NCBI GenBank assembly: GCA_031256825.1
Contig: JAIRPV010000027.1
Coordinates: forward strand, 1 to 64,000
Direction of reading: 5' to 3'
DNA: 64,000 nt
Source of the DNA: Oscillospiraceae bacterium
Lineage (GTDB): Bacteria; Bacillota; Clostridia; Oscillospirales; Acutalibacteraceae
The notes beneath the pieces were generated by a model. It made no database searches, was not told the DNA's origin, and saw only the letters and a list, made by a program, of their open reading frames with translations. Positions 1 to 64,000 of this stretch are shown here, piece by piece (within the stretch, counting starts at the first letter, position 1; every line of letters starts with the position of its first letter). The translations under genes and the position numbers were made by a program.

Positions 1-2
1 CG

Positions 3-3000
3 GAAAATCAGCTGACGGCGCTGGTGGATCCGATTCTGGCGCTGATCGAGCAGCTGCTGACCGCGCCGGTGACGACGCTGCTGCAGGTGCTGCCGAATGT
101 GGCATATCTCATCAGCGAATCGAGCGATTCCGGCAAATCGATTCTGCAACAGGCGCTGGACAACATTTTGGCGCCGGTGAAGCAGGGGCTGTCTCTGGTG
201 AGCGGCTTGGCGCCCGACCTGAATCTTGACCTGAGCTTCCTGGAAGATCTGGGGCTGGAAGAGCTGCTCAACAAGACGCTGGCGGACGCGGGTCTGACGC
301 TGGAGGTGGCAGATCTCATCGTCGGGACGAAGACGGAGTTTGAAGATCCGCAACTGGTGAAGGTTGGCCTAGACAACCAGACGGAGCACGATGGCCAGAC
401 CACGAGTTGCAAAGGCGCGCACTATATCGCGACAGCGGGGCAAGAAGACGCAGTGCTGACGCAGTTGCTGGATAAACTGGGCGTGCTGGCCATGGCAGAT
501 GATTACAAGGAACTGTTCGACATTTTGTTCGGTCTGGATCTGAGCAAAGACGTGAAGGCAATCGACTACGGCGATACCGACACCCAACCGGCTGGCCCGA
601 CAGGGAAGGCGACCGCGCCGGGCGATATCCTCGGCAATCCGAACCTGGCGTGGTTTACGCAGCCGCAGGGCACGAAGACGGTAAGCGCGGCGAAGTACCT
701 GACGGACAACGCGGACGCGGTGCTCAACTACCTGTGGTCTTCGCTGATTGGCGACAGCACCACCGGCGTTCAGGATGCGCTGGCCGGGATCCTTTACAAC
801 GTCTATATGGATCAGAAGCCGATGATCGCGAACCTGCTCGACGAAGCCGCGAATTTCAACGCCGACCTGAGAGCTTATCTGGATACGCTCGACTTGTTGA
901 ACCTGACCGATACGCAGATTGCGAACATTATTGACACGCTGGTGGGCGACACAATCTACGATACGGTAATGAACATCTTTGGCCGCGATCTTTACAGCGG
1001 CGAGGTATTCACGGTGCTGATGACGGTGGTTGGCGGGCTGCTGAACTCTCTGAATCTGCCGATCGACATTACGACGCTCAATGCAATCGACCTGGGCGAT
1101 ATTCTGAAGGACGTGGCGATTCTGCAGGGCGCGAAAGTGAACGCGCTGGCGCTGCTGGATAGCGTGCTGAAGATCGACGGCAGAGGGATTGGCGCAGGCG
1201 TTCAGACGCTGCTGGATAACTTCATGAACCCGACGACCATCAGCAGCCTTGCCTCCGGTATCACGAGCCGCGCTAGCTTCTTCGACGCGCTGTATCAGGT
1301 GATTGACCCGATTATGCCGATCTTCAACGTGCTGTTGGCTGGCAGCAGCCTGGAAATCCTCGGGGACGGCGGCGAAACCATCAACAAAGACAACAAGAAC
1401 GGCCAGGGCACGAGCGGCTCCGCGGATGCGACAGGATTCCTGAATATCCTTGGCTTCCAAGGCTATGGCAGCGGATTGCTCCCGATTCTCATGGGCATCG
1501 GCGGCGGCGTGGAAGGCTTCAACGAACTTCTGACAAGCCCGACCGCGTTCGAGAACATGGCGAAGAACGGCGACACGAACGGTCAGATTCAGGCGCTCTT
1601 CGACCCGATCATGTATCTGATTGAGCAGCTGCTGCAAAGCCCGGTGGCGACGCTGCTGCAAATGCTCCCGAATCTGGCGTATCTCATCAGCGATAACGAG
1701 AACCACACAGGCGAGTCGATTCTGCAACAGGCGCTGAACAACATTCTGGCGCCGGTGGAACAAGGCCTGGCTCTGGTGAGCGGCTTGGTGCCCGACCTGA
1801 ATGTTGACCTGAGCTTCCTGAAGAATCTGGGGCTGGAAGAGCTGATCAACCAGGCGCTGGCGAACGCGGGCCTGACGCTGGAGGTGGCAGATCTCATCGT
1901 CGGCGACAAGACTGGCTTCGAAGGCGGCCTGAAAGACGTTGGCGTGAAGGGCGAAGGCGGCGGCGCGGACTATATCAAGATCAAGGGAGCCGAAGACGCG
2001 CTGCTGACGCAGATTCTTGACAAGGCCGGCATTCTGGATTATATCAAGGAAAACGGCCTGGATGGGTTGATTGGCCTGCTGGGCGGCGACGGAAGCATTG
2101 TTGACATGGAGCTTGAGCCTATCAACTATCGCGTTGCGCCGAATCCCACGCAAGAAACGCAGCGCAGCTGGTTCAACAAACAGCGCGTTGGCCAATACCT
2201 GGTCGAGAATGCGGATGCGGTGATCAACTGGGCCTGGGCGGAACTCTTCGCCGGGAACCAGGAGGGCAGGGATTATGTTGGCAACCTGCTGGGCGGCTTG
2301 CAGATCGAGGATACGCTGGAAGGCACAGTGGCGCATATCTGGGATAGCGCGCTCTTCCAGGAGAACTTCGAGAAGATCATTGCGACGGTGCAGGAACTGC
2401 TGACCAACCTGGGTCTGACCAGCGCGGGCAAGCTCACCCTGACCGTTGCGGGCGCAACCTTTACGCTGGATCTGGTGGATATTCTCAGCAAGATCGTCAG
2501 CATCGACGGCACCCGGCTGGATCTCACCAACCCGATCAAATGGATCATGGAGTACGATCCGAGCACGCAGACGATCGATTCCGCGGATTCGCTGAAGGCG
2601 GCGCTGGTTGACTTCCTCAGCCCGCTCATGCCGATTCTGAATGTGTTCCTCGCGGGCAGCGATCTGGAACTGATTATGGGCGGCGACATCAATGCGCTGA
2701 ATGGCAACGGGAAGTACCCGGATGGCCTTGGCACGGAGGATGAAGGCGCGTTCCTGCGCTTGAGCGGCTACAGCGGCTACAAATATGGCCTGCTGCCGAT
2801 CCTCATGGCGCTCGGCGCGGATGTGCCCGGCTACTTCGACATTCTGACAACGCCAGAGGAATATGGCGCGGACGATGCCACCACGGAAGATCAGATCGCG
2901 GCGATCATCGACCCGATTCTCTACCTGCTCGACCGCCTGTCGGTCTATCCGGTGGAAACGGTGATGGAACTTCTGCCGAACCTGGCATACTTTGTCAGCG

Positions 3001-5060
3001 ACGAGGTGAGCGGCGAATCTTCCCTGATGCAGCAAGCGATTGACCACATTCTCTATCCGGTCACGGTTCTGCTGGGCAAGAGCGATCTGCTGCCCGCAGT
3101 GCTGACGGATCTGAAGCTGGGCGCGATGCTCAACAAGCTGCTGACCAGTGTGATCGCGGGCCTGCCCGACAACTTTATGCTCAACATCAAGGGCTTTACC
3201 CTCGAAGACCTGATCATTGGCGAAAAGACGAAGTTTGGCAGCAGCCCATGGGATTGGAACGAAGTGGGCAGAGGCACTTACGGCGACTTCATCAAGGTGG
3301 ATCGCGCCGGCCTGCTGATTCAGCTGCTCGACAAAGCAGGCGCCTTCCAGCTGATGGAAGAGCAGAGCCTGACCGGCCTGGTGAAGCTCATCAATCCAGA
3401 GAATCCCTATCAGTCCACCTTTATCCGTTACGAGGCGATGAAGTCCGGTTCCGGCCTGAAGCTCTATCCAACGATTTGGTGGCGCAGGGCGCACGCGGAA
3501 TATATTGCAACCCGCGCGGATGACTTCATGAATAAGCTCTGGATTCTCCTGTTCGGCAAGCCGTTCGGCACCCTGAAACTGGAGGGCAAGACCGAGGAAG
3601 ACAACTTCCTGACTTCGCTGCTGGGCGACGCGCTTTATACGCAGGCCAATTTCGACAAGATTGTCGGCCTGGTGAAGGGCTACATCCCCGCGCTCGACAA
3701 CATGGAGCTGATACCCAACGTGACGCTCAGAGAGCTGCTCTACAAGGTGGTCACGGTCGACGGCGTGAACGTTGACGTGCTGGCGATGCTCCAGCACCTG
3801 AAGACATGGCAGCCGCTGGAACCCGTTACCGGGAAGGAAAGCTTCATCAACGGCCTGCTGGATTATCTTGAACCCGCGATACCGCTGCTCGACTACGTGC
3901 TGGCCGGCAAAGACCTCGAACTCATTACCGGCGGCGACATCAACACTTCGAGCGAGGAGCACTACACCGGCGGGGATCCCAATATCGGCGGCACGATCAC
4001 GAGCGTTGCGCCCGGTATTGGCACGAAAGATAACGGCCCGCTCCTGAAAGCCATCGGCTACGACGGCTACCGCTACGGCCTGATCCCGATTTTCGAAGCC
4101 CTGCTCAAGCCGATCGGCGCCGAGAAAGAAATCCTTTCCGCCAGCGCTTACAAAGCGCTGAACGGCCGCGACAAGCTCAACGCCATTCTGCATCCGCTGT
4201 TCTATCTCGTCGAGCAAGTGGTGAGCAAACCGGTGGACACCATCATCAGCATTCTGCCGAACCTGTGCTACTTCATGAGCGAGAATACGCAGGCGCAAGA
4301 CTCCCCGCTGCAACAGAGCCTTGACCGCCTGACCTACTCCCTCAACTACCTGTTGAACGAAGTTGGCGTTGGCAAGCTGCTCGGCATTGAACTGGGTTCC
4401 TCCGAAGGCGGTTCGATGGTTCGCCTGAGCGTGCGCGAATTGCTCGATGGCGTTATCGCAGGCATTGGCCTGAAGTTCAATATCAACCTTGACCACCTGA
4501 TTGTTGGGAAGCTCGTTGATTATGTTTCGATTTCCGGCGGCAACGCGAAATACGTTTCCGTGAAGGAAAAAGGCGCGCGCGGCGATCTGTTGACGGCGCT
4601 GATCCGCATCATCATCCAGATCTACACCGACCCGGCCAATCGCGACTTTATCCTGAACTTCCTGCTGAACTCGATTGGTCTGAAGGGGCTTACCTTCAAT
4701 GCGGTGAAGAGCTTCCTGATTGTAATCAGCAAGATTGTTCTCGCCACCCGCTGGGGTACCGATATGGCGATCAACAGCCTCTTCGTGATATTCTTCTTCG
4801 CCAATGGCGCAGTGTCCTTCATCTTCAACCGCTGGATGTTCCGCAACAGAACGCTCTACCAGCTCTACCTGGATCTGGTGCATATCGGCGGATTTGCGAA
4901 AAAGGCTGCTGAAGGCCTCAACGAATTCTTCAAGAAGTACTGGCTCAGTTTCTTCACCTTCGACGGCGGCTGCCACGAATTCGGGCTGATTTACCAGTAC
5001 AGCACCTTCTTCGACTGGCTCAGGGCCATGTTCGCGAAGCTGATCTTCTGGAAGAAGTAG
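3..5060 (+). CDS. Giant repeat-containing protein, 5' truncated by the window; at least four copies of a ~430-530 aa repeat; function unknown
   Basis: Open frame from the window edge (ENQLTALVDPILALIEQLL...). Repeated blocks DPIxxLIEQLLxxPVxTLLQxLPNLAYLISD begin near nt 27, 1606, 2914 and 4190; repeated LMPILNVxLAGSDLELxxGGDIN and GYxGYxYGLLPI motifs; C-terminus ...WLRAMFAKLIFWKK. Confidence 0.85.
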   Translation, partial: ENQLTALVDPILALIEQLLTAPVTTLLQVLPNVAYLISESSDSGKSILQQALDNILAPVKQGLSLVSGLAPDLNLDLSFLEDLGLEELLNKTLADAGLTLEVADLIVGTKTEFEDPQLVKVGLDNQTEHDGQTTSCKGAHYIATAGQEDAVLTQLLDKLGVLAMADDYKELFDILFGLDLSKDVKAIDYGDTDTQPAGPTGKATAPGDILGNPNLAWFTQPQGTKTVSAAKYLTDNADAVLNYLWSSLIGDSTTGVQDALAGILYNVYMDQKPMIANLLDEAANFNADLRAYLDTLDLLNLTDTQIANIIDTLVGDTIYDTVMNIFGRDLYSGEVFTVLMTVVGGLLNSLNLPIDITTLNAIDLGDILKDVAILQGAKVNALALLDSVLKIDGRGIGAGVQTLLDNFMNPTTISSLASGITSRASFFDALYQVIDPIMPIFNVLLAGSSLEILGDGGETINKDNKNGQGTSGSADATGFLNILGFQGYGSGLLPILMGIGGGVEGFNELLTSPTAFENMAKNGDTNGQIQALFDPIMYLIEQLLQSPVATLLQMLPNLAYLISDNENHTGESILQQALNNILAPVEQGLALVSGLVPDLNVDLSFLKNLGLEELINQALANAGLTLEVADLIVGDKTGFEGGLKDVGVKGEGGGADYIKIKGAEDALLTQILDKAGILDYIKENGLDGLIGLLGGDGSIVDMELEPINYRVAPNPTQETQRSWFNKQRVGQYLVENADAVINWAWAELFAGNQEGRDYVGNLLGGLQIEDTLEGTVAHIWDSALFQENFEKIIATVQELLTNLGLTSAGKLTLTVAGATFTLDLVDILSKIVSIDGTRLDLTNPIKWIMEYDPSTQTIDSADSLKAALVDFLSPLMPILNVFLAGSDLELIMGGDINALNGNGKYPDGLGTEDEGAFLRLSGYSGYKYGLLPILMALGADVPGYFDILTTPEEYGADDATTEDQIAAIIDPILYLLDRLSVYPVETVMELLPNLAYFVSDEVSGESSLMQQAIDHILYPVTVLLGKSDLLPAVLTDLKLGAMLNKLLTSVIAGLPDNFMLNIKGFTLEDLIIGEKTKFGSSPWDWNEVGRGTYGDFIKVDRAGLLIQLLDKAGAFQLMEEQSLTGLVKLINPENPYQSTFIRYEAMKSGSGLKLYPTIWWRRAHAEYIATRADDFMNKLWILLFGKPFGTLKLEGKTEEDNFLTSLLGDALYTQANFDKIVGLVKGYIPALDNMELIPNVTLRELLYKVVTVDGVNVDVLAMLQHLKTWQPLEPVTGKESFINGLLDYLEPAIPLLDYVLAGKDLELITGGDINTSSEEHYTGGDPNIGGTITSVAPGIGTKDNGPLLKAIGYDGYRYGLIPIFEALLKPIGAEKEILSASAYKALNGRDKLNAILHPLFYLVEQVVSKPVDTIISILPNLCYFMSENTQAQDSPLQQSLDRLTYSLNYLLNEVGVGKLLGIELGSSEGGSMVRLSVRELLDGVIAGIGLKFNINLDHLIVGKLVDYVSISGGNAKYVSVKEKGARGDLLTALIRIIIQIYTDPANRDFILNFLLNSIGLKGLTFNAVKSFLIVISKIVLATRWGTDMAINSLFVIFFFANGAVSFIFNRWMFRNRTLYQLYLDLVHIGGFAKKAAEGLNEFFKKYWLSFFTFDGGCHEFGLIYQYSTFFDWLRAMFAKLIFWKK

Positions 5061-5076
5061 CGGATACGTCACAAAA

Positions 5077-5110
5077 GCCCCCTTCCCCCTCGCGGGGAGG
5101 GGGGCGAAAA
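5077..5110 (+). terminator. Intrinsic terminator-like hairpin after the repeat protein
   Basis: gcccccttcccc-ctcgc-ggggaggggggc followed by an A/T-rich stretch. Confidence 0.6.
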
Positions 5111-5135
5111 TTTTATCTATTTTTCATTTTTTCCC

Positions 5136-5164
5136 TTGACAAATGGTAAGTATTGTGATATCAT
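5136..5164 (+). promoter_or_regulatory. SigA-type promoter
   Basis: TTGACA-17 nt-TATCAT. Confidence 0.65.
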
Positions 5165-5195
5165 ATATCCAATGTTTTGAAAGGAGGCGCGAGGA

Positions 5196-5255
5196 ATGAT
5201 GTATCATTATGATGGAAGGCAATGTTCCTGCGCCGGCGCATGTCGTAATACATAG
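5196..5255 (+). CDS. Short Cys-rich ORF (leader peptide or small peptide) MMYHYDGRQCSCAGACRNT
   Basis: Strong RBS AAAGGAGG just upstream, in-frame stop, followed by an intrinsic terminator before the ABC gene. Confidence 0.5.
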   Translation: MMYHYDGRQCSCAGACRNT

Positions 5256-5268
5256 ATCATATGGTATT

Positions 5269-5303
5269 GCGTGCAGCCGTGTTGCGGTTGTGCGCATTTT
5301 TTT
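5269..5303 (+). terminator. Intrinsic terminator/attenuator between the short ORF and the ABC transporter gene
   Basis: gcgtgcagccg-tgttg-cggttgtgcgc (11-bp stem with G-U pairs) then ATTTTTTT. Confidence 0.6.
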
Positions 5304-5320
5304 ATTTTCGAGGAGGCTAT

Positions 5321-7615
5321 ATGAAGAAAGCAAAAGCGGGCAAGCCGCCCGGCGCCGGATTGCCGGCAGAAGTGCTTGCGCTGCTCGGGGCGCAGGGGCT
5401 TGACGTGGATGGATTGATCCTGTCTGCCGTGGGCGACATGGACAATGAGGGGAACTATTGCGCCGCCTGGATGGCGTTCGACCGACAGGGATTTTACCTG
5501 GCGTTTGGCGAAGTTTCGCGTAAAAAGCGCAAACGCGCCCCGGCGCTGGAATACCGGCTGGACACGCTGCAAAGCATTCCCGCGCAGGAGATCGACGAAC
5601 TGAAACTGGAGCGGTATGTGACCACCGGTCGCCTGATTGCTGTGCAGGGCGGCGACGACGTGCCGCTGGCGCGTTTTTCGATTGGCCTATGCGGCAAGCT
5701 GCAACAATTGTGCGATTGCTTTAACGCGATGCGTCAGGAGCGCGACATGACGCCGTTCCTGAAAGCGGGGCAGGGGAGCGTCTGCCCCAAATGCGGCGAC
5801 GCTTACCCGGATGACAAAAAAATTTGCCCCCGCTGCGGAAAATCTTCCGGCTCCACGGTGCGGCGGCTGTTTTCCTTCTTTGGCGGTTACGGTTGGCAGA
5901 TTGCTGTGACGCTGTTGTTCTTGTTTTTGGCGACAGGATTCGACGTGCTTCTGCCAAAACTCACCACGCAAACCCTGTTTGACCGCGTCCTTTATACAGG
6001 AAACATGGAACCGGTCGCCCAGCGGATCGCTTCGCTCGGCTGGCTGGTGCTGGCGATATTGGGGGTGCGCGCGCTCGACGTCGCGTTGAAAATGGCCACG
6101 GACTGGGTGCAGGTGGCCCTGGACATCAAGCGAAAAATTTTTGCCGCCATGCAAAAACTCTCCGTCGAATTTTACGCGTCGAAGCAAACCGGGCAACTCA
6201 TGGAGCGCGTCAGCAAAGACACAACCAACATCTACTGGTTTTTTATGGATGGCCTGCCGTATATCATCGTTTGCCTGGTGCAGCTGCTGGGCGCTATTGG
6301 GATGATGTTCTCGATTAGCTGGCGGCTGAGCCTGTTGCTGCTGGGGGTTGTGCCGATTTTGCTGCCGTTTGTCCTTTTGAGCGATAAACTTTTTCGCCGG
6401 TTACATCATAAAGCCTGGGCAAAATCCGCGCGGCTGACCTCCATGGTCAGCGACAACATCAATGGGCAGCGCGTCATCAAGGCGTTTTCGCAGGAAAAAG
6501 CGGAACTGTCGCGCTTTCAAGAGATGAGCGGCGGCCTGCGCGAAGCCGAACTGCGGTTGTTCCGCTACGAAGGCACGATGTTCCCGATGCTCACGGGCGT
6601 CATTGCCATGCTGAGCGCCGGCGTGCTGATATTGGGCGGCTTGCAGGTGCTGGATGGGCAGCTAAAAATCGGCGGATTGCTCAGTTTTGTGATATATCTT
6701 AACATGATGCGCACGCCGCTGGATTTTTTGGGCAGCGTCTTCGACTGGTGGGCCGAAGCGAAAGATTCCGCGCAGCGCGTGTTTGAGGTGGTCGACGCGC
6801 AGCCCGATGTGCGTGAACCGGAGCATCCGCTGCTGCCGGAGGAATTTCGTGGCCGGGTGGAACTGCGCGAGCTGGAGTTTGAGTACGAACCCGCGCGCCC
6901 CGTCATCAAAAAGGTGAGCCTTGTGGCCGAGGCCGGGCAGATGTTGGGGATTGTTGGCAAGACCGGCGCCGGAAAAACGACCATCGCCAGTCTGATTTCA
7001 CGACTTTACGATTCGAAAGTGGGCGCGGTTCTGATTGACGGCATTGATGTGAAAGATTTGCCCCAGTCGCTGCTGCGCAAGCAAATTGGCTTGGTCAGCC
7101 AGGATATTTATCTGTTTACCGCGTCGATTGCCGACAATATTCGCTATGCCAAGCCGGATGCTACCCAGGCGGAGGTGATGGCGGCGGCTAAAGCGGCGGC
7201 GGCCCACGAATTTATCCTGCGCCTGCCAGATGCTTACGAAACCCGCGTGGGCAATGGGGGTCAGGCGCTTTCCGGCGGGGAGCGGCAGCGTGTTTCGATT
7301 GCCCGCGCGATTTTGCAAAACCCAAAGATCCTGATTCTGGATGAAGCCACAGCCGCCATGGACACGGCCACCGAGCGCAGCATCCAGGAATCGCTGGGAA
7401 AACTCAAAGCGGGCCGCACCACAATCGCCATTGCGCACCGGCTGAGCACCCTGCGCGACGCGGACAGGCTTGCGGTAATCGAGGGGGGAGAACTGACAGA
7501 ATTTGGTACGTTCAAAGAGCTGTTGCGCGAAAGGGGAGCGTTCTATTCGCTCTATCAGGTGCAGCAGCAAGCTTTGGCAACCATGGGGAGCATCGACGAC
7601 GAAAGGGGAGACTAA
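5321..7615 (+). CDS. ABC transporter ATP-binding/permease protein with N-terminal extension and zinc ribbon
   Basis: RBS gaggagg before ATG 5321; CPKCGDAYPDDKKICPRCG; exporter TM domain; Walker A GKTGAGKTT; LSGGERQRVSIARAIL; ILDEATAAMD. Confidence 0.93.
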   Translation: MKKAKAGKPPGAGLPAEVLALLGAQGLDVDGLILSAVGDMDNEGNYCAAWMAFDRQGFYLAFGEVSRKKRKRAPALEYRLDTLQSIPAQEIDELKLERYVTTGRLIAVQGGDDVPLARFSIGLCGKLQQLCDCFNAMRQERDMTPFLKAGQGSVCPKCGDAYPDDKKICPRCGKSSGSTVRRLFSFFGGYGWQIAVTLLFLFLATGFDVLLPKLTTQTLFDRVLYTGNMEPVAQRIASLGWLVLAILGVRALDVALKMATDWVQVALDIKRKIFAAMQKLSVEFYASKQTGQLMERVSKDTTNIYWFFMDGLPYIIVCLVQLLGAIGMMFSISWRLSLLLLGVVPILLPFVLLSDKLFRRLHHKAWAKSARLTSMVSDNINGQRVIKAFSQEKAELSRFQEMSGGLREAELRLFRYEGTMFPMLTGVIAMLSAGVLILGGLQVLDGQLKIGGLLSFVIYLNMMRTPLDFLGSVFDWWAEAKDSAQRVFEVVDAQPDVREPEHPLLPEEFRGRVELRELEFEYEPARPVIKKVSLVAEAGQMLGIVGKTGAGKTTIASLISRLYDSKVGAVLIDGIDVKDLPQSLLRKQIGLVSQDIYLFTASIADNIRYAKPDATQAEVMAAAKAAAAHEFILRLPDAYETRVGNGGQALSGGERQRVSIARAILQNPKILILDEATAAMDTATERSIQESLGKLKAGRTTIAIAHRLSTLRDADRLAVIEGGELTEFGTFKELLRERGAFYSLYQVQQQALATMGSIDDERGD

Positions 7616-7616
7616 C

Positions 7617-8117
7617 ATGGAAAGCGGACTGCGCATGGAATTTGTGCCGGTGGGAGCGTGCCGGTTCTACCGCAACGCGCGCGGCTTTTTGGGGCTGGAG
7701 CTGGATGGGCGGGATTACCGCCGCGTCAGTTTGCGCCGGGCGTTGCCCTTTACCGCGCCGGAGCGCTACATTTGCGTGGCGGATATGGAGGACAAAGAGA
7801 TTGCCGTCATCGAGTCCATCGAGGCGTTCGACGAGAGCCAGCAGGCGCTACTGCGCGAAGAGCTTGGCATTCGCTATTTTTATCCGGTGGTGACGGCGGT
7901 GAAGTCTGTGAAGGAAAAAATGGGTTCGTATTATTTGCAGATTTCGGTAGGCGCGCACGAGATGAATATCGCTGTGAAGGATATTAGCAAAAACATCCGG
8001 CAAATGGAAGCAAATCGCCTGATTGTGACAGATGTTGACGGCAACCGCTACCTGATCCCGGATGTCTACGCCATCTCGAAAAAAAATCTTCGTATGCTGG
8101 AACCCTATCTCTACTAG
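7617..8117 (+). CDS. DUF1854 domain-containing protein
   Basis: 167 codons between two ABC exporters; sequence resembles DUF1854 (GxxYRRVSLRRALPFTAPERYICVAD...EIAVIESIE...). Confidence 0.75.
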   Translation: MESGLRMEFVPVGACRFYRNARGFLGLELDGRDYRRVSLRRALPFTAPERYICVADMEDKEIAVIESIEAFDESQQALLREELGIRYFYPVVTAVKSVKEKMGSYYLQISVGAHEMNIAVKDISKNIRQMEANRLIVTDVDGNRYLIPDVYAISKKNLRMLEPYLY

Positions 8118-8127
8118 GAGGTGAAAC

Positions 8128-10272
8128 ATGGTCACGGCAACCTTCGATTTAAACCGCGCGGGCGAGTTTTGCGCGGGCCAGCTTTGCTGGGAAGGGGAGG
8201 CGCTGACGGTTTGTTTGGATGGGCAGGAGCAGGCGCGCTATGCGCTTTCGGACGCTGCTCAACTGAACCAGCGGACGGATATTGGCTGCGGGCGGCTGGA
8301 ACTTTGCCTGAAGGGGCTGGACGATCCGGCGGATTCGCTCCCCCTCTGCCGCTTTTCTATGCGCCGTGCGGAAGAAATTGGCGAGTTCTGCAAGGCAATC
8401 AACTATTATCTGAAGTATGGGGAAGCGATTCAGCCCAAGCAGGAACAGCCGCGCATCTGCCAAAAGTGCGGGCGCAGTTTGCTGCCCGGCATGCGCACCT
8501 GCTTTTTTTGCGCCGATCAGCGCGTGCTCTGGCGCCGCGCCTGGCGCATGCTTGGCAACCTGCGGCCAACGCTGTTGCTGGGCATGGTACTAATGCTGCT
8601 CTTCAACGGGATCAACATTCTTGTGCCGCTGATCAACCGCTGGTTGATGGATCATGTGCTGATGGATGGCGGGGCGCTGCCGGCGGGCCTTTCGCGCCGC
8701 GACGCGCTGGTGCTGTGTTGCGTCGCGATTGCGCTGAGCTATGCCCTAGGCCAAGGGCTGCTCGCGCTGAGTAATCTCCGCATCTACAAGAGCGGCGCGT
8801 TTTTTGCCGACCGCTTGCGCTGCCTGATTTACGACAAAGTGCAAAACCTTTCGGTTTCGTCCATCCAAAAGCGCACGGTGGGCGATCTGATGAAGCGCGT
8901 GACGCAGGACACCCGGCAGGTGCGCATGTTCCTCAACAATATGGGCCGCGCTTGTCTGGAAAAACTGGTCATGCTCCTTGTGGTCAGCGTCATCCTGCTT
9001 GCCACCAATTGGAAGCTGGCGCTCTGCCTTGTGCTGCCTGTGCCGCTGTCGCTCTGGTTATTCCGGCGTTTTTGGGGCAGCCTCTCGATTTTTTGGGAGC
9101 GGTTTTGGCACTGTGAATCGCGGGAGCGCGGGATTTTGCACGACATCATCAAGGGCATCCGCGTGGTGAAAACATTCGGCACGGAGGAGCGCGAAGTTGC
9201 AAAATTTGCTGCCGCCGCCAGCCGCTCCGCCGCCGCCGCGACCCGCAACGAGCGCTATTGGGCGTTGCTCATGCCCGTGCCGCGCCTTGCGATGTATGCC
9301 AGCGAATTGATTATGATGTACCTGGGCGGCCGCATGGTGCTCAAAGGGCAAATGTCGCTGGGCACGCTGGTGCAGTTCACGCTCTTTGCGCAGTATCTGT
9401 TTGAGCCGCTGCGCTGGATGGCGCGGTTTCCACGCGTATTGGCCGAAACGAACACCAGCCTCATCAAATTGTACGAAATCCTGGACGAAGAGCCAACGGT
9501 GCCCGAAGCGCGGGAGCCCATCCGCGCGGAAATCGATGGCGAAGTGCGCTTTGAAGGCGTGCAGTTTGGCTACAAGCCCTACGAGCCTGTGTTGAAAGAT
9601 GTCACGCTGACGGTTGCGCCCAACGAGATGATGGGTCTGGTCGGTCATTCGGGCGCGGGCAAATCCACCATGATCAATCTGGTGCTGCGCTTATACGATC
9701 CCGACAACGGCGTTTTGAAAATTGGCGGGCATGACGTGCGCGACTACGACTACGCTTTTTTGCGCGAAAACATTGGCGTTGTCTTTCAGGAAACCTTCCT
9801 CTTTGCCGGAACGGTTTTTGAAAACATCGCCTACGCCAAGCCCGGCGCAGCGCCGGAAGAAGTGTTCCGTGCGGCGCGCTTGGCCAACGCGCACGAGTTT
9901 ATCATTGCGCTGCCCGACGGCTATAACACTTTCGTCGGGGAAGATGGTCACAATCTTTCGGGCGGCGAGCGCCAACGCGTTGCCCTTGCCCGCGTGGTGC
10001 TGAAGGATCCCAAGATTTTGATTTTGGACGAAGCCACCAGCGCTCTTGACCCCGAAACGGAGCAGAAAATCCAGCAGGCCCTCGAGCGCCTCGTGCAGGG
10101 CAGAACCACCATCGCCATCGCGCATCGCCTTTCAACCCTGCGCCACGCCAACCGGTTGGCCGTGATCGAGCAGGGCAGCCTGGCCGAACTCGGCTCCCAC
10201 CGGGAACTGCTGGCCCAGCGCGGCATCTATTATAACCTGGTGATGGCGCAGCGGCAAATGAGCACGAAGTAA
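8128..10272 (+). CDS. ABC transporter ATP-binding/permease protein with N-terminal extension and zinc ribbon
   Basis: CQKCGRSLLPGMRTCFFC; Walker A GHSGAGKST; LSGGERQRVALARVVL; ILDEATSALD. Confidence 0.93.
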   Translation: MVTATFDLNRAGEFCAGQLCWEGEALTVCLDGQEQARYALSDAAQLNQRTDIGCGRLELCLKGLDDPADSLPLCRFSMRRAEEIGEFCKAINYYLKYGEAIQPKQEQPRICQKCGRSLLPGMRTCFFCADQRVLWRRAWRMLGNLRPTLLLGMVLMLLFNGINILVPLINRWLMDHVLMDGGALPAGLSRRDALVLCCVAIALSYALGQGLLALSNLRIYKSGAFFADRLRCLIYDKVQNLSVSSIQKRTVGDLMKRVTQDTRQVRMFLNNMGRACLEKLVMLLVVSVILLATNWKLALCLVLPVPLSLWLFRRFWGSLSIFWERFWHCESRERGILHDIIKGIRVVKTFGTEEREVAKFAAAASRSAAAATRNERYWALLMPVPRLAMYASELIMMYLGGRMVLKGQMSLGTLVQFTLFAQYLFEPLRWMARFPRVLAETNTSLIKLYEILDEEPTVPEAREPIRAEIDGEVRFEGVQFGYKPYEPVLKDVTLTVAPNEMMGLVGHSGAGKSTMINLVLRLYDPDNGVLKIGGHDVRDYDYAFLRENIGVVFQETFLFAGTVFENIAYAKPGAAPEEVFRAARLANAHEFIIALPDGYNTFVGEDGHNLSGGERQRVALARVVLKDPKILILDEATSALDPETEQKIQQALERLVQGRTTIAIAHRLSTLRHANRLAVIEQGSLAELGSHRELLAQRGIYYNLVMAQRQMSTK

Positions 10273-10283
10273 AGAGACCTGAA

Positions 10284-10317
10284 AAAGCCCCCTGATTTTT
10301 GGATCAGGGGGCTTTTG
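10284..10317 (+). terminator. Intrinsic terminator
   Basis: aagccccctgatttttggatcagggggctttt. Confidence 0.85.
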
Positions 10318-10325
10318 CCATATTC

Positions 10326-12887
10326 TTATCTACCCGGCTGCTTCACATAGGCCCGGGGATTCACCCGCGCGCCGTTGATTATCACTTCAAAGTGCAAATG
10401 CGGGCCGGTCGAGTTTCCGGTGGTGCCAATGCGCCCGATGGGCTGCCCGGCGCTCACGCGCTGCCCCGCAACTACGCCGAAGCTGTTCATGTGCGCGTAA
10501 CGCGTTCTGACTCCGCCGCCGTGGTCAATCACCACATTGTTGCCAAAGCCGTCGTTGGTGTATTTCGCCTGCACCACAACGCCGTCTTTCGCGGCGACGA
10601 TCACCTGGTTGAATGTGTTGGAGCGCCCGGCGCCGACGATATCCAGCCCTTTGTGGTAACTGCCGCCGCGCCGCACGCCGTATTCGCTCGTTGTGCCCCG
10701 GCAGTTTGGCGCGGGCCAAATGAAGCCTGTTGCGGAGGGGTAGGCATAGTTGCCGCTGGGCAGGTTGGTGTTGAAGGTGCCGCTGCCGGTGCTGCGCCCA
10801 ATCTCGCGCTGCTCTGTCACAGGATCTTTCAGGTGCACGCGGGAGATCTCCTCCGGTTTGCCGTAAACCGCGCCATTGATATAGGTGACGCGCTCGAACA
10901 CTTCGTCCTCGCCCTGCACGCCCTTGACCTTGATGCGCACGATGCCGCGGTAGAGGGTGGAGTTATAGGTCGTTTTTGTTTCGAAGGGGATTTTAATTTT
11001 GCGCCGCTCGGTTTGGATGACCTTCAGTTGCAGCAGCGGCACGGATTCCGAAACAACAAATTCGTCGCCCGCGCGGAAGTCCGCCTCGTTCCCTTCCACC
11101 CCGGGGTTCATCCGTAAAAAGCGATTCCAGCCGATGTCGTATCGGCGCGTCATGGCCCAGAGGGTTTCGCCTTCCCGCAGCGTCGCCATATCGCTGCCCT
11201 TCACATTCCCCCCCAAAATGCCCAGCAAATCTTTTGTGGAGTCCTCCTGCAACCGGTTTTCCGGGTAAAAGCCCGGCACAACATCCACCTTTTGCACAAA
11301 GCCAACCACCGCGCCTTTCGCCAGCGGCATGCCCTTCGTCTTCTCTTCTTTCAAAGTCTCCAGCACCCAGTTGGCGTCTGTGCTGTTTTTCACTACGGCA
11401 ATCAGTTGGCGGTCGCTGCCGTCTTCTTTGGCCACATAGATCCCGCAGCCAGAAGTCATTTTTTCCTTCGCATTGTCCAGCATTTCGTCGCAAAGCCGGT
11501 CCGCCGAGGTCATCTGTTCCGGGTTCACCCGCACAAATTTGTATTGCGCGTAGGTTTTTAAATCCGCCGCGCCGCCCTGGTTGTCGGGCGCTGGCGAGAT
11601 ATTCATGTTCGCGGCCTCTTGCGCCGCGCGGTAAACGCCTTCGTTCGCGATGTATCCCAGATCATGGTTGTTATAGATCACTTGCAGCGCGTAGGTTTGT
11701 TGGCTTACGCCGCGCGCAACCAGCAGCAGCACAAGCAGCGCGCCCAGCGGCAGCGCCGTATTGACCACCTGCGAAATGATCGCATGGAAGTCGCGCTCCA
11801 GCTCTTGCAGCGCCTGCACCCAGCCAACGTGCCCTGTGCGGCGCTCCAGCCGCGCGTCATGCACCTGCTTGCCCGCCAGATAGCGCCGCTTGAGCCTTCC
11901 GAATGTGACATGATTAATCGCCAGGGCGACCGCGCGGAACAAATGCCAGAGCGCCAAAATCGGATGCAGGATGTAGGGCAGCGTGTAGTGGAAAAACAAC
12001 AATACGGGCCGTGCCGTGCGCAGCCCAAAATAATAGATGCCGCGATAGATCTGGTCAAAAATATGCGCCAGCGGCACGCCATAAAGCGGCGTTTCGTCGT
12101 CCCAAAAATCGTCCTGTTCCTCTTCCGTCCAGAAAAACAGGCGAATCGCGTCGCGCAGTGCCGAGAAGTGTGGGTTTTCCCGCTGCTTTTTGGGTTGCTT
12201 TTCGCGCGGCCCCGCCTTCTCTTGCCGCCGGGGCTTTGCTTTTGTCGGCTTTTCCGGTTTGGTTTGCAAAAGCGACGCTGGCTTTGGTCTGGCTTCTTTT
12301 GCCGGCTTTGGTTTCGCTTCTTTTATCGGCTTTGGTTTCGCTTCTTTTGCCGGCTTCGGCTTTGCTTCTTTTATCGGCTTTGCCTTCGCTTTTGTGGCGC
12401 GCATCGCCTCTTTCGCCGCTTCGATTTCTTCCGGCGAGGGAGCCGGTTCTTTTGCGATTTCTGGTTTGGCGGCCGATTTTTTTGTGGAAAGCCGGGGCCG
12501 CCTGTCTTCAATTTCGTCGGGCCGAATCGGCCCCATGCCCATTGGCAGCACGCGCTGCTGCCGGGCCTGTTGCCTGGCTCTGGCCTGCTCCGCTTCCTGC
12601 CGGGCCAGCTCCTGCGCGCGCGCGCGCTGCCGCTGCCGGGCCTGCTCCTCTTCTTTGCGCAAATATTCGCGGATCAGCTCCAGCGAAATCTCCTGTGTCA
12701 TCGCCATCTCTACGATGCTGTCGTCCAGATCGTCCAGCGACGTGCCGGGCTGCGCGTCTTTGGCGGGCATCCCGGGCAGGGGAGCGGAACCCTCTTCCCA
12801 AGCAGAACGTGAGATGTGCTTTACCCGGTATACATTTTCATCCTGTGGGTTAGGTTCCGGCGCGGGCGGTCGTTTTTTACCGGTCAC
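10326..12887 (-). CDS. Membrane-anchored M23 family metallopeptidase with LysM- and G5-like regions and a Lys/Pro/Ala-rich N-terminus
   Basis: C-terminal HKGLDIVGAGRS...VVIDHGGGVRTRYAHM...SAGQPIGRIGTTGNSTGPHLHFEV; EGETLWAMTRRYDIGWNRFLRMNPG; KAKPIKEAKPKPAKEAKPKP repeats; GTG start at 12887 after ggaggt. Confidence 0.88.
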   Translation of the reverse strand: MTGKKRPPAPEPNPQDENVYRVKHISRSAWEEGSAPLPGMPAKDAQPGTSLDDLDDSIVEMAMTQEISLELIREYLRKEEEQARQRQRARAQELARQEAEQARARQQARQQRVLPMGMGPIRPDEIEDRRPRLSTKKSAAKPEIAKEPAPSPEEIEAAKEAMRATKAKAKPIKEAKPKPAKEAKPKPIKEAKPKPAKEARPKPASLLQTKPEKPTKAKPRRQEKAGPREKQPKKQRENPHFSALRDAIRLFFWTEEEQDDFWDDETPLYGVPLAHIFDQIYRGIYYFGLRTARPVLLFFHYTLPYILHPILALWHLFRAVALAINHVTFGRLKRRYLAGKQVHDARLERRTGHVGWVQALQELERDFHAIISQVVNTALPLGALLVLLLVARGVSQQTYALQVIYNNHDLGYIANEGVYRAAQEAANMNISPAPDNQGGAADLKTYAQYKFVRVNPEQMTSADRLCDEMLDNAKEKMTSGCGIYVAKEDGSDRQLIAVVKNSTDANWVLETLKEEKTKGMPLAKGAVVGFVQKVDVVPGFYPENRLQEDSTKDLLGILGGNVKGSDMATLREGETLWAMTRRYDIGWNRFLRMNPGVEGNEADFRAGDEFVVSESVPLLQLKVIQTERRKIKIPFETKTTYNSTLYRGIVRIKVKGVQGEDEVFERVTYINGAVYGKPEEISRVHLKDPVTEQREIGRSTGSGTFNTNLPSGNYAYPSATGFIWPAPNCRGTTSEYGVRRGGSYHKGLDIVGAGRSNTFNQVIVAAKDGVVVQAKYTNDGFGNNVVIDHGGGVRTRYAHMNSFGVVAGQRVSAGQPIGRIGTTGNSTGPHLHFEVIINGARVNPRAYVKQPGR

Positions 12888-13101
12888 TAGCCTCACCTCC
12901 TATACCACACCGCAAAAAGACAAGAATGAATTGCTTTTCCCTTATTATAACACATCTGTAAGCAAATTGCAAGCGCAAAGCCCGACGAGAAACGTGAAAT
13001 TTACAGTTTTGTTACTAAAAGTTCACGTGAATCATTTCAACAAAAAAGTTATTCCGATTTTTCACAATTAGCTGAGTTGTGACGCGACGCTAAAAATTTA
13101 C

Positions 13102-13130
13102 TTGACAGGCACAATATATTGTGGTATAAT
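13102..13130 (+). promoter_or_regulatory. SigA-type promoter (distal)
   Basis: TTGACA-17 nt-TATAAT. Confidence 0.65.
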
Positions 13131-13211
13131 ACGGATAGAAAAAGGGCACGCCAGGCTCTTCACATGGTTTTCCACCGAACAAAAAGTTGGAAAACATTCA
13201 CGAACAAACAC

Positions 13212-13240
13212 TTGACAAAAGCGAAATTATGTGCTATACT
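13212..13240 (+). promoter_or_regulatory. SigA-type promoter (proximal)
   Basis: TTGACA-17 nt-TATACT. Confidence 0.6.
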
Positions 13241-13288
13241 GAGTGCAGAAGCAAAACGAATGTTTTAATTGTGGAAAGAGGTGGCAGT

Positions 13289-13540
13289 ATGGAATTCTCG
13301 TCCATCGTCGTCACAACATTGCTGGCGCTCTTCGGGGGAGCGTTGGTTGTCGCGGCCTTCAAAGTCCAGCGTGTCATCGCTTGGGAAAACCGGAAAATGC
13401 TTGCATTGGCTGAAATGGTGCGCGAATACCGCGAGAATCTGGAGGAAGAGCAGCGCCTGCTTGCGTCGGAACCTCCGCGCTTGCGCCTTTTGCCCGCCCG
13501 TTCCGCCGAGCGTGGCCGCAGGCACGATCGCGCGGCATAA
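13289..13540 (+). CDS. Small single-TM hypothetical protein
   Basis: MEFSSIVVTTLLALFGGALVVAAFKVQRVIAW; RBS aaagaggtgg. Confidence 0.6.
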   Translation: MEFSSIVVTTLLALFGGALVVAAFKVQRVIAWENRKMLALAEMVREYRENLEEEQRLLASEPPRLRLLPARSAERGRRHDRAA

Positions 13541-13557
13541 CGGCGGCCGCATTCGCC

Positions 13558-14595
13558 TTATAAATTTCGATTTCGCTCGAACTCGCCGATGTCATCATCG
13601 GTGCGGAACGCATAATTGTTTTCGCGCAACAGTTCCGGCTTGTCCATCAGGATGCCGAGCCCGTGCGCCACACAAAACGCCGGGTTGGGCGCCACGCGGG
13701 TCTCCAATCCTGTGGCGTCTTTCAACATTTGGCTAAGCCCTTGCAACTGCGCCCCGCCGCCAGTCAGCGTAATTCCTTGTTCAAAAATATCCCCCGCCAT
13801 TTCGGGTGGCGTTTCTTCCAATACTCCGCGGATCAGCTCCGCAATCTCCCGCAGGTGCTCGCGCATGGCCAGATAAGCTTCTGTTGACGTCACTTCCAGC
13901 TTGACCGGCATGCGAGAAATATAGCTTTGCCCCCGCACCGGAATGCCAAGCTCTGGATGCCGCAGCTGTGCGCATCCAATTTGCTTTTTGATTTCTTCTG
14001 CGGTCAGTCGCCCCACCAAAACGTTGCGTTCCCGTCGCAGATAGCGCGTAATAGCGTCTTCCAGTGCGTTGCCGGCCACTTTTCCGCTGCGCGCGATTGT
14101 AATCGACCCCATGGTGAAAACTGCCACATCGGTGGTGCCGCCGCCGATGTCGGCAACCAGTTGCCCCGCAGTCAGCGAGAGATCCATTCCAGCGCCCAGC
14201 GCTGCGGCCAGCGGCTCGTCCACAAGGCAAGCGCGCCCGGCGCCCGCTGCAATCGCCAATTCTAGGATAGCGCTGCGTTCCAGCTCCGTGACGGAGGCTG
14301 GCGTGCAGATGAATACGCTGGGCTTCAGCAATCGCTTCCCGCAAATTTTTTTCACATAATGCTCTATCATCGCGTAAATAATCGAAAAATCTGAAATTAC
14401 CCCATCGCGCATGGGGTGTATGATCTCGAGACTATCCGGGTTGCGCCCGACCATCTGGTAGACTTCGTTGCCAATGGCCAACACATCCCCCGTGGCCGTT
14501 TCGATTGCCGCCACGGAAGCTTCCCGCCCCACGATGCCTTTCCCCTTCACATAAAGCAGGATGGACGTGGTGCCCAAGTCAATGCCGATTTGCAT
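13558..14595 (-). CDS. MreB/Mbl-like actin-family rod shape-determining protein
   Basis: MQIGIDLGTTSILLYVKGKGIVGREASVAAIE...VADIGGGTTDVAVFTMGSI...ITLTGGGAQLQGLSQML. Confidence 0.88.
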   Translation of the reverse strand: MQIGIDLGTTSILLYVKGKGIVGREASVAAIETATGDVLAIGNEVYQMVGRNPDSLEIIHPMRDGVISDFSIIYAMIEHYVKKICGKRLLKPSVFICTPASVTELERSAILELAIAAGAGRACLVDEPLAAALGAGMDLSLTAGQLVADIGGGTTDVAVFTMGSITIARSGKVAGNALEDAITRYLRRERNVLVGRLTAEEIKKQIGCAQLRHPELGIPVRGQSYISRMPVKLEVTSTEAYLAMREHLREIAELIRGVLEETPPEMAGDIFEQGITLTGGGAQLQGLSQMLKDATGLETRVAPNPAFCVAHGLGILMDKPELLRENNYAFRTDDDIGEFERNRNL

Positions 14596-15283
14596 CCCGG
14601 GAATTGTAATCCCCCTCTTTCTCGGTGCGCAGATAGGTTAGGCATATTATTTCCGCAATGTTTGCCGCCGACAAAGCGTTTGCGCAGGCGCGCAGCGTGG
14701 CCCCTGTTGTGGCAATATCGTCACAAAGCACGATTTTCTGCGCTCGCAGTTTGTCGGGTTCCCGCGCCGCAAACGCCGCCGTAATATTTTGTTCGCGCTC
14801 CGCAGCGGATAAGTTGTGCTGGGCCTGTGTTTCGCGCGTTTTTATGAGCAACTGCACATCGCATTCCGCCCCGGCCCAAACGGCGGCGCTTTGCGCCAGC
14901 AAAGCGCTCTGGTTGTATCCGCGTTCCCGCAGCTGCGCATCCGTCATCGGAACGCAGCAAAACAGCCAATCCTCCGGCTTGTCCAACCTATGGCGAACCG
15001 CTTCGCCCATGGCGCGGCCGATGCTCTGCGCATTCTGCCGCGCCCCGTGGAACTTAAAATCCAACAAAATCCGCCGCGCTTCGCTGTGATATGGAAGCAC
15101 GGAAACCAAAGGGATTTGCGTGCCGGGCAGCAGGCAGTCGTCCAGAAGGGGAGGGGACGTTTCGCTGCAATCCGGGCAGAACATTGCGCCCGGCTCTGTG
15201 ACGTCTTCGCACAAAAGACAGCGCCGTGGAAACAGCCACAGCAAAATATGTTCAAGCCGCCGTTTCCATTTCGCATTCATCAT
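14579..15283 (-). CDS. ComF family phosphoribosyltransferase-like protein
   Basis: CLLCEDVTEPGAMFCPDC zinc motif; RERGYNQSALLA; VLCDDIATTGATLRAC. Confidence 0.88.
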   Translation of the reverse strand: MMNAKWKRRLEHILLWLFPRRCLLCEDVTEPGAMFCPDCSETSPPLLDDCLLPGTQIPLVSVLPYHSEARRILLDFKFHGARQNAQSIGRAMGEAVRHRLDKPEDWLFCCVPMTDAQLRERGYNQSALLAQSAAVWAGAECDVQLLIKTRETQAQHNLSAAEREQNITAAFAAREPDKLRAQKIVLCDDIATTGATLRACANALSAANIAEIICLTYLRTEKEGDYNSRDANRH

Positions 15284-15633
15284 GTTGAATCCGTGCTTAT
15301 TTTTGTGACAGTCGTCAGAAATTCCTCCGGCGTTAACAGCATTGTGTGGTTCAGTTCCCTGCAAAGCGCTTCGCATTGCAGGCGGGTTTGCGCTGGCATG
15401 CCGCAGTCCAGCGCGATGATTACGCTGCGGCTGATATCTCCCAGCAACCCAACCCGCAGCCGCGCCGCGCAAAGCAGCGAAGCCACTTCGGCTTCCGGCG
15501 CCATGGGAGGGATCACCACAACGAAGTGCCCCTTCGCTTTTGGATGCGTCAGCAGCAGCATGAGCGAATAAACGGTGGCCACCACGCCAGTGAGCACAAA
15601 AAAAATCAGGACACTATAAATAATCACGTACAT
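15280..15633 (-). CDS. Hypothetical protein with N-terminal TM segment
   Basis: MYVIIYSVLIFFVLTGVVATVYSLMLLL; start of the ComF ORF lies in its 3' end. Confidence 0.55.
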   Translation of the reverse strand: MYVIIYSVLIFFVLTGVVATVYSLMLLLTHPKAKGHFVVVIPPMAPEAEVASLLCAARLRVGLLGDISRSVIIALDCGMPAQTRLQCEALCRELNHTMLLTPEEFLTTVTKISTDST

Positions 15634-15760
15634 ATCCCCACATCCTTTCCTCTTATTTTATGCGCGAGGCAGGCGGAAGGATACCTTTGATTTTAAAAAT
15701 GTGGCACGGCGTATTCATCTGCGACTATTTTGACGTCCAAATTTTAATTGCCTAAACTTT

Positions 15761-16120
15761 GTGAGTAGGCCTGTAAGCCGAGTTTTGTCGTTGAAGGCAG
15801 TCATTTATCTAGCAACGCCATTGCTGGCGCTGTCATGCCACCCGTTGAGGAATCCGCCGAGCAAGCGGGCCCTGCCAAGGCAGGTGTTCCCCGGTCGGTG
15901 TTGCTCCGGATAGGGTTTACAGGGCGCTGCGGTTCCCCGCGCGCCGGTGAGCTCTTACCTCGCCTTTCCACCCTTACCTGTTGGAAATCCAACAGGCGGT
16001 ATTTCTCTGTTGCACTTTCCCTAAGGTTGCCCTCGGCGGCCGTTAGCCGTTATCCTGCTCTATGGAGCTCGGACTTTCCTCACAAAATTTGCATTTTGCG
16101 CGATTGCCCAGCCTACTCAC
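15761..16120 (-). ncRNA. rnpB: RNase P RNA (bacterial type A-like)
   Basis: Reverse strand reads GTGAGTAGGCTGGGCAATCGC...GAGGAAAGTCCGAGCTCCATAGAGCAGGATAACGGCTAACGGCCG...CGGCTTACAGGCCTACTCAC; terminal arms pair. Confidence 0.92.
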
Positions 16121-16151
16121 GTCTCCATTTTACCTCATTTCCCGCAAAATG

Positions 16152-17369
16152 TCAAGCATTATATGTGACTAATTGTCCATTTAGCAGGCAACGCTCCAGA
16201 ATTCCGTTCAAAAACGCGATTGCAACGCCGTAATTGGTGAAGGGCACGCCCTGCGCCTGCGCTGCGCGTTGCCTGCTTAGCAGCGCCCGTTCGTTCAGCA
16301 TACAGCCGCCGCAGTGCAGAATCAGATCGTAGCCACGCAGATTTTCCGGAAATTCCCGCCCGGAGCAGAAATGAAACGAAACCTCCTTCTGCGCGTGCGC
16401 CTGAATCCAGCGCGGCAATTTTACCGTGCCGATGTCGTCGCATTGCCGATGATGCGTGCAGCCCTCCGCAATCAGGATATTTGCGCCTTCCGGCAACCCG
16501 TTCAGCGCACGGACGCCGCGCACCGCCTCTTCTAAAAAGCCTTTGTACCGCGCGAACAGGATGGAAAAAGAGGTCAGCGGCACCTCGCGGGGCACGATTT
16601 GTGAAACAAATTCGAATGCCTGCGAATCCGTAATGACCAGCGCCGGCGGCCGCTGCAGGAGGGCCAAGGCCTGCGCCAGCTCGAATTCGCGCACTACCAC
16701 GTTAATTGCGCCCGCGTCCAGCACGGCGCGGACCGCCTGCATTTGCGGCAAAATCATGCGCCCCTTCGGCGCGGCTGAGTCGATTGGCGTCACAAGCACC
16801 ACAATGTCGCCAGATTCGACTAAATCCGACAACAATTCTCTTGGCGCGCGGGAGGGCGCCATTCGCGCCAACCGTTCCTTGCACTCCTCAATGTGGTATC
16901 CTGTCGCAGCGGATACGGCGAGCTGATGATCATTTTGCACAACAGATTGGCTGCTTGACAGATCAAATTTGTTCAAAACGACAAGATGCGGGATGCCCTG
17001 CGCTTGGAACAGCGAAAGCAATTCCGCGTCGGCTGCCGTTAGCCCCGCATGCGCCTCCGCTACCAAAACGGCAATGTCCGTTTCTTCCAACACCTCCCGC
17101 GTTTTCGCCACACGCAGCGCGCCAAGGCTCCCTTCGTCGTCAAAACCGGGGGTGTCGATGATGAGCACCGGCCCCAGCGGCAGCAATTCCATCGCTTTGC
17201 GCACAGGGTCGGTCGTGGTGCCCTTGATCTCCGAAACAACGCTCAAATTTTGCCCGGTGATCGCGTTGACCAGGCTGGATTTTCCAACATTGCGCCGCCC
17301 AAAAAACCCAATATGCACGCGCTCGCCGGAAGGCGTATCATTTAGTGACAAAATTTTCTCTCCGTTCAT
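16152..17369 (-). CDS. hydF: [FeFe] hydrogenase maturation GTPase HydF
   Basis: IGFFGRRNVGKSSLVNAITGQ; IDTPGFDDEG; C-terminal HHRQCDDIGTVKLP...LILHCGGCMLN. Confidence 0.92.
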   Translation of the reverse strand: MNGEKILSLNDTPSGERVHIGFFGRRNVGKSSLVNAITGQNLSVVSEIKGTTTDPVRKAMELLPLGPVLIIDTPGFDDEGSLGALRVAKTREVLEETDIAVLVAEAHAGLTAADAELLSLFQAQGIPHLVVLNKFDLSSSQSVVQNDHQLAVSAATGYHIEECKERLARMAPSRAPRELLSDLVESGDIVVLVTPIDSAAPKGRMILPQMQAVRAVLDAGAINVVVREFELAQALALLQRPPALVITDSQAFEFVSQIVPREVPLTSFSILFARYKGFLEEAVRGVRALNGLPEGANILIAEGCTHHRQCDDIGTVKLPRWIQAHAQKEVSFHFCSGREFPENLRGYDLILHCGGCMLNERALLSRQRAAQAQGVPFTNYGVAIAFLNGILERCLLNGQLVTYNA

Positions 17370-17376
17370 AAAAAAT

Positions 17377-18792
17377 TTACACTCGGAAGTCCCGTTCCCC
17401 CGCGCGAATTTGCTCCAGATGCCGGGACGCAAGTTCCCTCATTTTGCTGTTCGGAATTTGCTCCAATTCCGACAAAATCAGCGCTTCGCCAAGCTCCCGC
17501 GTTGGCGCGGCAGCGTAATCCATCAAAAACTCCTGTAGCGTCATCAGCGCGTTCGGTTGGCAGCAATTTTGGATTTGCCCGGTCTTGCACAGCTGCATAA
17601 ACCGGTCGCCCGTGCGGCCCTCGCGGTAGCAAGCGGTGCAAAAACTGGGAATATATCCCAATTCCATCAGCCACCGCACCACTTCGTCGAGCGTGCGGTT
17701 GTCGCTCACGTCGAATTGCTGCGTGTCCGTGGGCCGCTCCGCCGCCGCATATCCTCCAACGCTGGTGCGACTCGCCCCGCTGAGCTGAGAAATTCCCAGT
17801 TCCAGGGATTTTTCGCGCACCGATTGACTTTCGCGCGTTGATATGATCATCCCCGTGTAGGGCACCGCCAGGCGGATACAGGCGATCAGCTTCAGGAATG
17901 TGTCGTCCGAAATTCCGTTTGAGAAATTTGAGGGGTCAACGCCATCTGCCGCTTTAATGCGCGGAACACTGATGGTGTGCGGCCCCACGCCGAAGACGGC
18001 CTCCAGATGCTCCGCGTGCATCAGCAGCCCCGCGAATTCGTAGCGATACCGCTCCAGCCCGAAGAGCACCCCCAGCCCCACGTCGTCAATTCCGCCCAGC
18101 ATCGCGCGGTCCATCGCCTCGGTATGCCAGGCGTAGTCGTGCTTTGGCCCGGTAGGGTGCAAAAGCGCGTAGCTTTCCTGATGATAGGTTTCCTGGAATA
18201 AAATGTATGTCCCAATGCCTGCATCTCGCAACATTCGATAATGTTCGACAGTAGTCGCCGCAATATTCACATTAACACGCCGGATTGCGCCGTTTTTGTG
18301 CTGAATCCCATAGATGGTTCCGATGCTTTCCAGAATATATTCGATTGGATTTTGTGACGGATGTTCTCCCGCCTCTAGCGCCAAACGCTTATGGCCCATG
18401 TCCTGCAAGGCGATGACTTCCCGCGCAATTTCTTCCTGCGTGAGCTTTTTGCGCGGAATATGTCGATTTTGCTGATGATAGGGGCAATAAACGCAGCCAT
18501 TGACGCAATAATTCGACAAATAAAGCGGCGCAAACAGCACAATTCGCTTTCCATAAAAATCCAGCTTCATTTGCCGGGCCAGCGCAAACAGCTCCTGATT
18601 TTTTTCGGGGAGATTGCAGGCCAGCAAAACGGAGGCTTCCCGGTGGGTCAGGCCGTGCCGCTCCCGCGCTTTTGCAAGTATACTGTCGATTAAGCGAGCA
18701 TTCGCGCGATTTTCGTCGGCATAGCGCAGCGTATCTAAGATTTCGTCGTGGCAGATAAATTCCCCGGCCTTTGATGATTTCGCGTCATACAT
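17377..18792 (-). CDS. hydG: [FeFe] hydrogenase maturation radical SAM protein HydG
   Basis: NYCVNGCVYCPYHQQNRHIPRKKLTQEEI; C-terminal CTACYREGRTGDRFMQLCKTGQIQNCCQPNALMTLQEFLMDYA. Confidence 0.93.
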   Translation of the reverse strand: MYDAKSSKAGEFICHDEILDTLRYADENRANARLIDSILAKARERHGLTHREASVLLACNLPEKNQELFALARQMKLDFYGKRIVLFAPLYLSNYCVNGCVYCPYHQQNRHIPRKKLTQEEIAREVIALQDMGHKRLALEAGEHPSQNPIEYILESIGTIYGIQHKNGAIRRVNVNIAATTVEHYRMLRDAGIGTYILFQETYHQESYALLHPTGPKHDYAWHTEAMDRAMLGGIDDVGLGVLFGLERYRYEFAGLLMHAEHLEAVFGVGPHTISVPRIKAADGVDPSNFSNGISDDTFLKLIACIRLAVPYTGMIISTRESQSVREKSLELGISQLSGASRTSVGGYAAAERPTDTQQFDVSDNRTLDEVVRWLMELGYIPSFCTACYREGRTGDRFMQLCKTGQIQNCCQPNALMTLQEFLMDYAAAPTRELGEALILSELEQIPNSKMRELASRHLEQIRAGERDFRV

Positions 18793-18819
18793 AGCAACCG
18801 TTCCCCTTTTTTCGCATAG

Positions 18820-19854
18820 TCAGCGCGCCGGATCGCCGCGGCTGGTCACAATAGAGCAGCCCACGCTTTCCACGCGCCGTTGCAGGCAATTCCGGCATTC
18901 GGCGGCCTCTTCGCCCGTGCAGATTTTCCCGTCATAAAGCATATATTTTTTTCGCACGGCAACCGGCGAAAGGTTCGGCATGATCACATTTGCCCCGGCC
19001 AGCAGCCCTTTTTCCCGCCCCAGCGGGCTTGCCGTGCCGAGCGCCGTTGTGGCGGGCAGCAGCACGCGCGGCAGCAGCAGCCGAATGATCCCCAGCAGGA
19101 ACAGCGTCGTCTCAACGGATCCGGCCCGCTCGTTGGCGAACGGCGTTTCTTTGTGCGGCAAAAACGGCCCAATGCCAACCATATCCGGCTGAAATTCAGC
19201 GAGGAACGCCAGGTCGTCGAGAAGGCAATCGATGGTTTGCCCGGGCGAACCCACCATGAACCCGCAGCCCACCTGATACCCAATGTCCCGCAGATCCCTC
19301 AGGCATTCCACCCGGCTGCTCAGCCGCAGTTCCGGCGGATGCAAGCGCGCGTAATGCGCGGCGTTCGCGGTTTCGTGCCGCAGCAGATACCTGTCCGCGC
19401 CGGCGTCAAACAGCGCTTGCAGGCTCTCGCGGCTCCGCTCGCCGAGGGAAAGCGTGATCGCGCAATCCGGATAGGTTTGCCGGATTTCCAGCACGATCGC
19501 GGCCATGCGCGCGTCGTGATAATAGGGGTCTTCGCCGCTTTGCAGCACGAATGTCCGAAAGCCAAGCGCATAGCCCTGCGCGCAGCAATCCAAAATTTCA
19601 GCCTGCGAAAGCCGATAGCGGGCCGCGTTGGCATTGCTCCGCCGCAATCCGCAGTAGTAACAGTCGTTTTTGCAATGGGAGCTGAACTCGATCAACCCCC
19701 GCAGATAGACCGCTTTCCCATAAACGCGCTCCCGCGCGGCTCGCGCTTTATAAAATAGATAGGCGCTGTCTTCATCGCTGTGATGTGACAAAAGCTCCCG
19801 CAGTTCCTCGCGCGGCAGCGCGGCAAGCCCATCGATCCGGTCGCGATTCGTCAT
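18820..19854 (-). CDS. hydE: [FeFe] hydrogenase maturation radical SAM protein HydE
   Basis: LIEFSSHCKNDCYYCGLRRSN; LRHETAN; GFMVGSPGQT; start overlaps the stop of the upstream flavoprotein gene. Confidence 0.92.
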   Translation of the reverse strand: MTNRDRIDGLAALPREELRELLSHHSDEDSAYLFYKARAARERVYGKAVYLRGLIEFSSHCKNDCYYCGLRRSNANAARYRLSQAEILDCCAQGYALGFRTFVLQSGEDPYYHDARMAAIVLEIRQTYPDCAITLSLGERSRESLQALFDAGADRYLLRHETANAAHYARLHPPELRLSSRVECLRDLRDIGYQVGCGFMVGSPGQTIDCLLDDLAFLAEFQPDMVGIGPFLPHKETPFANERAGSVETTLFLLGIIRLLLPRVLLPATTALGTASPLGREKGLLAGANVIMPNLSPVAVRKKYMLYDGKICTGEEAAECRNCLQRRVESVGCSIVTSRGDPAR

Positions 19855-21071
19855 AATAACGCCCTCGCGAACCGCGTCCCCAATGCCGCCGCGCGCGACA
19901 AATCCTCTTCCGTTGGAACAAAATTCACAAGGAACGGCGCTTCGAACAGGCGGCATTTCAGTTGCTCCAAGCGCTGCGCAAGGTTGCCGCAGGCCTCGCC
20001 GGACCAGCCATAGGAGCCAAAGAGGGCGCAGGGCCGCTTCGGGCTGTTCACTGCGTCGAACTGCGAAAGCAGTTGCCATAGGGGCGGCACGGCGTCGCGG
20101 TTGATGGTTGGCGAACCCAGCAAAAACGCGTCGCATTCATTGAGCAACGCCCACGCCGCCGCGTATTCCCCCGTTCGCGCATCCAGTTTCACCAAATCGC
20201 ATGCAGCATCGGGAAGAATCTCCACAATTCCGGCGCGCATGGCCGCCGCTATTTGCTCGGTATTGCCGTAGGCGGAGCTGTAAAAGATCGGCACGGATAA
20301 GGGTTGGCGGGCTTCCGTTCGCGCCCAGGCTGCGTATTGCGCCAACGCGTTCGCCAGTCTTGCGCCGCGCGTCAGCACCGGCCCGTGGCTGGGGCAAACG
20401 AGTTGCAGCGGCAGGCCCTCCAGTTTGTTGAGACCCTTCACAACAAAGGGCCGAAACGGCCCAAAAATGCAGTCAAAATATTGCCGCAGCGCCAATTCGT
20501 AGTCGGCGGGATAACCAATGCGCGTATCCAGGATGCCGGGTTCGCAATAGTGGCAGCCGAACACATCGCAAGAAAACAGCGCCTGCTCTTCCGGCACATA
20601 GGTCATCATCGTATCAGGCCAATGCAGGAATGGCGCGACAATGAATTGCAGCGACACATCGCCGAGCGAAAGGCAGCCGCCGTCTTTTATGATTTGCAGC
20701 GGCAAATCGCCGCGATTGATGATTTGCCTGAGATTTTTTGCGGCAACGGCATTTGTCACAATGGTCAGGCCGGGGTAAGCCTCCAGCAGATCGCCAATGG
20801 CTCCGCTGTGATCCGGCTCGGTGTGGTTGACCACCAGATAGTCCGGCGCCGCGCCGCCCAGCGCCGCGCGCAGTTCCTCGCGATACACCGCGCTGAAGTG
20901 GTGGTGCGATGCGTCGACGATCGCCACCTTTTCGCTGCCGCGTATCACATAGGAATTGTAACTTGTTCCATATTCCGTGCGCATAATGACGTCGAACACG
21001 CGCATGTTGGGGTTCATTATTCCGCAATAGAAAATACGATCGGAAATCTGTTTCAAATGGGACACCTCCAT
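19851..21071 (-). CDS. FprA family A-type flavoprotein (metallo-beta-lactamase-fold plus flavodoxin)
   Basis: VVNHTEPDHSGAIGDLLEAYPG; FLHWPDTMMTYVPEEQALFSCDVFG; C-terminal flavodoxin IFYSSAYGNTEQIA. Confidence 0.92.
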   Translation of the reverse strand: MEVSHLKQISDRIFYCGIMNPNMRVFDVIMRTEYGTSYNSYVIRGSEKVAIVDASHHHFSAVYREELRAALGGAAPDYLVVNHTEPDHSGAIGDLLEAYPGLTIVTNAVAAKNLRQIINRGDLPLQIIKDGGCLSLGDVSLQFIVAPFLHWPDTMMTYVPEEQALFSCDVFGCHYCEPGILDTRIGYPADYELALRQYFDCIFGPFRPFVVKGLNKLEGLPLQLVCPSHGPVLTRGARLANALAQYAAWARTEARQPLSVPIFYSSAYGNTEQIAAAMRAGIVEILPDAACDLVKLDARTGEYAAAWALLNECDAFLLGSPTINRDAVPPLWQLLSQFDAVNSPKRPCALFGSYGWSGEACGNLAQRLEQLKCRLFEAPFLVNFVPTEEDLSRAAALGTRFARALL

Positions 21072-21107
21072 AGCGATTATACCATAAACCGGCGGAGAAT
21101 GCAAGCT

Positions 21108-22535
21108 CTATTTTTGTAAATAATCGTCGATTTCCGCCGCCGCCTGCCGTCCCGCGCCCATCGCCAGGATGACCGTGGCCGCGCCTGTGACAATATCCCC
21201 CCCGGCAAAGACCCCGTCGCGCATGGTTTGCAGGCTGTTTTCCCGCACGAGCAAGCAATTGTGGCGGTTTGTCTCCAGCCCCGCCGTGCCCTCTTCCACC
21301 AATGTGTTGGGCTTGTTGCCGATGGCCACGATAACCGTGTCCAGTTCCATCACAAAATTGGTCCCCGGCAACTCGCTCACGCGCCGCCGCCCGTCCGCGC
21401 CCGGCTCCCCCAGCTGCATTTGCACGCATTCCAGCCCGCAAACGTGACGGTTTTCGTCGCCCAGTACACGCACGGGCGCGGTGAGCAAAACGAACCGCAC
21501 GCCTTCTTCGGCGGCGTGGTGAATTTCTTCCCGCCGTGCGGGCATTTCCGCTTCCGTGCGCCGGTAGACGATGCTGACCTCCCGCGCGCCCAGCCGCAGC
21601 GCGCACCGCGCCGCATCCATGGCAACATTGCCGCCGCCCACGACGGCGACTTTTTTGCTCTGAATCGTTGGCGTGTCATAGGCGGGATCAAAGGCTCGCA
21701 TGAGGTTTGCGCGCGTTAAATATTCGTTTGCGGAATAAACGCCATTGTAATTTTCGCCCGGGATATTCATAAAGTTGGGCAGCCCCGCGCCGGAGCCGAT
21801 GAAGACCGCCGAAAATTCGCCCAAAAGCTCCTCCACCGTGATGGTTTTCCCGATGACGGCGTTCAGTTCGAAGGCGACGCCCTGCCGCCGCAGCCCCTCG
21901 ATTTCGGCGGCGACAATGCGCTTTGGCAAACGAAATTCCGGGATTCCGTAAACCAGAACGCCGCCGGGCTTATGTAGCGCTTCAAAAATGGTCACCTGAT
22001 ATCCGCGCCGCGCCAGTTCGCCCGCGCAGCTCAGCCCCGCCGGGCCCGCGCCGATCACGGCGACGCGCAGCGCTTCGCCCGCCCGTTTTTGAGGAGGTTC
22101 CGCAGGCCGGGGGTTCGATGGCTGCCCTTGCGAGGGCGCGCTTTTTTCGGAACATTTCGCTTCCAGCGCCCAATCCGCGGCAAACCGTTCCACGCGGCCA
22201 ATGCCGACCGCTTCCCCTTTTTTGCCGCGCACGCAAAGCTGTTCGCACTGCGATTCCTGCGGGCAAACGCGCCCGCAAACCGCGGGCAGGGCGTTGGTTT
22301 GCCGGATCACCCCGTAAGCGCCGGCGAAATCGCCTGCGGCGGCGGCGGCCAGAAAGGCGGGGATGTCCACGTTCACAGGGCAGCCGCCCACGCAGGGCCG
22401 CGTTTTGCAGCCAAGGCAGCGCCCGGCTTCGGCCATGGCCTGTTTAGGCGAATAGCCCAGCGCTACCTCGCCGAAATTCTTTGCTCGCGCCCGGGGTTCC
22501 TGTTCGGGCATAGGGGTTTTGGTCAACGATACATT
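21108..22535 (-). CDS. NfnB/GltD-like NADPH oxidoreductase subunit; exact start uncertain
   Basis: CLGCKTRPCVGGCPVNVDIPAFL...; CGRVCPQESQCE; AVIGAGPAGLSCAGELARRG; VVGGGNVAMDAAR; adjacent to NfnA-like gene. Confidence 0.88.
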   Translation of the reverse strand, partial: NVSLTKTPMPEQEPRARAKNFGEVALGYSPKQAMAEAGRCLGCKTRPCVGGCPVNVDIPAFLAAAAAGDFAGAYGVIRQTNALPAVCGRVCPQESQCEQLCVRGKKGEAVGIGRVERFAADWALEAKCSEKSAPSQGQPSNPRPAEPPQKRAGEALRVAVIGAGPAGLSCAGELARRGYQVTIFEALHKPGGVLVYGIPEFRLPKRIVAAEIEGLRRQGVAFELNAVIGKTITVEELLGEFSAVFIGSGAGLPNFMNIPGENYNGVYSANEYLTRANLMRAFDPAYDTPTIQSKKVAVVGGGNVAMDAARCALRLGAREVSIVYRRTEAEMPARREEIHHAAEEGVRFVLLTAPVRVLGDENRHVCGLECVQMQLGEPGADGRRRVSELPGTNFVMELDTVIVAIGNKPNTLVEEGTAGLETNRHNCLLVRENSLQTMRDGVFAGGDIVTGAATVILAMGAGRQAAAEIDDYLQK

Positions 22536-22646
22536 TGGCATAGGCCACCTCACACATCAAAATCAAACAGGATATGGTCAGGCATTTTTCTCAGATAGCA
22601 ATATGGCTTGATCGCCTCCGGCGGCAGGATCGGGCGGCGCGGCTGC

Positions 22647-23486
22647 TCAGCGGCGTTCTTCTTTTGCGCTCTGGAACAAGCGGCAGGCCTCCTGTTCGCA
22701 GGCCCGGTAGGCTCCGTTGCGGCCGCGCAGTTCGTCGAAATCCACCAAATGCCCGTCGAAATCCGGGCCGTCAACGCAGGCGAATTTCACTTGCCCGCCC
22801 ACTGTAACGCGGCAGCCGCCGCACATGCCCGTGCCGTCGACCATGATGGGGTTCAGGCTAACGATGGTCTTCAGGCCCCAAGGGCGCGTGAGTTCCGCCA
22901 CGGCGCGCATCATGGGGATAGGCCCGATGGCGACGCACAAATCAAAGCGCGCGCCGCTTTCGTGCAGCGCCTGGAGGGCGTTGGTGACAAAGCCCGGCCG
23001 CCCGTTTGAGCCGTCGTCGGTCATGATCAGCAGTTCATCCGAGACCGCGTGCATTTCGTTTTCCAGCATGATTAGCTCGGCGCTGCGGAACCCCGCGACC
23101 ATGGTGACGCGCGCGCCGCCGGCGTGCAGGGCTTTTGCGCTGGGGTAGGCGATGGCGCAGCCCGCGCCGCCGCCCACAACAACCGCGTTCTGGTAGCCTT
23201 CCAGCTCCGTTGGCTTCCCGAGCGGCCCCGCAAAATCGGCAATGGCGTCGCCCGCTTGCAGGGTATCCATGAGCATGGTGGTTTTGCCAACGGTCTGGTA
23301 GATGATATCGATCCAGCCCGCTTCGCGGCTGTAATCGGCGATGGTGAACGGCACGCGCTCCCCCGTTTCGTTCACGCGCAGGATAACAAACTGCCCTGCC
23401 AGCGCTTTTTTTGCCACAAGGGGGGCCTGCACCCGCAAGCGGGTCATCTGCGGGTTGAGAACTTGCTTTTCTATTATATTATACAT
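22647..23486 (-). CDS. NfnA-like ferredoxin-NADP reductase / sulfide dehydrogenase FAD-NAD-binding subunit
   Basis: FVILRVNETGERVPFTIAD; VVGGGAGCAIAYPSAKALH; C-terminal MCGGCRVTVGGQVKFACVDGPDFDGHLVDFDEL. Confidence 0.9.
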   Translation of the reverse strand: MYNIIEKQVLNPQMTRLRVQAPLVAKKALAGQFVILRVNETGERVPFTIADYSREAGWIDIIYQTVGKTTMLMDTLQAGDAIADFAGPLGKPTELEGYQNAVVVGGGAGCAIAYPSAKALHAGGARVTMVAGFRSAELIMLENEMHAVSDELLIMTDDGSNGRPGFVTNALQALHESGARFDLCVAIGPIPMMRAVAELTRPWGLKTIVSLNPIMVDGTGMCGGCRVTVGGQVKFACVDGPDFDGHLVDFDELRGRNGAYRACEQEACRLFQSAKEERR

Positions 23487-23549
23487 GGCGGTGTTCCTCC
23501 TCTTGATCAAAATGCAATGGGGCTTTGCGCTTTTTTGATGACCAATGTT

Positions 23550-23970
23550 CCCGCTCTTGCGGTGGCAATTTGCCACAGGATTTTGTGCTGTTATGCCACA
23601 CTTTTGGCGCAAGTTGCAAGATTCCGAAATTTCGGAATACTGGATTTTGGGGCTGCAAAGGGGCCAAAAAACGGTTCGCCATTCCGAAATTTCGAACTAT
23701 CGTAAAAAAGCGCTGCGAAAGGTTCGCCGCGATCCCGCTCTTGCGGTGGCAATTTGCCACGTGATATTGTGCTGTTATGCCACGCTTTTGGCGCAAGTTG
23801 CAAGATTCCGAAATTTCGGAATACTGGATTTTGGGGTTGCGGAGGGGGTAAAAAACGGTTCGCCATTCCGAAATTTCGAACTATCGTAAAAAAGCGCCGC
23901 GAAAGGTTCGCCGCGATCCCGCTCTTGCGGTGGCAATTTGCCACGTGATTTTGTGCTGTTATGCCACACC
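23550..23970. repeat. 184-bp direct tandem repeat, about 2.3 copies
   Basis: cccgctcttgcggtggcaatttgccac starts at 23550, 23734 and 23918 (period 184); near-identical units each containing TTCCGAAATTTCGGAA and GTGGCAA-T-TTGCCAC. Confidence 0.95.
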
Positions 23971-24094
23971 TGCGGTGAGCAGTTCGTCGTCGGCTGCTGC
24001 TTCGCAAACTCATATCTCGCCACAGGCGATACGCTATTATACCATAACATGGCCGCAAAATCAACCCCGGCGCAGGGCGATCAAAAAATTCTTC

Positions 24095-24123
24095 TTGCAT
24101 TTTCCACTGAAGTGTGTTATAAT
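24095..24123 (+). promoter_or_regulatory. SigA-type promoter upstream of GH95 gene
   Basis: TTGCAT-17 nt-TATAAT. Confidence 0.5.
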
Positions 24124-24168
24124 TGTGCTCAAATCGTTTAGTCGCGCAAAGAAAGGAAGGATTTTCCT

Positions 24169-26661
24169 ATGAGAAAACGCATATGCGTGAGCCTGCTGCT
24201 CTGTGCGGCCATCGCCGGGGGCGTTGCCCTGCCGGCCGCCGCAGCTGACACGGCCCACAACGCCCTTACTCTCTGGTATACTTCCCCTGCGGCGGAAGGC
24301 CACAGCGGCTGGGAAGCCCAGGCGCTGCCCATTGGCAACGGCAAATTGGGCGCAAAAATTTTTGGCGGCGCCGCGAAAGAACACCTGCAATTCAATGAAA
24401 AGACCCTCTGGTCGGGCGGCCCCGGCGTAGCGGGCAACACCGGCGGCAACACCGACCCCGAGGCCTGGAAAGTCCGCGCCGAGATTCAACAGCTGCTGGC
24501 CGACGGCAAGCTCAAGGAAGCCACGGCGAAAATGACCGCTCTGCAAGGCAACGAAAAGGGCCTGGGCAGCTACCAGAACTTTGGCGAAGTTTATATTGAA
24601 ACCGAAGGCGTTGGCTCTGTTGACCAATACGACCGCGCGCTCGACCTCGAAACCGCGCTGTCTACCGTTTCGTTCCGCTCCAACGGCGCCAACATCAAGC
24701 GCACTTACTTCGCCAGCTACCCCGACAATGTTGTGGTGACAAAGATCACGTCGGATCAACCCCTGAATTTGAACATCAGCATGGCTTCCGCCCAGAAGGG
24801 CGACGTTACTTCCGCGGGCGGCACCATCCGCATGACCGGCACGGTGCAGCAAACCAAAAGCGACGGCAACCCCGGCGAAAACGCCAACAACCTTCAGTAT
24901 GCCGCCGTTTTGCTGGCTTACCCCGACGGCGGTTCTGTTACGGCGGCGGATGGCGGGCTGCGGATCAGCAACGCCACAGACGTGACCATTTACCTCAGCG
25001 CGGCAACGGATTATGCCGACAATTATCCCGTTTACCGCAGCGGCGTTGACGCTTCCCAGCTGCTCCAAAACGTGGAAGTTGCTGCGACCAGCGCCCTTTC
25101 CAAAGGCTACGACACGGTGCTGGCGGATCATCTGAGGGATTATCAGAACCTGTTCAACCGGGTGAAGCTGGATATTGGGCAATCGGCCCCGGGGGTTTCC
25201 ACGGACCTGCTGCTGAAAAATTATAAGTGGAACAAGAACCGCCCGGCGCTCGAGTCGCTTTATTTCCAGTACGGGCGCTATCTGCTGATTGCCTCCAGCC
25301 GCGCAGGCAGTTTGCCCGCCAACTTGCAGGGCATATGGAACGACCAGAACTACCCGGCCTGGCAGAGCGACTACCACTCCAATGTGAACCTGGAGATGAA
25401 CTATTGGCCGGCCTACACCACGAACCTTGCCGAAACCACGCCGCCCCTGCTGCGCTATGTCAACAGTCTGCGCGAACCCGGCCGCGTGACGGCCAACTAC
25501 TACGGCGGCGTTGGCGCGCTCAAAGCCGACGGCACGCCCGACACGGCGCAGGCCACCGGCTGGATGATTCATACCCAGAACAACCCCTTTGGCAACACCG
25601 GCCCCGGCAGCGAATGGGCCTGGGGATGGTCGCCCGCCGCGGGTGCCTGGCTGACCCAGAACACCTACGACGCGTTCGCTTTTTCGAAGGATTACGCCCT
25701 GCTGGCCAGCGACATCTACCCCGCCATGGAAGAGGCCGCCCTTTTGTGGAGCCAGATGCTCATCAAAGACGAAAAGACGGGCCGCCTTGTGTCGTCGCCC
25801 ACGTATTCCCCCGAGCATGGGCCGATCACGGCGGGCAACACCTATGAGCAGGAACTGATTTGGCAGCTCTATCAGAATGTGATAGAAGCGGCGCAGGCGT
25901 TGCAGGACAACGGCTACGGCAGCAGCGTGAACACCGCGCTGCTGGAGAAAATCAAAGAGCAGCTGCCGCAGCTGCAACCCATTCAGATTGGCTTCTGGGG
26001 CCAGATCAAAGAGTGGGCGGACGAGGATAAGTGGTTCCTCTTTGGGTTGCTGGACAAAAAAGTGGAATTCCGCCACCGTCATATGTCGCAGCTGCTGGGG
26101 TTGTATCCCGGCAACCATGTGACGCCCGAAGAGAAAAAATTCCAGCGCGCCGCGAAAATTTCGCTCCTGGTGCGCGGCGACGGCGGCACCGGCTGGAGCA
26201 AGGCCCAAAAGATTTGTGCGTGGGCGCGGCTCCAGAACGGCTCGCACAGCTACAAGATGCTCAAAGAGCTGCTCCAAAAGAGCACGCTGACGAACCTTTG
26301 GGATACCCACCCGCCCTTCCAGATTGACGGCAATTTCGGCGCGACGGCGGGGATTGCAGAAATGCTCCTCCAGAGCCACGCGGGCTATATTTCGCTGCTG
26401 CCCGCGCTTCCGTCCGCCTGGGCAAAGTCCGGTTCGGTGGAAGGCCTGCGCGCCAGGGGCGGGTTTGAACTGAGCTTCCGCTGGGCAAAGGGCAATGTGA
26501 CTGCCCTCACGGTGGCTTCCACGGCGGGCGGCGACTGCGTGCTGAAGCTCCCGGCTTCCCACACGGTGACGCTCAACGGCTACCCCATCCCGGCTTCTTA
26601 TGAAAACGGGCGGCTGACGTTCGCGACGCAGGCCGGCGCGGCATATGAAGTGAAATTCTGA
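24169..26661 (+). CDS. Secreted glycoside hydrolase family 95-like protein (alpha-L-fucosidase/galactosidase type)
   Basis: Signal peptide; [33 protein letters not shown]...[57 protein letters not shown]. Confidence 0.92.
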
Positions 26662-26678
26662 TTTTGCGCTATCTGAGA

Positions 26679-26730
26679 TAAAAAGCGGAACCGCTCGTTG
26701 ACGGAAGACAGGGCGGTTCGCTTTTTTATT
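26679..26730 (+). terminator. Intrinsic terminator
   Basis: aaaaagcggaaccgc...gcggttcgcttttttatt. Confidence 0.7.
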
Positions 26731-26789
26731 GATATTCCCCCGCAGTCCGCGCATACTACAACAGATATTATCAGCAGGGGGATGCGAAC

Positions 26790-27578
26790 TTGCAGGATCA
26801 TTTTACCAATAACAATGACTGGCTGCCCCCGGAAATTTCAACCGACCCGGAGCCGCCCTTCGGGCCGTTTGACCCATTCAACCCCACGGAGCCGCCCGGC
26901 GGCGGGGAAGGGGAGGGGAACAGCGAGCGCGAACGCGGCCGCCGCCCGGCGGAGGACGGCAGCGTGACGGTTGAGGGGCGGCGGGGGCTGATTCACTGCC
27001 TGACCGTTATCGGGCAGATTGAGGGGCACAGCGAGCTTTCGTCGGAGACGAAGAGCACCAAATATGAGCATGTGATTCCGCAGCTGGTGGCCATTGAAGA
27101 GAGCCGGGAGGTGCGCGGGCTGCTCATTATACTCAACACCGTTGGGGGCGACATTGAGGCGGGGCTTGCCCTGGCGGAACTCATCGCGGGCATGCGCACG
27201 CCCACGGTTTCGCTCGTTTTGGGCGGCGGGCACTCGATCGGCGTGCCGATGGCCGTTGCGGCGCGGCGCTCGTTCATTGCCCCTTCGGCGACGATGACCA
27301 TTCACCCGGTGCGCATGAACGGCCTGGTGCTGGGCGTGCCGCAGACGTTGTCGTATTTTGAGCAGATGCAAGAGCGCATTGTGCGCTTTGTGTCGCAACA
27401 CTCCCGTATCCCCGGCGACCGCTACCGCGCGCTGATGTTGGAAACCGGACAGCTGGCCATGGATTTTGGGACGGTGCTTTCGGGGGAGCAGGCCGTTAAG
27501 GAAGGGCTGATTGACGAGCTGGGGGGGCTTTCGCAGGCGATCGAAGCGCTGTATGGGCTGATTCCGGAGGAAGAATAG
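26790..27578 (+). CDS. ClpP-class / TepA-like serine protease
   Basis: [63 protein letters not shown]. Confidence 0.82.
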
Positions 27579-27602
27579 GACAAGTTGCACAAAACTTATT
27601 AA

Positions 27603-27632
27603 CAGCCATATATATATATATATATATGGCTG
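27603..27632. repeat. 30-bp perfect palindrome with (AT)n core
   Basis: CAGCCATATATATATATATATATATGGCTG. Confidence 0.9.
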
Positions 27633-27747
27633 AATTTTGTCTGATAAAGCAAGTATCGCTTGACTTTGCGCTGAAAATAGCGTATCATATGAAATAGGTA
27701 ATTGCCGCCAACGCAATTGCCAAAATTTAAGAGAAGGAGCAAATTAC

Positions 27748-28785
27748 ATGAAAAAATTCCTGAGCATCCTCCTGGCTGTGCTGTGCATTGCCGGAACCAT
27801 GTCCGTGGCTGCGTTCGCCGACGACGCAGCGGTTGAAGAGACCCCCATTGTTGAAGAAGCCCCTGCGGTTGAAGAAGCCCCTGCAGCTGAAGAAGCCCCG
27901 GCGGCTGAAGAAGCGCCGGCGGCTGAAGCGTATGATCTGGCTGCGATTGATCCCCTGAACCCCCTGGCCGACCTGTTTGCGCTGACCGAAGAGAACGATC
28001 TTGCGCAGGCGCTGAGCACCGAAGACCAGAAGAAGGCCAACCTGATTATTAACCAGGCCTATATCGACCTGCAGCGCGCCCGCCGTGCTGTGACCCTTGA
28101 TTACGCCGTGGCGGCAAGCGTCCTTGGCTTGGTTAGCGCTTCTCCGGAAGCGATGAAGGGCGAAACGAAGATGACGACAAAAGAGGCTGCCGAGAAGTAT
28201 GCGGAGCTTTCCGCTAAACTTACAGAACTGACTCTTAAGATGGCGTTGGACAACGCGAGCACGGTGGCGACTGTGTCCGAAATTGCGGCAAAGTTCACGG
28301 CGCTCAAACTGAACAGCGCCAAAGTGGAAGAATACTACAACGACGGCACCCTGAAGGCGAAGCTGAGCGATATCGTTGCTGAGATGAAGAAGGTTAGCAA
28401 AATCGACGGCGCGCCCGCCAAAGACTTCCTGAAGAACTTCACCGCCAGCGCGATCAGCTATGTAAAGAAAGCGTATGAACTGAACCTGCTGACGAACCTG
28501 ATTGACACTTCTGCCCTTACGCTGGATCAGTATAAGGCACTCCTCGATGAAGTGGCGAAGCTCAACAAGAAGTCTTCCGAGACCTATGGCGCTTATTACT
28601 ACGAAAACGCGCTTTCCGCCGGCAAGTATTCCACGGCGCTCAACGCGATCCGCACGCAGTACTTCCAGTACTTCAACCTTTACCAGAAGGCTGGCGCGGG
28701 CAAGTTCCCGGCTTACGCCCGCAGCATTGCCACCTATTGGATCTTCAAGACCGTGTTCTTCGGATTCATCTGGCTGAAGTTCTAA
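27748..28785 (+). CDS. Secreted protein with Glu/Ala/Pro repeats and hydrophobic aromatic C-terminus
   Basis: Signal peptide MKKFLSILLAVLCIAGTMSVAAFA; (E)EAPAAEEAPAAEE repeats; C-terminus TYWIFKTVFFGFIWLKF. Confidence 0.85.
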   Translation: MKKFLSILLAVLCIAGTMSVAAFADDAAVEETPIVEEAPAVEEAPAAEEAPAAEEAPAAEAYDLAAIDPLNPLADLFALTEENDLAQALSTEDQKKANLIINQAYIDLQRARRAVTLDYAVAASVLGLVSASPEAMKGETKMTTKEAAEKYAELSAKLTELTLKMALDNASTVATVSEIAAKFTALKLNSAKVEEYYNDGTLKAKLSDIVAEMKKVSKIDGAPAKDFLKNFTASAISYVKKAYELNLLTNLIDTSALTLDQYKALLDEVAKLNKKSSETYGAYYYENALSAGKYSTALNAIRTQYFQYFNLYQKAGAGKFPAYARSIATYWIFKTVFFGFIWLKF

Positions 28786-28805
28786 TTGGCTCCACGCAAG
28801 CAAAC

Positions 28806-28838
28806 CCACGCCCCCGGCCGCAAGGCTGGGGGTTTTTG
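28806..28838 (+). terminator. Intrinsic terminator
   Basis: cccccggccgcaaggctgggggttttt. Confidence 0.75.
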
Positions 28839-28844
28839 CACGGG

Positions 28845-29312
28845 CTAAAGCACCTCGCGCACGCGCACGTGCTGACAGACCACGCCCGCCGCTGTGAGAT
28901 CCGCAAAGCCATAGAGGCCGTCGCGCAGACTGCCGGGGTTGAAGAGGGTGACGCCGTCGCAATAGGTGCAAAACGGCGCGTGGGTGTGGCCGAACAGGCA
29001 AAGCTGCGCGCCGTGCTCCTGCGCGCGGTAGAGCAGGGCGTCGAGGCCCCACTTCACCTGTTCGATGTGGCCGTGGGCGGCGAAGATGCGCTGGCCCGCC
29101 AGCTCGAACTGGGCGTAAAGCGGGGCTTTTTCGGCAGGGCCATCGCAGTTGCCCCGCAGAAGATAGGCGGGTTTGCCGCGATGGCGCAGCAGCTGCGCTT
29201 CGGCAAGGCCGTCGCCCAGAAACACGTAGCAATCCGCCGCAGGCTGCTGATCCACCGCGAGCATCAGGTTGCGCGCTGCGCCGTGGGAATCGGAACAAAC
29301 GAGAATCCGCAT
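28845..29312 (-). CDS. YfcE/MJ0936-like metallophosphoesterase
   Basis: MRILVCSDSHG; LLRGNCDG; AAHGH; LCLFGHTHAPF; LFNPGSLRDG. Confidence 0.9.
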   Translation of the reverse strand: MRILVCSDSHGAARNLMLAVDQQPAADCYVFLGDGLAEAQLLRHRGKPAYLLRGNCDGPAEKAPLYAQFELAGQRIFAAHGHIEQVKWGLDALLYRAQEHGAQLCLFGHTHAPFCTYCDGVTLFNPGSLRDGLYGFADLTAAGVVCQHVRVREVL

Positions 29313-29384
29313 GCATATATCCTCCTTTTGGTTCGTATACATGATTATAGCATGTTGCATGCCCGAACGCAAGGAGGAATTTTT

Positions 29385-29627
29385 ATGGCGGAAAAAATGA
29401 AGGTGACCCCCGCGCAGCTGATGCAGATGGCACGGCAGCTCAAAGGGAAAAACGGCGCGCAGGAAGAGGCGCGGCAGCTGGAGCAATTGGCGCAGAGCGG
29501 CCTGAGCGAGGGCCAGCAGGCGCAGCTGCACAGTGTGATGCAGGACAAGGCAAAACTTGCGCAGCTGCTGGAATCGCCGCAGGCGCGGGCGCTGATGGAA
29601 AAATTGGGAGGGAAACGGGCGGACTAA
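29385..29627 (+). CDS. Small hypothetical protein, Gln/Lys-rich helical
   Basis: MAEKMKVTPAQLMQMARQLKGKNGAQEEARQLEQLAQSGLSEG...; RBS aaggagg. Confidence 0.7.
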   Translation: MAEKMKVTPAQLMQMARQLKGKNGAQEEARQLEQLAQSGLSEGQQAQLHSVMQDKAKLAQLLESPQARALMEKLGGKRAD

Positions 29628-29630
29628 GCC

Positions 29631-30017
29631 ATGGATCTTGATTTTAGCCAAATCAGCGAGATGCTGGGCAATATGAGCGAAGATGAGCTGCAAAACCTCC
29701 AGGAGGCGGCGCAGTCGCTTTTTGCGTCGTTCGGCGGCGGCGACGAAGACGAGAGCGGCTGCCCGCCGCCGCAGGAGGAGGAGAGCGGCGGCGCGGGCGG
29801 CTGGGCCGGGGCGAATTTTAGCGCCATGTTTACGCCGGAACTGCTCGCGCGGCTGGCCCAGATTATGCAGCGCATGAACACCCGCGACCCGCGCACCGAT
29901 TTGATCATGGCGCTCAAGCCGCACCTGAGCCGCCGCCGCCAGCACCGCGCCGAGCAGGCCGTGCAGATGATGAAAATGCTCGAACTGCTGCCCGCGCTGC
30001 AAGGGGCAATGCATTAA
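29631..30017 (+). CDS. Hypothetical protein
   Basis: MDLDFSQISEMLGNMSEDELQNLQEAAQSLFASFGGGDEDE...; tightly linked to flanking ORFs. Confidence 0.7.
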   Translation: MDLDFSQISEMLGNMSEDELQNLQEAAQSLFASFGGGDEDESGCPPPQEEESGGAGGWAGANFSAMFTPELLARLAQIMQRMNTRDPRTDLIMALKPHLSRRRQHRAEQAVQMMKMLELLPALQGAMH

Positions 30018-30052
30018 GATGAAGGCGAAACCACGAGAAGGGAGGGGGCCTT

Positions 30053-30643
30053 ATGCCAACCGCGCCGCGCAACCGGCAGGAGTTCCTGCGCATGCAGGAG
30101 CAGGCTGTGGCTGCCGCCCGCGACATGCAGCGCCGCGCCACGCTGCCTGTGCCGCCGCGCCGCCCGGCCGCGCCCCCTCCGCGCCAGCAGCCGCCGGCGC
30201 CGCCGCCGGTTCTGCACCACCGCAGACCCTCGCAGCAGGCGCGGCAGAACGCCTCGTATGGGCGCACGCGGGACGAGGGCGCTAACCGCCGGGGGCAAAG
30301 TTGGCGGGAACCGCAGGCCTACCGGCAGCAGCCGCCGATGCACGCAGCGCCAAAACGCCCGCCGCGCGCGCCGGGGCCAGAGCGGAGGTATGGCGCGCCG
30401 CCGCCACGCAGCGCGCCGCCGCCCCCGCCGCCGGTTGCCGCAGACGTGCCGCCGCTGAGCGAATTGTTCGCGATGCTGGGCGGGTTGGGCGGATCGCCGC
30501 CGCCGCCGCCGCTGCATTTTGAAGGAGCGCCGCCGGGCGAAGACGGCGTAGACGTTACGCTGATGATGGTGCTGCTGCTGCTTTTGCGCAAGGAAAATGC
30601 CGATCAGGGGTTGATGCTGGCGCTGATGTATATCATGATGTAG
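30053..30643 (+). CDS. Pro/Arg-rich hypothetical protein with hydrophobic C-terminus
   Basis: RRPAAPPPRQQPPAPPPV...; C-terminal VDVTLMMVLLLLLRKENADQGLMLALMYIMM; RBS gggaggg. Confidence 0.65.
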   Translation: MPTAPRNRQEFLRMQEQAVAAARDMQRRATLPVPPRRPAAPPPRQQPPAPPPVLHHRRPSQQARQNASYGRTRDEGANRRGQSWREPQAYRQQPPMHAAPKRPPRAPGPERRYGAPPPRSAPPPPPPVAADVPPLSELFAMLGGLGGSPPPPPLHFEGAPPGEDGVDVTLMMVLLLLLRKENADQGLMLALMYIMM

Positions 30644-30674
30644 GAAAAAAAGCCAAAAATATTTTGAAAAACGA

Positions 30675-30703
30675 TTGACAGCCCGCGCCGAATGTGGTAT
30701 ACT
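30675..30703 (+). promoter_or_regulatory. SigA-type promoter of the aro operon leader
   Basis: TTGACA-17 nt-TATACT. Confidence 0.75.
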
Positions 30704-30731
30704 GGTAGCAATTAGTGAAAAGGAGCAGCAC

Positions 30732-30830
30732 ATGAACCGGATCAGCCCATTCAGCTTTACCCGCTTTAGCAGCTTTGCCTACGGTTGGCAGGGCGTTTGT
30801 TGGTTTGGCTGCAAGGCGGTTCGTGGGTAA
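30732..30830 (+). CDS. Putative aromatic-amino-acid leader peptide MNRISPFSFTRFSSFAYGWQGVCWFGCKAVRG
   Basis: RBS aaaaggagc before ATG; 5 Phe, 2 Trp and 1 Tyr in 32 residues; located between promoter and terminator upstream of the aro operon. Confidence 0.75.
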   Translation: MNRISPFSFTRFSSFAYGWQGVCWFGCKAVRG

Positions 30831-30847
30831 TCCTCACAGAATTAGCT

Positions 30848-30882
30848 CTCCTCCGCAGTCAACCGACTGCGGGGGTTTTTTA
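30848..30882 (+). terminator. Putative attenuator terminator of the aro operon
   Basis: cctccgcagtc-aacc-gactgcggggg followed by TTTTTTATT. Confidence 0.8.
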
Positions 30883-30922
30883 TTGGACAGCAGATTGGTA
30901 AGCAAAGAAAGGGGCGCTCCAC

Positions 30923-31924
30923 ATGATAGTCATCTTAAAACAAAACCACGACCAAAAGCAGCTCGAGGAGCTGCGCGCCTGGCTGGAAGAGCAGGAGATC
31001 AGCATTCAGGTGAACCATGGCGTGCATTCCACGGTGCTCGGGCTGATTGGCGACACCTCGCAGGTGGACTCCGACCTCATCGAGGCGCTGGATATCGTGG
31101 AAGCGGTTAAGCGCGTGCAGGAACCCTATAAGAAGGCGAACCGCAAGTTTCATCCGCAAAATTCCGTTGTTACCGTTGGCGGCGTGCCCGTTGGCGGCGG
31201 CGGCTTTGTTGTGATGGCGGGGCCTTGCTCGGTGGAGTCGCGCGAGCAGCTGTGCGAGGTGGCGCAGGCTGTGAAGGCTTCGGGCGCGCAGATTTTGCGG
31301 GGCGGCGCCTTTAAGCCGCGCACTTCGCCTTATGCCTTTCAAGGCATGCGCGAAAGCGGCATCGACTTGCTGCTCGAGGCGAAAAAGCTCACAGGGTTGC
31401 CGATTGTGACGGAAATCATGGACATTTCGCATCTGGATTCTTTTGCGCAGGTGGATTGTATCCAGGTGGGCGCGCGGAATATGCAGAATTTTGAGCTGCT
31501 CAAGGAACTGGGGCGCAGCAAAACGCCGGTGCTCCTGAAGCGCGGGCTTTCATCCACGATACAGGAATGGCTCATGTCGGCGGAGTACATCATGGCGGGC
31601 GGCAACGAAAACGTGATCCTCTGCGAGCGCGGCATACGGACATTCGAGACCGCCACGCGCAATACCTTTGATATTTCGGCCGTGCCGGTGCTGCGGGAGC
31701 ATTCGCACCTGCCCGTGATTATGGATCCGAGCCACGCGACGGGGGTTGCGCGGTATGTGAAACCGCTGGCCGTTGCGGCGGCGGCCATTGGCGCGGACGG
31801 GCTGATGATTGAGGTGCACAACAACCCCGCAAAGGCGCTGTGCGACGGGCCGCAATCGCTTACGCCGGAGCAGTTCGACGACACGATGCGCAGCGTGAAC
31901 GCCGTGCTGGCGGCACGGAGGTAG
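30923..31924 (+). CDS. aroF: 3-deoxy-7-phosphoheptulonate synthase (DAHP synthase)
   Basis: VMAGPCSVESREQLCEVAQAVKASGAQILRGGAFKPRTSPYAFQG; VGARNMQNFELLKELG; PVIMDPSHATG. Confidence 0.95.
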   Translation: MIVILKQNHDQKQLEELRAWLEEQEISIQVNHGVHSTVLGLIGDTSQVDSDLIEALDIVEAVKRVQEPYKKANRKFHPQNSVVTVGGVPVGGGGFVVMAGPCSVESREQLCEVAQAVKASGAQILRGGAFKPRTSPYAFQGMRESGIDLLLEAKKLTGLPIVTEIMDISHLDSFAQVDCIQVGARNMQNFELLKELGRSKTPVLLKRGLSSTIQEWLMSAEYIMAGGNENVILCERGIRTFETATRNTFDISAVPVLREHSHLPVIMDPSHATGVARYVKPLAVAAAAIGADGLMIEVHNNPAKALCDGPQSLTPEQFDDTMRSVNAVLAARR

Positions 31925-31931
31925 CGCGGCA

Positions 31932-32969
31932 ATGACAAAAGTGGAGGTTCCGCTGGGGGAGCGGGCGTATGACGTCGTGATCGATCCGGGCATTTTGTGT
32001 AAAGCGGCAGAGCTTTACACCTCGGTTATCCCGGGAAAAAAAGCGCTGCTGGTATCCGATCAAACGGTCTATCACCTTTATGGCGCAGGGGTTTCAGCGG
32101 CTTTGGCCGCAGCGGGGATTGAACTGGCCGTTTATACATTCCCGCCGGGGGAGGCAAGTAAATCCCTTTACACCTATGAACAGATCCTGAACGCTGCCGC
32201 CGCGTTTCAGCTGACCAACAGCGACGCGTTCCTTGCGCTGGGCGGGGGTGTGACCGGCGATTTGACAGGATTTGCCGCAGCGACGTATCACCGCGGGATT
32301 CGATTTGTGCAGATGCCGACCACACTGCTGGCGATGGTGGATTCTTCGGTGGGGGGCAAAACAGGGGTGAATCTGGCGGCGGGCAAGAACCTGGCGGGGG
32401 CCTTCTGGCAGCCGCGGCTGGTGCTTTGCGATCCCCTGCTGCTGCGCACGCTCCCGCCGGAGCAATATGCCGACGGGTTGGCGGAATGCCTGAAATATGG
32501 CGTTCTTTGGGACGAGGTGCTGTTTGCGCAGCTGGAGCGGGGCGCGCTGTTTCAGGTGACGGAACGGCAGATTGCGCGATGTGTTGAGCTGAAGCGTGAC
32601 GTGGTGCTGCGCGACGAGCGCGACAAAGGGCAGCGGCAGCTGCTGAACCTTGGCCACACCATCGGCCACGCGATAGAGCAGGCCAGCGGTTTTGCCATTG
32701 GCCACGGCGCAGCGGTTGGCCTGGGCATGCTGATGATTGCCGGGCTGTTTTGCCCGGAAATATCGGGCAGGATCCGCCGCGCGCTGCGGGAGAATGGGCT
32801 GCCGACAGAATGGGATGGATCGAGGGAGGACATCGCCCGCGCGCTTTTGCAGGATAAAAAACGCGCCGGGGATGCGATTGATCTTGTGATTCCTCTTCGC
32901 ATTGGAGCCTGCGAACTGCGGCGGATGCCGATTGGGGCGGTGAAAAATTTGTGGGAGGAGCAGCTATGA
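31932..32969 (+). CDS. aroB: 3-dehydroquinate synthase
   Basis: ALGGGVTGDLTGFAAATYHRGIRFVQMPTTLLAMVDSSVGGKTGVNLAAGKN; LNLGHTIGHAIE. Confidence 0.95.
   Translation: MTKVEVPLGERAYDVVIDPGILCKAAELYTSVIPGKKALLVSDQTVYHLYGAGVSAALAAAGIELAVYTFPPGEASKSLYTYEQILNAAAAFQLTNSDAFLALGGGVTGDLTGFAAATYHRGIRFVQMPTTLLAMVDSSVGGKTGVNLAAGKNLAGAFWQPRLVLCDPLLLRTLPPEQYADGLAECLKYGVLWDEVLFAQLERGALFQVTERQIARCVELKRDVVLRDERDKGQRQLLNLGHTIGHAIEQASGFAIGHGAAVGLGMLMIAGLFCPEISGRIRRALRENGLPTEWDGSREDIARALLQDKKRAGDAIDLVIPLRIGACELRRMPIGAVKNLWEEQL
31998..32019. promoter_or_regulatory. 22-bp bipartite palindrome (motif instance 1, inside aroB)
   Basis: TGTAAAG-CGGCAGAG-CTTTACA. Confidence 0.6.
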
Positions 32970-34099
32970 CGACACGTTTGCGCGCTAGCACACTGTCGGG
33001 AGAAATCGATGCGCTCCCGTCTAAGTATGACATGCACCGCCTGATGATTGCGGCCCATTTGGCGGGAATGGATGTCACAAGTTGGCCAACGCCGTCGGAC
33101 GACATTGCCGCGACGCGGGATTGTTTGCTATCAAATGACAGAAAAAATTGCCGCGAAAGCGGTTCTACGCTGCGATTTTTGCTGCCTGTCATGGCCGCGC
33201 TTGACAAGGCCTGCACCTTTACAGGGACGGGGCGGCTGCCCAAAAGGCCCATAGAACCGCTGATTGCGCTATTGCGCGCCCATGGCTGCGAAGTCAGCGC
33301 GACAAGTGTTCCGCTTGTCATTCGGGGGAAATTGCGCCCGGGTCGGTTTGAACTGCCGGGGAATATCAGTTCGCAGTTTGTGACAGGCCTTCTCTTTGCG
33401 CTGCCGTTATTGGAAGACGCGAGCGAAATTGTGCTGACCAGCCCTCTGGAGTCGGCAGGATATGTGGAAATGACGCTGTGCACGCTGCGAAAATTCGGGA
33501 TTATTGTTGAAATAACGAGAAACGGGTACCGAATCGAGCCGCAGCGCTACCGCCCGACGGACGCGACGCAACCGGAGGGGGACTGGTCGAACGCGGCGTT
33601 TTGGTTGGCGGCAGGGGTGAATGTGACAGGATTAAACGAGAATTCGCCGCAACCCGATCGAGAAATACAACATTTATTGCGGCAAATGGGCTTTCCGCGG
33701 AGGGGAATCGTTATGGATGCGGCGCAGTGCCCGGATTTGGCGCCGCTGATGGCGGCGATTATGGCTTCGGCGCAGGGCGAAAGCCGAATCATCCACGCGG
33801 CGCGGCTGCGGCTGAAAGAGAGCGATCGGTTGCACGCAATGGCGGAAAATCTCAACGCGCTGGGCGGAAATGTGACAGAACTGCCCGACGGATTGGTGAT
33901 TCAGGGACGGCAATTGAGGGGCGGCGTTGTGGAAAGTTTCAACGATCATCGCGTTGCAATGGCGATGGCGATTGCTGCGCTATCTTGCGAAGGCGCGGTG
34001 ACGCTGCGTGGCGCTGAAGCGGTGCAAAAGAGTTATCCGCGATTTTGGGAAGATTATCAACGACTAGGAGGCCGATATGAGCTCGAGATTTGGGAATAA
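32966..34099 (+). CDS. aroA: 3-phosphoshikimate 1-carboxyvinyltransferase (EPSP synthase)
   Basis: SGSTLRFLLPVMAA; FTGTGRLPKRPIEPL; RLKESDRLHAMAENL; SFNDHRVAMAMAIA; ATGA overlap with aroB. Confidence 0.94.
   Translation: MTTRLRASTLSGEIDALPSKYDMHRLMIAAHLAGMDVTSWPTPSDDIAATRDCLLSNDRKNCRESGSTLRFLLPVMAALDKACTFTGTGRLPKRPIEPLIALLRAHGCEVSATSVPLVIRGKLRPGRFELPGNISSQFVTGLLFALPLLEDASEIVLTSPLESAGYVEMTLCTLRKFGIIVEITRNGYRIEPQRYRPTDATQPEGDWSNAAFWLAAGVNVTGLNENSPQPDREIQHLLRQMGFPRRGIVMDAAQCPDLAPLMAAIMASAQGESRIIHAARLRLKESDRLHAMAENLNALGGNVTELPDGLVIQGRQLRGGVVESFNDHRVAMAMAIAALSCEGAVTLRGAEAVQKSYPRFWEDYQRLGGRYELEIWE
33202..33223. promoter_or_regulatory. Bipartite motif instance 2 (inside aroA, one divergent half-site)
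   Basis: TGACAAG-GCCTGCAC-CTTTACA. Confidence 0.45.
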
Positions 34100-35054
34100 T
34101 GTCACATTTTCGGTGTTTGGGCAGTCGCATTCCGAGGCAATTGGCGTTGTGATCGACGGCTTGCCTGCCGGGGAGGCCATCGATATGCAGCAGGTGCAGG
34201 CGTTCATGGACCGGCGCGCGCCGGGGAACCGCCCGAGCGACACGCCGCGCCGCGAAGCGGATGTGCCGCGGGTGCTGTCCGGCCTGGTGCACCATGTTAC
34301 GTGCGGCGCGCCGCTGTGCGCGGTGATCCAAAACACGGACACCCATCCAGAGGACTACGAAAAATTGCGGGACATCCCGCGGCCGGGGCATGCGGATTAC
34401 CCGTTGCGGGTCAAATTTCAGGGATTTCAGGATATCCGGGGGGGAGGGCACGCCTCCGGGCGGCTGACGGCCCCGCTTTGCTTTGCCGGGGCGGTTTGCG
34501 CGCAGATTTTGGCGCGTAAAGGGATTGAACTTGTCGCGCGAATTGTTGAAATGGGAGATGTAAAGGCCGCGGCCTTTACAGGGGATTCGGTGGGCGGCGT
34601 GATTGAGTGCGAGGCGCGGGGGCTGCCTGCCGGATTGGGCGAGCCGATGTTCGGGGGGGTGGAAAATCGGCTGGCAGCGGCAATTTTTGGGATACCGGCG
34701 GTTCGCGGGATCGAATTTGGTGCGGGATTTGCGGCGGCGCGAATGAAAGGATCAGAGCACAACGACGCGTATCGGCTGGAAGGCGAGCAGGTGCGGACCG
34801 CAACCAACCACCATGGCGGCGTGCTGGGAGGCGTTACGACAGGCATGCCGCTGGTGTTTCGAATCGCGATCAAGCCGACGCCGTCGATTGCGCGGACACA
34901 GACGACCGTGGATTTTGCGCGGAACCGGGAAACGGAGCTGGCCGTCGGCGGGCGGCATGACGTGTGCATTGTGCCGCGCGTGGTGCCGGTGGCGGAGGCT
35001 GTGACGGCATGCGTTTTGCTGGATTTGCTTTTGGATGCGAAAGGAGTATTTTGA
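34077..35054 (+). CDS. aroC: Chorismate synthase
   Basis: VTFSVFGQSHSEAIGVVIDGLPAG; RRAPGNRPSDTPRREAD; GGGHASGRLTAPLCFAGA; TNHHGGVLGGVTTGMPLVFRIAIKPTPSI. Confidence 0.95.
   Translation: MSSRFGNNVTFSVFGQSHSEAIGVVIDGLPAGEAIDMQQVQAFMDRRAPGNRPSDTPRREADVPRVLSGLVHHVTCGAPLCAVIQNTDTHPEDYEKLRDIPRPGHADYPLRVKFQGFQDIRGGGHASGRLTAPLCFAGAVCAQILARKGIELVARIVEMGDVKAAAFTGDSVGGVIECEARGLPAGLGEPMFGGVENRLAAAIFGIPAVRGIEFGAGFAAARMKGSEHNDAYRLEGEQVRTATNHHGGVLGGVTTGMPLVFRIAIKPTPSIARTQTTVDFARNRETELAVGGRHDVCIVPRVVPVAEAVTACVLLDLLLDAKGVF
34559..34580. promoter_or_regulatory. 22-bp bipartite palindrome (motif instance 3, inside aroC; perfect 22-bp palindrome)
   Basis: TGTAAAG-GCCGCGGC-CTTTACA. Confidence 0.65.
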
Positions 35055-36208
35055 TGCCGCTGGATGAAATTCGACAGGAAATCGACGCGATCGACAATGA
35101 ACTTGCTTTGCTGTTTCAGCGCCGTATGGCGTTAACAGGCGAAGTTGCCCGGGAAAAGAGACAGTCTGGCGGGCCGATTTTGCGGCGCGAGCGGGAAGAA
35201 GCAATCCTGGAGCGCCTTGGCGCGGGCATGCCGTTGACGACAAAATCGGCGCTGAATCAACTTTATTCGACCATATTCCGCTTGAGCCGCGGGCGGCAGA
35301 TGTCGCTGATGGACGGGGAAGAATGTGGGATACGGCAGGAAATTGCGGCGGCGCGGGAGCGCGGGAGCGCGGGATTTCCCGGCGTGGGCAGCGTAGCGTG
35401 CCAGGGGATTCGTGGAGCATATTCACATATTGCGGCGCAGCAACTGTTTTCTGAGCCGAATGTGGTGTTTCTTCGCACTTTTGACGCTGTTTTTCGCGCA
35501 GTAGAATGCGGACTTTGCCGCTATGGCGTGTTACCGATCGAAAACAGCACCTATGGCAGCGTGACGCAGGTCTATGACCTGTTAAAGCGCCACAGCTGCT
35601 CGATCGTGCGCGCGCTGCGGCTGCCCATTGATCATTGTCTGCTGAGCCGCGCTAAATTCCTAAAGGATGTAAAAGAAATCTATTCGCACGAGCAGGCTCT
35701 TGGGCAATGTGCTGAATTTTTGGAAAAATTAGGGAAGCATGTGGCCATCACGGTGTGCGAAAACACCGCCGTAGCGGCGCGCATGGCAGCGGAATCGGGC
35801 AGGGAAGACGTGGCGGCGATTTCATCGGAGGAATGCGCGGAACTTTACGGGTTGCGCGTGCTAAAGCGGAGCATTCAACGGGAAGCGCGCAATGAGACGC
35901 GGTTTATCTGCATTGCGCGGCAGCCGGAGCTGTTTCCCGAGGCAAATCGATGCAGCGTTCTGTTGTCATTACAACATCGACCGGGTTCATTGGCCGAACT
36001 GCTGCAATTGCCCGCCGCTTTGGGGATTAATCTCACAAAACTGGAGAATCGCCCGGCGCCGGGCCGTGAGTTTGAGTTTTTATTTTATCTTGATTTGGAG
36101 TGTGACGCGTCACAGCCTGAAACTGTCGATTTTCTGGAGCGCATGGCACAACTGAGCGAGGCGTTCACATTTTTGGGCAGTTACCGAGAAATGGGAGGGA
36201 TTCTATGA
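35054..36208 (+). CDS. pheA: Bifunctional chorismate mutase/prephenate dehydratase
   Basis: N-terminal LDEIRQEIDAIDNELALLFQRRM; GIRGAYSHIAA; YGVLPIENSTYGSV; ACT region LSLQHRPGSLAELLQ. Confidence 0.93.
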   Translation: MPLDEIRQEIDAIDNELALLFQRRMALTGEVAREKRQSGGPILRREREEAILERLGAGMPLTTKSALNQLYSTIFRLSRGRQMSLMDGEECGIRQEIAAARERGSAGFPGVGSVACQGIRGAYSHIAAQQLFSEPNVVFLRTFDAVFRAVECGLCRYGVLPIENSTYGSVTQVYDLLKRHSCSIVRALRLPIDHCLLSRAKFLKDVKEIYSHEQALGQCAEFLEKLGKHVAITVCENTAVAARMAAESGREDVAAISSEECAELYGLRVLKRSIQREARNETRFICIARQPELFPEANRCSVLLSLQHRPGSLAELLQLPAALGINLTKLENRPAPGREFEFLFYLDLECDASQPETVDFLERMAQLSEAFTFLGSYREMGGIL

Positions 36209-36675
36209 CGATATCAGTCGAAATTGCGCGAAAAAGAGGGCTGCGAAAGCTAATTGCCATGCAACGCGCGGCGTTCCGGCCGCTTTATCAGCTTTACCGC
36301 GATGAAGGAAGCCCTTATTTGCGCGGGCGAAAAGAACACGCTGAATGGCTGAAGCGAACGGATCGTTATGTTTATCAGATTTGCGCGGATGGCAAGTGTT
36401 GCGGCGGAATTGTTGCATTTGAACGAGAGAATGGGGTATTTTATCTGGCGCGTTTGTATATTTTGCCGAATATGCAGGGCAAAGGCGTTGGCGCGCAAGC
36501 AATTGCCCTGTTGGAAGCGGAGCTGCCGCAGGCGCGCAAGTGGAGCGTGGATTTCCCGGCGGATCAGCCGCAGAACAGGCGCTGTTATGAGAAGGCGGGG
36601 TACCGCGACACAGGGCTGACAAGGCAAATCAATGAACGATTGACTTTGGCGATTTACGAGAAAGAAGTGAACTGA
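36205..36675 (+). CDS. GNAT family N-acetyltransferase
   Basis: ARLYILPNMQGKGVGAQAIALLEAELP; NRRCYEKAGYRDTG. Confidence 0.85.
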   Translation: MTISVEIARKRGLRKLIAMQRAAFRPLYQLYRDEGSPYLRGRKEHAEWLKRTDRYVYQICADGKCCGGIVAFERENGVFYLARLYILPNMQGKGVGAQAIALLEAELPQARKWSVDFPADQPQNRRCYEKAGYRDTGLTRQINERLTLAIYEKEVN

Positions 36676-37896
36676 ATGCAATACGCTTTAATTGGCGAAC
36701 ATCTGGGGCACAGTTATTCGCCGGAAATTCACAAAATGATTGGGGGCTATGACTATGCGCTGGCGCCAATGCCGCCGGAAGCGTTGCCTGAGTTTTTTGC
36801 GCGGCGGGATTTTCAGGGAATTAATGTGACGATTCCTTACAAAAAAGCGGTCATGCCCTTTTGCGACACCCTTGGGGAAACCGCAAAACGCGTTGGCAGT
36901 GTGAATACAATTCTCAAAAGGGCCGATGGCAGCCTGTTTGGAGACAACACCGACCCGGCGGGCTTTTGTTTTATGCTGCAAAGCGCTAATATTTCGATGG
37001 AGAGCCGCCATGTGCTGGTTTTGGGCGGAGGCGGGGCTTCGCTAACGGTGCAGCTTGCTGCTTCGGAGGCTCGGGCGGCAAGCGTTTCAGTGGCAGAATT
37101 GGGCGGCGCGTTGAATTACGAAAATATTTATGAGGCATGCGCACAGGCGCAGGTGATCATCAACGCAACGCCTGTGGGGATGTTCCCCAAAACAGACGCG
37201 AAACTTGTCGATTTGGAACGATTTCCGCGCTGTGAAGCGGTAGCGGATTTGATCTACAACCCGCTGCGCACCAAATTGTTGCAGCAAGCGAAAGCGCTTG
37301 GCCTACGGCACGTGAATGGGTTGGGCATGCTGGTTGCGCAGGCGGCGGCGGCCGCCGAGATCTTTACAGGAATCCGACAGGGGGCAGAAAAAATTGACGA
37401 AATATATCGAAAATTATATAATAAAACCGAAAATTGGGTTATTATCGGCATGCCGGGGGCGGGCAAGAGCACGGTTGGAACCGAGTTGGCGCGGCGGAGC
37501 GGCCGGAAATTTATTGATGTGGACTGGGAAATTGAGCGGCGCGCGGGGCTTTCTTGCGGGGAGATCATCACACAGCGGGGCGAAGAACAATTTCGCGCGC
37601 TGGAGTGTGAAGTTGTGCGGGAGCTGGGCGCGCGAACCGGTTTGGTGATTGCGACGGGGGGCGGCACAGTGTTAAAGGATGAAAATGTTTTTGCGCTGCG
37701 GCAAAACGGGAAGCTGCTCTGGATTCGGCGCGGCGCTGACCGGCTTGCCACGTTTGAGCGGCCGCTTTCGAAAAATCTGCGGGAGATGGAGCAAACGCGG
37801 CGGCCTTTTTATGAAAAGGCGGCGGATGCGACAATTTTACACGATGAAAATTGGGAGCGTTTGCAACTGCGGGCGTGGGAGGTGTTTCACGCATGA
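36676..37896 (+). CDS. Shikimate dehydrogenase-shikimate kinase fusion protein
   Basis: AroE: LIGEHLGHSYSPEIHKMIG, GINVTIPYKKAVMPF, DNTDPAGF; AroK: IIGMPGAGKSTVGTELARRSGRKFIDVDWEIE, ATGGGTVL. Confidence 0.93.
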   Translation: MQYALIGEHLGHSYSPEIHKMIGGYDYALAPMPPEALPEFFARRDFQGINVTIPYKKAVMPFCDTLGETAKRVGSVNTILKRADGSLFGDNTDPAGFCFMLQSANISMESRHVLVLGGGGASLTVQLAASEARAASVSVAELGGALNYENIYEACAQAQVIINATPVGMFPKTDAKLVDLERFPRCEAVADLIYNPLRTKLLQQAKALGLRHVNGLGMLVAQAAAAAEIFTGIRQGAEKIDEIYRKLYNKTENWVIIGMPGAGKSTVGTELARRSGRKFIDVDWEIERRAGLSCGEIITQRGEEQFRALECEVVRELGARTGLVIATGGGTVLKDENVFALRQNGKLLWIRRGADRLATFERPLSKNLREMEQTRRPFYEKAADATILHDENWERLQLRAWEVFHA

Positions 37897-38318
37897 AAGT
37901 GATGGTGATCAACGGGCCGAACCTGAATCTGCTGGGCATCCGCGAGCCGGAGATCTATGGCAGCGGAAGCTATGCCGCGCTGGCGCGATACATTGAAGGA
38001 GCGGCGGCGGATTTGGGGATCGAGGTTTTGGTGCGGCAATCGAACCACGAAGGGGAAATTGTCACATGGATTCAGGAATGCTATGGCGCTGTGGACGCGA
38101 TTGTCATCAATCCGGCGGCGTATACGCACACAAGCGTGGCGATTTTGGATGCGCTGAAGGCGGTTGCGCTGCCCGCTGTGGAGGTGCACCTGAGCGACGT
38201 GCAGACGCGGGAGGAGTTTCGCAGAACGTCTTACAGCGCGCTGGCCTGCAAAAAAGTGATTGCGGGGCAGGGATTCGATGGGTACCGGATGGCGCTGGAG
38301 TTCCTTGTAAAGGGATAG
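37893..38318 (+). CDS. aroQ: Type II 3-dehydroquinate dehydratase
   Basis: MVINGPNLNLLGIREPEIYG; RQSNHEGEIVTWIQE; VINPAAYTHTSVAILDAL; PAVEVHLSDVQTREEFR. Confidence 0.94.
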   Translation: MKVMVINGPNLNLLGIREPEIYGSGSYAALARYIEGAAADLGIEVLVRQSNHEGEIVTWIQECYGAVDAIVINPAAYTHTSVAILDALKAVALPAVEVHLSDVQTREEFRRTSYSALACKKVIAGQGFDGYRMALEFLVKG

Positions 38319-38327
38319 AGCTTGTCA
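38306..38327. promoter_or_regulatory. Bipartite motif instance 4 (end of aroQ, one divergent half-site)
   Basis: TGTAAAG-GGATAGAG-CTTGTCA. Confidence 0.5.
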
Positions 38328-38334
38328 CACTGAA

Positions 38335-38368
38335 CAAAACCGCCTCCCACGAGGGAGACGGCTTTTTT
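38335..38368. terminator. Terminator between convergent aroQ and GH36 genes
   Basis: aaaaccgcctcccacgagggagacggcttttttatt. Confidence 0.8.
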
Positions 38369-38370
38369 AT

Positions 38371-38392
38371 TGACAAGGGTTATACCTTTACA
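38371..38392. promoter_or_regulatory. Bipartite motif instance 5 (end of GH36 gene)
   Basis: TGACAAG-GGTTATAC-CTTTACA. Confidence 0.5.
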
Positions 38393-40581
38393 AGGTGCAG
38401 ATTCCGGCTGGCGAAGTCGCCGCCAAACCAGACCATGCGCAGGCCCGCGTTCATGATGGTGTCGCCATGCAGTTCGATGGCCCACTCCTCAATTTCGTAG
38501 ACGGCGTCCGGATCGAGGCCGCGCGGATAGATGCGCATATCCCAGGAGTTTTGCTCAGCCAGCACGGTGAAGCACTGCACCAGCGCTTCGCTCCGGTCGG
38601 GCGAGACCACCATCCAGGCCGCCGATTGCCCTTCAAAGGGGCTGCGCAGACGATAAAAATCGCCTTCGCGGACGAGCGGCTGCAACTGCTTGAACCGGCT
38701 GTTGATTTCGCGCATTTGCGAAAGGTCTTCCGGCGGGAGCTTGGTGGGATCGAGTTCGTAGCCGAAGGTGCCGCACGTTGCCACGTCGGCGCGGTATTGC
38801 AGGGAAGTTACGCGCCCGCGCTCGGGGATTTTTGACACATGCGCGCCCATGCTTGCCACCGGATAACAGATGGATGTGCCGTATTGGATGCGCAGGCGAT
38901 CGGCGGGATCGGTGTTGTCGCTGGCCCAGGTTTGGGGCATGTAGTAGAGCATACCGGGATCGAACCGGCCGCCGCCGCCGGAGCAGCTTTCGTAGAGGAT
39001 ATGCGGGAATTCTTCGACGAGGCGCTCCATTAACTCATAAAGGCCCAGCAGATAACGGTGTGAAACTTCACCCTGCTGCTGCGCTGGGAAGGCCGCGCTG
39101 AAGACTTCCGTCAGGTTGCGGTTGAAATCCCACTTGAGATAGACGATGTCGCAGCTGCGCAGCACAGCGCTGATTTGCTGATAAAGATTCTCGCGCACTT
39201 CCGGCAGGGTGAGGTTCAGCACGCACTGGTTGCGGCCAAGGCTGCGCCCGCGGCCCGGGATGTGCAGCGCCCAGTCGGGATGCGTGCGATACAGCTCGCT
39301 GTTGGGCGAAATCATTTCCGGCTCGAACCAGATGCCGAATTGCAGCCCCTCGGCCTTTACGCGCTCCACCAGTTCCGGCAGGGAGCAGCCGAGCTTTGCT
39401 TCGTTCACCGACCAGTCGCCCAGCGAAGAGGTGTCGTCGTCGCGCTTGCCGAACCAGCCGTCGTCCATCACCAACAATTCCACGCCCGCTTTGGCGGCGG
39501 CGGCGGCGAAATGAACGAGTTTCTCCGCATCGAAATCAAAATAGGCGGCTTCCCAGCTGTTGATGAGGATGGGGCAGGGCTTGCGCTTCCATTCGCCGCG
39601 GATCAGGTTGTTGCGATAGAGCCGGTGCAGCGCACGGGAAATGCCGCCGAGGCCTTCGCTGGAATAGCTGAGCACGGCTTCGGGGGAGGCGAATGTTTCG
39701 CCCGGGCGCAGCTGCCAGCAAAAGCCGTCGGGGTTGACGCCCAAGGCGACGCGGGCGGTGTGCATTTGCGAAACTTCTGTTTCGATGCGGAAATTGCCGC
39801 TGTATACCAATGAAAAGCCAAAAACGTCGCCCTGGTTTTCGTCGGCGTTTTTTGCGCAAAGGGCCATAAAGGGGTTGAGCTGGTGCCCGGTGGCGCCCCG
39901 GCGGCTTTGCAGCGATTGCGTGCCGTGGCGCAGCGCAACGCGTTCCGGGCTGCGTTCGCGGCCCCAGGCGCCGTGCAGGCCGATCATATCGTAGTTCATG
40001 GATGGGAATTCGACGCAGGCGCTTTGCAGGCTTTCGATCGCCAGGGTTTCGCTGCCGGTATTTTCCGCAACAGCCCAGCGGGTGACAATATTCAGCCCCG
40101 CAAAAACGGTGTAATAGAGCTTGACTTGCAGGCCGAGGAGCGCGTCTTCCATGAGAATCACGAGGGTGTCGCCGTCGGCCGCTTCGTTAAAATAGGTGGC
40201 GGGCAGGCCGGGCAAGCCGGGTTTTTGCCCGGGCAAAACCTCGTGGGAGACATACTTCAGGCAAACGGCCCTGGCCCCGTTGGCGGCGCACGCAGCCACG
40301 GCGGGCACGCGGTAATCGCTGACGCCGCAGCCGGGGTATTCCTGCAATGCGGTGTCGAGGCTCATAGAGGTATATTGGATTTGATCGGGGGCTTCCGGAA
40401 TATTTGCGCTGAACGACGCCCCGCCGCCGAGTTCGGCATGCAGATCCGGCTCCGTTTCGCTGATATGGCCGCCAAAATGCAGGTGATACAGGTAGCCTTC
40501 GGGAGAAATCTGCATGGCGTAGCTGGCGCTGCCCGCATGCAAAAGGAAGGATTTAGAGCGCTCGTTGTATGTGATGGGCAT
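38380..40581 (-). CDS. GH36 family alpha-galactosidase
   Basis: PILINSWEAAYFDFDAEKLVHFAAAAAKAGVELLVMDDGWFGKRDDDTSSLGDW; IVYLKWDFNRNLTE; ESCSGGGGRFDPGMLYYMPQTWASDNTD. Confidence 0.95.
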   Translation of the reverse strand: MPITYNERSKSFLLHAGSASYAMQISPEGYLYHLHFGGHISETEPDLHAELGGGASFSANIPEAPDQIQYTSMSLDTALQEYPGCGVSDYRVPAVAACAANGARAVCLKYVSHEVLPGQKPGLPGLPATYFNEAADGDTLVILMEDALLGLQVKLYYTVFAGLNIVTRWAVAENTGSETLAIESLQSACVEFPSMNYDMIGLHGAWGRERSPERVALRHGTQSLQSRRGATGHQLNPFMALCAKNADENQGDVFGFSLVYSGNFRIETEVSQMHTARVALGVNPDGFCWQLRPGETFASPEAVLSYSSEGLGGISRALHRLYRNNLIRGEWKRKPCPILINSWEAAYFDFDAEKLVHFAAAAAKAGVELLVMDDGWFGKRDDDTSSLGDWSVNEAKLGCSLPELVERVKAEGLQFGIWFEPEMISPNSELYRTHPDWALHIPGRGRSLGRNQCVLNLTLPEVRENLYQQISAVLRSCDIVYLKWDFNRNLTEVFSAAFPAQQQGEVSHRYLLGLYELMERLVEEFPHILYESCSGGGGRFDPGMLYYMPQTWASDNTDPADRLRIQYGTSICYPVASMGAHVSKIPERGRVTSLQYRADVATCGTFGYELDPTKLPPEDLSQMREINSRFKQLQPLVREGDFYRLRSPFEGQSAAWMVVSPDRSEALVQCFTVLAEQNSWDMRIYPRGLDPDAVYEIEEWAIELHGDTIMNAGLRMVWFGGDFASRNLHLVKV

Positions 40582-40755
40582 GGCGTGATCCTTTCTGTTT
40601 GTAGCATTTTTGATAGGATAGCGCACCTGCGGTGACAGGTTATGCGCTTATTATAGCAGAATTCAGGAAAGAATGCAAGGGGCGCTATAAAAAAACAGCA
40701 GGAATTCCTCCAAACGAAATTTCGTTTTGAATTGGAAAAAATTTTCTTTCCCCTC

Positions 40756-40784
40756 TTGACAAACGCAAAAAAAGGGAGTAAACT
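40756..40784 (+). promoter_or_regulatory. SigA-type promoter
   Basis: TTGACA-17 nt-TAAACT. Confidence 0.55.
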
Positions 40785-40834
40785 ATTTTTAGTAAGTAGA
40801 ATGTTTTTTTGGGAAAGGCAGGGTTTGCTAATGA

Positions 40835-41464
40835 ATGGCAAAAATTGGAAACGGGGGGGGTCTGTCTAATTTTGTCACGTTAGCAGCCCTGATTCTCCTC
40901 GTCATAAGTTTGCTGACCACGCCGTTTGCGATGTCGAAGTACTATGCAAGCGGGTCGGGGTCGGCTGTTGCGTATATTGCGAAGTGGGATCCAATCTTCG
41001 CTTCGCGCCCCCGGCTTTCAAACAGCGGCGCGGCTCTGAATTATAACAGCGCCTATGGCTCGACCGGTTCAGGGTCTACATCGACCGGGTTTGGCGCAAC
41101 CGCAGTTTGGCAGGAGCTTTCCATGAAAAACGCTGGCGAAACAATGGCGGATTTCACGTTCTGGGTGGGCTACGAAACCGATAGAAGCACGGCGGTCACG
41201 GCAAGTTCATCGAAGCTGGCAACCGTGGTTTTTACGGCTTATACCGCGCCGGTCGGCTACGCAGCGTCGAACGATTTGACCCCTACCGTGATCAACAACG
41301 GAGACGGCACCTGGAAGGTGAAAGAGGTGGAACCCGGGCAGTCGTTCTGGGTGCAGCTGCACTTTTCTGATGAAGGCGCAACTGCTTATTCGGGCGCGCC
41401 GATGAACGCAAACAATGTAGGCCTAAAATGCAAGTTGTTCCTGACGGCAGTTCAGGTAGATTAG
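40835..41464 (+). CDS. Surface/extracellular protein, possibly SipW-dependent TasA/camelysin-like; start uncertain because of a G8 tract
   Basis: N-terminal TM LAALILLVISLLTTPFAMSKYYASGSGSAVAYIAKWDPIF followed by a beta-rich Ser/Thr/Gly region. Confidence 0.65.
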   Translation: MAKIGNGGGLSNFVTLAALILLVISLLTTPFAMSKYYASGSGSAVAYIAKWDPIFASRPRLSNSGAALNYNSAYGSTGSGSTSTGFGATAVWQELSMKNAGETMADFTFWVGYETDRSTAVTASSSKLATVVFTAYTAPVGYAASNDLTPTVINNGDGTWKVKEVEPGQSFWVQLHFSDEGATAYSGAPMNANNVGLKCKLFLTAVQVD

Positions 41465-41474
41465 GAGAAATACA

Positions 41475-42464
41475 ATGAAACGGAACTTGTTTTTGCGCCT
41501 GGCGGCGCTGGCAACGATCCTGACGGTTGCAACTGCCTCGCTGTGCTATGGGAAATACACGTCCACGGAAGCGGATGGCGCGGATTTTTATTTGACCAAT
41601 TCAAAGACAGAGATCTTATACACCAGCGGAAGCGGAAGCTTTACTCCGGCAAAAGGGTATTGGGCCATTTATATGAAAGGCGGGGCGGGAGGAAGAGTCA
41701 ACTATTCGAACAGCGGCCAAGGCGGCGCGGCGGGAACGCTCATGACGATATGCGAGTTTTCCGGGTCAACCGTTTATTATTGGGTTGCCGCAGGGGGGAA
41801 TGCGTCGCCTTCTAATAATAGCTTTACTGGCTCTGCAAGCTATGGCGGAGGAGAAGGCTATGGCGCAGGACAAACGAAAGCAAAGGCGGCTGGCGGCGGC
41901 GGCGCTTCGGTGCTTGCAACGGGAGCAACCCCAACTGCGGCAAACCTGATTGCGGTAGCTGGCGGCGGGGGCGGGGGCGGCCCCGCCTGGAACCCAACCA
42001 ATGACAATGTGCAGGGAGGCGACGGCGGCATTTTAGCGCCAACGGTCGGCAGCGGCGTTGCTGCCGGCACCTGCGGCGGAAACAACAGAACCCAAACAAC
42101 CGCCCAAGGCAACAATGGCGCGGGCGGCGGCGGCGCGGGCAGCGCCGGAAGCGGCGGCAATAACGCTGGGTTTTTAAGGGGCGGCGACACCAGCTCTTGG
42201 GGCGGGGGCGGCGGAAGCGGATATTATGGCGGGGGCGGCGGAAGCGGCGATAATAACGGCGGCGGGGGCGGCGGCTCTTCCTGGTCAAGCGGCTCAGCTA
42301 TGATCACAACAGGGGCCTATGCCTATGCCTACAATTATTTTGATGCAAAGGGATATCTGACTGCGCCGCCCAGGGTCATTAAAGGCGGAGAGAATGGGTA
42401 CAGCGGCCTGATCCATATGGTTTACCTCGGCCTGAACCCGGTTGCCGGAGCGGAGTTCTTTTAA
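41475..42464 (+). CDS. Secreted glycine-rich protein
   Basis: Signal sequence MKRNLFLRLAALATILTVATASLCYGKYTST; GGGGGSGYYGGGGGSGDNNGGGGGGSSW; RBS aggaga. Confidence 0.8.
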   Translation: MKRNLFLRLAALATILTVATASLCYGKYTSTEADGADFYLTNSKTEILYTSGSGSFTPAKGYWAIYMKGGAGGRVNYSNSGQGGAAGTLMTICEFSGSTVYYWVAAGGNASPSNNSFTGSASYGGGEGYGAGQTKAKAAGGGGASVLATGATPTAANLIAVAGGGGGGGPAWNPTNDNVQGGDGGILAPTVGSGVAAGTCGGNNRTQTTAQGNNGAGGGGAGSAGSGGNNAGFLRGGDTSSWGGGGGSGYYGGGGGSGDNNGGGGGGSSWSSGSAMITTGAYAYAYNYFDAKGYLTAPPRVIKGGENGYSGLIHMVYLGLNPVAGAEFF

Positions 42465-42488
42465 CCCCGTAAAAATTTTATTTTTCCC

Positions 42489-42517
42489 TTGCATTTCCCA
42501 AAATCCTGTGTTATAAT
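42489..42517 (+). promoter_or_regulatory. SigA-type promoter of the riboswitch operon
   Basis: TTGCAT-17 nt-TATAAT. Confidence 0.65.
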
Positions 42518-42524
42518 AGAGATG

Positions 42525-42720
42525 TTGCATGGTGCGCCCTCGGGCGCTAAGAGGGAACCCGGTGCGAATCCGGGGCAGCTCACATCTACTGTTATCAGCT
42601 ACGGCTTGCCCACGCGCGCGGCCATTGGGGTTCATGCCCCGAGAAGGCGGGCAAGCCGGTTTGAACTGAAAGCCAGGAAACCTGCCAAGCAACGGTGCAA
42701 CCTTTCGGTGAGGAAAGCGC
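42525..42720 (+). promoter_or_regulatory. Cobalamin riboswitch
   Basis: aagaGGGAAcccGGTGCGAATCCGGGGCAGCtcaC core and B12-box-like aaAGCCAGGAAACCTGCC. Confidence 0.88.
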
Positions 42721-42777
42721 TGTTGCCATTTTGGGCTTGCCGCACAGGCGGCTGGCTTTTTAGGGTAATAGGCACAA

Positions 42778-42810
42778 GCCTTGCCGGAACACGGCAGGGC
42801 AAATTTTTTA
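42778..42810 (+). terminator. Likely riboswitch expression-platform terminator
   Basis: gccttgccg-gaaca-cggcagggc followed by AAATTTTTTA, just before the first gene. Confidence 0.7.
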
Positions 42811-42848
42811 TGCCCCGCCGCGTGCGGCAATGAAAGGATTCCAATCTT

Positions 42849-44024
42849 ATGAACAAAACGCATACCACAAAACGGTGGCTCTCGGCGCTGCTGGCGGCTG
42901 TTATGGCGCTGGGGCTGCTGTTCACAGCCGTTGTGCCCGCCTCGGCGGCGGGTTCCCTTTCCATAACCATCAGCTACTCGGACGGCACGGGCTTTTGGAT
43001 AGCGCCGGGCAGCCGCTTTGCCGTAGCCGCCGACGCGGCGGAGGACTATGGCTACGAAGACAGCTTTGGCGGCGGCAAGACCTCTGCTCTGGATGCTGTT
43101 GTGGCGGCCGTCGCCGCCATCTACGGCGAGGACAAGGACGCCGTCAACGAAGCGCTGAAGGTTTCCGGCGGCGGGATATCGGACTTTTTGGGGCACGGCT
43201 ATAATTTTATCTATTTGGTGAACGACGTTTTGCCCGGCGACACCCCTGTGACCGACTATGAACTGCACGACGGCGACAGCGTTGCGCTCTATGCCTTGCA
43301 GGAGGATTATGCCGACGACGTGTTGGTATGGTTTGAACAGGATGGGCAAAAAATAACCTCGATCCAAGCGGAAGCCGGGGCGCCCTTTGAGGTGACGGTG
43401 AAAGGCATTGGCGCTTTTGGATGGGGCGACTGGGCCATGCCGGAAGACAGTTATGCGGGCGCGGGGATTGTTCCGGTCACGCTGGAAGATTCCGGGCTGG
43501 GGTTCCAGGCCGGCCGGTTGGGGGATACCCCCATCGCGGTTTCGGACGCGAACGGCAAGGCGGTGATCACGCTCCCCACGGCCGGGAAGCAAGTTCTTTC
43601 CGCCGTTGAGTGGGATTCCGATACCGGGGTTGCGGTGATTACCCCCTGGCTGGAAGTGACTGTTGTGAAACCCCTGGCTGAAGAGAAGGCCGACGCGAAG
43701 GCCGCGCTTGCCGCTTATCGGAACGCCGCGGATTACCGGGACGCCGAGAAAGCCGCTCTGGCCGCCGCGATTACGGCGGGCAGCGAGGCAATCGACAAAG
43801 CCGCCGACGCTGCGGGCGTTGCAAGCGCGCTTGCCGCCGCAAAGGCCGCGATTGACGCCATCAAGACCTACGCGCAGCTGACCCAGTGGTGGGAAAGCCC
43901 GCCGCTGAACCCGTTCTGGCACTGGGTATTGCGCTACCTGCTCTTCGGCTGGATCTGGATGGAGCCTGCCAATGTGGCGTGGTTCCGGCATTACATCCTC
44001 TTCGGCTGGGCGAAGAAGGCCTAA
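42849..44024 (+). CDS. Secreted protein with N-terminal DUF4430/transcobalamin-C-like region, Ala-rich helical region and aromatic C-terminal tail
   Basis: Signal peptide; FIYLVNDVLPGDTPVTDYELHDGDSVALYAL; C-terminus WHWVLRYLLFGWIWMEPANVAWFRHYILFGWAKKA. Confidence 0.8.
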   Translation: MNKTHTTKRWLSALLAAVMALGLLFTAVVPASAAGSLSITISYSDGTGFWIAPGSRFAVAADAAEDYGYEDSFGGGKTSALDAVVAAVAAIYGEDKDAVNEALKVSGGGISDFLGHGYNFIYLVNDVLPGDTPVTDYELHDGDSVALYALQEDYADDVLVWFEQDGQKITSIQAEAGAPFEVTVKGIGAFGWGDWAMPEDSYAGAGIVPVTLEDSGLGFQAGRLGDTPIAVSDANGKAVITLPTAGKQVLSAVEWDSDTGVAVITPWLEVTVVKPLAEEKADAKAALAAYRNAADYRDAEKAALAAAITAGSEAIDKAADAAGVASALAAAKAAIDAIKTYAQLTQWWESPPLNPFWHWVLRYLLFGWIWMEPANVAWFRHYILFGWAKKA

Positions 44025-44139
44025 TCCGGGCGTTTCATCAAAACCGCGCAACCGAATCACCGTTGCTCGCATCCCTATCATTCTTGCGCGGGAAGCTGCT
44101 TGCGGGCGGCTTCCCGTTTGATACAAAGGAGTGTACGCT

Positions 44140-45270
44140 ATGAAAAAAAAGCGTTGTTCAGCTGTTTTGGCCCTGCTGCTGGGGCTTGCCATTCTGTTTG
44201 GCGCAGCCGCCGGCGCTGCCCCCGCCGACGACGCGCGGGCGGCCGCGCTGGGATACCTGCGAGAAAAAGTGCCCAGCCCGGCGGCCGACAGCGTTGGCGG
44301 CGAATGGGCTTTGATTGCCCAGGCGCGCGCCGGGCAGCTAGCCGAGGCGCAAAAGAGCGCCTATCTTGCCAACCTGGAGCGGTCGATCCGGGCGAACGCC
44401 ACAGTGGATGCGGCCACCGGCGCGGCCCGGTTCAGCCGCCTGACCGACAATGCCCGCGCCGTGCTGGCGCTGACCTCCGTTGGCATAGACGCGGCGCGGT
44501 TCCAAGAATATGATCTGATCAGCGCGCTGCCGGATTTGGCGCAGCTCCAGCGGCAGGGCGTGCCCGCCGTCGCTTACGCTTTGCTGGCGCTGGACAGCGG
44601 CAATTATCTCAATCATTCGCAGGGCGGCGAGTTTCGCTCCTCCGCTGTGGAGTGGCTGACAGGCCACGCCGCGGCAACCGGCGGCTGGAACCTTGCGGGC
44701 AGCGCGACGGGGGCCGCCGCGCCGGACATCACGGGCATGGTGCTGCAGGCGCTGGCGCCTTACTCCAACGCGGGGGAAGACGCTGCGCGCGCCGCTGTGC
44801 GGAGCGCTTTGGACGCATTGCAAACAATGCAGGACGCCGACGGCGGTTTTTGTTTTGAAGACGAGGGCAAAACCGCCGAAAGCGCCGCGCAGGTGCTTGC
44901 GGGGCTTGCCGCGATGGGCGAAAGCGGCGCGCTTTTTGACGGCGCGCTGGGGAATCTGCTCACTTATCAGGAGGCGGGCGGCGGCTTCCGGCACACGGAA
45001 GACGGCGCGGTCAACCAGATGGCCACCGAACAGGCGGCGCTGGCGCTCGTGGCCTGCGATCGCTTTGCCAAAGGCGAAACCGCCCTATATGACATGAGCG
45101 ACGTGGCGCTTGCCCCGTTTGCCCCGGCTGCCCCGGCTGCTCCCGAGCCAAAGCCCGATTCCGGCACAGCCGCGAAGCACTGGTGGAAGGACATGAACCT
45201 GTTCCTGAAAATATTTTTGGGGATCATCACGCTGGGCCTTGTGCCGCTGATTGGCATGCTGTCGGCATAA
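44140..45270 (+). CDS. Secreted alpha/alpha-barrel protein (prenyltransferase/squalene-oxidase-repeat-like) with C-terminal TM
   Basis: Signal peptide; repeats LDALQTMQDADGGFCFEDEGKTAESAAQVLAGLAAMG and LLTYQEAGGGFRHTEDGAVNQMATEQAALALVA; C-terminal WWKDMNLFLKIFLGIITLGLVPLIGML. Confidence 0.82.
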   Translation: MKKKRCSAVLALLLGLAILFGAAAGAAPADDARAAALGYLREKVPSPAADSVGGEWALIAQARAGQLAEAQKSAYLANLERSIRANATVDAATGAARFSRLTDNARAVLALTSVGIDAARFQEYDLISALPDLAQLQRQGVPAVAYALLALDSGNYLNHSQGGEFRSSAVEWLTGHAAATGGWNLAGSATGAAAPDITGMVLQALAPYSNAGEDAARAAVRSALDALQTMQDADGGFCFEDEGKTAESAAQVLAGLAAMGESGALFDGALGNLLTYQEAGGGFRHTEDGAVNQMATEQAALALVACDRFAKGETALYDMSDVALAPFAPAAPAAPEPKPDSGTAAKHWWKDMNLFLKIFLGIITLGLVPLIGMLSA

Positions 45271-45295
45271 AAGGCGAGCGAAAGGGCTGAGAGAT

Positions 45296-46201
45296 ATGAG
45301 GAAGCTGCTGAAATCCGGGCGGGCAAAAATTGCTCTGGCGGCGCTTTGCGTGGGCTTGCTGCTGGCCGCCGCGTTTTTTCTTGCCCCGGGGGCGAACCAA
45401 CCGGCTGGCCTGACGACCGCCGCGACGCAAACCGCCGCCGCAACCACCGACGACTGGCCCAGCTTTGTTATGCCAACGGACGTCCCTTCCAGCGCAACCG
45501 CTGCGGCGCAAGCGGCCGCCGTTCCTGCGGCAATCACCGCCGCCGCGCCCCGAACAACAAGTATCACCACGGCAAAGCCGGCAACCGTGCAGACAACGCA
45601 GACAACTTCAACAACAGCAACAACACTAACAATAGCAACAACAGCATCAACAACAAAAGCTATTACTACAACAGCAACAACAAAAGCAATTACTACAACA
45701 GCAATAACAGAAACACAAGCAATTACAACTGCGACAACGACAACGACTACAACGACAACGACAACGACCGCGGCGATCGTTCCGCTGCCAACGAAAACCT
45801 GCGTGATTTCGATCCAGTGCGCAACGCTGCTGCAAAACTTGGAACAGCTCAGCGAAGAAACACGCAAACTTGTGCCGCCGGATGGCTTTTTGCTCCGGCC
45901 CAAAACGATCGTCCTCAGCGCGGGCGAAAGCGCCTTCAGCGCATTGCAGCGCGCGGCGCGAAGCGAAAATATTCACATGGAGTTTACGCAGAATCCCGCG
46001 CTGAACAGCGCCTATATCCGGGGCATCGGCAATATTTACGAGTTCGACTGCGGCCCAACCTCCGGCTGGATGTATCGCGTCAACGGCGAATTTCCGAGCG
46101 TTGGCTGCGGCCAGTATACCCTGAAAGACGGCGACAGCCTGGATTTTCTGTATTCCTGCAACCTGGGGAAGGACATTGGCGGGAGCAACGCGACCGGTTA
46201 G
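45296..46201 (+). CDS. Membrane-anchored DUF4430 (transcobalamin C-terminal-like) protein with poly-Thr linker
   Basis: N-terminal TM; ITTTATTKAITTTAITETQAITTATTTTTTTTTTTT linker; IYEFDCGPTSGWMYRVNGEFPSVGCGQYTLKDGDSLDFLYSCNLGKD. Confidence 0.86.
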   Translation: MRKLLKSGRAKIALAALCVGLLLAAAFFLAPGANQPAGLTTAATQTAAATTDDWPSFVMPTDVPSSATAAAQAAAVPAAITAAAPRTTSITTAKPATVQTTQTTSTTATTLTIATTASTTKAITTTATTKAITTTAITETQAITTATTTTTTTTTTTTAAIVPLPTKTCVISIQCATLLQNLEQLSEETRKLVPPDGFLLRPKTIVLSAGESAFSALQRAARSENIHMEFTQNPALNSAYIRGIGNIYEFDCGPTSGWMYRVNGEFPSVGCGQYTLKDGDSLDFLYSCNLGKDIGGSNATG

Positions 46202-46209
46202 GAGGCCTT

Positions 46210-47085
46210 ATGCGTCAAGATAGTTTCGCGGGGTACCATCCCGCTGTTCAGCTGCTCTATTTTGCGCTGGTGCTGGGCTGCGCTGTGGCGATGGGCCATC
46301 CGGTGTGCCTGGCGCTGTCGTTTGTCTGCGCGCTGGCCTGCGCGCTGCGGTTGCGCGCGGGGGGGCGCAGGCAATTGCTTTGGCTGCTGCCCGGCTGTGC
46401 CCTGGCGGCGCTGGTCAACCCCGCTTTCAGCCACCGGGGCGCTACGATTCTGGCCTATTTCCCCGGGGGCAATCCGCTTACGCTGGAGTCGATCCTGTTT
46501 GGGATATCTTCTTCGGCGGCGCTTGTTACCGTGCTGCTTTGGTTCCGCTATTTGAACGCCGTGCTGGACAGCGAAAAAATCCTTTGGCTCTTCGGGCGGG
46601 CGGCACCGGGGCTTTCGCTGCTGCTGAGCCTGTCGCTGCGCTTTGTGCCAAGATTTGCCGCGCAGGCGAGGGCGATTGAAGAAGCGCAGCGCTGCGTTGG
46701 GGAAGAAGCGCGGGGCCTGCTGCGCCGCGCGCGGCACGGCATGCGCGTGCTTTCGATTCTAGTCACATGGGCGCTCGAAAACGCGATCGACACCGCCGAC
46801 AGCATGAAGGCCCGGGGCTATGGCCTGCCGGGGCGCAGCGCTTTTTCGATCTACCGGTTCGATCGGCGCGATGGGCTTGCGCTGTTTTTTCTTGTCTTTT
46901 GCGGCGGCGCGGCAATCGGCGGCGCGGCGTTTGGCCGGCTGAAATTTCACTATTACCCCACGGCGGGCGGCGCGGCGCCTGATCTGGCGCAAATTTGCCT
47001 GTTCGCGGCATATGGCGCGCTGTGCGGCCTGCCGCTGATCCTCAACGCGAAGGAGGCTCTGCAATGGAAGCGATTGCGGAACTGA
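46210..47085 (+). CDS. ECF transporter transmembrane T component (CbiQ/EcfT family)
   Basis: Multiple TM segments; FVPRFAAQARAIEEAQRCVG...RARHGMRVLSILVTWALENAIDTADSMKARGYGL. Confidence 0.88.
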   Translation: MRQDSFAGYHPAVQLLYFALVLGCAVAMGHPVCLALSFVCALACALRLRAGGRRQLLWLLPGCALAALVNPAFSHRGATILAYFPGGNPLTLESILFGISSSAALVTVLLWFRYLNAVLDSEKILWLFGRAAPGLSLLLSLSLRFVPRFAAQARAIEEAQRCVGEEARGLLRRARHGMRVLSILVTWALENAIDTADSMKARGYGLPGRSAFSIYRFDRRDGLALFFLVFCGGAAIGGAAFGRLKFHYYPTAGGAAPDLAQICLFAAYGALCGLPLILNAKEALQWKRLRN

Positions 47086-48656
47086 GGGAGTTCTGTTTTA
47101 CCTACCCCGGAGCAACCGCCCCCGCCCTGCGGGAGATCTGCCTGAAGATAGCGCCGGGCGAGTTTGCCGTGCTGTGCGGCCCCAGCGGGTGCGGCAAAAC
47201 CACGCTGCTGCGGCAGCTCAAGCCCGCCCTTGCGCCGCACGGCACGGTTTCTGGTGAAATTTTTTTTGCGGGCGCGCCGCTGAGAGCGCTTTCGCCGCGC
47301 GACGGGGCGCAGAAGATTGGCTTTGTGCTGCAAAACCCCGAAAATCAGGTGGTTACAGATAAAGTTTGGCACGAGCTGGCGTTCGGGCTGGAGTCGCTGG
47401 GCTACGACAACCGTGCCATTCGCCTGCGCACGGCGGAAATGGCCAGTTTTTTTGGGATAGAACCCTGGTTCCGCCGGGATGTCGGCACGCTTTCCGGCGG
47501 GCAGAAGCAATTGCTTGCGCTGGCTTCCGTCATGGCGACGCAGCCGGATCTGCTGTTGCTCGACGAGCCAACAGGGCAGCTGGATCCCATTGCGGCGGGC
47601 GAATTTTTAGCGGCGCTGGCGCGGCTGAACCGGGAGCTTGGTGTGACGATAATTCTCACGGAACACCGGCTGGAGGAAGCGCTGCCGCTGGCTTCGCAGG
47701 CGATTGTGATGGACGAAGGGCGCGTGTTATGCACGGGCACGCCTGCGGAAATTGGGCGCGGCCTGCGGGAGCTGCGCCACGGCATGTTTGCCGCCATGCC
47801 CGTGCCCATGCGGGTTTGGGCCGCTGTGCCGAACACGGAACCCTGCCCGGTGACTGTGCGGGAAGGGCGGGAATGGCTGCGCGCGCCGCTGCGGCGCATT
47901 GCGGCGGAAGAACCCGCGCCGGTTGGGGAGCCGGCTGTTGTTTTCGACGATATTTGGTTCCAATACGAAAAAGAAGGCCCAGCGATACTCAAAGGGCTTT
48001 CGCTGCGGGCGTATCCGGGGGAAATCACGGCAATTCTGGGCGGCAACGGCGCGGGCAAAACCACGGCGCTGATGGTTATGGCGGGCCTGCGCAAGGCATA
48101 CCGGGGGAAAACGAAGGCCGCGGGACGGCGGGCCGCCCTGCCCCAGAACCCGCATACGCTGTTTGCGGCGAACACCCTGCGGGCGGATTTGGCGGCGGCG
48201 CCGAACGGCGAATCGCCGCAAAAAATGCGCGATATCACGGCGCTTTGCCATCTGGAGGGCTTGCTGGAACGCCATCCCTACGATCTTTCGGGCGGCGAGC
48301 AGCAGCGCGCCGCGCTGGCGAAAGTGCTGCTGACGGAGCCGGACATCCTGCTGCTCGACGAACCGACCAAAGGCCTGGACGCGAAGTTCAAACTCGAATT
48401 TGCCGCGATCCTGAAAAAACTCATCGGCAAAGGCGTGGCCGTTGTGATGGTGAGCCACGACATAGAGTTTTGCGCCGGCAACGCCAGCCGCTGTATTCTG
48501 CTGTTCGACGGCGCCGCCGTGGCCGAAGGGCCGCCGCGCGCGTTTTTTTCCGGCAACAGTTTTTATACCACCGCCGCCAACCGCATGGCCCGGCACGTTT
48601 TGCCGCAGGCGATAACGGCGGAGGATATCATTTTTGCGCTGGGAGGCGAAGCATGA
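47064..48656 (+). CDS. ECF transporter energizing ATPase with two fused ABC domains
   Basis: GPSGCGKTT, LSGGQKQLLALASVMATQPDLLLLDEPTGQLD; second GGNGAGKTT, LSGGEQQRAALAKVLLTEPDILLLDEPTKGLD. Confidence 0.93.
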   Translation: MEAIAELREFCFTYPGATAPALREICLKIAPGEFAVLCGPSGCGKTTLLRQLKPALAPHGTVSGEIFFAGAPLRALSPRDGAQKIGFVLQNPENQVVTDKVWHELAFGLESLGYDNRAIRLRTAEMASFFGIEPWFRRDVGTLSGGQKQLLALASVMATQPDLLLLDEPTGQLDPIAAGEFLAALARLNRELGVTIILTEHRLEEALPLASQAIVMDEGRVLCTGTPAEIGRGLRELRHGMFAAMPVPMRVWAAVPNTEPCPVTVREGREWLRAPLRRIAAEEPAPVGEPAVVFDDIWFQYEKEGPAILKGLSLRAYPGEITAILGGNGAGKTTALMVMAGLRKAYRGKTKAAGRRAALPQNPHTLFAANTLRADLAAAPNGESPQKMRDITALCHLEGLLERHPYDLSGGEQQRAALAKVLLTEPDILLLDEPTKGLDAKFKLEFAAILKKLIGKGVAVVMVSHDIEFCAGNASRCILLFDGAAVAEGPPRAFFSGNSFYTTAANRMARHVLPQAITAEDIIFALGGEA

Positions 48657-49391
48657 AGGCAAAAGCGGCGCAACGCTCATCCAACTTGAAAAAGCCAAAT
48701 CGCGGCGCGCTTGCGGCGCTGCCGCTGCTGCTGATTCCGCTGACCATTTTTGTGGGCATGCATTGGCTGGGCGACCGCAAGTTTTATTTTATTTCGCTGC
48801 TGATTGTGCTGGAGGCGCTGCTGCCGTTTTTTTTTTGCGTTCGAGGGCAGCCGCCCCAAAGCGCGGGAGCTGGTTACCATTGCCGTGCTGTGCGCGCTGG
48901 CCGTGGCGGGCCGCGCGGCGTTTTTTATGATTCCGCAGGTGAAGCCCATGGCGGCTGTCGTGATTCTTGCGGGCGCGGCTTTTGGCGGCGGTGCGGGGTT
49001 TCTGGTGGGGGCTGTGTCGGCCTTTGTGAGCAACCTCTTTTTTGGGCAAGGCCCCTGGACGCCGTGGCAGATGTTTGCTTTCGGGTTGATTGGCTTTTTT
49101 TCCGGGCTGCTGTTTCGGCGGCCCGCGCGCCGCCCGCGCGCCCGGCGGTTGGCCCTGTGCGCTTACGGCGGCCTTTCGGTCATGATCATTTACGGCCTGC
49201 TGATGGATACGCAAAGCGCCCTGATGCTGAGCGAGCCTTCCTGGCCGCTGATGGCGGCGGCCTGGCTGCGCGGCCTGTCGTTCAACCTTGCGCACGCGCT
49301 TTCCACCGTGTTTTTTTTGGCGGTGATGGCGCGGCCCATGCTGGAAAAGATAGACCGGCTCAAGCTGAAATATGGCATGCTGGCCGGGTGA
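48653..49391 (+). pseudogene. ECF transporter S component, interrupted by an apparent frameshift at a T10 tract (48827-48836); possibly functional
   Basis: First half MKAKAAQRSSNLKKPNRG...SLLIVLEALLPFF in one frame; second half FAFEGSRPKARELVTIAVLCALAVAGRAAFFMIPQVKPMAAVVILAGAAFGGGAGFLVGAVSAFVSNLFFGQGPWTPWQMFAFG in another; removing one T joins them. Confidence 0.8.
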
Positions 49392-49399
49392 CTTCTGGT

Positions 49400-50731
49400 T
49401 CAGATTGCTTCAGGAACCTCTTCCGGGGAGCGGCGCGGGCAGCGCATCGTCGTCAGTATCCCCATGGCCGTGGCCTCTTTTGGCCCGGCCACCACTTTTT
49501 TTCCGGTATACTCCTGTGTCAGCATGTTCAGGTAGCGATCGCCGCTGCCGCCGCCAAAAATACGAATCGTATCGCAGCGCAGCCCGGTGACGTCTTCCGC
49601 TTCCCGCGCCGTTTGCGCGTAGCATTCCGCGAGCGAATGATAGACCGCGCGGACAACGCCGCCCAGCGGCAGCTCCGGCCGCCCCAGCCGCTTGCGCACC
49701 GCGGCGGACATGCTTTTGGGCGCGAGAAAAATTTCGTCCTGCACATTCACCGTGCCGTCGAACGCGCTGTCCATCGCCAGGTTCATCAGCTGCTCGTAGC
49801 TCGTGGGTGCCGGTTGTTCCCGTTTGATTTGCTGGATCATCCAAAGCCCCATGATATTTTTTAAAAAGCGGATTCGCCCGTCCGCGCCGCCCTCGTTGGT
49901 AAAGCCCGCGCGTCTGGCGCGTTCATCCAGCAGGGGCTGCTCCAGCAGCGTGCCCATCAGGCTCCATGTGCCGGAAGAAATATACAACGGCGCCTGCCCG
50001 CAGGCCACGGCGCTGGCTGTGTCGTGCGTGGCGGGCAGAATCACTTTGCAGTCGAACCCCACCCTGTTTTGCACTTCGGGCAGCAGCCCGCCCACAAAAG
50101 TTCCCGGCCGCGAAAGCGGAGCAAACAGCTTTGCCGGGTACCCCAGCCGCCCGATCAGCTCCATATCCCATTGGCCGGTGGCGGCGTCGATCAGCCCGGT
50201 CGTGGTCGCGTTGGTGTATTCCCGGCGTATGGATCCGGTTAGCCGCCAGTGGAAGTATTCCGGCAGCATGAGCAGGTGCGCCGCCCGCGCCAGCCGCCCG
50301 GTTTCTTTGTCGTCCCAAAGCTGATAGACGCTGTTATATGGCTGCCGCGCAATCCCTGTGCGCCGGTAAAGCTCGTGCGCGGGCGCCACGCCTTCCACGC
50401 CCGCCATGGAGCTTCCGCCGCGTTTGTCGCGGTAGGCGTAGGCCGGCCCGAGTTCCCGGTATTGTTCATCCAACAGCACATAGTCCACGCCCCATGTGGC
50501 AATGCCAACGCACGCGGGGATTTTGCCTTGTTCCCGGCATTTTTCCAGCCCCCGCAGGATTTCGCCGAAGAGCGCTTCTGTGTCCCAAAAAAGCCGGCCG
50601 CCGTTTTGCGCGCATCCGTTGGCGAAGCGATGCACCTCTTCCAGCTTCAGCTCGTTGTTTTCCCAGCGTCCCAGTATGTGCCGCCCGCCCGAGGCCCCCA
50701 GGTCTATCGCAAGCCCATATTCCGCATCCAT
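49400..50731 (-). CDS. Rhamnulokinase-like FGGY carbohydrate kinase
   Basis: YGLAIDLGASGGRHILGRW; CVGIATWGVDYVLLDE; ATHDTASAVACGQAPLYISSGTWSLMGTLLEQPLL; IRIFGGGSGDRYLNMLTQEYTGKKV. Confidence 0.9.
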   Translation of the reverse strand: MDAEYGLAIDLGASGGRHILGRWENNELKLEEVHRFANGCAQNGGRLFWDTEALFGEILRGLEKCREQGKIPACVGIATWGVDYVLLDEQYRELGPAYAYRDKRGGSSMAGVEGVAPAHELYRRTGIARQPYNSVYQLWDDKETGRLARAAHLLMLPEYFHWRLTGSIRREYTNATTTGLIDAATGQWDMELIGRLGYPAKLFAPLSRPGTFVGGLLPEVQNRVGFDCKVILPATHDTASAVACGQAPLYISSGTWSLMGTLLEQPLLDERARRAGFTNEGGADGRIRFLKNIMGLWMIQQIKREQPAPTSYEQLMNLAMDSAFDGTVNVQDEIFLAPKSMSAAVRKRLGRPELPLGGVVRAVYHSLAECYAQTAREAEDVTGLRCDTIRIFGGGSGDRYLNMLTQEYTGKKVVAGPKEATAMGILTTMRCPRRSPEEVPEAI

Positions 50732-50754
50732 ACGCTGTCTCCCCGCTGTTTTTA

Positions 50755-50838
50755 TCATGACAATCGCACCAAAAAACGGAATGTTACGCAGGTCTCTGCG
50801 TAGCGTCCGTTAATGACGATTGCAGATGTTTTGTTCAT
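50755..50838 (-). CDS. Short ORF MNKTSAIVINGRYAETCVTFRFLVRLS upstream of the kinase
   Basis: RBS aggtgg at 5-nt spacing; stop overlaps an ATG in the kinase frame. Confidence 0.3.
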   Translation of the reverse strand: MNKTSAIVINGRYAETCVTFRFLVRLS

Positions 50839-50849
50839 AAATCCACCTC

Positions 50850-50878
50850 TTGACATTTTGTTTGGTATGTGGTATCAT
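50850..50878 (+). promoter_or_regulatory. SigA-type promoter of a candidate small RNA
   Basis: TTGACA-17 nt-TATCAT. Confidence 0.6.
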
Positions 50879-50884
50879 TAGGTG

Positions 50885-50952
50885 GATGGGGCGGTGGCAA
50901 GCCCGCCCCTCTTGCCTTCTGGAATCTGCCGCGCCACGGCAGGTTCTTTTTT
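50885..50952 (+). ncRNA. Candidate ~68-nt small RNA with two hairpins, the second an intrinsic terminator
   Basis: Hairpin ggggcgg-tggcaagc-ccgcccc, then ctgccg-cgcca-cggcag-GTTCTTTTTT, downstream of a good promoter. Confidence 0.4.
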
Positions 50953-51109
50953 ATTCTTGGTTTTGCTCGGAGATTTGCCGGAGCTTCTTTTCGTTGTCTG
51001 CTCTGACTGATTCCGATTTCACAAATCCGCGGAGTTCTGCGAAAAGTCGATATGCGTCAAGCTCTTCCTGTAAGTCGCGGATGATTTCAGCTGCGTTTGG
51101 CATTTTCAT
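50951..51109 (-). CDS. Small hypothetical protein (52 aa) absent from the supplied ORF track
   Basis: MKMPNAAEIIRDLQEELDAYRLFAELRGFVKSESVRADNEKKLRQISEQNQE; RBS gaaagga upstream. Confidence 0.55.
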   Translation of the reverse strand: MKMPNAAEIIRDLQEELDAYRLFAELRGFVKSESVRADNEKKLRQISEQNQE

Positions 51110-51335
51110 GTTGTGTCCTTTCTAGCGTCTCGCCCTGCATACTTGGGTTGGTTTTCCCTTCCCTGTAGCTATATTATATCATAGCTGGCGGCCCGGATGC
51201 AATGCTTTTTTGTGGCGAAAATTAGGTTTCCCAATGGATTTTCCTGTTTTTTGCGCCAACGGTTGCTTTTTTTTGCGGGCTATGTTATAATATAGATGAA
51301 ACTGAAACTGAGATTGGCGGATTGGAGATAACAGG

Positions 51336-52334
51336 ATGAGCCAGTGGCAATGGAGCCTTCCCACGCGGGTGATCTTTGGCCCGGGCGCGCGCGCGTGCTT
51401 GCCGGAATTCATCGCGGGCAAACGGGCGGCGCTTGTGCGCAGCCGCAGCGCGGGCAGCGTGCCCGGCGACTATGCGGGGGAATTCAGCGGCATACGCCCC
51501 AACCCAACGGTTGAAAATGTGCGCGACTGCGCGGCGTTTTTGTCGGCGATGGGCGCGGAAATTGTGGTGGCCGTGGGCGGGGGCAGCGTGCTCGACTGCG
51601 CAAAGGCCGCGGCAAAGGCGCTGCCGCTCATTGCGTTGCCCACAACGGCGGGCACCGGCAGCGAGGTGACAAATATCAGCGTGGTCAGCGACGACGCGGT
51701 TCACACCAAAACCCCGCAAATGTCGCCCGATTATTTCCCGGCCATTGCCATTGTTGACCCGGAACTGACCTATACCATGCCCCGGCGGGTTGCCGCCGAA
51801 AGCGGAGTGGACGCGCTGTCGCACGCCATCGAAGCCCTTTGGAGCATTCACCACAACCCGGCCAGCGACGCGTTGGCGCTGCGCGCGTGCCGCCTGATTT
51901 TTGATCATCTTGCGCCATCCTGCGAAGGCGGCCTGGCTTCCCGCGACGCAATGAGCGAGGGTTCGCTGTTGGCGGGCCTCGCCTTTGCCCAAACGCGCAC
52001 CGCCGGTGTGCACGCGAGTTCCTTCCCGCTGACCGCCCGTTACGGCCTGTCGCACGGCGCGGCCTGCGGCTTTACGCTGGCGGCGTTTGCGCGGCTGAAT
52101 GGAATCGACTCCCACGCCCGCGCGCTGGGTTTTGCCGATTCCGCCGCGCTGGCCGATGAAATTGATCGCATAAAAAAGGCGCTTGGGCTGCCCGTATATC
52201 TTGCCGACGCCGGCATTGCCGAACCCGATCTGCCGCAGCTTGCGCGGGACTGCCTGCAACCGCCCAATATGCGCAACAACCCCGTCGCGATGGATGAAGC
52301 GGGCATGCTGCGGCTGCTGCTTTCGCTAAAATAG
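51336..52334 (+). CDS. Iron-containing alcohol dehydrogenase family protein
   Basis: ATRVIFGPGA-like N-terminus; VVAVGGGSVLDCAKAAA; ALPTTAGTGSEVTNISVV; ESGVDALSHAIEALWS; GLSHGAACGFTL. Confidence 0.92.
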   Translation: MSQWQWSLPTRVIFGPGARACLPEFIAGKRAALVRSRSAGSVPGDYAGEFSGIRPNPTVENVRDCAAFLSAMGAEIVVAVGGGSVLDCAKAAAKALPLIALPTTAGTGSEVTNISVVSDDAVHTKTPQMSPDYFPAIAIVDPELTYTMPRRVAAESGVDALSHAIEALWSIHHNPASDALALRACRLIFDHLAPSCEGGLASRDAMSEGSLLAGLAFAQTRTAGVHASSFPLTARYGLSHGAACGFTLAAFARLNGIDSHARALGFADSAALADEIDRIKKALGLPVYLADAGIAEPDLPQLARDCLQPPNMRNNPVAMDEAGMLRLLLSLK

Positions 52335-52349
52335 CGCGCGCACGGATAA

Positions 52350-52374
52350 AAGCCCCCGTTTGGGGGGCTTCGCT
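52350..52374 (+). terminator. Intrinsic terminator-like hairpin
   Basis: aaaagcccccgtttggggggctt. Confidence 0.65.
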
Positions 52375-52410
52375 ATCTGTAAAGGCCAAAACCTTGCCGT
52401 TGAAAAAATG

Positions 52411-52432
52411 ATGTAAAGTGATTTGCCTTTAC
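52411..52432. promoter_or_regulatory. 22-bp bipartite motif instance 6 (upstream of metF)
   Basis: TGTAAAG-TGATTTGC-CTTTACA; intergenic, upstream of ttgact-17-tataat. Confidence 0.6.
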
Positions 52433-52547
52433 ACTCGGGGGTCTAAAATTTGCGTTGACTTCCCTGATTCAGAATGCTATAATAAGCACATGACTTGTGG
52501 CGCGGCAAAGCGTAAGAAAGCCAGGATTAGAACAAGGAGGAACGGGG

Positions 52548-53429
52548 ATGCCAATCGGGGCGATTGCGGAGTTGATGACGGGGGGCGGGGTCTGCCTTTC
52601 GTTCGAGGTTTTTCCGCCGAAGCAGGCGGAAAATTTTGAGGCGGTGTCGCGCGCGGCGCTGGAAATCGCGGCGTTGCAGCCTTCGTTTATGAGCGTTACC
52701 TACGGCGCGGGCGGCACCACCGACCGCTACACGCTGGCGGTTGCCCAGGAAATCCAGGAGAAACACGGTTTGCCGGCGCTGGCGCACCTGACCTGTATCG
52801 GGGCCGACCGGGCGGGGGTTCGCGCGCGGCTGGAGATTCTGCGCGCGGCGGGCGTGCGCAATATTATGGCGCTGCGCGGCGACCTGCCCGAGGGGCAAAT
52901 GCCCGCCAGCGACTACCCTTACGCGGCGGATCTGGTGGCGGAGATCAAAGCGTTCGGCGGCTTTTGCGTTGGCGCGGCCTGTTACCCGGAGGGCCATGTG
53001 GAATGCGGCAGCCCCGCCGAAGACCGCCGGAACCTCAAAAAAAAGGTAGACGCCGGCGCGGATTTTTTGACGACACAGATGTTTTTTGACAATGATTTAT
53101 TGTATAAGTTCCTGTATCAGATCCGCGAAATCGGCATTTCGGCGCCGGTTGCGGCGGGCATTATGCCGGTGACCAACGGCCGGCAAATTGCCCGGATTTG
53201 CAGGCTTTCCGGCACCTACCTGCCCGCGCGTTTCCGCGCGATTGTGGATCAATATGGCGATTCGCCCGCCGCCATGCAACAGGCCGGGATTGTTTACGCC
53301 TGCGAGCAGATCGTTGATTTGCTGGCCAGCGGCGTGAACGCCATTCACGTTTACAGCATGAACAAGCCCGCTGTGGCAGCGGCAATCCGTGACAATTTAA
53401 AGCATCTGATAGGAGAATGCGCGTGCTGA
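52548..53429 (+). CDS. metF: Methylenetetrahydrofolate reductase
   Basis: LSFEVFPPKQAENFE; FMSVTYGAGGTTDRYTLAVA; HLTCIGADRAGVRARLEILRAAGVRNIMALRGDLPEG; DFLTTQMFFDN. Confidence 0.94.
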   Translation: MPIGAIAELMTGGGVCLSFEVFPPKQAENFEAVSRAALEIAALQPSFMSVTYGAGGTTDRYTLAVAQEIQEKHGLPALAHLTCIGADRAGVRARLEILRAAGVRNIMALRGDLPEGQMPASDYPYAADLVAEIKAFGGFCVGAACYPEGHVECGSPAEDRRNLKKKVDAGADFLTTQMFFDNDLLYKFLYQIREIGISAPVAAGIMPVTNGRQIARICRLSGTYLPARFRAIVDQYGDSPAAMQQAGIVYACEQIVDLLASGVNAIHVYSMNKPAVAAAIRDNLKHLIGECAC

Positions 53430-55834
53430 ATTTATCTGATCCGATGATCCTCGACGGCGGCATGGGCACTTTGCTGCAACAGGCGGGGCTTGCCCCCGGC
53501 GAGCAGCCCGAACGCTGGAATCTGCTTCGCCCCGACGATATCATCGCCATTCACCGGGCCTATCTGGAGGCCGGGGCGCAGGTGATGACCACCAACACCT
53601 TCGGCGCCAATCGGCTGAAATACCCCGCAGACGGCGGCTGCGCTTTGGCGGACGTTATCGCGGCGGGGCTTCATTGCGCCAAAGCTGCGGCGGGCAAGCG
53701 CGCTGCCGTGGCGCTGGACATTGGCCCGACAGGCAAATTATTGGCTCCTTTGGGGCCGCTTGCGTTTGAGGACGCCGTTGCGATATTTCGCGAAATTGCG
53801 GAGATTGGCGCGGCCAACGGCGCTGATCTTTTGTTCATCGAGACAATGACAGACTTGCTGGAACTGCGCGCGGCGGTCATTGGCTGCAAGGAAGGCGCGC
53901 CCGGCCTGCCCATTTTCGCAAGCTTTACGGTGGAAGAAAACGGGCGCATGCTGACCGGCGCCACCCCTGCGGCGGCGGCGGTTATGCTGGAGAGCATGGG
54001 GGTTGCCGCGCTGGGGATCAATTGCGGGGCAGGGCCAGAACGGGCGCGGGGGATTGTGCCGCAGCTTGCGGCGCATTGCTCTGTGCCGGTTCTGGCGCAG
54101 CCCAACGCGGGGCTGCCGGAAGTCTGTCAAGGCCAAACCATTTACCCCCTTTCGCCGGAGGAGTTTGCCCGTCAAGGCGCGGCGCTTTACAGCCTGGGCG
54201 CAAGGCTGCTGGGCGGCTGCTGCGGCACCACTCCTGCGCACATTGCCGCGCTGGCGCGGGCTTTGGGAGAAGCGAGAGGTGTAAAGGCAAACGCTTGTCA
54301 GCTGCCGGCCGCGCCGGTGATTTGCAGCGCCTCGGCGATCGTTGCCTTCGCGGAACCGACCGTACTCATCGGCGAGCGGATCAATCCAACGGGCAAGCCC
54401 AAGTTCCAACAGCATTTGCGGGCGGGCAACTGGGATTATCTGTTGGATGAGGCGCTCAGCCAGGAACAGGCGGGCGCGCAGGTGCTGGATGTGAACCTGG
54501 GCCTGCCGGGGATTGACGAGCGCGCGGCCATGCTGGAGGCCGTTACGCGCATTCAGCGGGCAACGGCGCTGCCTTTGCAGCTCGACAGCGCAAGCCCCGC
54601 GGTATTGGAGGCCGCTTTGCGGCGCTACCAGGGCAAAGCGCTGGTCAATTCCGTCAACGGCAAAGAAGAAAATATGCGGGCGGTGTTCCCGCTGATCCAG
54701 AAATATGGCGGGGTTGTGGTGGCGCTGCTGCTGGATGAAGTGGGGATCCCGGCAACAGCGGCGGGCCGCATGGCCATTGCCGAAAAAATCTATGCGACGG
54801 CGGCGGAATACGGCCTTGGCAAAGAAGATATCCTGATCGACGCGCTGACCATGACGGTGAGCGCGGAGCCGACGGGCGCGGTGGTGACGCTTGATGTGAT
54901 GGAGCGCATCCACGCCATGGGCGGTTACACGGTTCTGGGGGTTTCGAACATCTCCTTCGGGCTGCCGCAGCGGGAATTCGTCAACGCCGCTTTTTTCACC
55001 ATGGCGATGCAGCGGGGTCTGCGCGCGGCGATCATCAACCCCAAAAGCCCGGCGATGATGGCCGCTTATCACGCCGTCAAGCTGTTGAATAACAGGGACG
55101 CCAATGCTGTAAAGTATTTGGCCTTTACAGAGAGTTTGCCCGTGCAAGCAAATTCCTTGTCACCGTCGGCGGCGCAGGCGAAAGCCGTTGAAAAACCGGA
55201 GCTTCCGCCCCTGATGGAGGCGATTTTGCTCGGCCGGGAGGAAGCCGCGCTTTCGCTGGCCAACGCCGCGTTATTGCGCGAAAGCCCGCTGCAAATCATC
55301 CAGCAACTGGTGATTCCGGCGCTGGACGAAGTTGGGCTGCGCTTTGCGAAGGGGACGCTTTTTTTGCCGCAGCTGCTGCAAAGCGCGGCGGCAGCCAAGG
55401 CGGCGCTTGCCCTGTTGCAGGAAAAAATCCGTGAAAGCGGCAGCGGCGCGCCCGCAAAAGGGGCCATTGTGCTGGCCACCGTGCGGGGCGATATTCACGA
55501 CATTGGCAAAAATATTGTGAAGACCCTTCTCGAAACTTATCATTTTGAAGTGACCGATTTGGGCAAAGATGTGCCGCCGGAGACCGTTTGCCGGGCTGTG
55601 ACGGAAGGGCATGTTCCGCTGTGCGGCCTTTCGGCGCTGATGACCACCACCGTGCCTTCGATGGAGGCCACCATCCGATTGCTGCGCGAAAAAGCCCCCT
55701 GGTGCAAGGTGCTGGTGGGCGGCGCGGTGCTGACAAAGGCCTATGCCGACGAAATCGGCGCCGACGCTTATTGCGCCGACGCGATGGCAACGGTCCGGGC
55801 CGCGGAAGCAATGCTCAGCGGCGCGGCAGGGTGA
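53417..55834 (+). CDS. metH: Cobalamin-dependent methionine synthase (Hcy, pterin and B12-binding domains, no C-terminal reactivation domain)
   Basis: ILDGGMGTLLQQAGL; GINCGAGPERARGIVPQL; LLGGCCGTTPAHIAAL; GERINPTGKPKFQQHL; GDIHDIGKNIVKTLLETYHFEVTDLGKDVPPE. Confidence 0.94.
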   Translation: MRVLNLSDPMILDGGMGTLLQQAGLAPGEQPERWNLLRPDDIIAIHRAYLEAGAQVMTTNTFGANRLKYPADGGCALADVIAAGLHCAKAAAGKRAAVALDIGPTGKLLAPLGPLAFEDAVAIFREIAEIGAANGADLLFIETMTDLLELRAAVIGCKEGAPGLPIFASFTVEENGRMLTGATPAAAAVMLESMGVAALGINCGAGPERARGIVPQLAAHCSVPVLAQPNAGLPEVCQGQTIYPLSPEEFARQGAALYSLGARLLGGCCGTTPAHIAALARALGEARGVKANACQLPAAPVICSASAIVAFAEPTVLIGERINPTGKPKFQQHLRAGNWDYLLDEALSQEQAGAQVLDVNLGLPGIDERAAMLEAVTRIQRATALPLQLDSASPAVLEAALRRYQGKALVNSVNGKEENMRAVFPLIQKYGGVVVALLLDEVGIPATAAGRMAIAEKIYATAAEYGLGKEDILIDALTMTVSAEPTGAVVTLDVMERIHAMGGYTVLGVSNISFGLPQREFVNAAFFTMAMQRGLRAAIINPKSPAMMAAYHAVKLLNNRDANAVKYLAFTESLPVQANSLSPSAAQAKAVEKPELPPLMEAILLGREEAALSLANAALLRESPLQIIQQLVIPALDEVGLRFAKGTLFLPQLLQSAAAAKAALALLQEKIRESGSGAPAKGAIVLATVRGDIHDIGKNIVKTLLETYHFEVTDLGKDVPPETVCRAVTEGHVPLCGLSALMTTTVPSMEATIRLLREKAPWCKVLVGGAVLTKAYADEIGADAYCADAMATVRAAEAMLSGAAG
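55108..55129. promoter_or_regulatory. 22-bp bipartite motif instance 7 (inside metH)
   Basis: TGTAAAG-TATTTGGC-CTTTACA. Confidence 0.6.
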
Positions 55835-55836
55835 TT

Positions 55837-56559
55837 TCAGCAGTCGGCGTTCAATGTTAAAAACAGCGGCAGGCCGACCAAAACGCCGCAGGCGGGCTGG
55901 AAGCAAACCGCAACGCCGCGCAGGGGCAGCGCGCCGCAGCAAAAATATTCCCGCCAGGCGTGCTCGCCCAGCGCACCGCAGAAGTTCCCCCGGGCGCAAA
56001 GCAGCTGCACGGCGGGGCAGCGCTCCGACTCCGGGCTGTTGATCCAAATCGCCCCTTCGGGCACGCTTGCGATGCGCTCTTCTTCCCAAAGGCCCGCCGC
56101 TTCCCGTTCCACAACCAGCTCCTCGGCTCGGCCGCTCCGGCCGGCCGGCGGCTCATGCGCGTAAAACAGCCCCTCCAGTTCATAAAAGCCCCCGGGATAA
56201 AAGCGCGCGCCGGGGCAAGCGCGGCGCAGCTGGCCGCTTTGGCGCAGATGCTGCAGGATGCGGCGGCGCTGATACATTTCGTTTTTGTCCATCAGCGCTT
56301 CGTTGTAGCGCGTTTCTGATCCATCGGTGGATACATGCGGGATGAACGGTGGCTCTTCCGGTTCGCGCAGGATCTCGCCTTCCTTGAGCCTGGGTTTTGG
56401 CGGCTTTGGCGGGGGAATGTGCAGATCAGAATTGTTGTGCGTGCTGCGCGTGGCGCTGTGTTTGATCATCACAAAGCGCGCTTCGGGCAGTTGCCGATAG
56501 AGCTGAAAAATTTTTTCGTGCGCGTCGTAGACAAAGAATTCCAAATCCTGTATCGCCAT
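55837..56559 (-). CDS. Hypothetical protein
   Basis: MAIQDLEFFVYDAHEKIFQLYRQLPEARFVMIKHSATRSTHNNSDLHIPPPKPPKPRLKEGE...; ggggtgg RBS. Confidence 0.65.
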   Translation of the reverse strand: MAIQDLEFFVYDAHEKIFQLYRQLPEARFVMIKHSATRSTHNNSDLHIPPPKPPKPRLKEGEILREPEEPPFIPHVSTDGSETRYNEALMDKNEMYQRRRILQHLRQSGQLRRACPGARFYPGGFYELEGLFYAHEPPAGRSGRAEELVVEREAAGLWEEERIASVPEGAIWINSPESERCPAVQLLCARGNFCGALGEHAWREYFCCGALPLRGVAVCFQPACGVLVGLPLFLTLNADC

Positions 56560-56810
56560 TCCACCACCCCTTTTCAATGGTATGCGATTTCACAATTTAA
56601 TAGACTGCTAACTTTCAAAATCCGTCAAAAAATGATTGAAATAAAAGCGAAAATGTGATAGACTAGATAACAGGCGTTTCGATGTTAGACTGGATGCGAT
56701 CCCTTGATGGCTTCTTGCCATGCGTTGGCCGGGAGCCGTGTTTTCGGCGTTAGCGGACGGATTTGCCATCTGCTGCTTCATGTCTATTCTTGCTTGCGGG
56801 GAGCGATTGC

Positions 56811-58130
56811 ATGGACGAGTTCCACAGTATGTACGAACTGGTGAAGGCCAAGCTGCGCGAAGAACTTTCAGAAACCATCTTTGATGTGTGGCTGAGCGAA
56901 ATGCGGCCGCTCCGTTTTGAAGACGGCGTGGCCACCCTTGCTTTGCCGGAGTTCAAGCGCAAAGTAACCGAACAAAAATTTATTGAGCCCCTGCACCGCG
57001 CGTTCACGGCGGCGCTGGGGTTCGATGTGGAAATTATCCTCGTCGATCCCCCGCCTATGAACCCGGAGCCGGCGCCCGCCGCGCAGGCGGCCTCCTCCGC
57101 CGGGCGGCTGCCGCAGGGGCACGAGGGGAATACGTTTGAGACATTTGTTGTCGGCGGCTCAAACAAGTTTGCCCACGCGGCGTCTTTGGCGGTGTCCGCA
57201 ACGCCCGGCAAGGCCTATAACCCGCTGTTTATTTACGGCAACTCGGGCCTTGGCAAAACGCACCTGCTCAGCGCGATTTTCCACGAGCTAAAGGCCGGCT
57301 TTCCCCGGGTGAACATCATCTACACCACCGGCGAAGAGTTTACCAACGAAGTCATTCGTTCGATCCAGTTCAAATCGACCGCCGAACTTCACCAAAAATA
57401 CCGCACCGCCGACGTGCTGCTGATGGACGACGTGCAGTTTATCGCGGGGAAAGAGGCCACGCAGGAGGAGTTCTTCCATACGTTCAACGCGCTGACGCAG
57501 AGCGGGCGGCAGATTGTGCTCAGTTCCGATAAACCGCCGAAAGATATGCTGACGCTGGAAGATCGCTTGCGCAGCCGGTTTGATGCGGGGCTGATTGCCG
57601 ACATACAGCCGCCGGACATTGAAACCCGCATCGCCATCGTAAAGCGCAAGGCGGCCGATACCAATTTCGAGCTTTCCGACGACATTGTGGATTACATCGC
57701 CCGCAAGCTCAAGAGCAATATCCGCCAGCTGGAAGGCGCGGTCAACCGCATCGAAGCCATGGTGACCATGCGCGGCATGCCGCTGAATCTCCACACGGCC
57801 CAGCATGCCATCAGCGACATCGAAAGCCAGGAGCGGCCCATTCCTGTGACCATTGAGCGCATTATTGAAGAAACCGCGCGGCATTTTTCGCTGACGGCCG
57901 CCGATTTGCGCTCCAAGCGCCGCAGCGCCGACATTTCTCATGCCCGCCAGGTATCGATGTATATCATCAGCCAGATGACCGGCCTTTCAACAAAAGCCAT
58001 CGGCGCCGAATTTTCCCGCGATCACTCCACCGTGGTCTATGCCCTGCGGGAACTGCGCGGCGAGCTGCTGCGCGACGCGAGCCTGCGCAAGGTGATCAAC
58101 GAGATCACAAAAACGGTGCAGGAGAATTGA
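56811..58130 (+). CDS. dnaA: Chromosomal replication initiator protein DnaA
   Basis: YNPLFIYGNSGLGKTHLLSAIFHEL; VLLMDDVQFIAGKEATQEEFFHTFNAL; C-terminal TKAIGAEFSRDHSTVVYALREL. Confidence 0.95.
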   Translation: MDEFHSMYELVKAKLREELSETIFDVWLSEMRPLRFEDGVATLALPEFKRKVTEQKFIEPLHRAFTAALGFDVEIILVDPPPMNPEPAPAAQAASSAGRLPQGHEGNTFETFVVGGSNKFAHAASLAVSATPGKAYNPLFIYGNSGLGKTHLLSAIFHELKAGFPRVNIIYTTGEEFTNEVIRSIQFKSTAELHQKYRTADVLLMDDVQFIAGKEATQEEFFHTFNALTQSGRQIVLSSDKPPKDMLTLEDRLRSRFDAGLIADIQPPDIETRIAIVKRKAADTNFELSDDIVDYIARKLKSNIRQLEGAVNRIEAMVTMRGMPLNLHTAQHAISDIESQERPIPVTIERIIEETARHFSLTAADLRSKRRSADISHARQVSMYIISQMTGLSTKAIGAEFSRDHSTVVYALRELRGELLRDASLRKVINEITKTVQEN

Positions 58131-58222
58131 ACGGGGGCAGGGATCCGGGGGCAAGAGGCATGCCGGGTCTGTTTTCGGGTATCATAATCAGGGAGAAATC
58201 GCGTCTGAAAGGGGAGGGTTCT

Positions 58223-59092
58223 ATGCGCTTCACAAAAATGCACGGCTGCGGCAACGACTATATCTATATCAACTGCTTTGAAGAACAGGCGGCGGATCCC
58301 GAGCGGCTGGCTGTGGCGGTCAGCGATCGCCATTTTGGCGTGGGCGCCGACGGGCTGGTGCTGATCTGCCCTTCAGACACGGCGGATTTTAAAATGCGCA
58401 TGTTCAACGCCGACGGCAGCGAGGGCAAAATGTGCGGCAACGCGGCCCGCTGCGTGGCAAAATATGTGTATGACTTTGGCATGACACAAAAAGACGTGAT
58501 TGCGCTGGAGACCCTGGCGGGGATCAAACGCATTCAGCTGCACGCAAAAAACGGCAAAATGGCCGCCGCAACCGTTGATATGGGCGCGCCCCTGCTGCGG
58601 CCCGAAGAGATCCCCGCGCGGGCGGAACAGCTGGAAGGCCTGACGGCAATCGTCGGGCAGCACCTGGGCTTGCCGGATGACAACGACCTGGATGTGACCT
58701 GCGTGAGCATGGGCAACCCGCACTGCGTTGCTTTTGTGGAGGACACAGAAGCTTTTCCGCTGGAAACCGTTGGCCCGCTGATCGAGCGCCACGCCTGGTT
58801 CCCCGAGCGGGTGAACGCGGAATTTGTGCGGGTGATTGGCCGCACGGAACTCCAGATGCGCGTTTGGGAGCGCGGATCGGGCGAAACCTGGGCCTGCGGC
58901 ACAGGCGCCTGCGCAAGCGCCGTGGCCTGCGTCTTAAATGGCCGCTGCGACAAAGACGCCGATATCACCGTGCACCTGCGCGGCGGCGATTTGGTGATCC
59001 GCTGGGATTCCGCACGCGACACGGTGCTCATGACCGGGCCGGCGGCCTTTGTCTGCCGGGGGGAACTGCTGCTGGAGCAAGCGGCGCGATAA
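58223..59092 (+). CDS. dapF: Diaminopimelate epimerase
   Basis: MRFTKMHGCGNDYIYINCFEE; FNADGSEGKMCGNAARCVAKYVYD; MGNPHCVAFVED; ERGSGETWACGTGACASAVA. Confidence 0.95.
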   Translation: MRFTKMHGCGNDYIYINCFEEQAADPERLAVAVSDRHFGVGADGLVLICPSDTADFKMRMFNADGSEGKMCGNAARCVAKYVYDFGMTQKDVIALETLAGIKRIQLHAKNGKMAAATVDMGAPLLRPEEIPARAEQLEGLTAIVGQHLGLPDDNDLDVTCVSMGNPHCVAFVEDTEAFPLETVGPLIERHAWFPERVNAEFVRVIGRTELQMRVWERGSGETWACGTGACASAVACVLNGRCDKDADITVHLRGGDLVIRWDSARDTVLMTGPAAFVCRGELLLEQAAR

Positions 59093-59137
59093 AGCGCCTG
59101 GCCAAAACCGGCGCGCTCGTCTAAAAAAGCAAAAACA

Positions 59138-59168
59138 AAGGCCGACCGCGTTTTCGCGGCCGACTTTT
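59138..59168 (+). terminator. Possible terminator
   Basis: ggccgaccgcgttttcgcggccgactttttat. Confidence 0.45.
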
Positions 59169-59252
59169 TATGAAGGGGCCGCTCAAAAAAACATTTGCAT
59201 TTCCCCGCGAAATATAGTATAATAAAAGCTCAATCAAAAGGGAGGGCGCGCC

Positions 59253-60431
59253 ATGACCATCAACCAAAACTTTTTGCGGCTCAAAAAAAATTACCTCTTT
59301 GCCGAAATTGGCAGGAAGGTGCGCGAATACGCCGGCCAAAACCCTTCGGCTGCTATCATCCGCCTGGGCATTGGCGATGTGACGCGCCCGCTGCCCCCGG
59401 CGGCCATTGCCGCCATGCACAGGGCGGTGGATGATATGTCCCGCGCGGAAACGTTTGTGGGCTATCCCACGGACTACGGCCTGCATTTTTTAGAAGACGC
59501 GATTCAGGCGGACTATGCCCGGCGCGGCGTCAGCATTGCGCTGGATGAGATTTTTATCAGCGACGGCGCGAAAAGCGATACGGGCAATATCGGCGATCTC
59601 TTCGGCGCGGAAAATATCGTGGCCGTCTGCGATCCCATTTATCCGGTCTATGTTGACACCAACCTCATGGCCGGGCGCGAGATGTTCTCGATTGTTTGCG
59701 ACGCGGCGCACGATTTTGCCCCGCAGCTGCCGCAGCGGCACGCCGACGTGGTATATCTTTGTTCGCCGAACAACCCAACGGGCATGGCCATGGACGCCGC
59801 GCAGCTGAAACGTTGGGTGGACTGGGCCAATGAGCGCGGCAGCGTGCTGCTGTTCGACGGGGCTTACGAGGCCTATATCACCGATCCCAAGCTGCCGCGC
59901 AGCATCTACGAAATTCCGGGCGCGCGCACCTGTGCTGTGGAGTTTCGCTCGTTCAGCAAAACGGCGGGATTTACGGGCGTGCGCTGCGCCTATACCGTGA
60001 TACCGAAAGAGCTTTTGGCGGGGGAGACCAGCCTCAACGCCCTCTGGGCGCGGCGGCAGGCCTCAAAATTCAACGGCGTGAGCTATATTACCCAGCGCGG
60101 GGCGGAAGCCACGTTGTCCGGCGAAGGGCGCGCGCAGGTTGCCCAGACCATTCAATATTATTTGCGCAACGCCAAAACGATCCGCGACGGCCTGTGCGCG
60201 GCGGGCTTTTCGGTCTGGGGCGGGGTGAATTCCCCCTATGTCTGGTTCCGCGCGCCCAATGGCCTTTCTTCCTGGGCGCTGTTCGATCAGCTGCTGCACG
60301 AGGTTCAGATTGTTGGCACCCCCGGCAGCGGCTTTGGCCCGGCGGGCGAAGGCTGTTTCCGGTTAACCGGCTTTGGCACGGCGGAGCACACGGCGGAAGC
60401 TGTGGAACGGATCCGCAAAAGGTATGCCTGA
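59253..60431 (+). CDS. dapL: LL-diaminopimelate aminotransferase
   Basis: INQNFLRLKKNYLFAEIGRKVREYAGQNPSAAIIRLGIGDVTRPL; FISDGAKSDTGNIGDLFG; VYLCSPNNPTGMA; RSFSKTAGFTGVRCAYTVIPKEL. Confidence 0.94.
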   Translation: MTINQNFLRLKKNYLFAEIGRKVREYAGQNPSAAIIRLGIGDVTRPLPPAAIAAMHRAVDDMSRAETFVGYPTDYGLHFLEDAIQADYARRGVSIALDEIFISDGAKSDTGNIGDLFGAENIVAVCDPIYPVYVDTNLMAGREMFSIVCDAAHDFAPQLPQRHADVVYLCSPNNPTGMAMDAAQLKRWVDWANERGSVLLFDGAYEAYITDPKLPRSIYEIPGARTCAVEFRSFSKTAGFTGVRCAYTVIPKELLAGETSLNALWARRQASKFNGVSYITQRGAEATLSGEGRAQVAQTIQYYLRNAKTIRDGLCAAGFSVWGGVNSPYVWFRAPNGLSSWALFDQLLHEVQIVGTPGSGFGPAGEGCFRLTGFGTAEHTAEAVERIRKRYA

Positions 60432-60497
60432 GCGCGGCGGCCCCGGGCGTCCTGCGCTTTCTTGCAAAAAAAATCCTCAAAAAAGGAGGGGCGCTCC

Positions 60498-61157
60498 ATG
60501 TCGCTCAACGCTTTTTTCTTCCCCCTGTCGTGCAGCCTCCTGAGCTTTGGGGCGCTGCCATTGCTGGCGCTGTTTTATGGGGCATATTTGTTCCAGCTTT
60601 TTCATATGAAAAAACAGGGCGTCGCGGCGGATCTTCTGGGCAGCGGCGGCAAGCCCCACGCGGCATTCGAAAAAGCGCTGAAAATCTTCACTTACGCGGG
60701 CGCTTTTGTGCAGCTTCTCAACGCGCTGTTCCTGTTCCCCGGCATGGTGACCTCCGCCGTTTTTGTTCTGAACGATCCAAAGATGCAGCGCCTTTGGGAG
60801 CGCGCGTCCGGTGTTTCCGCCGTGTGCGGCCTGGCGGCCATGGCGCTGGGCGCGGGCATATTTATCGCGGCCATCGCGGCCATGGGTATGAACTGGCGCG
60901 CGGGATGCAGCGAAGGGCAGGGGACGCAGTTGGTGACGACGGGGGTCTATGCCCACAGCCGCAACCCGGCCTTTTTGGGCTTTGATCTGCTCTATATTGG
61001 CTGCTTTTTCGCGTGCCCCAGCGTTTTTGGCCTTCTGCTGGCCGTGGCCGCGCCGGTGATGTTCCATCACCAAATCCGCACGGAAGAGCGGTTTTGCGCG
61101 GCGGCGTTCGGGGAAGAATATCAAGCGTATCAGGCGAAGGTAAAAAGGTATTTTTGA
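60498..61157 (+). CDS. Isoprenylcysteine carboxyl methyltransferase-like (ICMT) membrane protein
   Basis: C-terminal LVTTGVYAHSRNPAFLGFDLLYIGCF...HHQIRTEERFCAAAFGEEYQAYQAKVKRYF. Confidence 0.85.
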   Translation: MSLNAFFFPLSCSLLSFGALPLLALFYGAYLFQLFHMKKQGVAADLLGSGGKPHAAFEKALKIFTYAGAFVQLLNALFLFPGMVTSAVFVLNDPKMQRLWERASGVSAVCGLAAMALGAGIFIAAIAAMGMNWRAGCSEGQGTQLVTTGVYAHSRNPAFLGFDLLYIGCFFACPSVFGLLLAVAAPVMFHHQIRTEERFCAAAFGEEYQAYQAKVKRYF

Positions 61158-61174
61158 CAACAGGAGGAGTTCCC

Positions 61175-61744
61175 ATGCCCAACGTATTGGCCATCAACGG
61201 CAGCCCCCGCCCCGACGGCAACACCGCGCATATGCTGCGCGAAGTGCTGCAAGTTTGCGGCGCGGCGGGCTTTGCAACGGAAGTGTATCAGGCGGGCGGC
61301 AAACCGGTCCGCGGCTGCCTTGCCTGCGGCGCGTGCGGCAGCCAAAAAGGCCGCTGCGCTACCGACGACTGGATCAACGAGCTTTACCCAAAGGTTGCCC
61401 GGGCCGACGCGCTGCTGCTGGGTTCCCCCACCTATTTTGCCGATTTGACCCCGGAGCTGAAGGCGGTTATCGACCGCGTTGGCTTTATGTCCCGCAGCGA
61501 CAACATGCGCCTGAGCCGGAAAGTGGGCGCGGCTGTTTCCGCTGTGCGCCGCGCCGGTTCCATTCATGTTCTCGACAGCATCCAGCACTTCTTTTTGATC
61601 AACGATATGATTGTGCCCGGCAGCACCTACTGGAACATGAGCCAGTGCCGCGTGCCCGGCGAATATGAGCAGGATGCCGAGGGCGTGCAAACCCTGCGGC
61701 GGCTGGGCGAAAATATCGTTTGGCTGGTGAATAAACTAAATTGA
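61175..61744 (+). CDS. NADPH-dependent FMN reductase / flavodoxin-family protein
   Basis: MPNVLAINGSPRPDGNTAHMLREVL; CLACGACGSQKGRCATDDW; DALLLGSPTYFADLTPELKAVIDRVGF. Confidence 0.88.
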   Translation: MPNVLAINGSPRPDGNTAHMLREVLQVCGAAGFATEVYQAGGKPVRGCLACGACGSQKGRCATDDWINELYPKVARADALLLGSPTYFADLTPELKAVIDRVGFMSRSDNMRLSRKVGAAVSAVRRAGSIHVLDSIQHFFLINDMIVPGSTYWNMSQCRVPGEYEQDAEGVQTLRRLGENIVWLVNKLN

Positions 61745-61757
61745 CGGGGTAATCCGC

Positions 61758-62543
61758 ATGCGCCACCCGCTCTTCCAAACAACAAAATACCTGATTCTGG
61801 ACATGGATGGCACAGTTTGCCTGGGGCAGCGCATGCTGCCCGGCGCGGGGGAATTTGTGCAGTCGCTGCGCGCGCGGGGGATCGGGCGCCTGTTTTTCAG
61901 CAACAACTCCTCCCGGTCGGTTGATCAGTGCGTGCGCGCGCTTCGGGCGATGGGATTCCCCGCCGCGCCGGAAGATATCGCGATTTCCACGCATGTTGCG
62001 GCGGATTATTTGAACGAGCGCCATCCCGGCGCGCGCGTCTTTTTGCTGGGGAATGAACATTTGTCGGCTGAGTTGCGGCAGCTGGGGCTGCGCCTGGTAT
62101 CGGACAAGCCCGATCTCATTCTTCTGGGGTTCGACACAACGCTGGATTACGAAAAAATCACCAAAGCCGCCAACTGGCTGGCGGCGGGGCTGCCCTATTA
62201 CGCCACGCATCCGGATGTCAACTGCCCTGTTGCGGGCGGCTTTTTGCCCGATACCGGCGCGATGATTGAACTGTTTGCCGCGTCGGCGGGCCGCAGGCCG
62301 GTGGTGCTTGGCAAGCCCGAGCGCCCCACGGTGGATTACCTTTGCCGCCGCCTTGCCTGTGCGCCGCAGGAGCTTTGTTTTGTGGGCGATCGGCTCGAGA
62401 CCGACATTGCCATCGGCCGCCACGGCGTTGCCACGGCGCTGGTATTTACAGGCGTGACCTCGCCGGCTCAGTATGAGGCGCAGGGGGAATGCCGCGCGGG
62501 CCTGGCTGTGGAATCGCTCGCGGCGCTTTCCGGTTATCTCTGA
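61758..62543 (+). CDS. HAD-IIA family hydrolase (NagD-like)
   Basis: YLILDMDGTVCLGQRMLPGAGEFVQSLRARG; LFFSNNSSRSVDQCV; VVLGKPERPTVDYL; CFVGDRLETDIAIGRHGVATALVFTGVT. Confidence 0.9.
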   Translation: MRHPLFQTTKYLILDMDGTVCLGQRMLPGAGEFVQSLRARGIGRLFFSNNSSRSVDQCVRALRAMGFPAAPEDIAISTHVAADYLNERHPGARVFLLGNEHLSAELRQLGLRLVSDKPDLILLGFDTTLDYEKITKAANWLAAGLPYYATHPDVNCPVAGGFLPDTGAMIELFAASAGRRPVVLGKPERPTVDYLCRRLACAPQELCFVGDRLETDIAIGRHGVATALVFTGVTSPAQYEAQGECRAGLAVESLAALSGYL

Positions 62544-62608
62544 TTGTTCGGCCCCTGCAAGCGTTTGATGTTACCGTCACCCATCAGGAAAAAAACGGAG
62601 GTATTGTT

Positions 62609-63157
62609 ATGTCTGCAAAAAAAACCAATCGCGGTATCCTTTTCCTCGCACAGGCGGCGCTGATTGCCGCGCTTTACGCCGGGCTTTGTTATGCCGGCTG
62701 GGGCGTTAGTTTTGGCCCGTGGCAGTTTCGCTTTGCCGAAGCGCTTACGCTCCTGCCCGTGCTGACCCCGGCGGCGATTCCGGGCCTGACCATTGGCTGC
62801 GCGCTGGCCAACCTGGGCAGCCCCTTCGGGCTGATCGACATCATCTTTGGCTCCCTGGCAACGCTGCTGGCGGCGGTGCTGGCCTATCTGCTGCGCCGCG
62901 TCCAGCTCCGGAAACTGCCGCTGCTGTCGGCGCTGATGCCCGTTGTGTGCAACGGCGTTATCGTTGGCGCAATCATTGCGCTGACCATCACGGACAAGCT
63001 CAGTTTTTCTGACTTTTCTTTCGTGAATTTTCTCACCTTTGGCGGCCAGGTGGCTCTGACGGAATTCGTGATCTGCTATGGGCTGGGGCTGCCGCTCGCG
63101 GCGCTGCTGCGCAAGGTTCCGTTTGTTCAATTCAATAAGGAGAATCCCCATGCCTGA
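62609..63157 (+). CDS. QueT family transporter-like protein
   Basis: LAQAALIAALYAGLCYAGWGVSFGPWQFRFAEALTLLPVLTPAAIPGLTIGCALANLGSPFGLIDIIFGSLATLLAA. Confidence 0.85.
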   Translation: MSAKKTNRGILFLAQAALIAALYAGLCYAGWGVSFGPWQFRFAEALTLLPVLTPAAIPGLTIGCALANLGSPFGLIDIIFGSLATLLAAVLAYLLRRVQLRKLPLLSALMPVVCNGVIVGAIIALTITDKLSFSDFSFVNFLTFGGQVALTEFVICYGLGLPLAALLRKVPFVQFNKENPHA

Positions 63158-64000
63158 AACCTATACCGTTCCCCTCCAAAAGCTTGCCGACGACAACGGG
63201 TATACGTTCGTTCATTTCCCCCAGGGGGCGCAGCATTCCGTCAGTTCGCGCGACGTGAACCGGCCGGGGCTGGTGCTGGCGGGCTTTCTGGAGCATTTTG
63301 ACGCCAGCCGCGTGCAGTTTTTGGGCTTTGCCGAAATGGATTATTTGGCGAACCTGCGCGACGAAGTGCGCGCGCGGCGGCTGGAGGATTATTTTGCCCT
63401 GCGCCCCGCCGCGCTGGTGCTGACCCGCGACATCGCCTGCCCGGAGCAGATGCTGGAGCTGGCGCGCCGCCACGACGTGCCGCTGCTTGCCACGGGGGCT
63501 TCCACATCGGCCAGCATGGCCGCGCTGATTTCGTATCTCAGCGTGGAGCTGGCTGAACGGGTCACGCGCCACGGCGTGCTGGTTGAGGTCTATGGCCAGG
63601 GCGTTTTGATTTTGGGCGAAAGCGGCGTGGGCAAGAGCGAAACCGCCATTGAGCTGATCAAGCGCGGGCACCGCCTCGTGGCCGACGACGCGGTGGAGAT
63701 CCGCCGCGTCAGCGATAAAACCCTCGTGGGCAGCGCGCCCGACAATATCCGCCACTTTATCGAGGTGCGGGGCGTGGGGATCATCAATGCCCGGCGCATT
63801 TTTGGCATGGGCGCGGTCAAGCTCACGGAAAAAATCAATATGGTCATTCAGCTTGAGCAATGGAGCGACAAAGTGTATGATCGGCTGGGGCTGGACGACG
63901 AATATGTGGATATCCTCGGCATCCGCGTCCCCGCGAATGTTGTGCCCGTTAAGCCCGGGCGCAATCTTTCCATCATTGTGGAGGCCGCCGCCATGAACAA
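63150..64000 (+). CDS. hprK: HPr kinase/phosphorylase, 3' truncated by the window
   Basis: VLVEVYGQGVLILGESGVGKSETAIELIKRGHRLVADDAVEIRR; IRHFIEVRGVGIINARRIFGMGAVKLTEKINMVIQLEQW. Confidence 0.94.
   Translation, partial: MPETYTVPLQKLADDNGYTFVHFPQGAQHSVSSRDVNRPGLVLAGFLEHFDASRVQFLGFAEMDYLANLRDEVRARRLEDYFALRPAALVLTRDIACPEQMLELARRHDVPLLATGASTSASMAALISYLSVELAERVTRHGVLVEVYGQGVLILGESGVGKSETAIELIKRGHRLVADDAVEIRRVSDKTLVGSAPDNIRHFIEVRGVGIINARRIFGMGAVKLTEKINMVIQLEQWSDKVYDRLGLDDEYVDILGIRVPANVVPVKPGRNLSIIVEAAAMN

Follow-up and report, generated by a model that had tools for sequence, protein, structure and literature searches.

A probable Phe/Tyr-responsive leader peptide attenuator upstream of the aroF operon in an Oscillospiraceae bacterium and its relatives in Clostridia

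How is the aro/pheA operon of this Oscillospiraceae bacterium controlled? In the window, i.e. the whole stretch of 64,000 nucleotides that we analysed, a near-perfect SigA promoter is followed in turn by a Shine-Dalgarno sequence, a short open reading frame, a strong intrinsic terminator and aroF. The original prediction had described this arrangement (promoter, ribosome-binding site, a 32-residue aromatic-rich ORF, terminator, aroF), and all of its elements can be read directly in the DNA. Translation of positions 30732-30830 yields the leader peptide MNRISPFSFTRFSSFAYGWQGVCWFGCKAVRG, which contains five Phe, one Tyr and two Trp residues. The features of the locus are:

30675..30703, + strand: SigA-type promoter, TTGACA-17-TATACT with an extended TG; 11/12 consensus matches, 17-nt spacer
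30720..30725, + strand: Shine-Dalgarno sequence AAGGAG, 6 nt 5′ of the leader ATG, read from the sequence
30732..30830, + strand: leader peptide ORF, 32 codons plus TAA (30828-30830), kept in relatives
30745..30779, + strand: segment 1, 5′ arm of the 1:2 hairpin (minimum free energy pairs, 1:2 covariation)
30780..30788, + strand: codons for Tyr (30780) and Trp (30786), which occupy the hairpin loop and the beginning of the 3′ arm; the last permissive aromatic codons
30787..30817, + strand: 3′ arm of the 1:2 hairpin, including segment 2 (minimum free energy pairs, genus-level stem)
30802..30812, + strand: segment 2, the antiterminator strand GGUUUGGCUGC (folds with the ribosome at each codon, permutation test)
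30850..30860, + strand: segment 3, 5′ arm of the terminator; 30855-30864 (end of the arm plus loop) pairs with segment 2
30865..30881, + strand: segment 4, 3′ arm of the terminator (30865-30875) and T6 tract (30876-30881)
30923..31924, + strand: aroF, DAHP synthase (DAHP_synth_1 and a ferredoxin-like domain)
31932..38318, + strand: rest of the operon: aroB, aroA, aroC, pheA, GNAT, aroE-aroK fusion, aroQ

The genes from aroF to aroQ follow each other closely, overlapping or separated by only a few bases, and are probably carried on a single transcript; pheA encodes chorismate mutase-prephenate dehydratase. Shikimate dehydrogenase (aroE) and shikimate kinase (aroK) are fused in one gene (36676-37896), and a GNAT acetyltransferase gene (36205-36675) is inserted between pheA and this fusion. 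Elsewhere, the window carries a Cobalamin riboswitch (42513-42703) and a class A RNase P RNA (15758-16119, − strand).

The RNA ahead of aroF can adopt competing structures. The terminator (30850-30875) consists of an 11-bp stem with an AACC loop, followed by T6, and the 180-nt leader as a whole is more stable than each of its 200 dinucleotide shuffles (200/200, z −4.0). In the minimum free energy fold without a ribosome, 30745-30779 pairs with 30787-30817 and conceals segment 2 (30802-30811 in this fold), the very stretch that pairs with the terminator arm and loop in the best antiterminator fold (30802-30812 with 30855-30864, i.e. GCAGUC plus the loop AACC). The original prediction, which placed the antiterminator strand at 30807-30816, was therefore nearly right, though displaced by a few positions from this best fold. 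Phe codons at 30750, 30756, 30765 and 30774 lie in segment 1, and segment 2 shares bases with the Trp 30801 and Phe 30804 codons. The locus thus combines an aromatic leader ORF, an intrinsic terminator before the first gene and mutually exclusive 1:2, 2:3 and 3:4 pairings, the marks of an attenuator, and we consider it very probable, on the strength of the sequence comparisons described below, that a ribosome-mediated transcription attenuator controls the aro/pheA operon.

Transcription would start near 30710, as judged from the promoter, and a ribosome would then translate the leader. When Phe (and Tyr) are plentiful, the ribosome would reach the stop codon and cover segment 2; with no ribosome on the RNA, segment 2 would be held by segment 1. 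In either case arm 3 would be left free for arm 4, and transcription would terminate at 30876-30881. A shortage of charged tRNA-Phe or tRNA-Tyr would stall the ribosome inside arm 1 and block the 1:2 hairpin; segment 2 would then pair with arm 3 and the loop ahead of the synthesis of arm 4, and the polymerase would read through into aroF-aroQ.

We took AroF orthologues from the genus, the family and the order and scanned the 350-400 bp upstream for short ORFs with a Shine-Dalgarno sequence, our main threshold being an ATG-initiated ORF with a Shine-Dalgarno sequence and at least five F/W/Y within 12 residues. An aromatic leader ORF was present in 111 of the 129 order-level aroF upstream regions, as compared to 1.6% of dinucleotide shuffles and 4/129 regions on the reverse strand at the same threshold (at least five in 12), bearing in mind that the compared sequences share kinship and that this and the other counts over relatives are therefore not independent trials. 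With the threshold raised to eight aromatics, 55 regions still passed, versus 0/2580 shuffles. Approximately 14% of the order-level regions lack an aromatic ORF at the main threshold, some of them because aroF lies inside a transcription unit or the contig breaks off; by a hand tally, roughly 20 families of the order were sampled and about 18 of them include leader-positive regions. Among named records the leader precedes aroF in 59/78 (e.g. Angelakisella, Yanshouia, Emergencia and Ruminococcus), and elsewhere in the class, outside the order, it is found at 19/27 class-level loci and about 13/20 more distant ones, the named-record and class-level samples being biased towards close AroF relatives and including some where the leader is absent.

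The flanking signals are kept as well. An automatic search detected a hairpin with a T tract 3′ of the ORF in 107/115 leaders, and at least one of the eight that it missed (L004) has a terminator by eye; a SigA-like promoter (at least 10/12) lies upstream of 79/115 relative leaders, versus 2% of shuffles. Two loci deserve separate mention. In L181, from a MAG assigned to Treponemataceae, an aromatic leader MTFTAYYNTFYFYSFYYFTNSRG lies approximately 181 bp before aroF; the bin is labelled spirochaete, and the finding reflects either transfer or misbinning. At G343:C1:2072667-2075213 two aroF genes stand back to back in divergent orientation, the gap between them being L246.

Do the alternative pairings co-vary across the order? 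We carried out a permutation test on 95 leaders, in which segment 1 ran from the ATG to the end of the aromatic cluster, segment 2 was the stretch after the cluster, and segment 3 comprised the last 11 nt of the terminator 5′ arm plus 4 nt of the loop. Cognate 2:3 pairs averaged −13.50 kcal/mol, compared with −10.77 (sd 0.25) for permuted pairs, and cognate 1:2 pairs −14.51 versus −10.94 (sd 0.28), the segment-2 stretch for the latter having been picked by its pairing with 3 and not with 1; none of 5000 permutations was as good in either case. The gains of cognate over permuted, 2.7 kcal/mol for 2:3 and 3.6 for 1:2, amount to approximately 11 and 13 standard deviations. The control pairing 1:3 showed no effect in the same 95 leaders (−8.20 cognate, −8.18 permuted), a result that speaks against base composition as the source of the 1:2 and 2:3 gains. 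An initial duplex test over the whole leader, in which segment 2 had no set limits, gave a weak signal for that reason (31/96 at p ≤ 0.05).

Individual leaders illustrate how the 2:3 helix changes and still matches: GUGUUGCCGUGA pairs with CCGCGGUGACAA in L035, GGCUGCA with UGCAGCC in L010, and GGGCUUUGUGC with GCACGAAGCUC in L092. Within the genus alignment, 95% of cells are paired in the stem 30772-30779/30787-30794, three of whose pairs show compensatory changes, as do four pairs of the terminator; together the genus-level stems have seven such pairs, versus 2.9 in shuffles. The 2:3 helix itself is mostly invariant within the genus, where shuffle controls were modest, and is therefore little informative there; its support comes from the order-wide test. 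The ORF, the terminator, the 1:2 hairpin and the antiterminator are thus conserved and co-varying in relatives, which supports the classical ribosome-mediated attenuation put forward in the original prediction. That prediction had named a lack of conservation of the ORF or the alternative structure as grounds for rejecting it, and our comparison showed the opposite. Small ORFs are common, and one could suppose a chance or protein-coding small ORF beside an ordinary constitutive terminator with no switching, but since this leaves both the enrichment over shuffles and the co-varying 1:2 and 2:3 pairings without a reason, we regard it as highly improbable.

Could a T-box, TRAP or a metabolite riboswitch govern the operon instead? 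T-boxes do occur in this genome (L031-L034; G000 contigs C8, C7, C37 and C33), upstream of leuA, a TrpB-like gene, trpE and trpD, with specifiers, read from alignments, of UGG for trpE, trpD and the TrpB-like gene and CUC for leuA. A T-box upstream of aroF was rejected, the matches to RF00230 lying elsewhere in the genome, and so was TRAP control: the genome lacks PF02081, the TRAP gene, and the site has no run of KAG repeats. Rfam searches of the site, at gathering as well as permissive thresholds, returned chance-level weak matches only and no amino acid leader family (Phe_leader, Trp_leader); over 20 relatives, the sole match above gathering was an unrelated tRNA. With no gathering-level match at the site, control by such an element is barely conceivable.

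The leader is kept in two different ways along its length. The aromatic run uses both codons of Phe and of Tyr (TTT 517/TTC 92, TAT 195/TAC 187), and we conclude that it is maintained as peptide. The antiterminator core TTGCTG[CT][AG] occurs in 30/188 leaders versus 1.5 expected, is distributed across the reading frames as 11/11/8 and falls inside ORFs in 16 cases and after stops in 14; its presence in all frames, inside and past the ORFs, indicates that the 3′ part is kept as RNA. These patterns also bear on nascent-peptide arrest, whereby the aromatic peptide would stall the ribosome upon binding a free aromatic compound, as in TnaC. The peptide is hydrophobic and some stretches are alike across families, but length, residue order and C-terminus vary widely, the C-terminal letters that recur are the RNA motif translated in its three frames, and runs of a single residue class fit codon starvation; we therefore consider arrest very unlikely, and attenuation by codon starvation remains our preferred reading.

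Which codons would exert the control? We modelled the ribosome as a fixed 13-nt shield beyond the A-site codon. Pairing of arm 3 with upstream RNA averaged 0.76 with the A site on aromatic codons, 0.67 on other codons, 0.43 with the ribosome at the stop and 0.55 without a ribosome, values to be read with the understanding that more masking reduces pairing by construction. Looking at individual leaders, permissiveness tends to be lost just past the aromatic run. In the window, a modelled ribosome at Phe7 to Trp19 permits the antiterminator, while one at Trp24 or the stop does not; from approximately codon 22 onward, including Trp24-Phe25, the ribosome covers segment 2. The folding model thus agrees with attenuation: in it, a stall on the control codons frees segment 2, and a ribosome at the stop covers it. 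The codons predicted to exert control are those for Phe at 30750-30776 and Tyr at 30780, with Trp 30786 as the furthest candidate. Codons 30801-30806 (Trp-Phe), hinted at as the sensor in the original prediction, directly adjoin segment 2; a ribosome positioned on them would mask that segment, which excludes them from a control role and corrects the hint.

The order-wide leader is, judging by its codons, a Phe/Tyr sensor with Trp at background. The mean leader has 5.3 Phe, 3.3 Tyr and 0.26 Trp per 31 residues, F and Y making up 17.9% and 11.2% of residues at the order level. Joint sensing of Phe, Trp and Tyr, as initially suggested, therefore finds partial support, order-wide for Phe and Tyr; Trp is found in 17/105 leaders outside the genus, i.e. 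at background, versus 10/10 within it (Fisher p 1e-7), so that additional Trp sensing by the genus leaders is possible. As a refinement of the attenuator explanation rather than an exclusive rival, Trp may have joined an ancestral Phe/Tyr sensor in the genus, such that the same attenuator senses all three aromatics and protects the common shikimate pathway. Besides the enrichment itself, L006 and L007, which lack the usual Trp before the hairpin 3′ arm, carry another one (W9), and those early Trp codons that have a computed value are permissive in the folding model. However, in about 6/10 genus leaders a Trp codon lies in TGGCA, a conserved sequence that forms the lower stem's 3′ arm and in which RNA pairing could maintain the codon and explain part of the signal; the ten leaders represent one lineage, and trpE, trpD and the TrpB-like gene of the same genome already have T-boxes with a UGG specifier. 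We hold three-aromatic sensing to be a tentative proposition, with the balance tilting slightly against it. We also checked tyrA of the same genome for a similar leader; none was seen, and tyrA lies directly behind another gene.

The mechanism is of a known kind (the classical model is given in PMC1183508); what is new is its spread across Clostridia. As in the pheA and trp leaders of E. coli and Salmonella, 1:2, 2:3 and 3:4 pairings, control codons in arm 1 and a terminator before the first structural gene are found, but the leader in the window would control the whole common pathway plus pheA and mixes Tyr with Phe codons, and the lack of an Rfam match means that no sequence relation to those leaders is detectable. 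The original prediction held leader-peptide attenuation to be notable in a Firmicute; it is unusual, yet precedents exist (PMC2965389, PMC9413887, PMC5794164, PMC8632094). The nearest published element is uORFC-13-1, with 24 representatives in Acholeplasma and environmental sequences only, for which ribosome attenuation was proposed (PMC8632094). Like our leaders, it lies upstream of aroF and has a promoter and a uORF with Phe codons (at least one) immediately followed by an intrinsic terminator; compared with its text description, the Clostridia leaders differ in their long Phe/Tyr runs and tested 1:2 and 2:3 pairing. His leader-peptide attenuators, likewise ribosome-mediated and partly replacing T-boxes, are known in Bacillus, Peptostreptococcaceae and Erysipelotrichales (PMC2965389, PMC9413887) but concern another amino acid, other genes and smaller groups. 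The Leu-rich attenuator peptide of S. aureus ilv-leu, which has genetic support (PMC5794164), also controls a biosynthetic operon in a Firmicute but acts on the branched-chain pathway in a single lineage. The T-boxes of trpE, trpD, the TrpB-like gene and leuA share starvation-triggered antitermination of amino acid genes with the proposed aroF attenuator but sense uncharged tRNA directly, without a leader ORF.

The Clostridia aroF leader is absent from Rfam and from the literature that we searched, although a prior mention is possible, e.g. in subscription literature; a comparative survey of attenuators exists (Lopatovskaya et al. 2010, as cited in PMC4833913). We lean towards the view, by a narrow margin over even chances, that the leader represents an ancestral, class-wide device by which Clostridia attenuate the gene for entry into the shikimate pathway in response to Phe and Tyr, and that certain lineages acquired Trp codons; it would then have been overlooked because the RNA is short and fast-evolving.

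With this finding, a very large group of bacteria living in gut and rumen would have an assigned control device for their shikimate pathway, and the response to each aromatic amino acid would become predictable from the leader codons. Since the attenuator needs a ribosome close behind the polymerase, it bears on transcription-translation coupling in Clostridia. In B. subtilis, transcription outruns translation (uncoupling). If the attenuator is indeed ancestral and class-wide, its wide retention would imply that in Clostridia, unlike in B. subtilis, ribosomes match the pace of RNA polymerase. The coupling question is treated in a review (PMC7858274). Finally, one genome would hold two starvation sensors, a leader peptide for the common and Phe branch and T-boxes for the Trp branch, which would offer a clean natural comparison.
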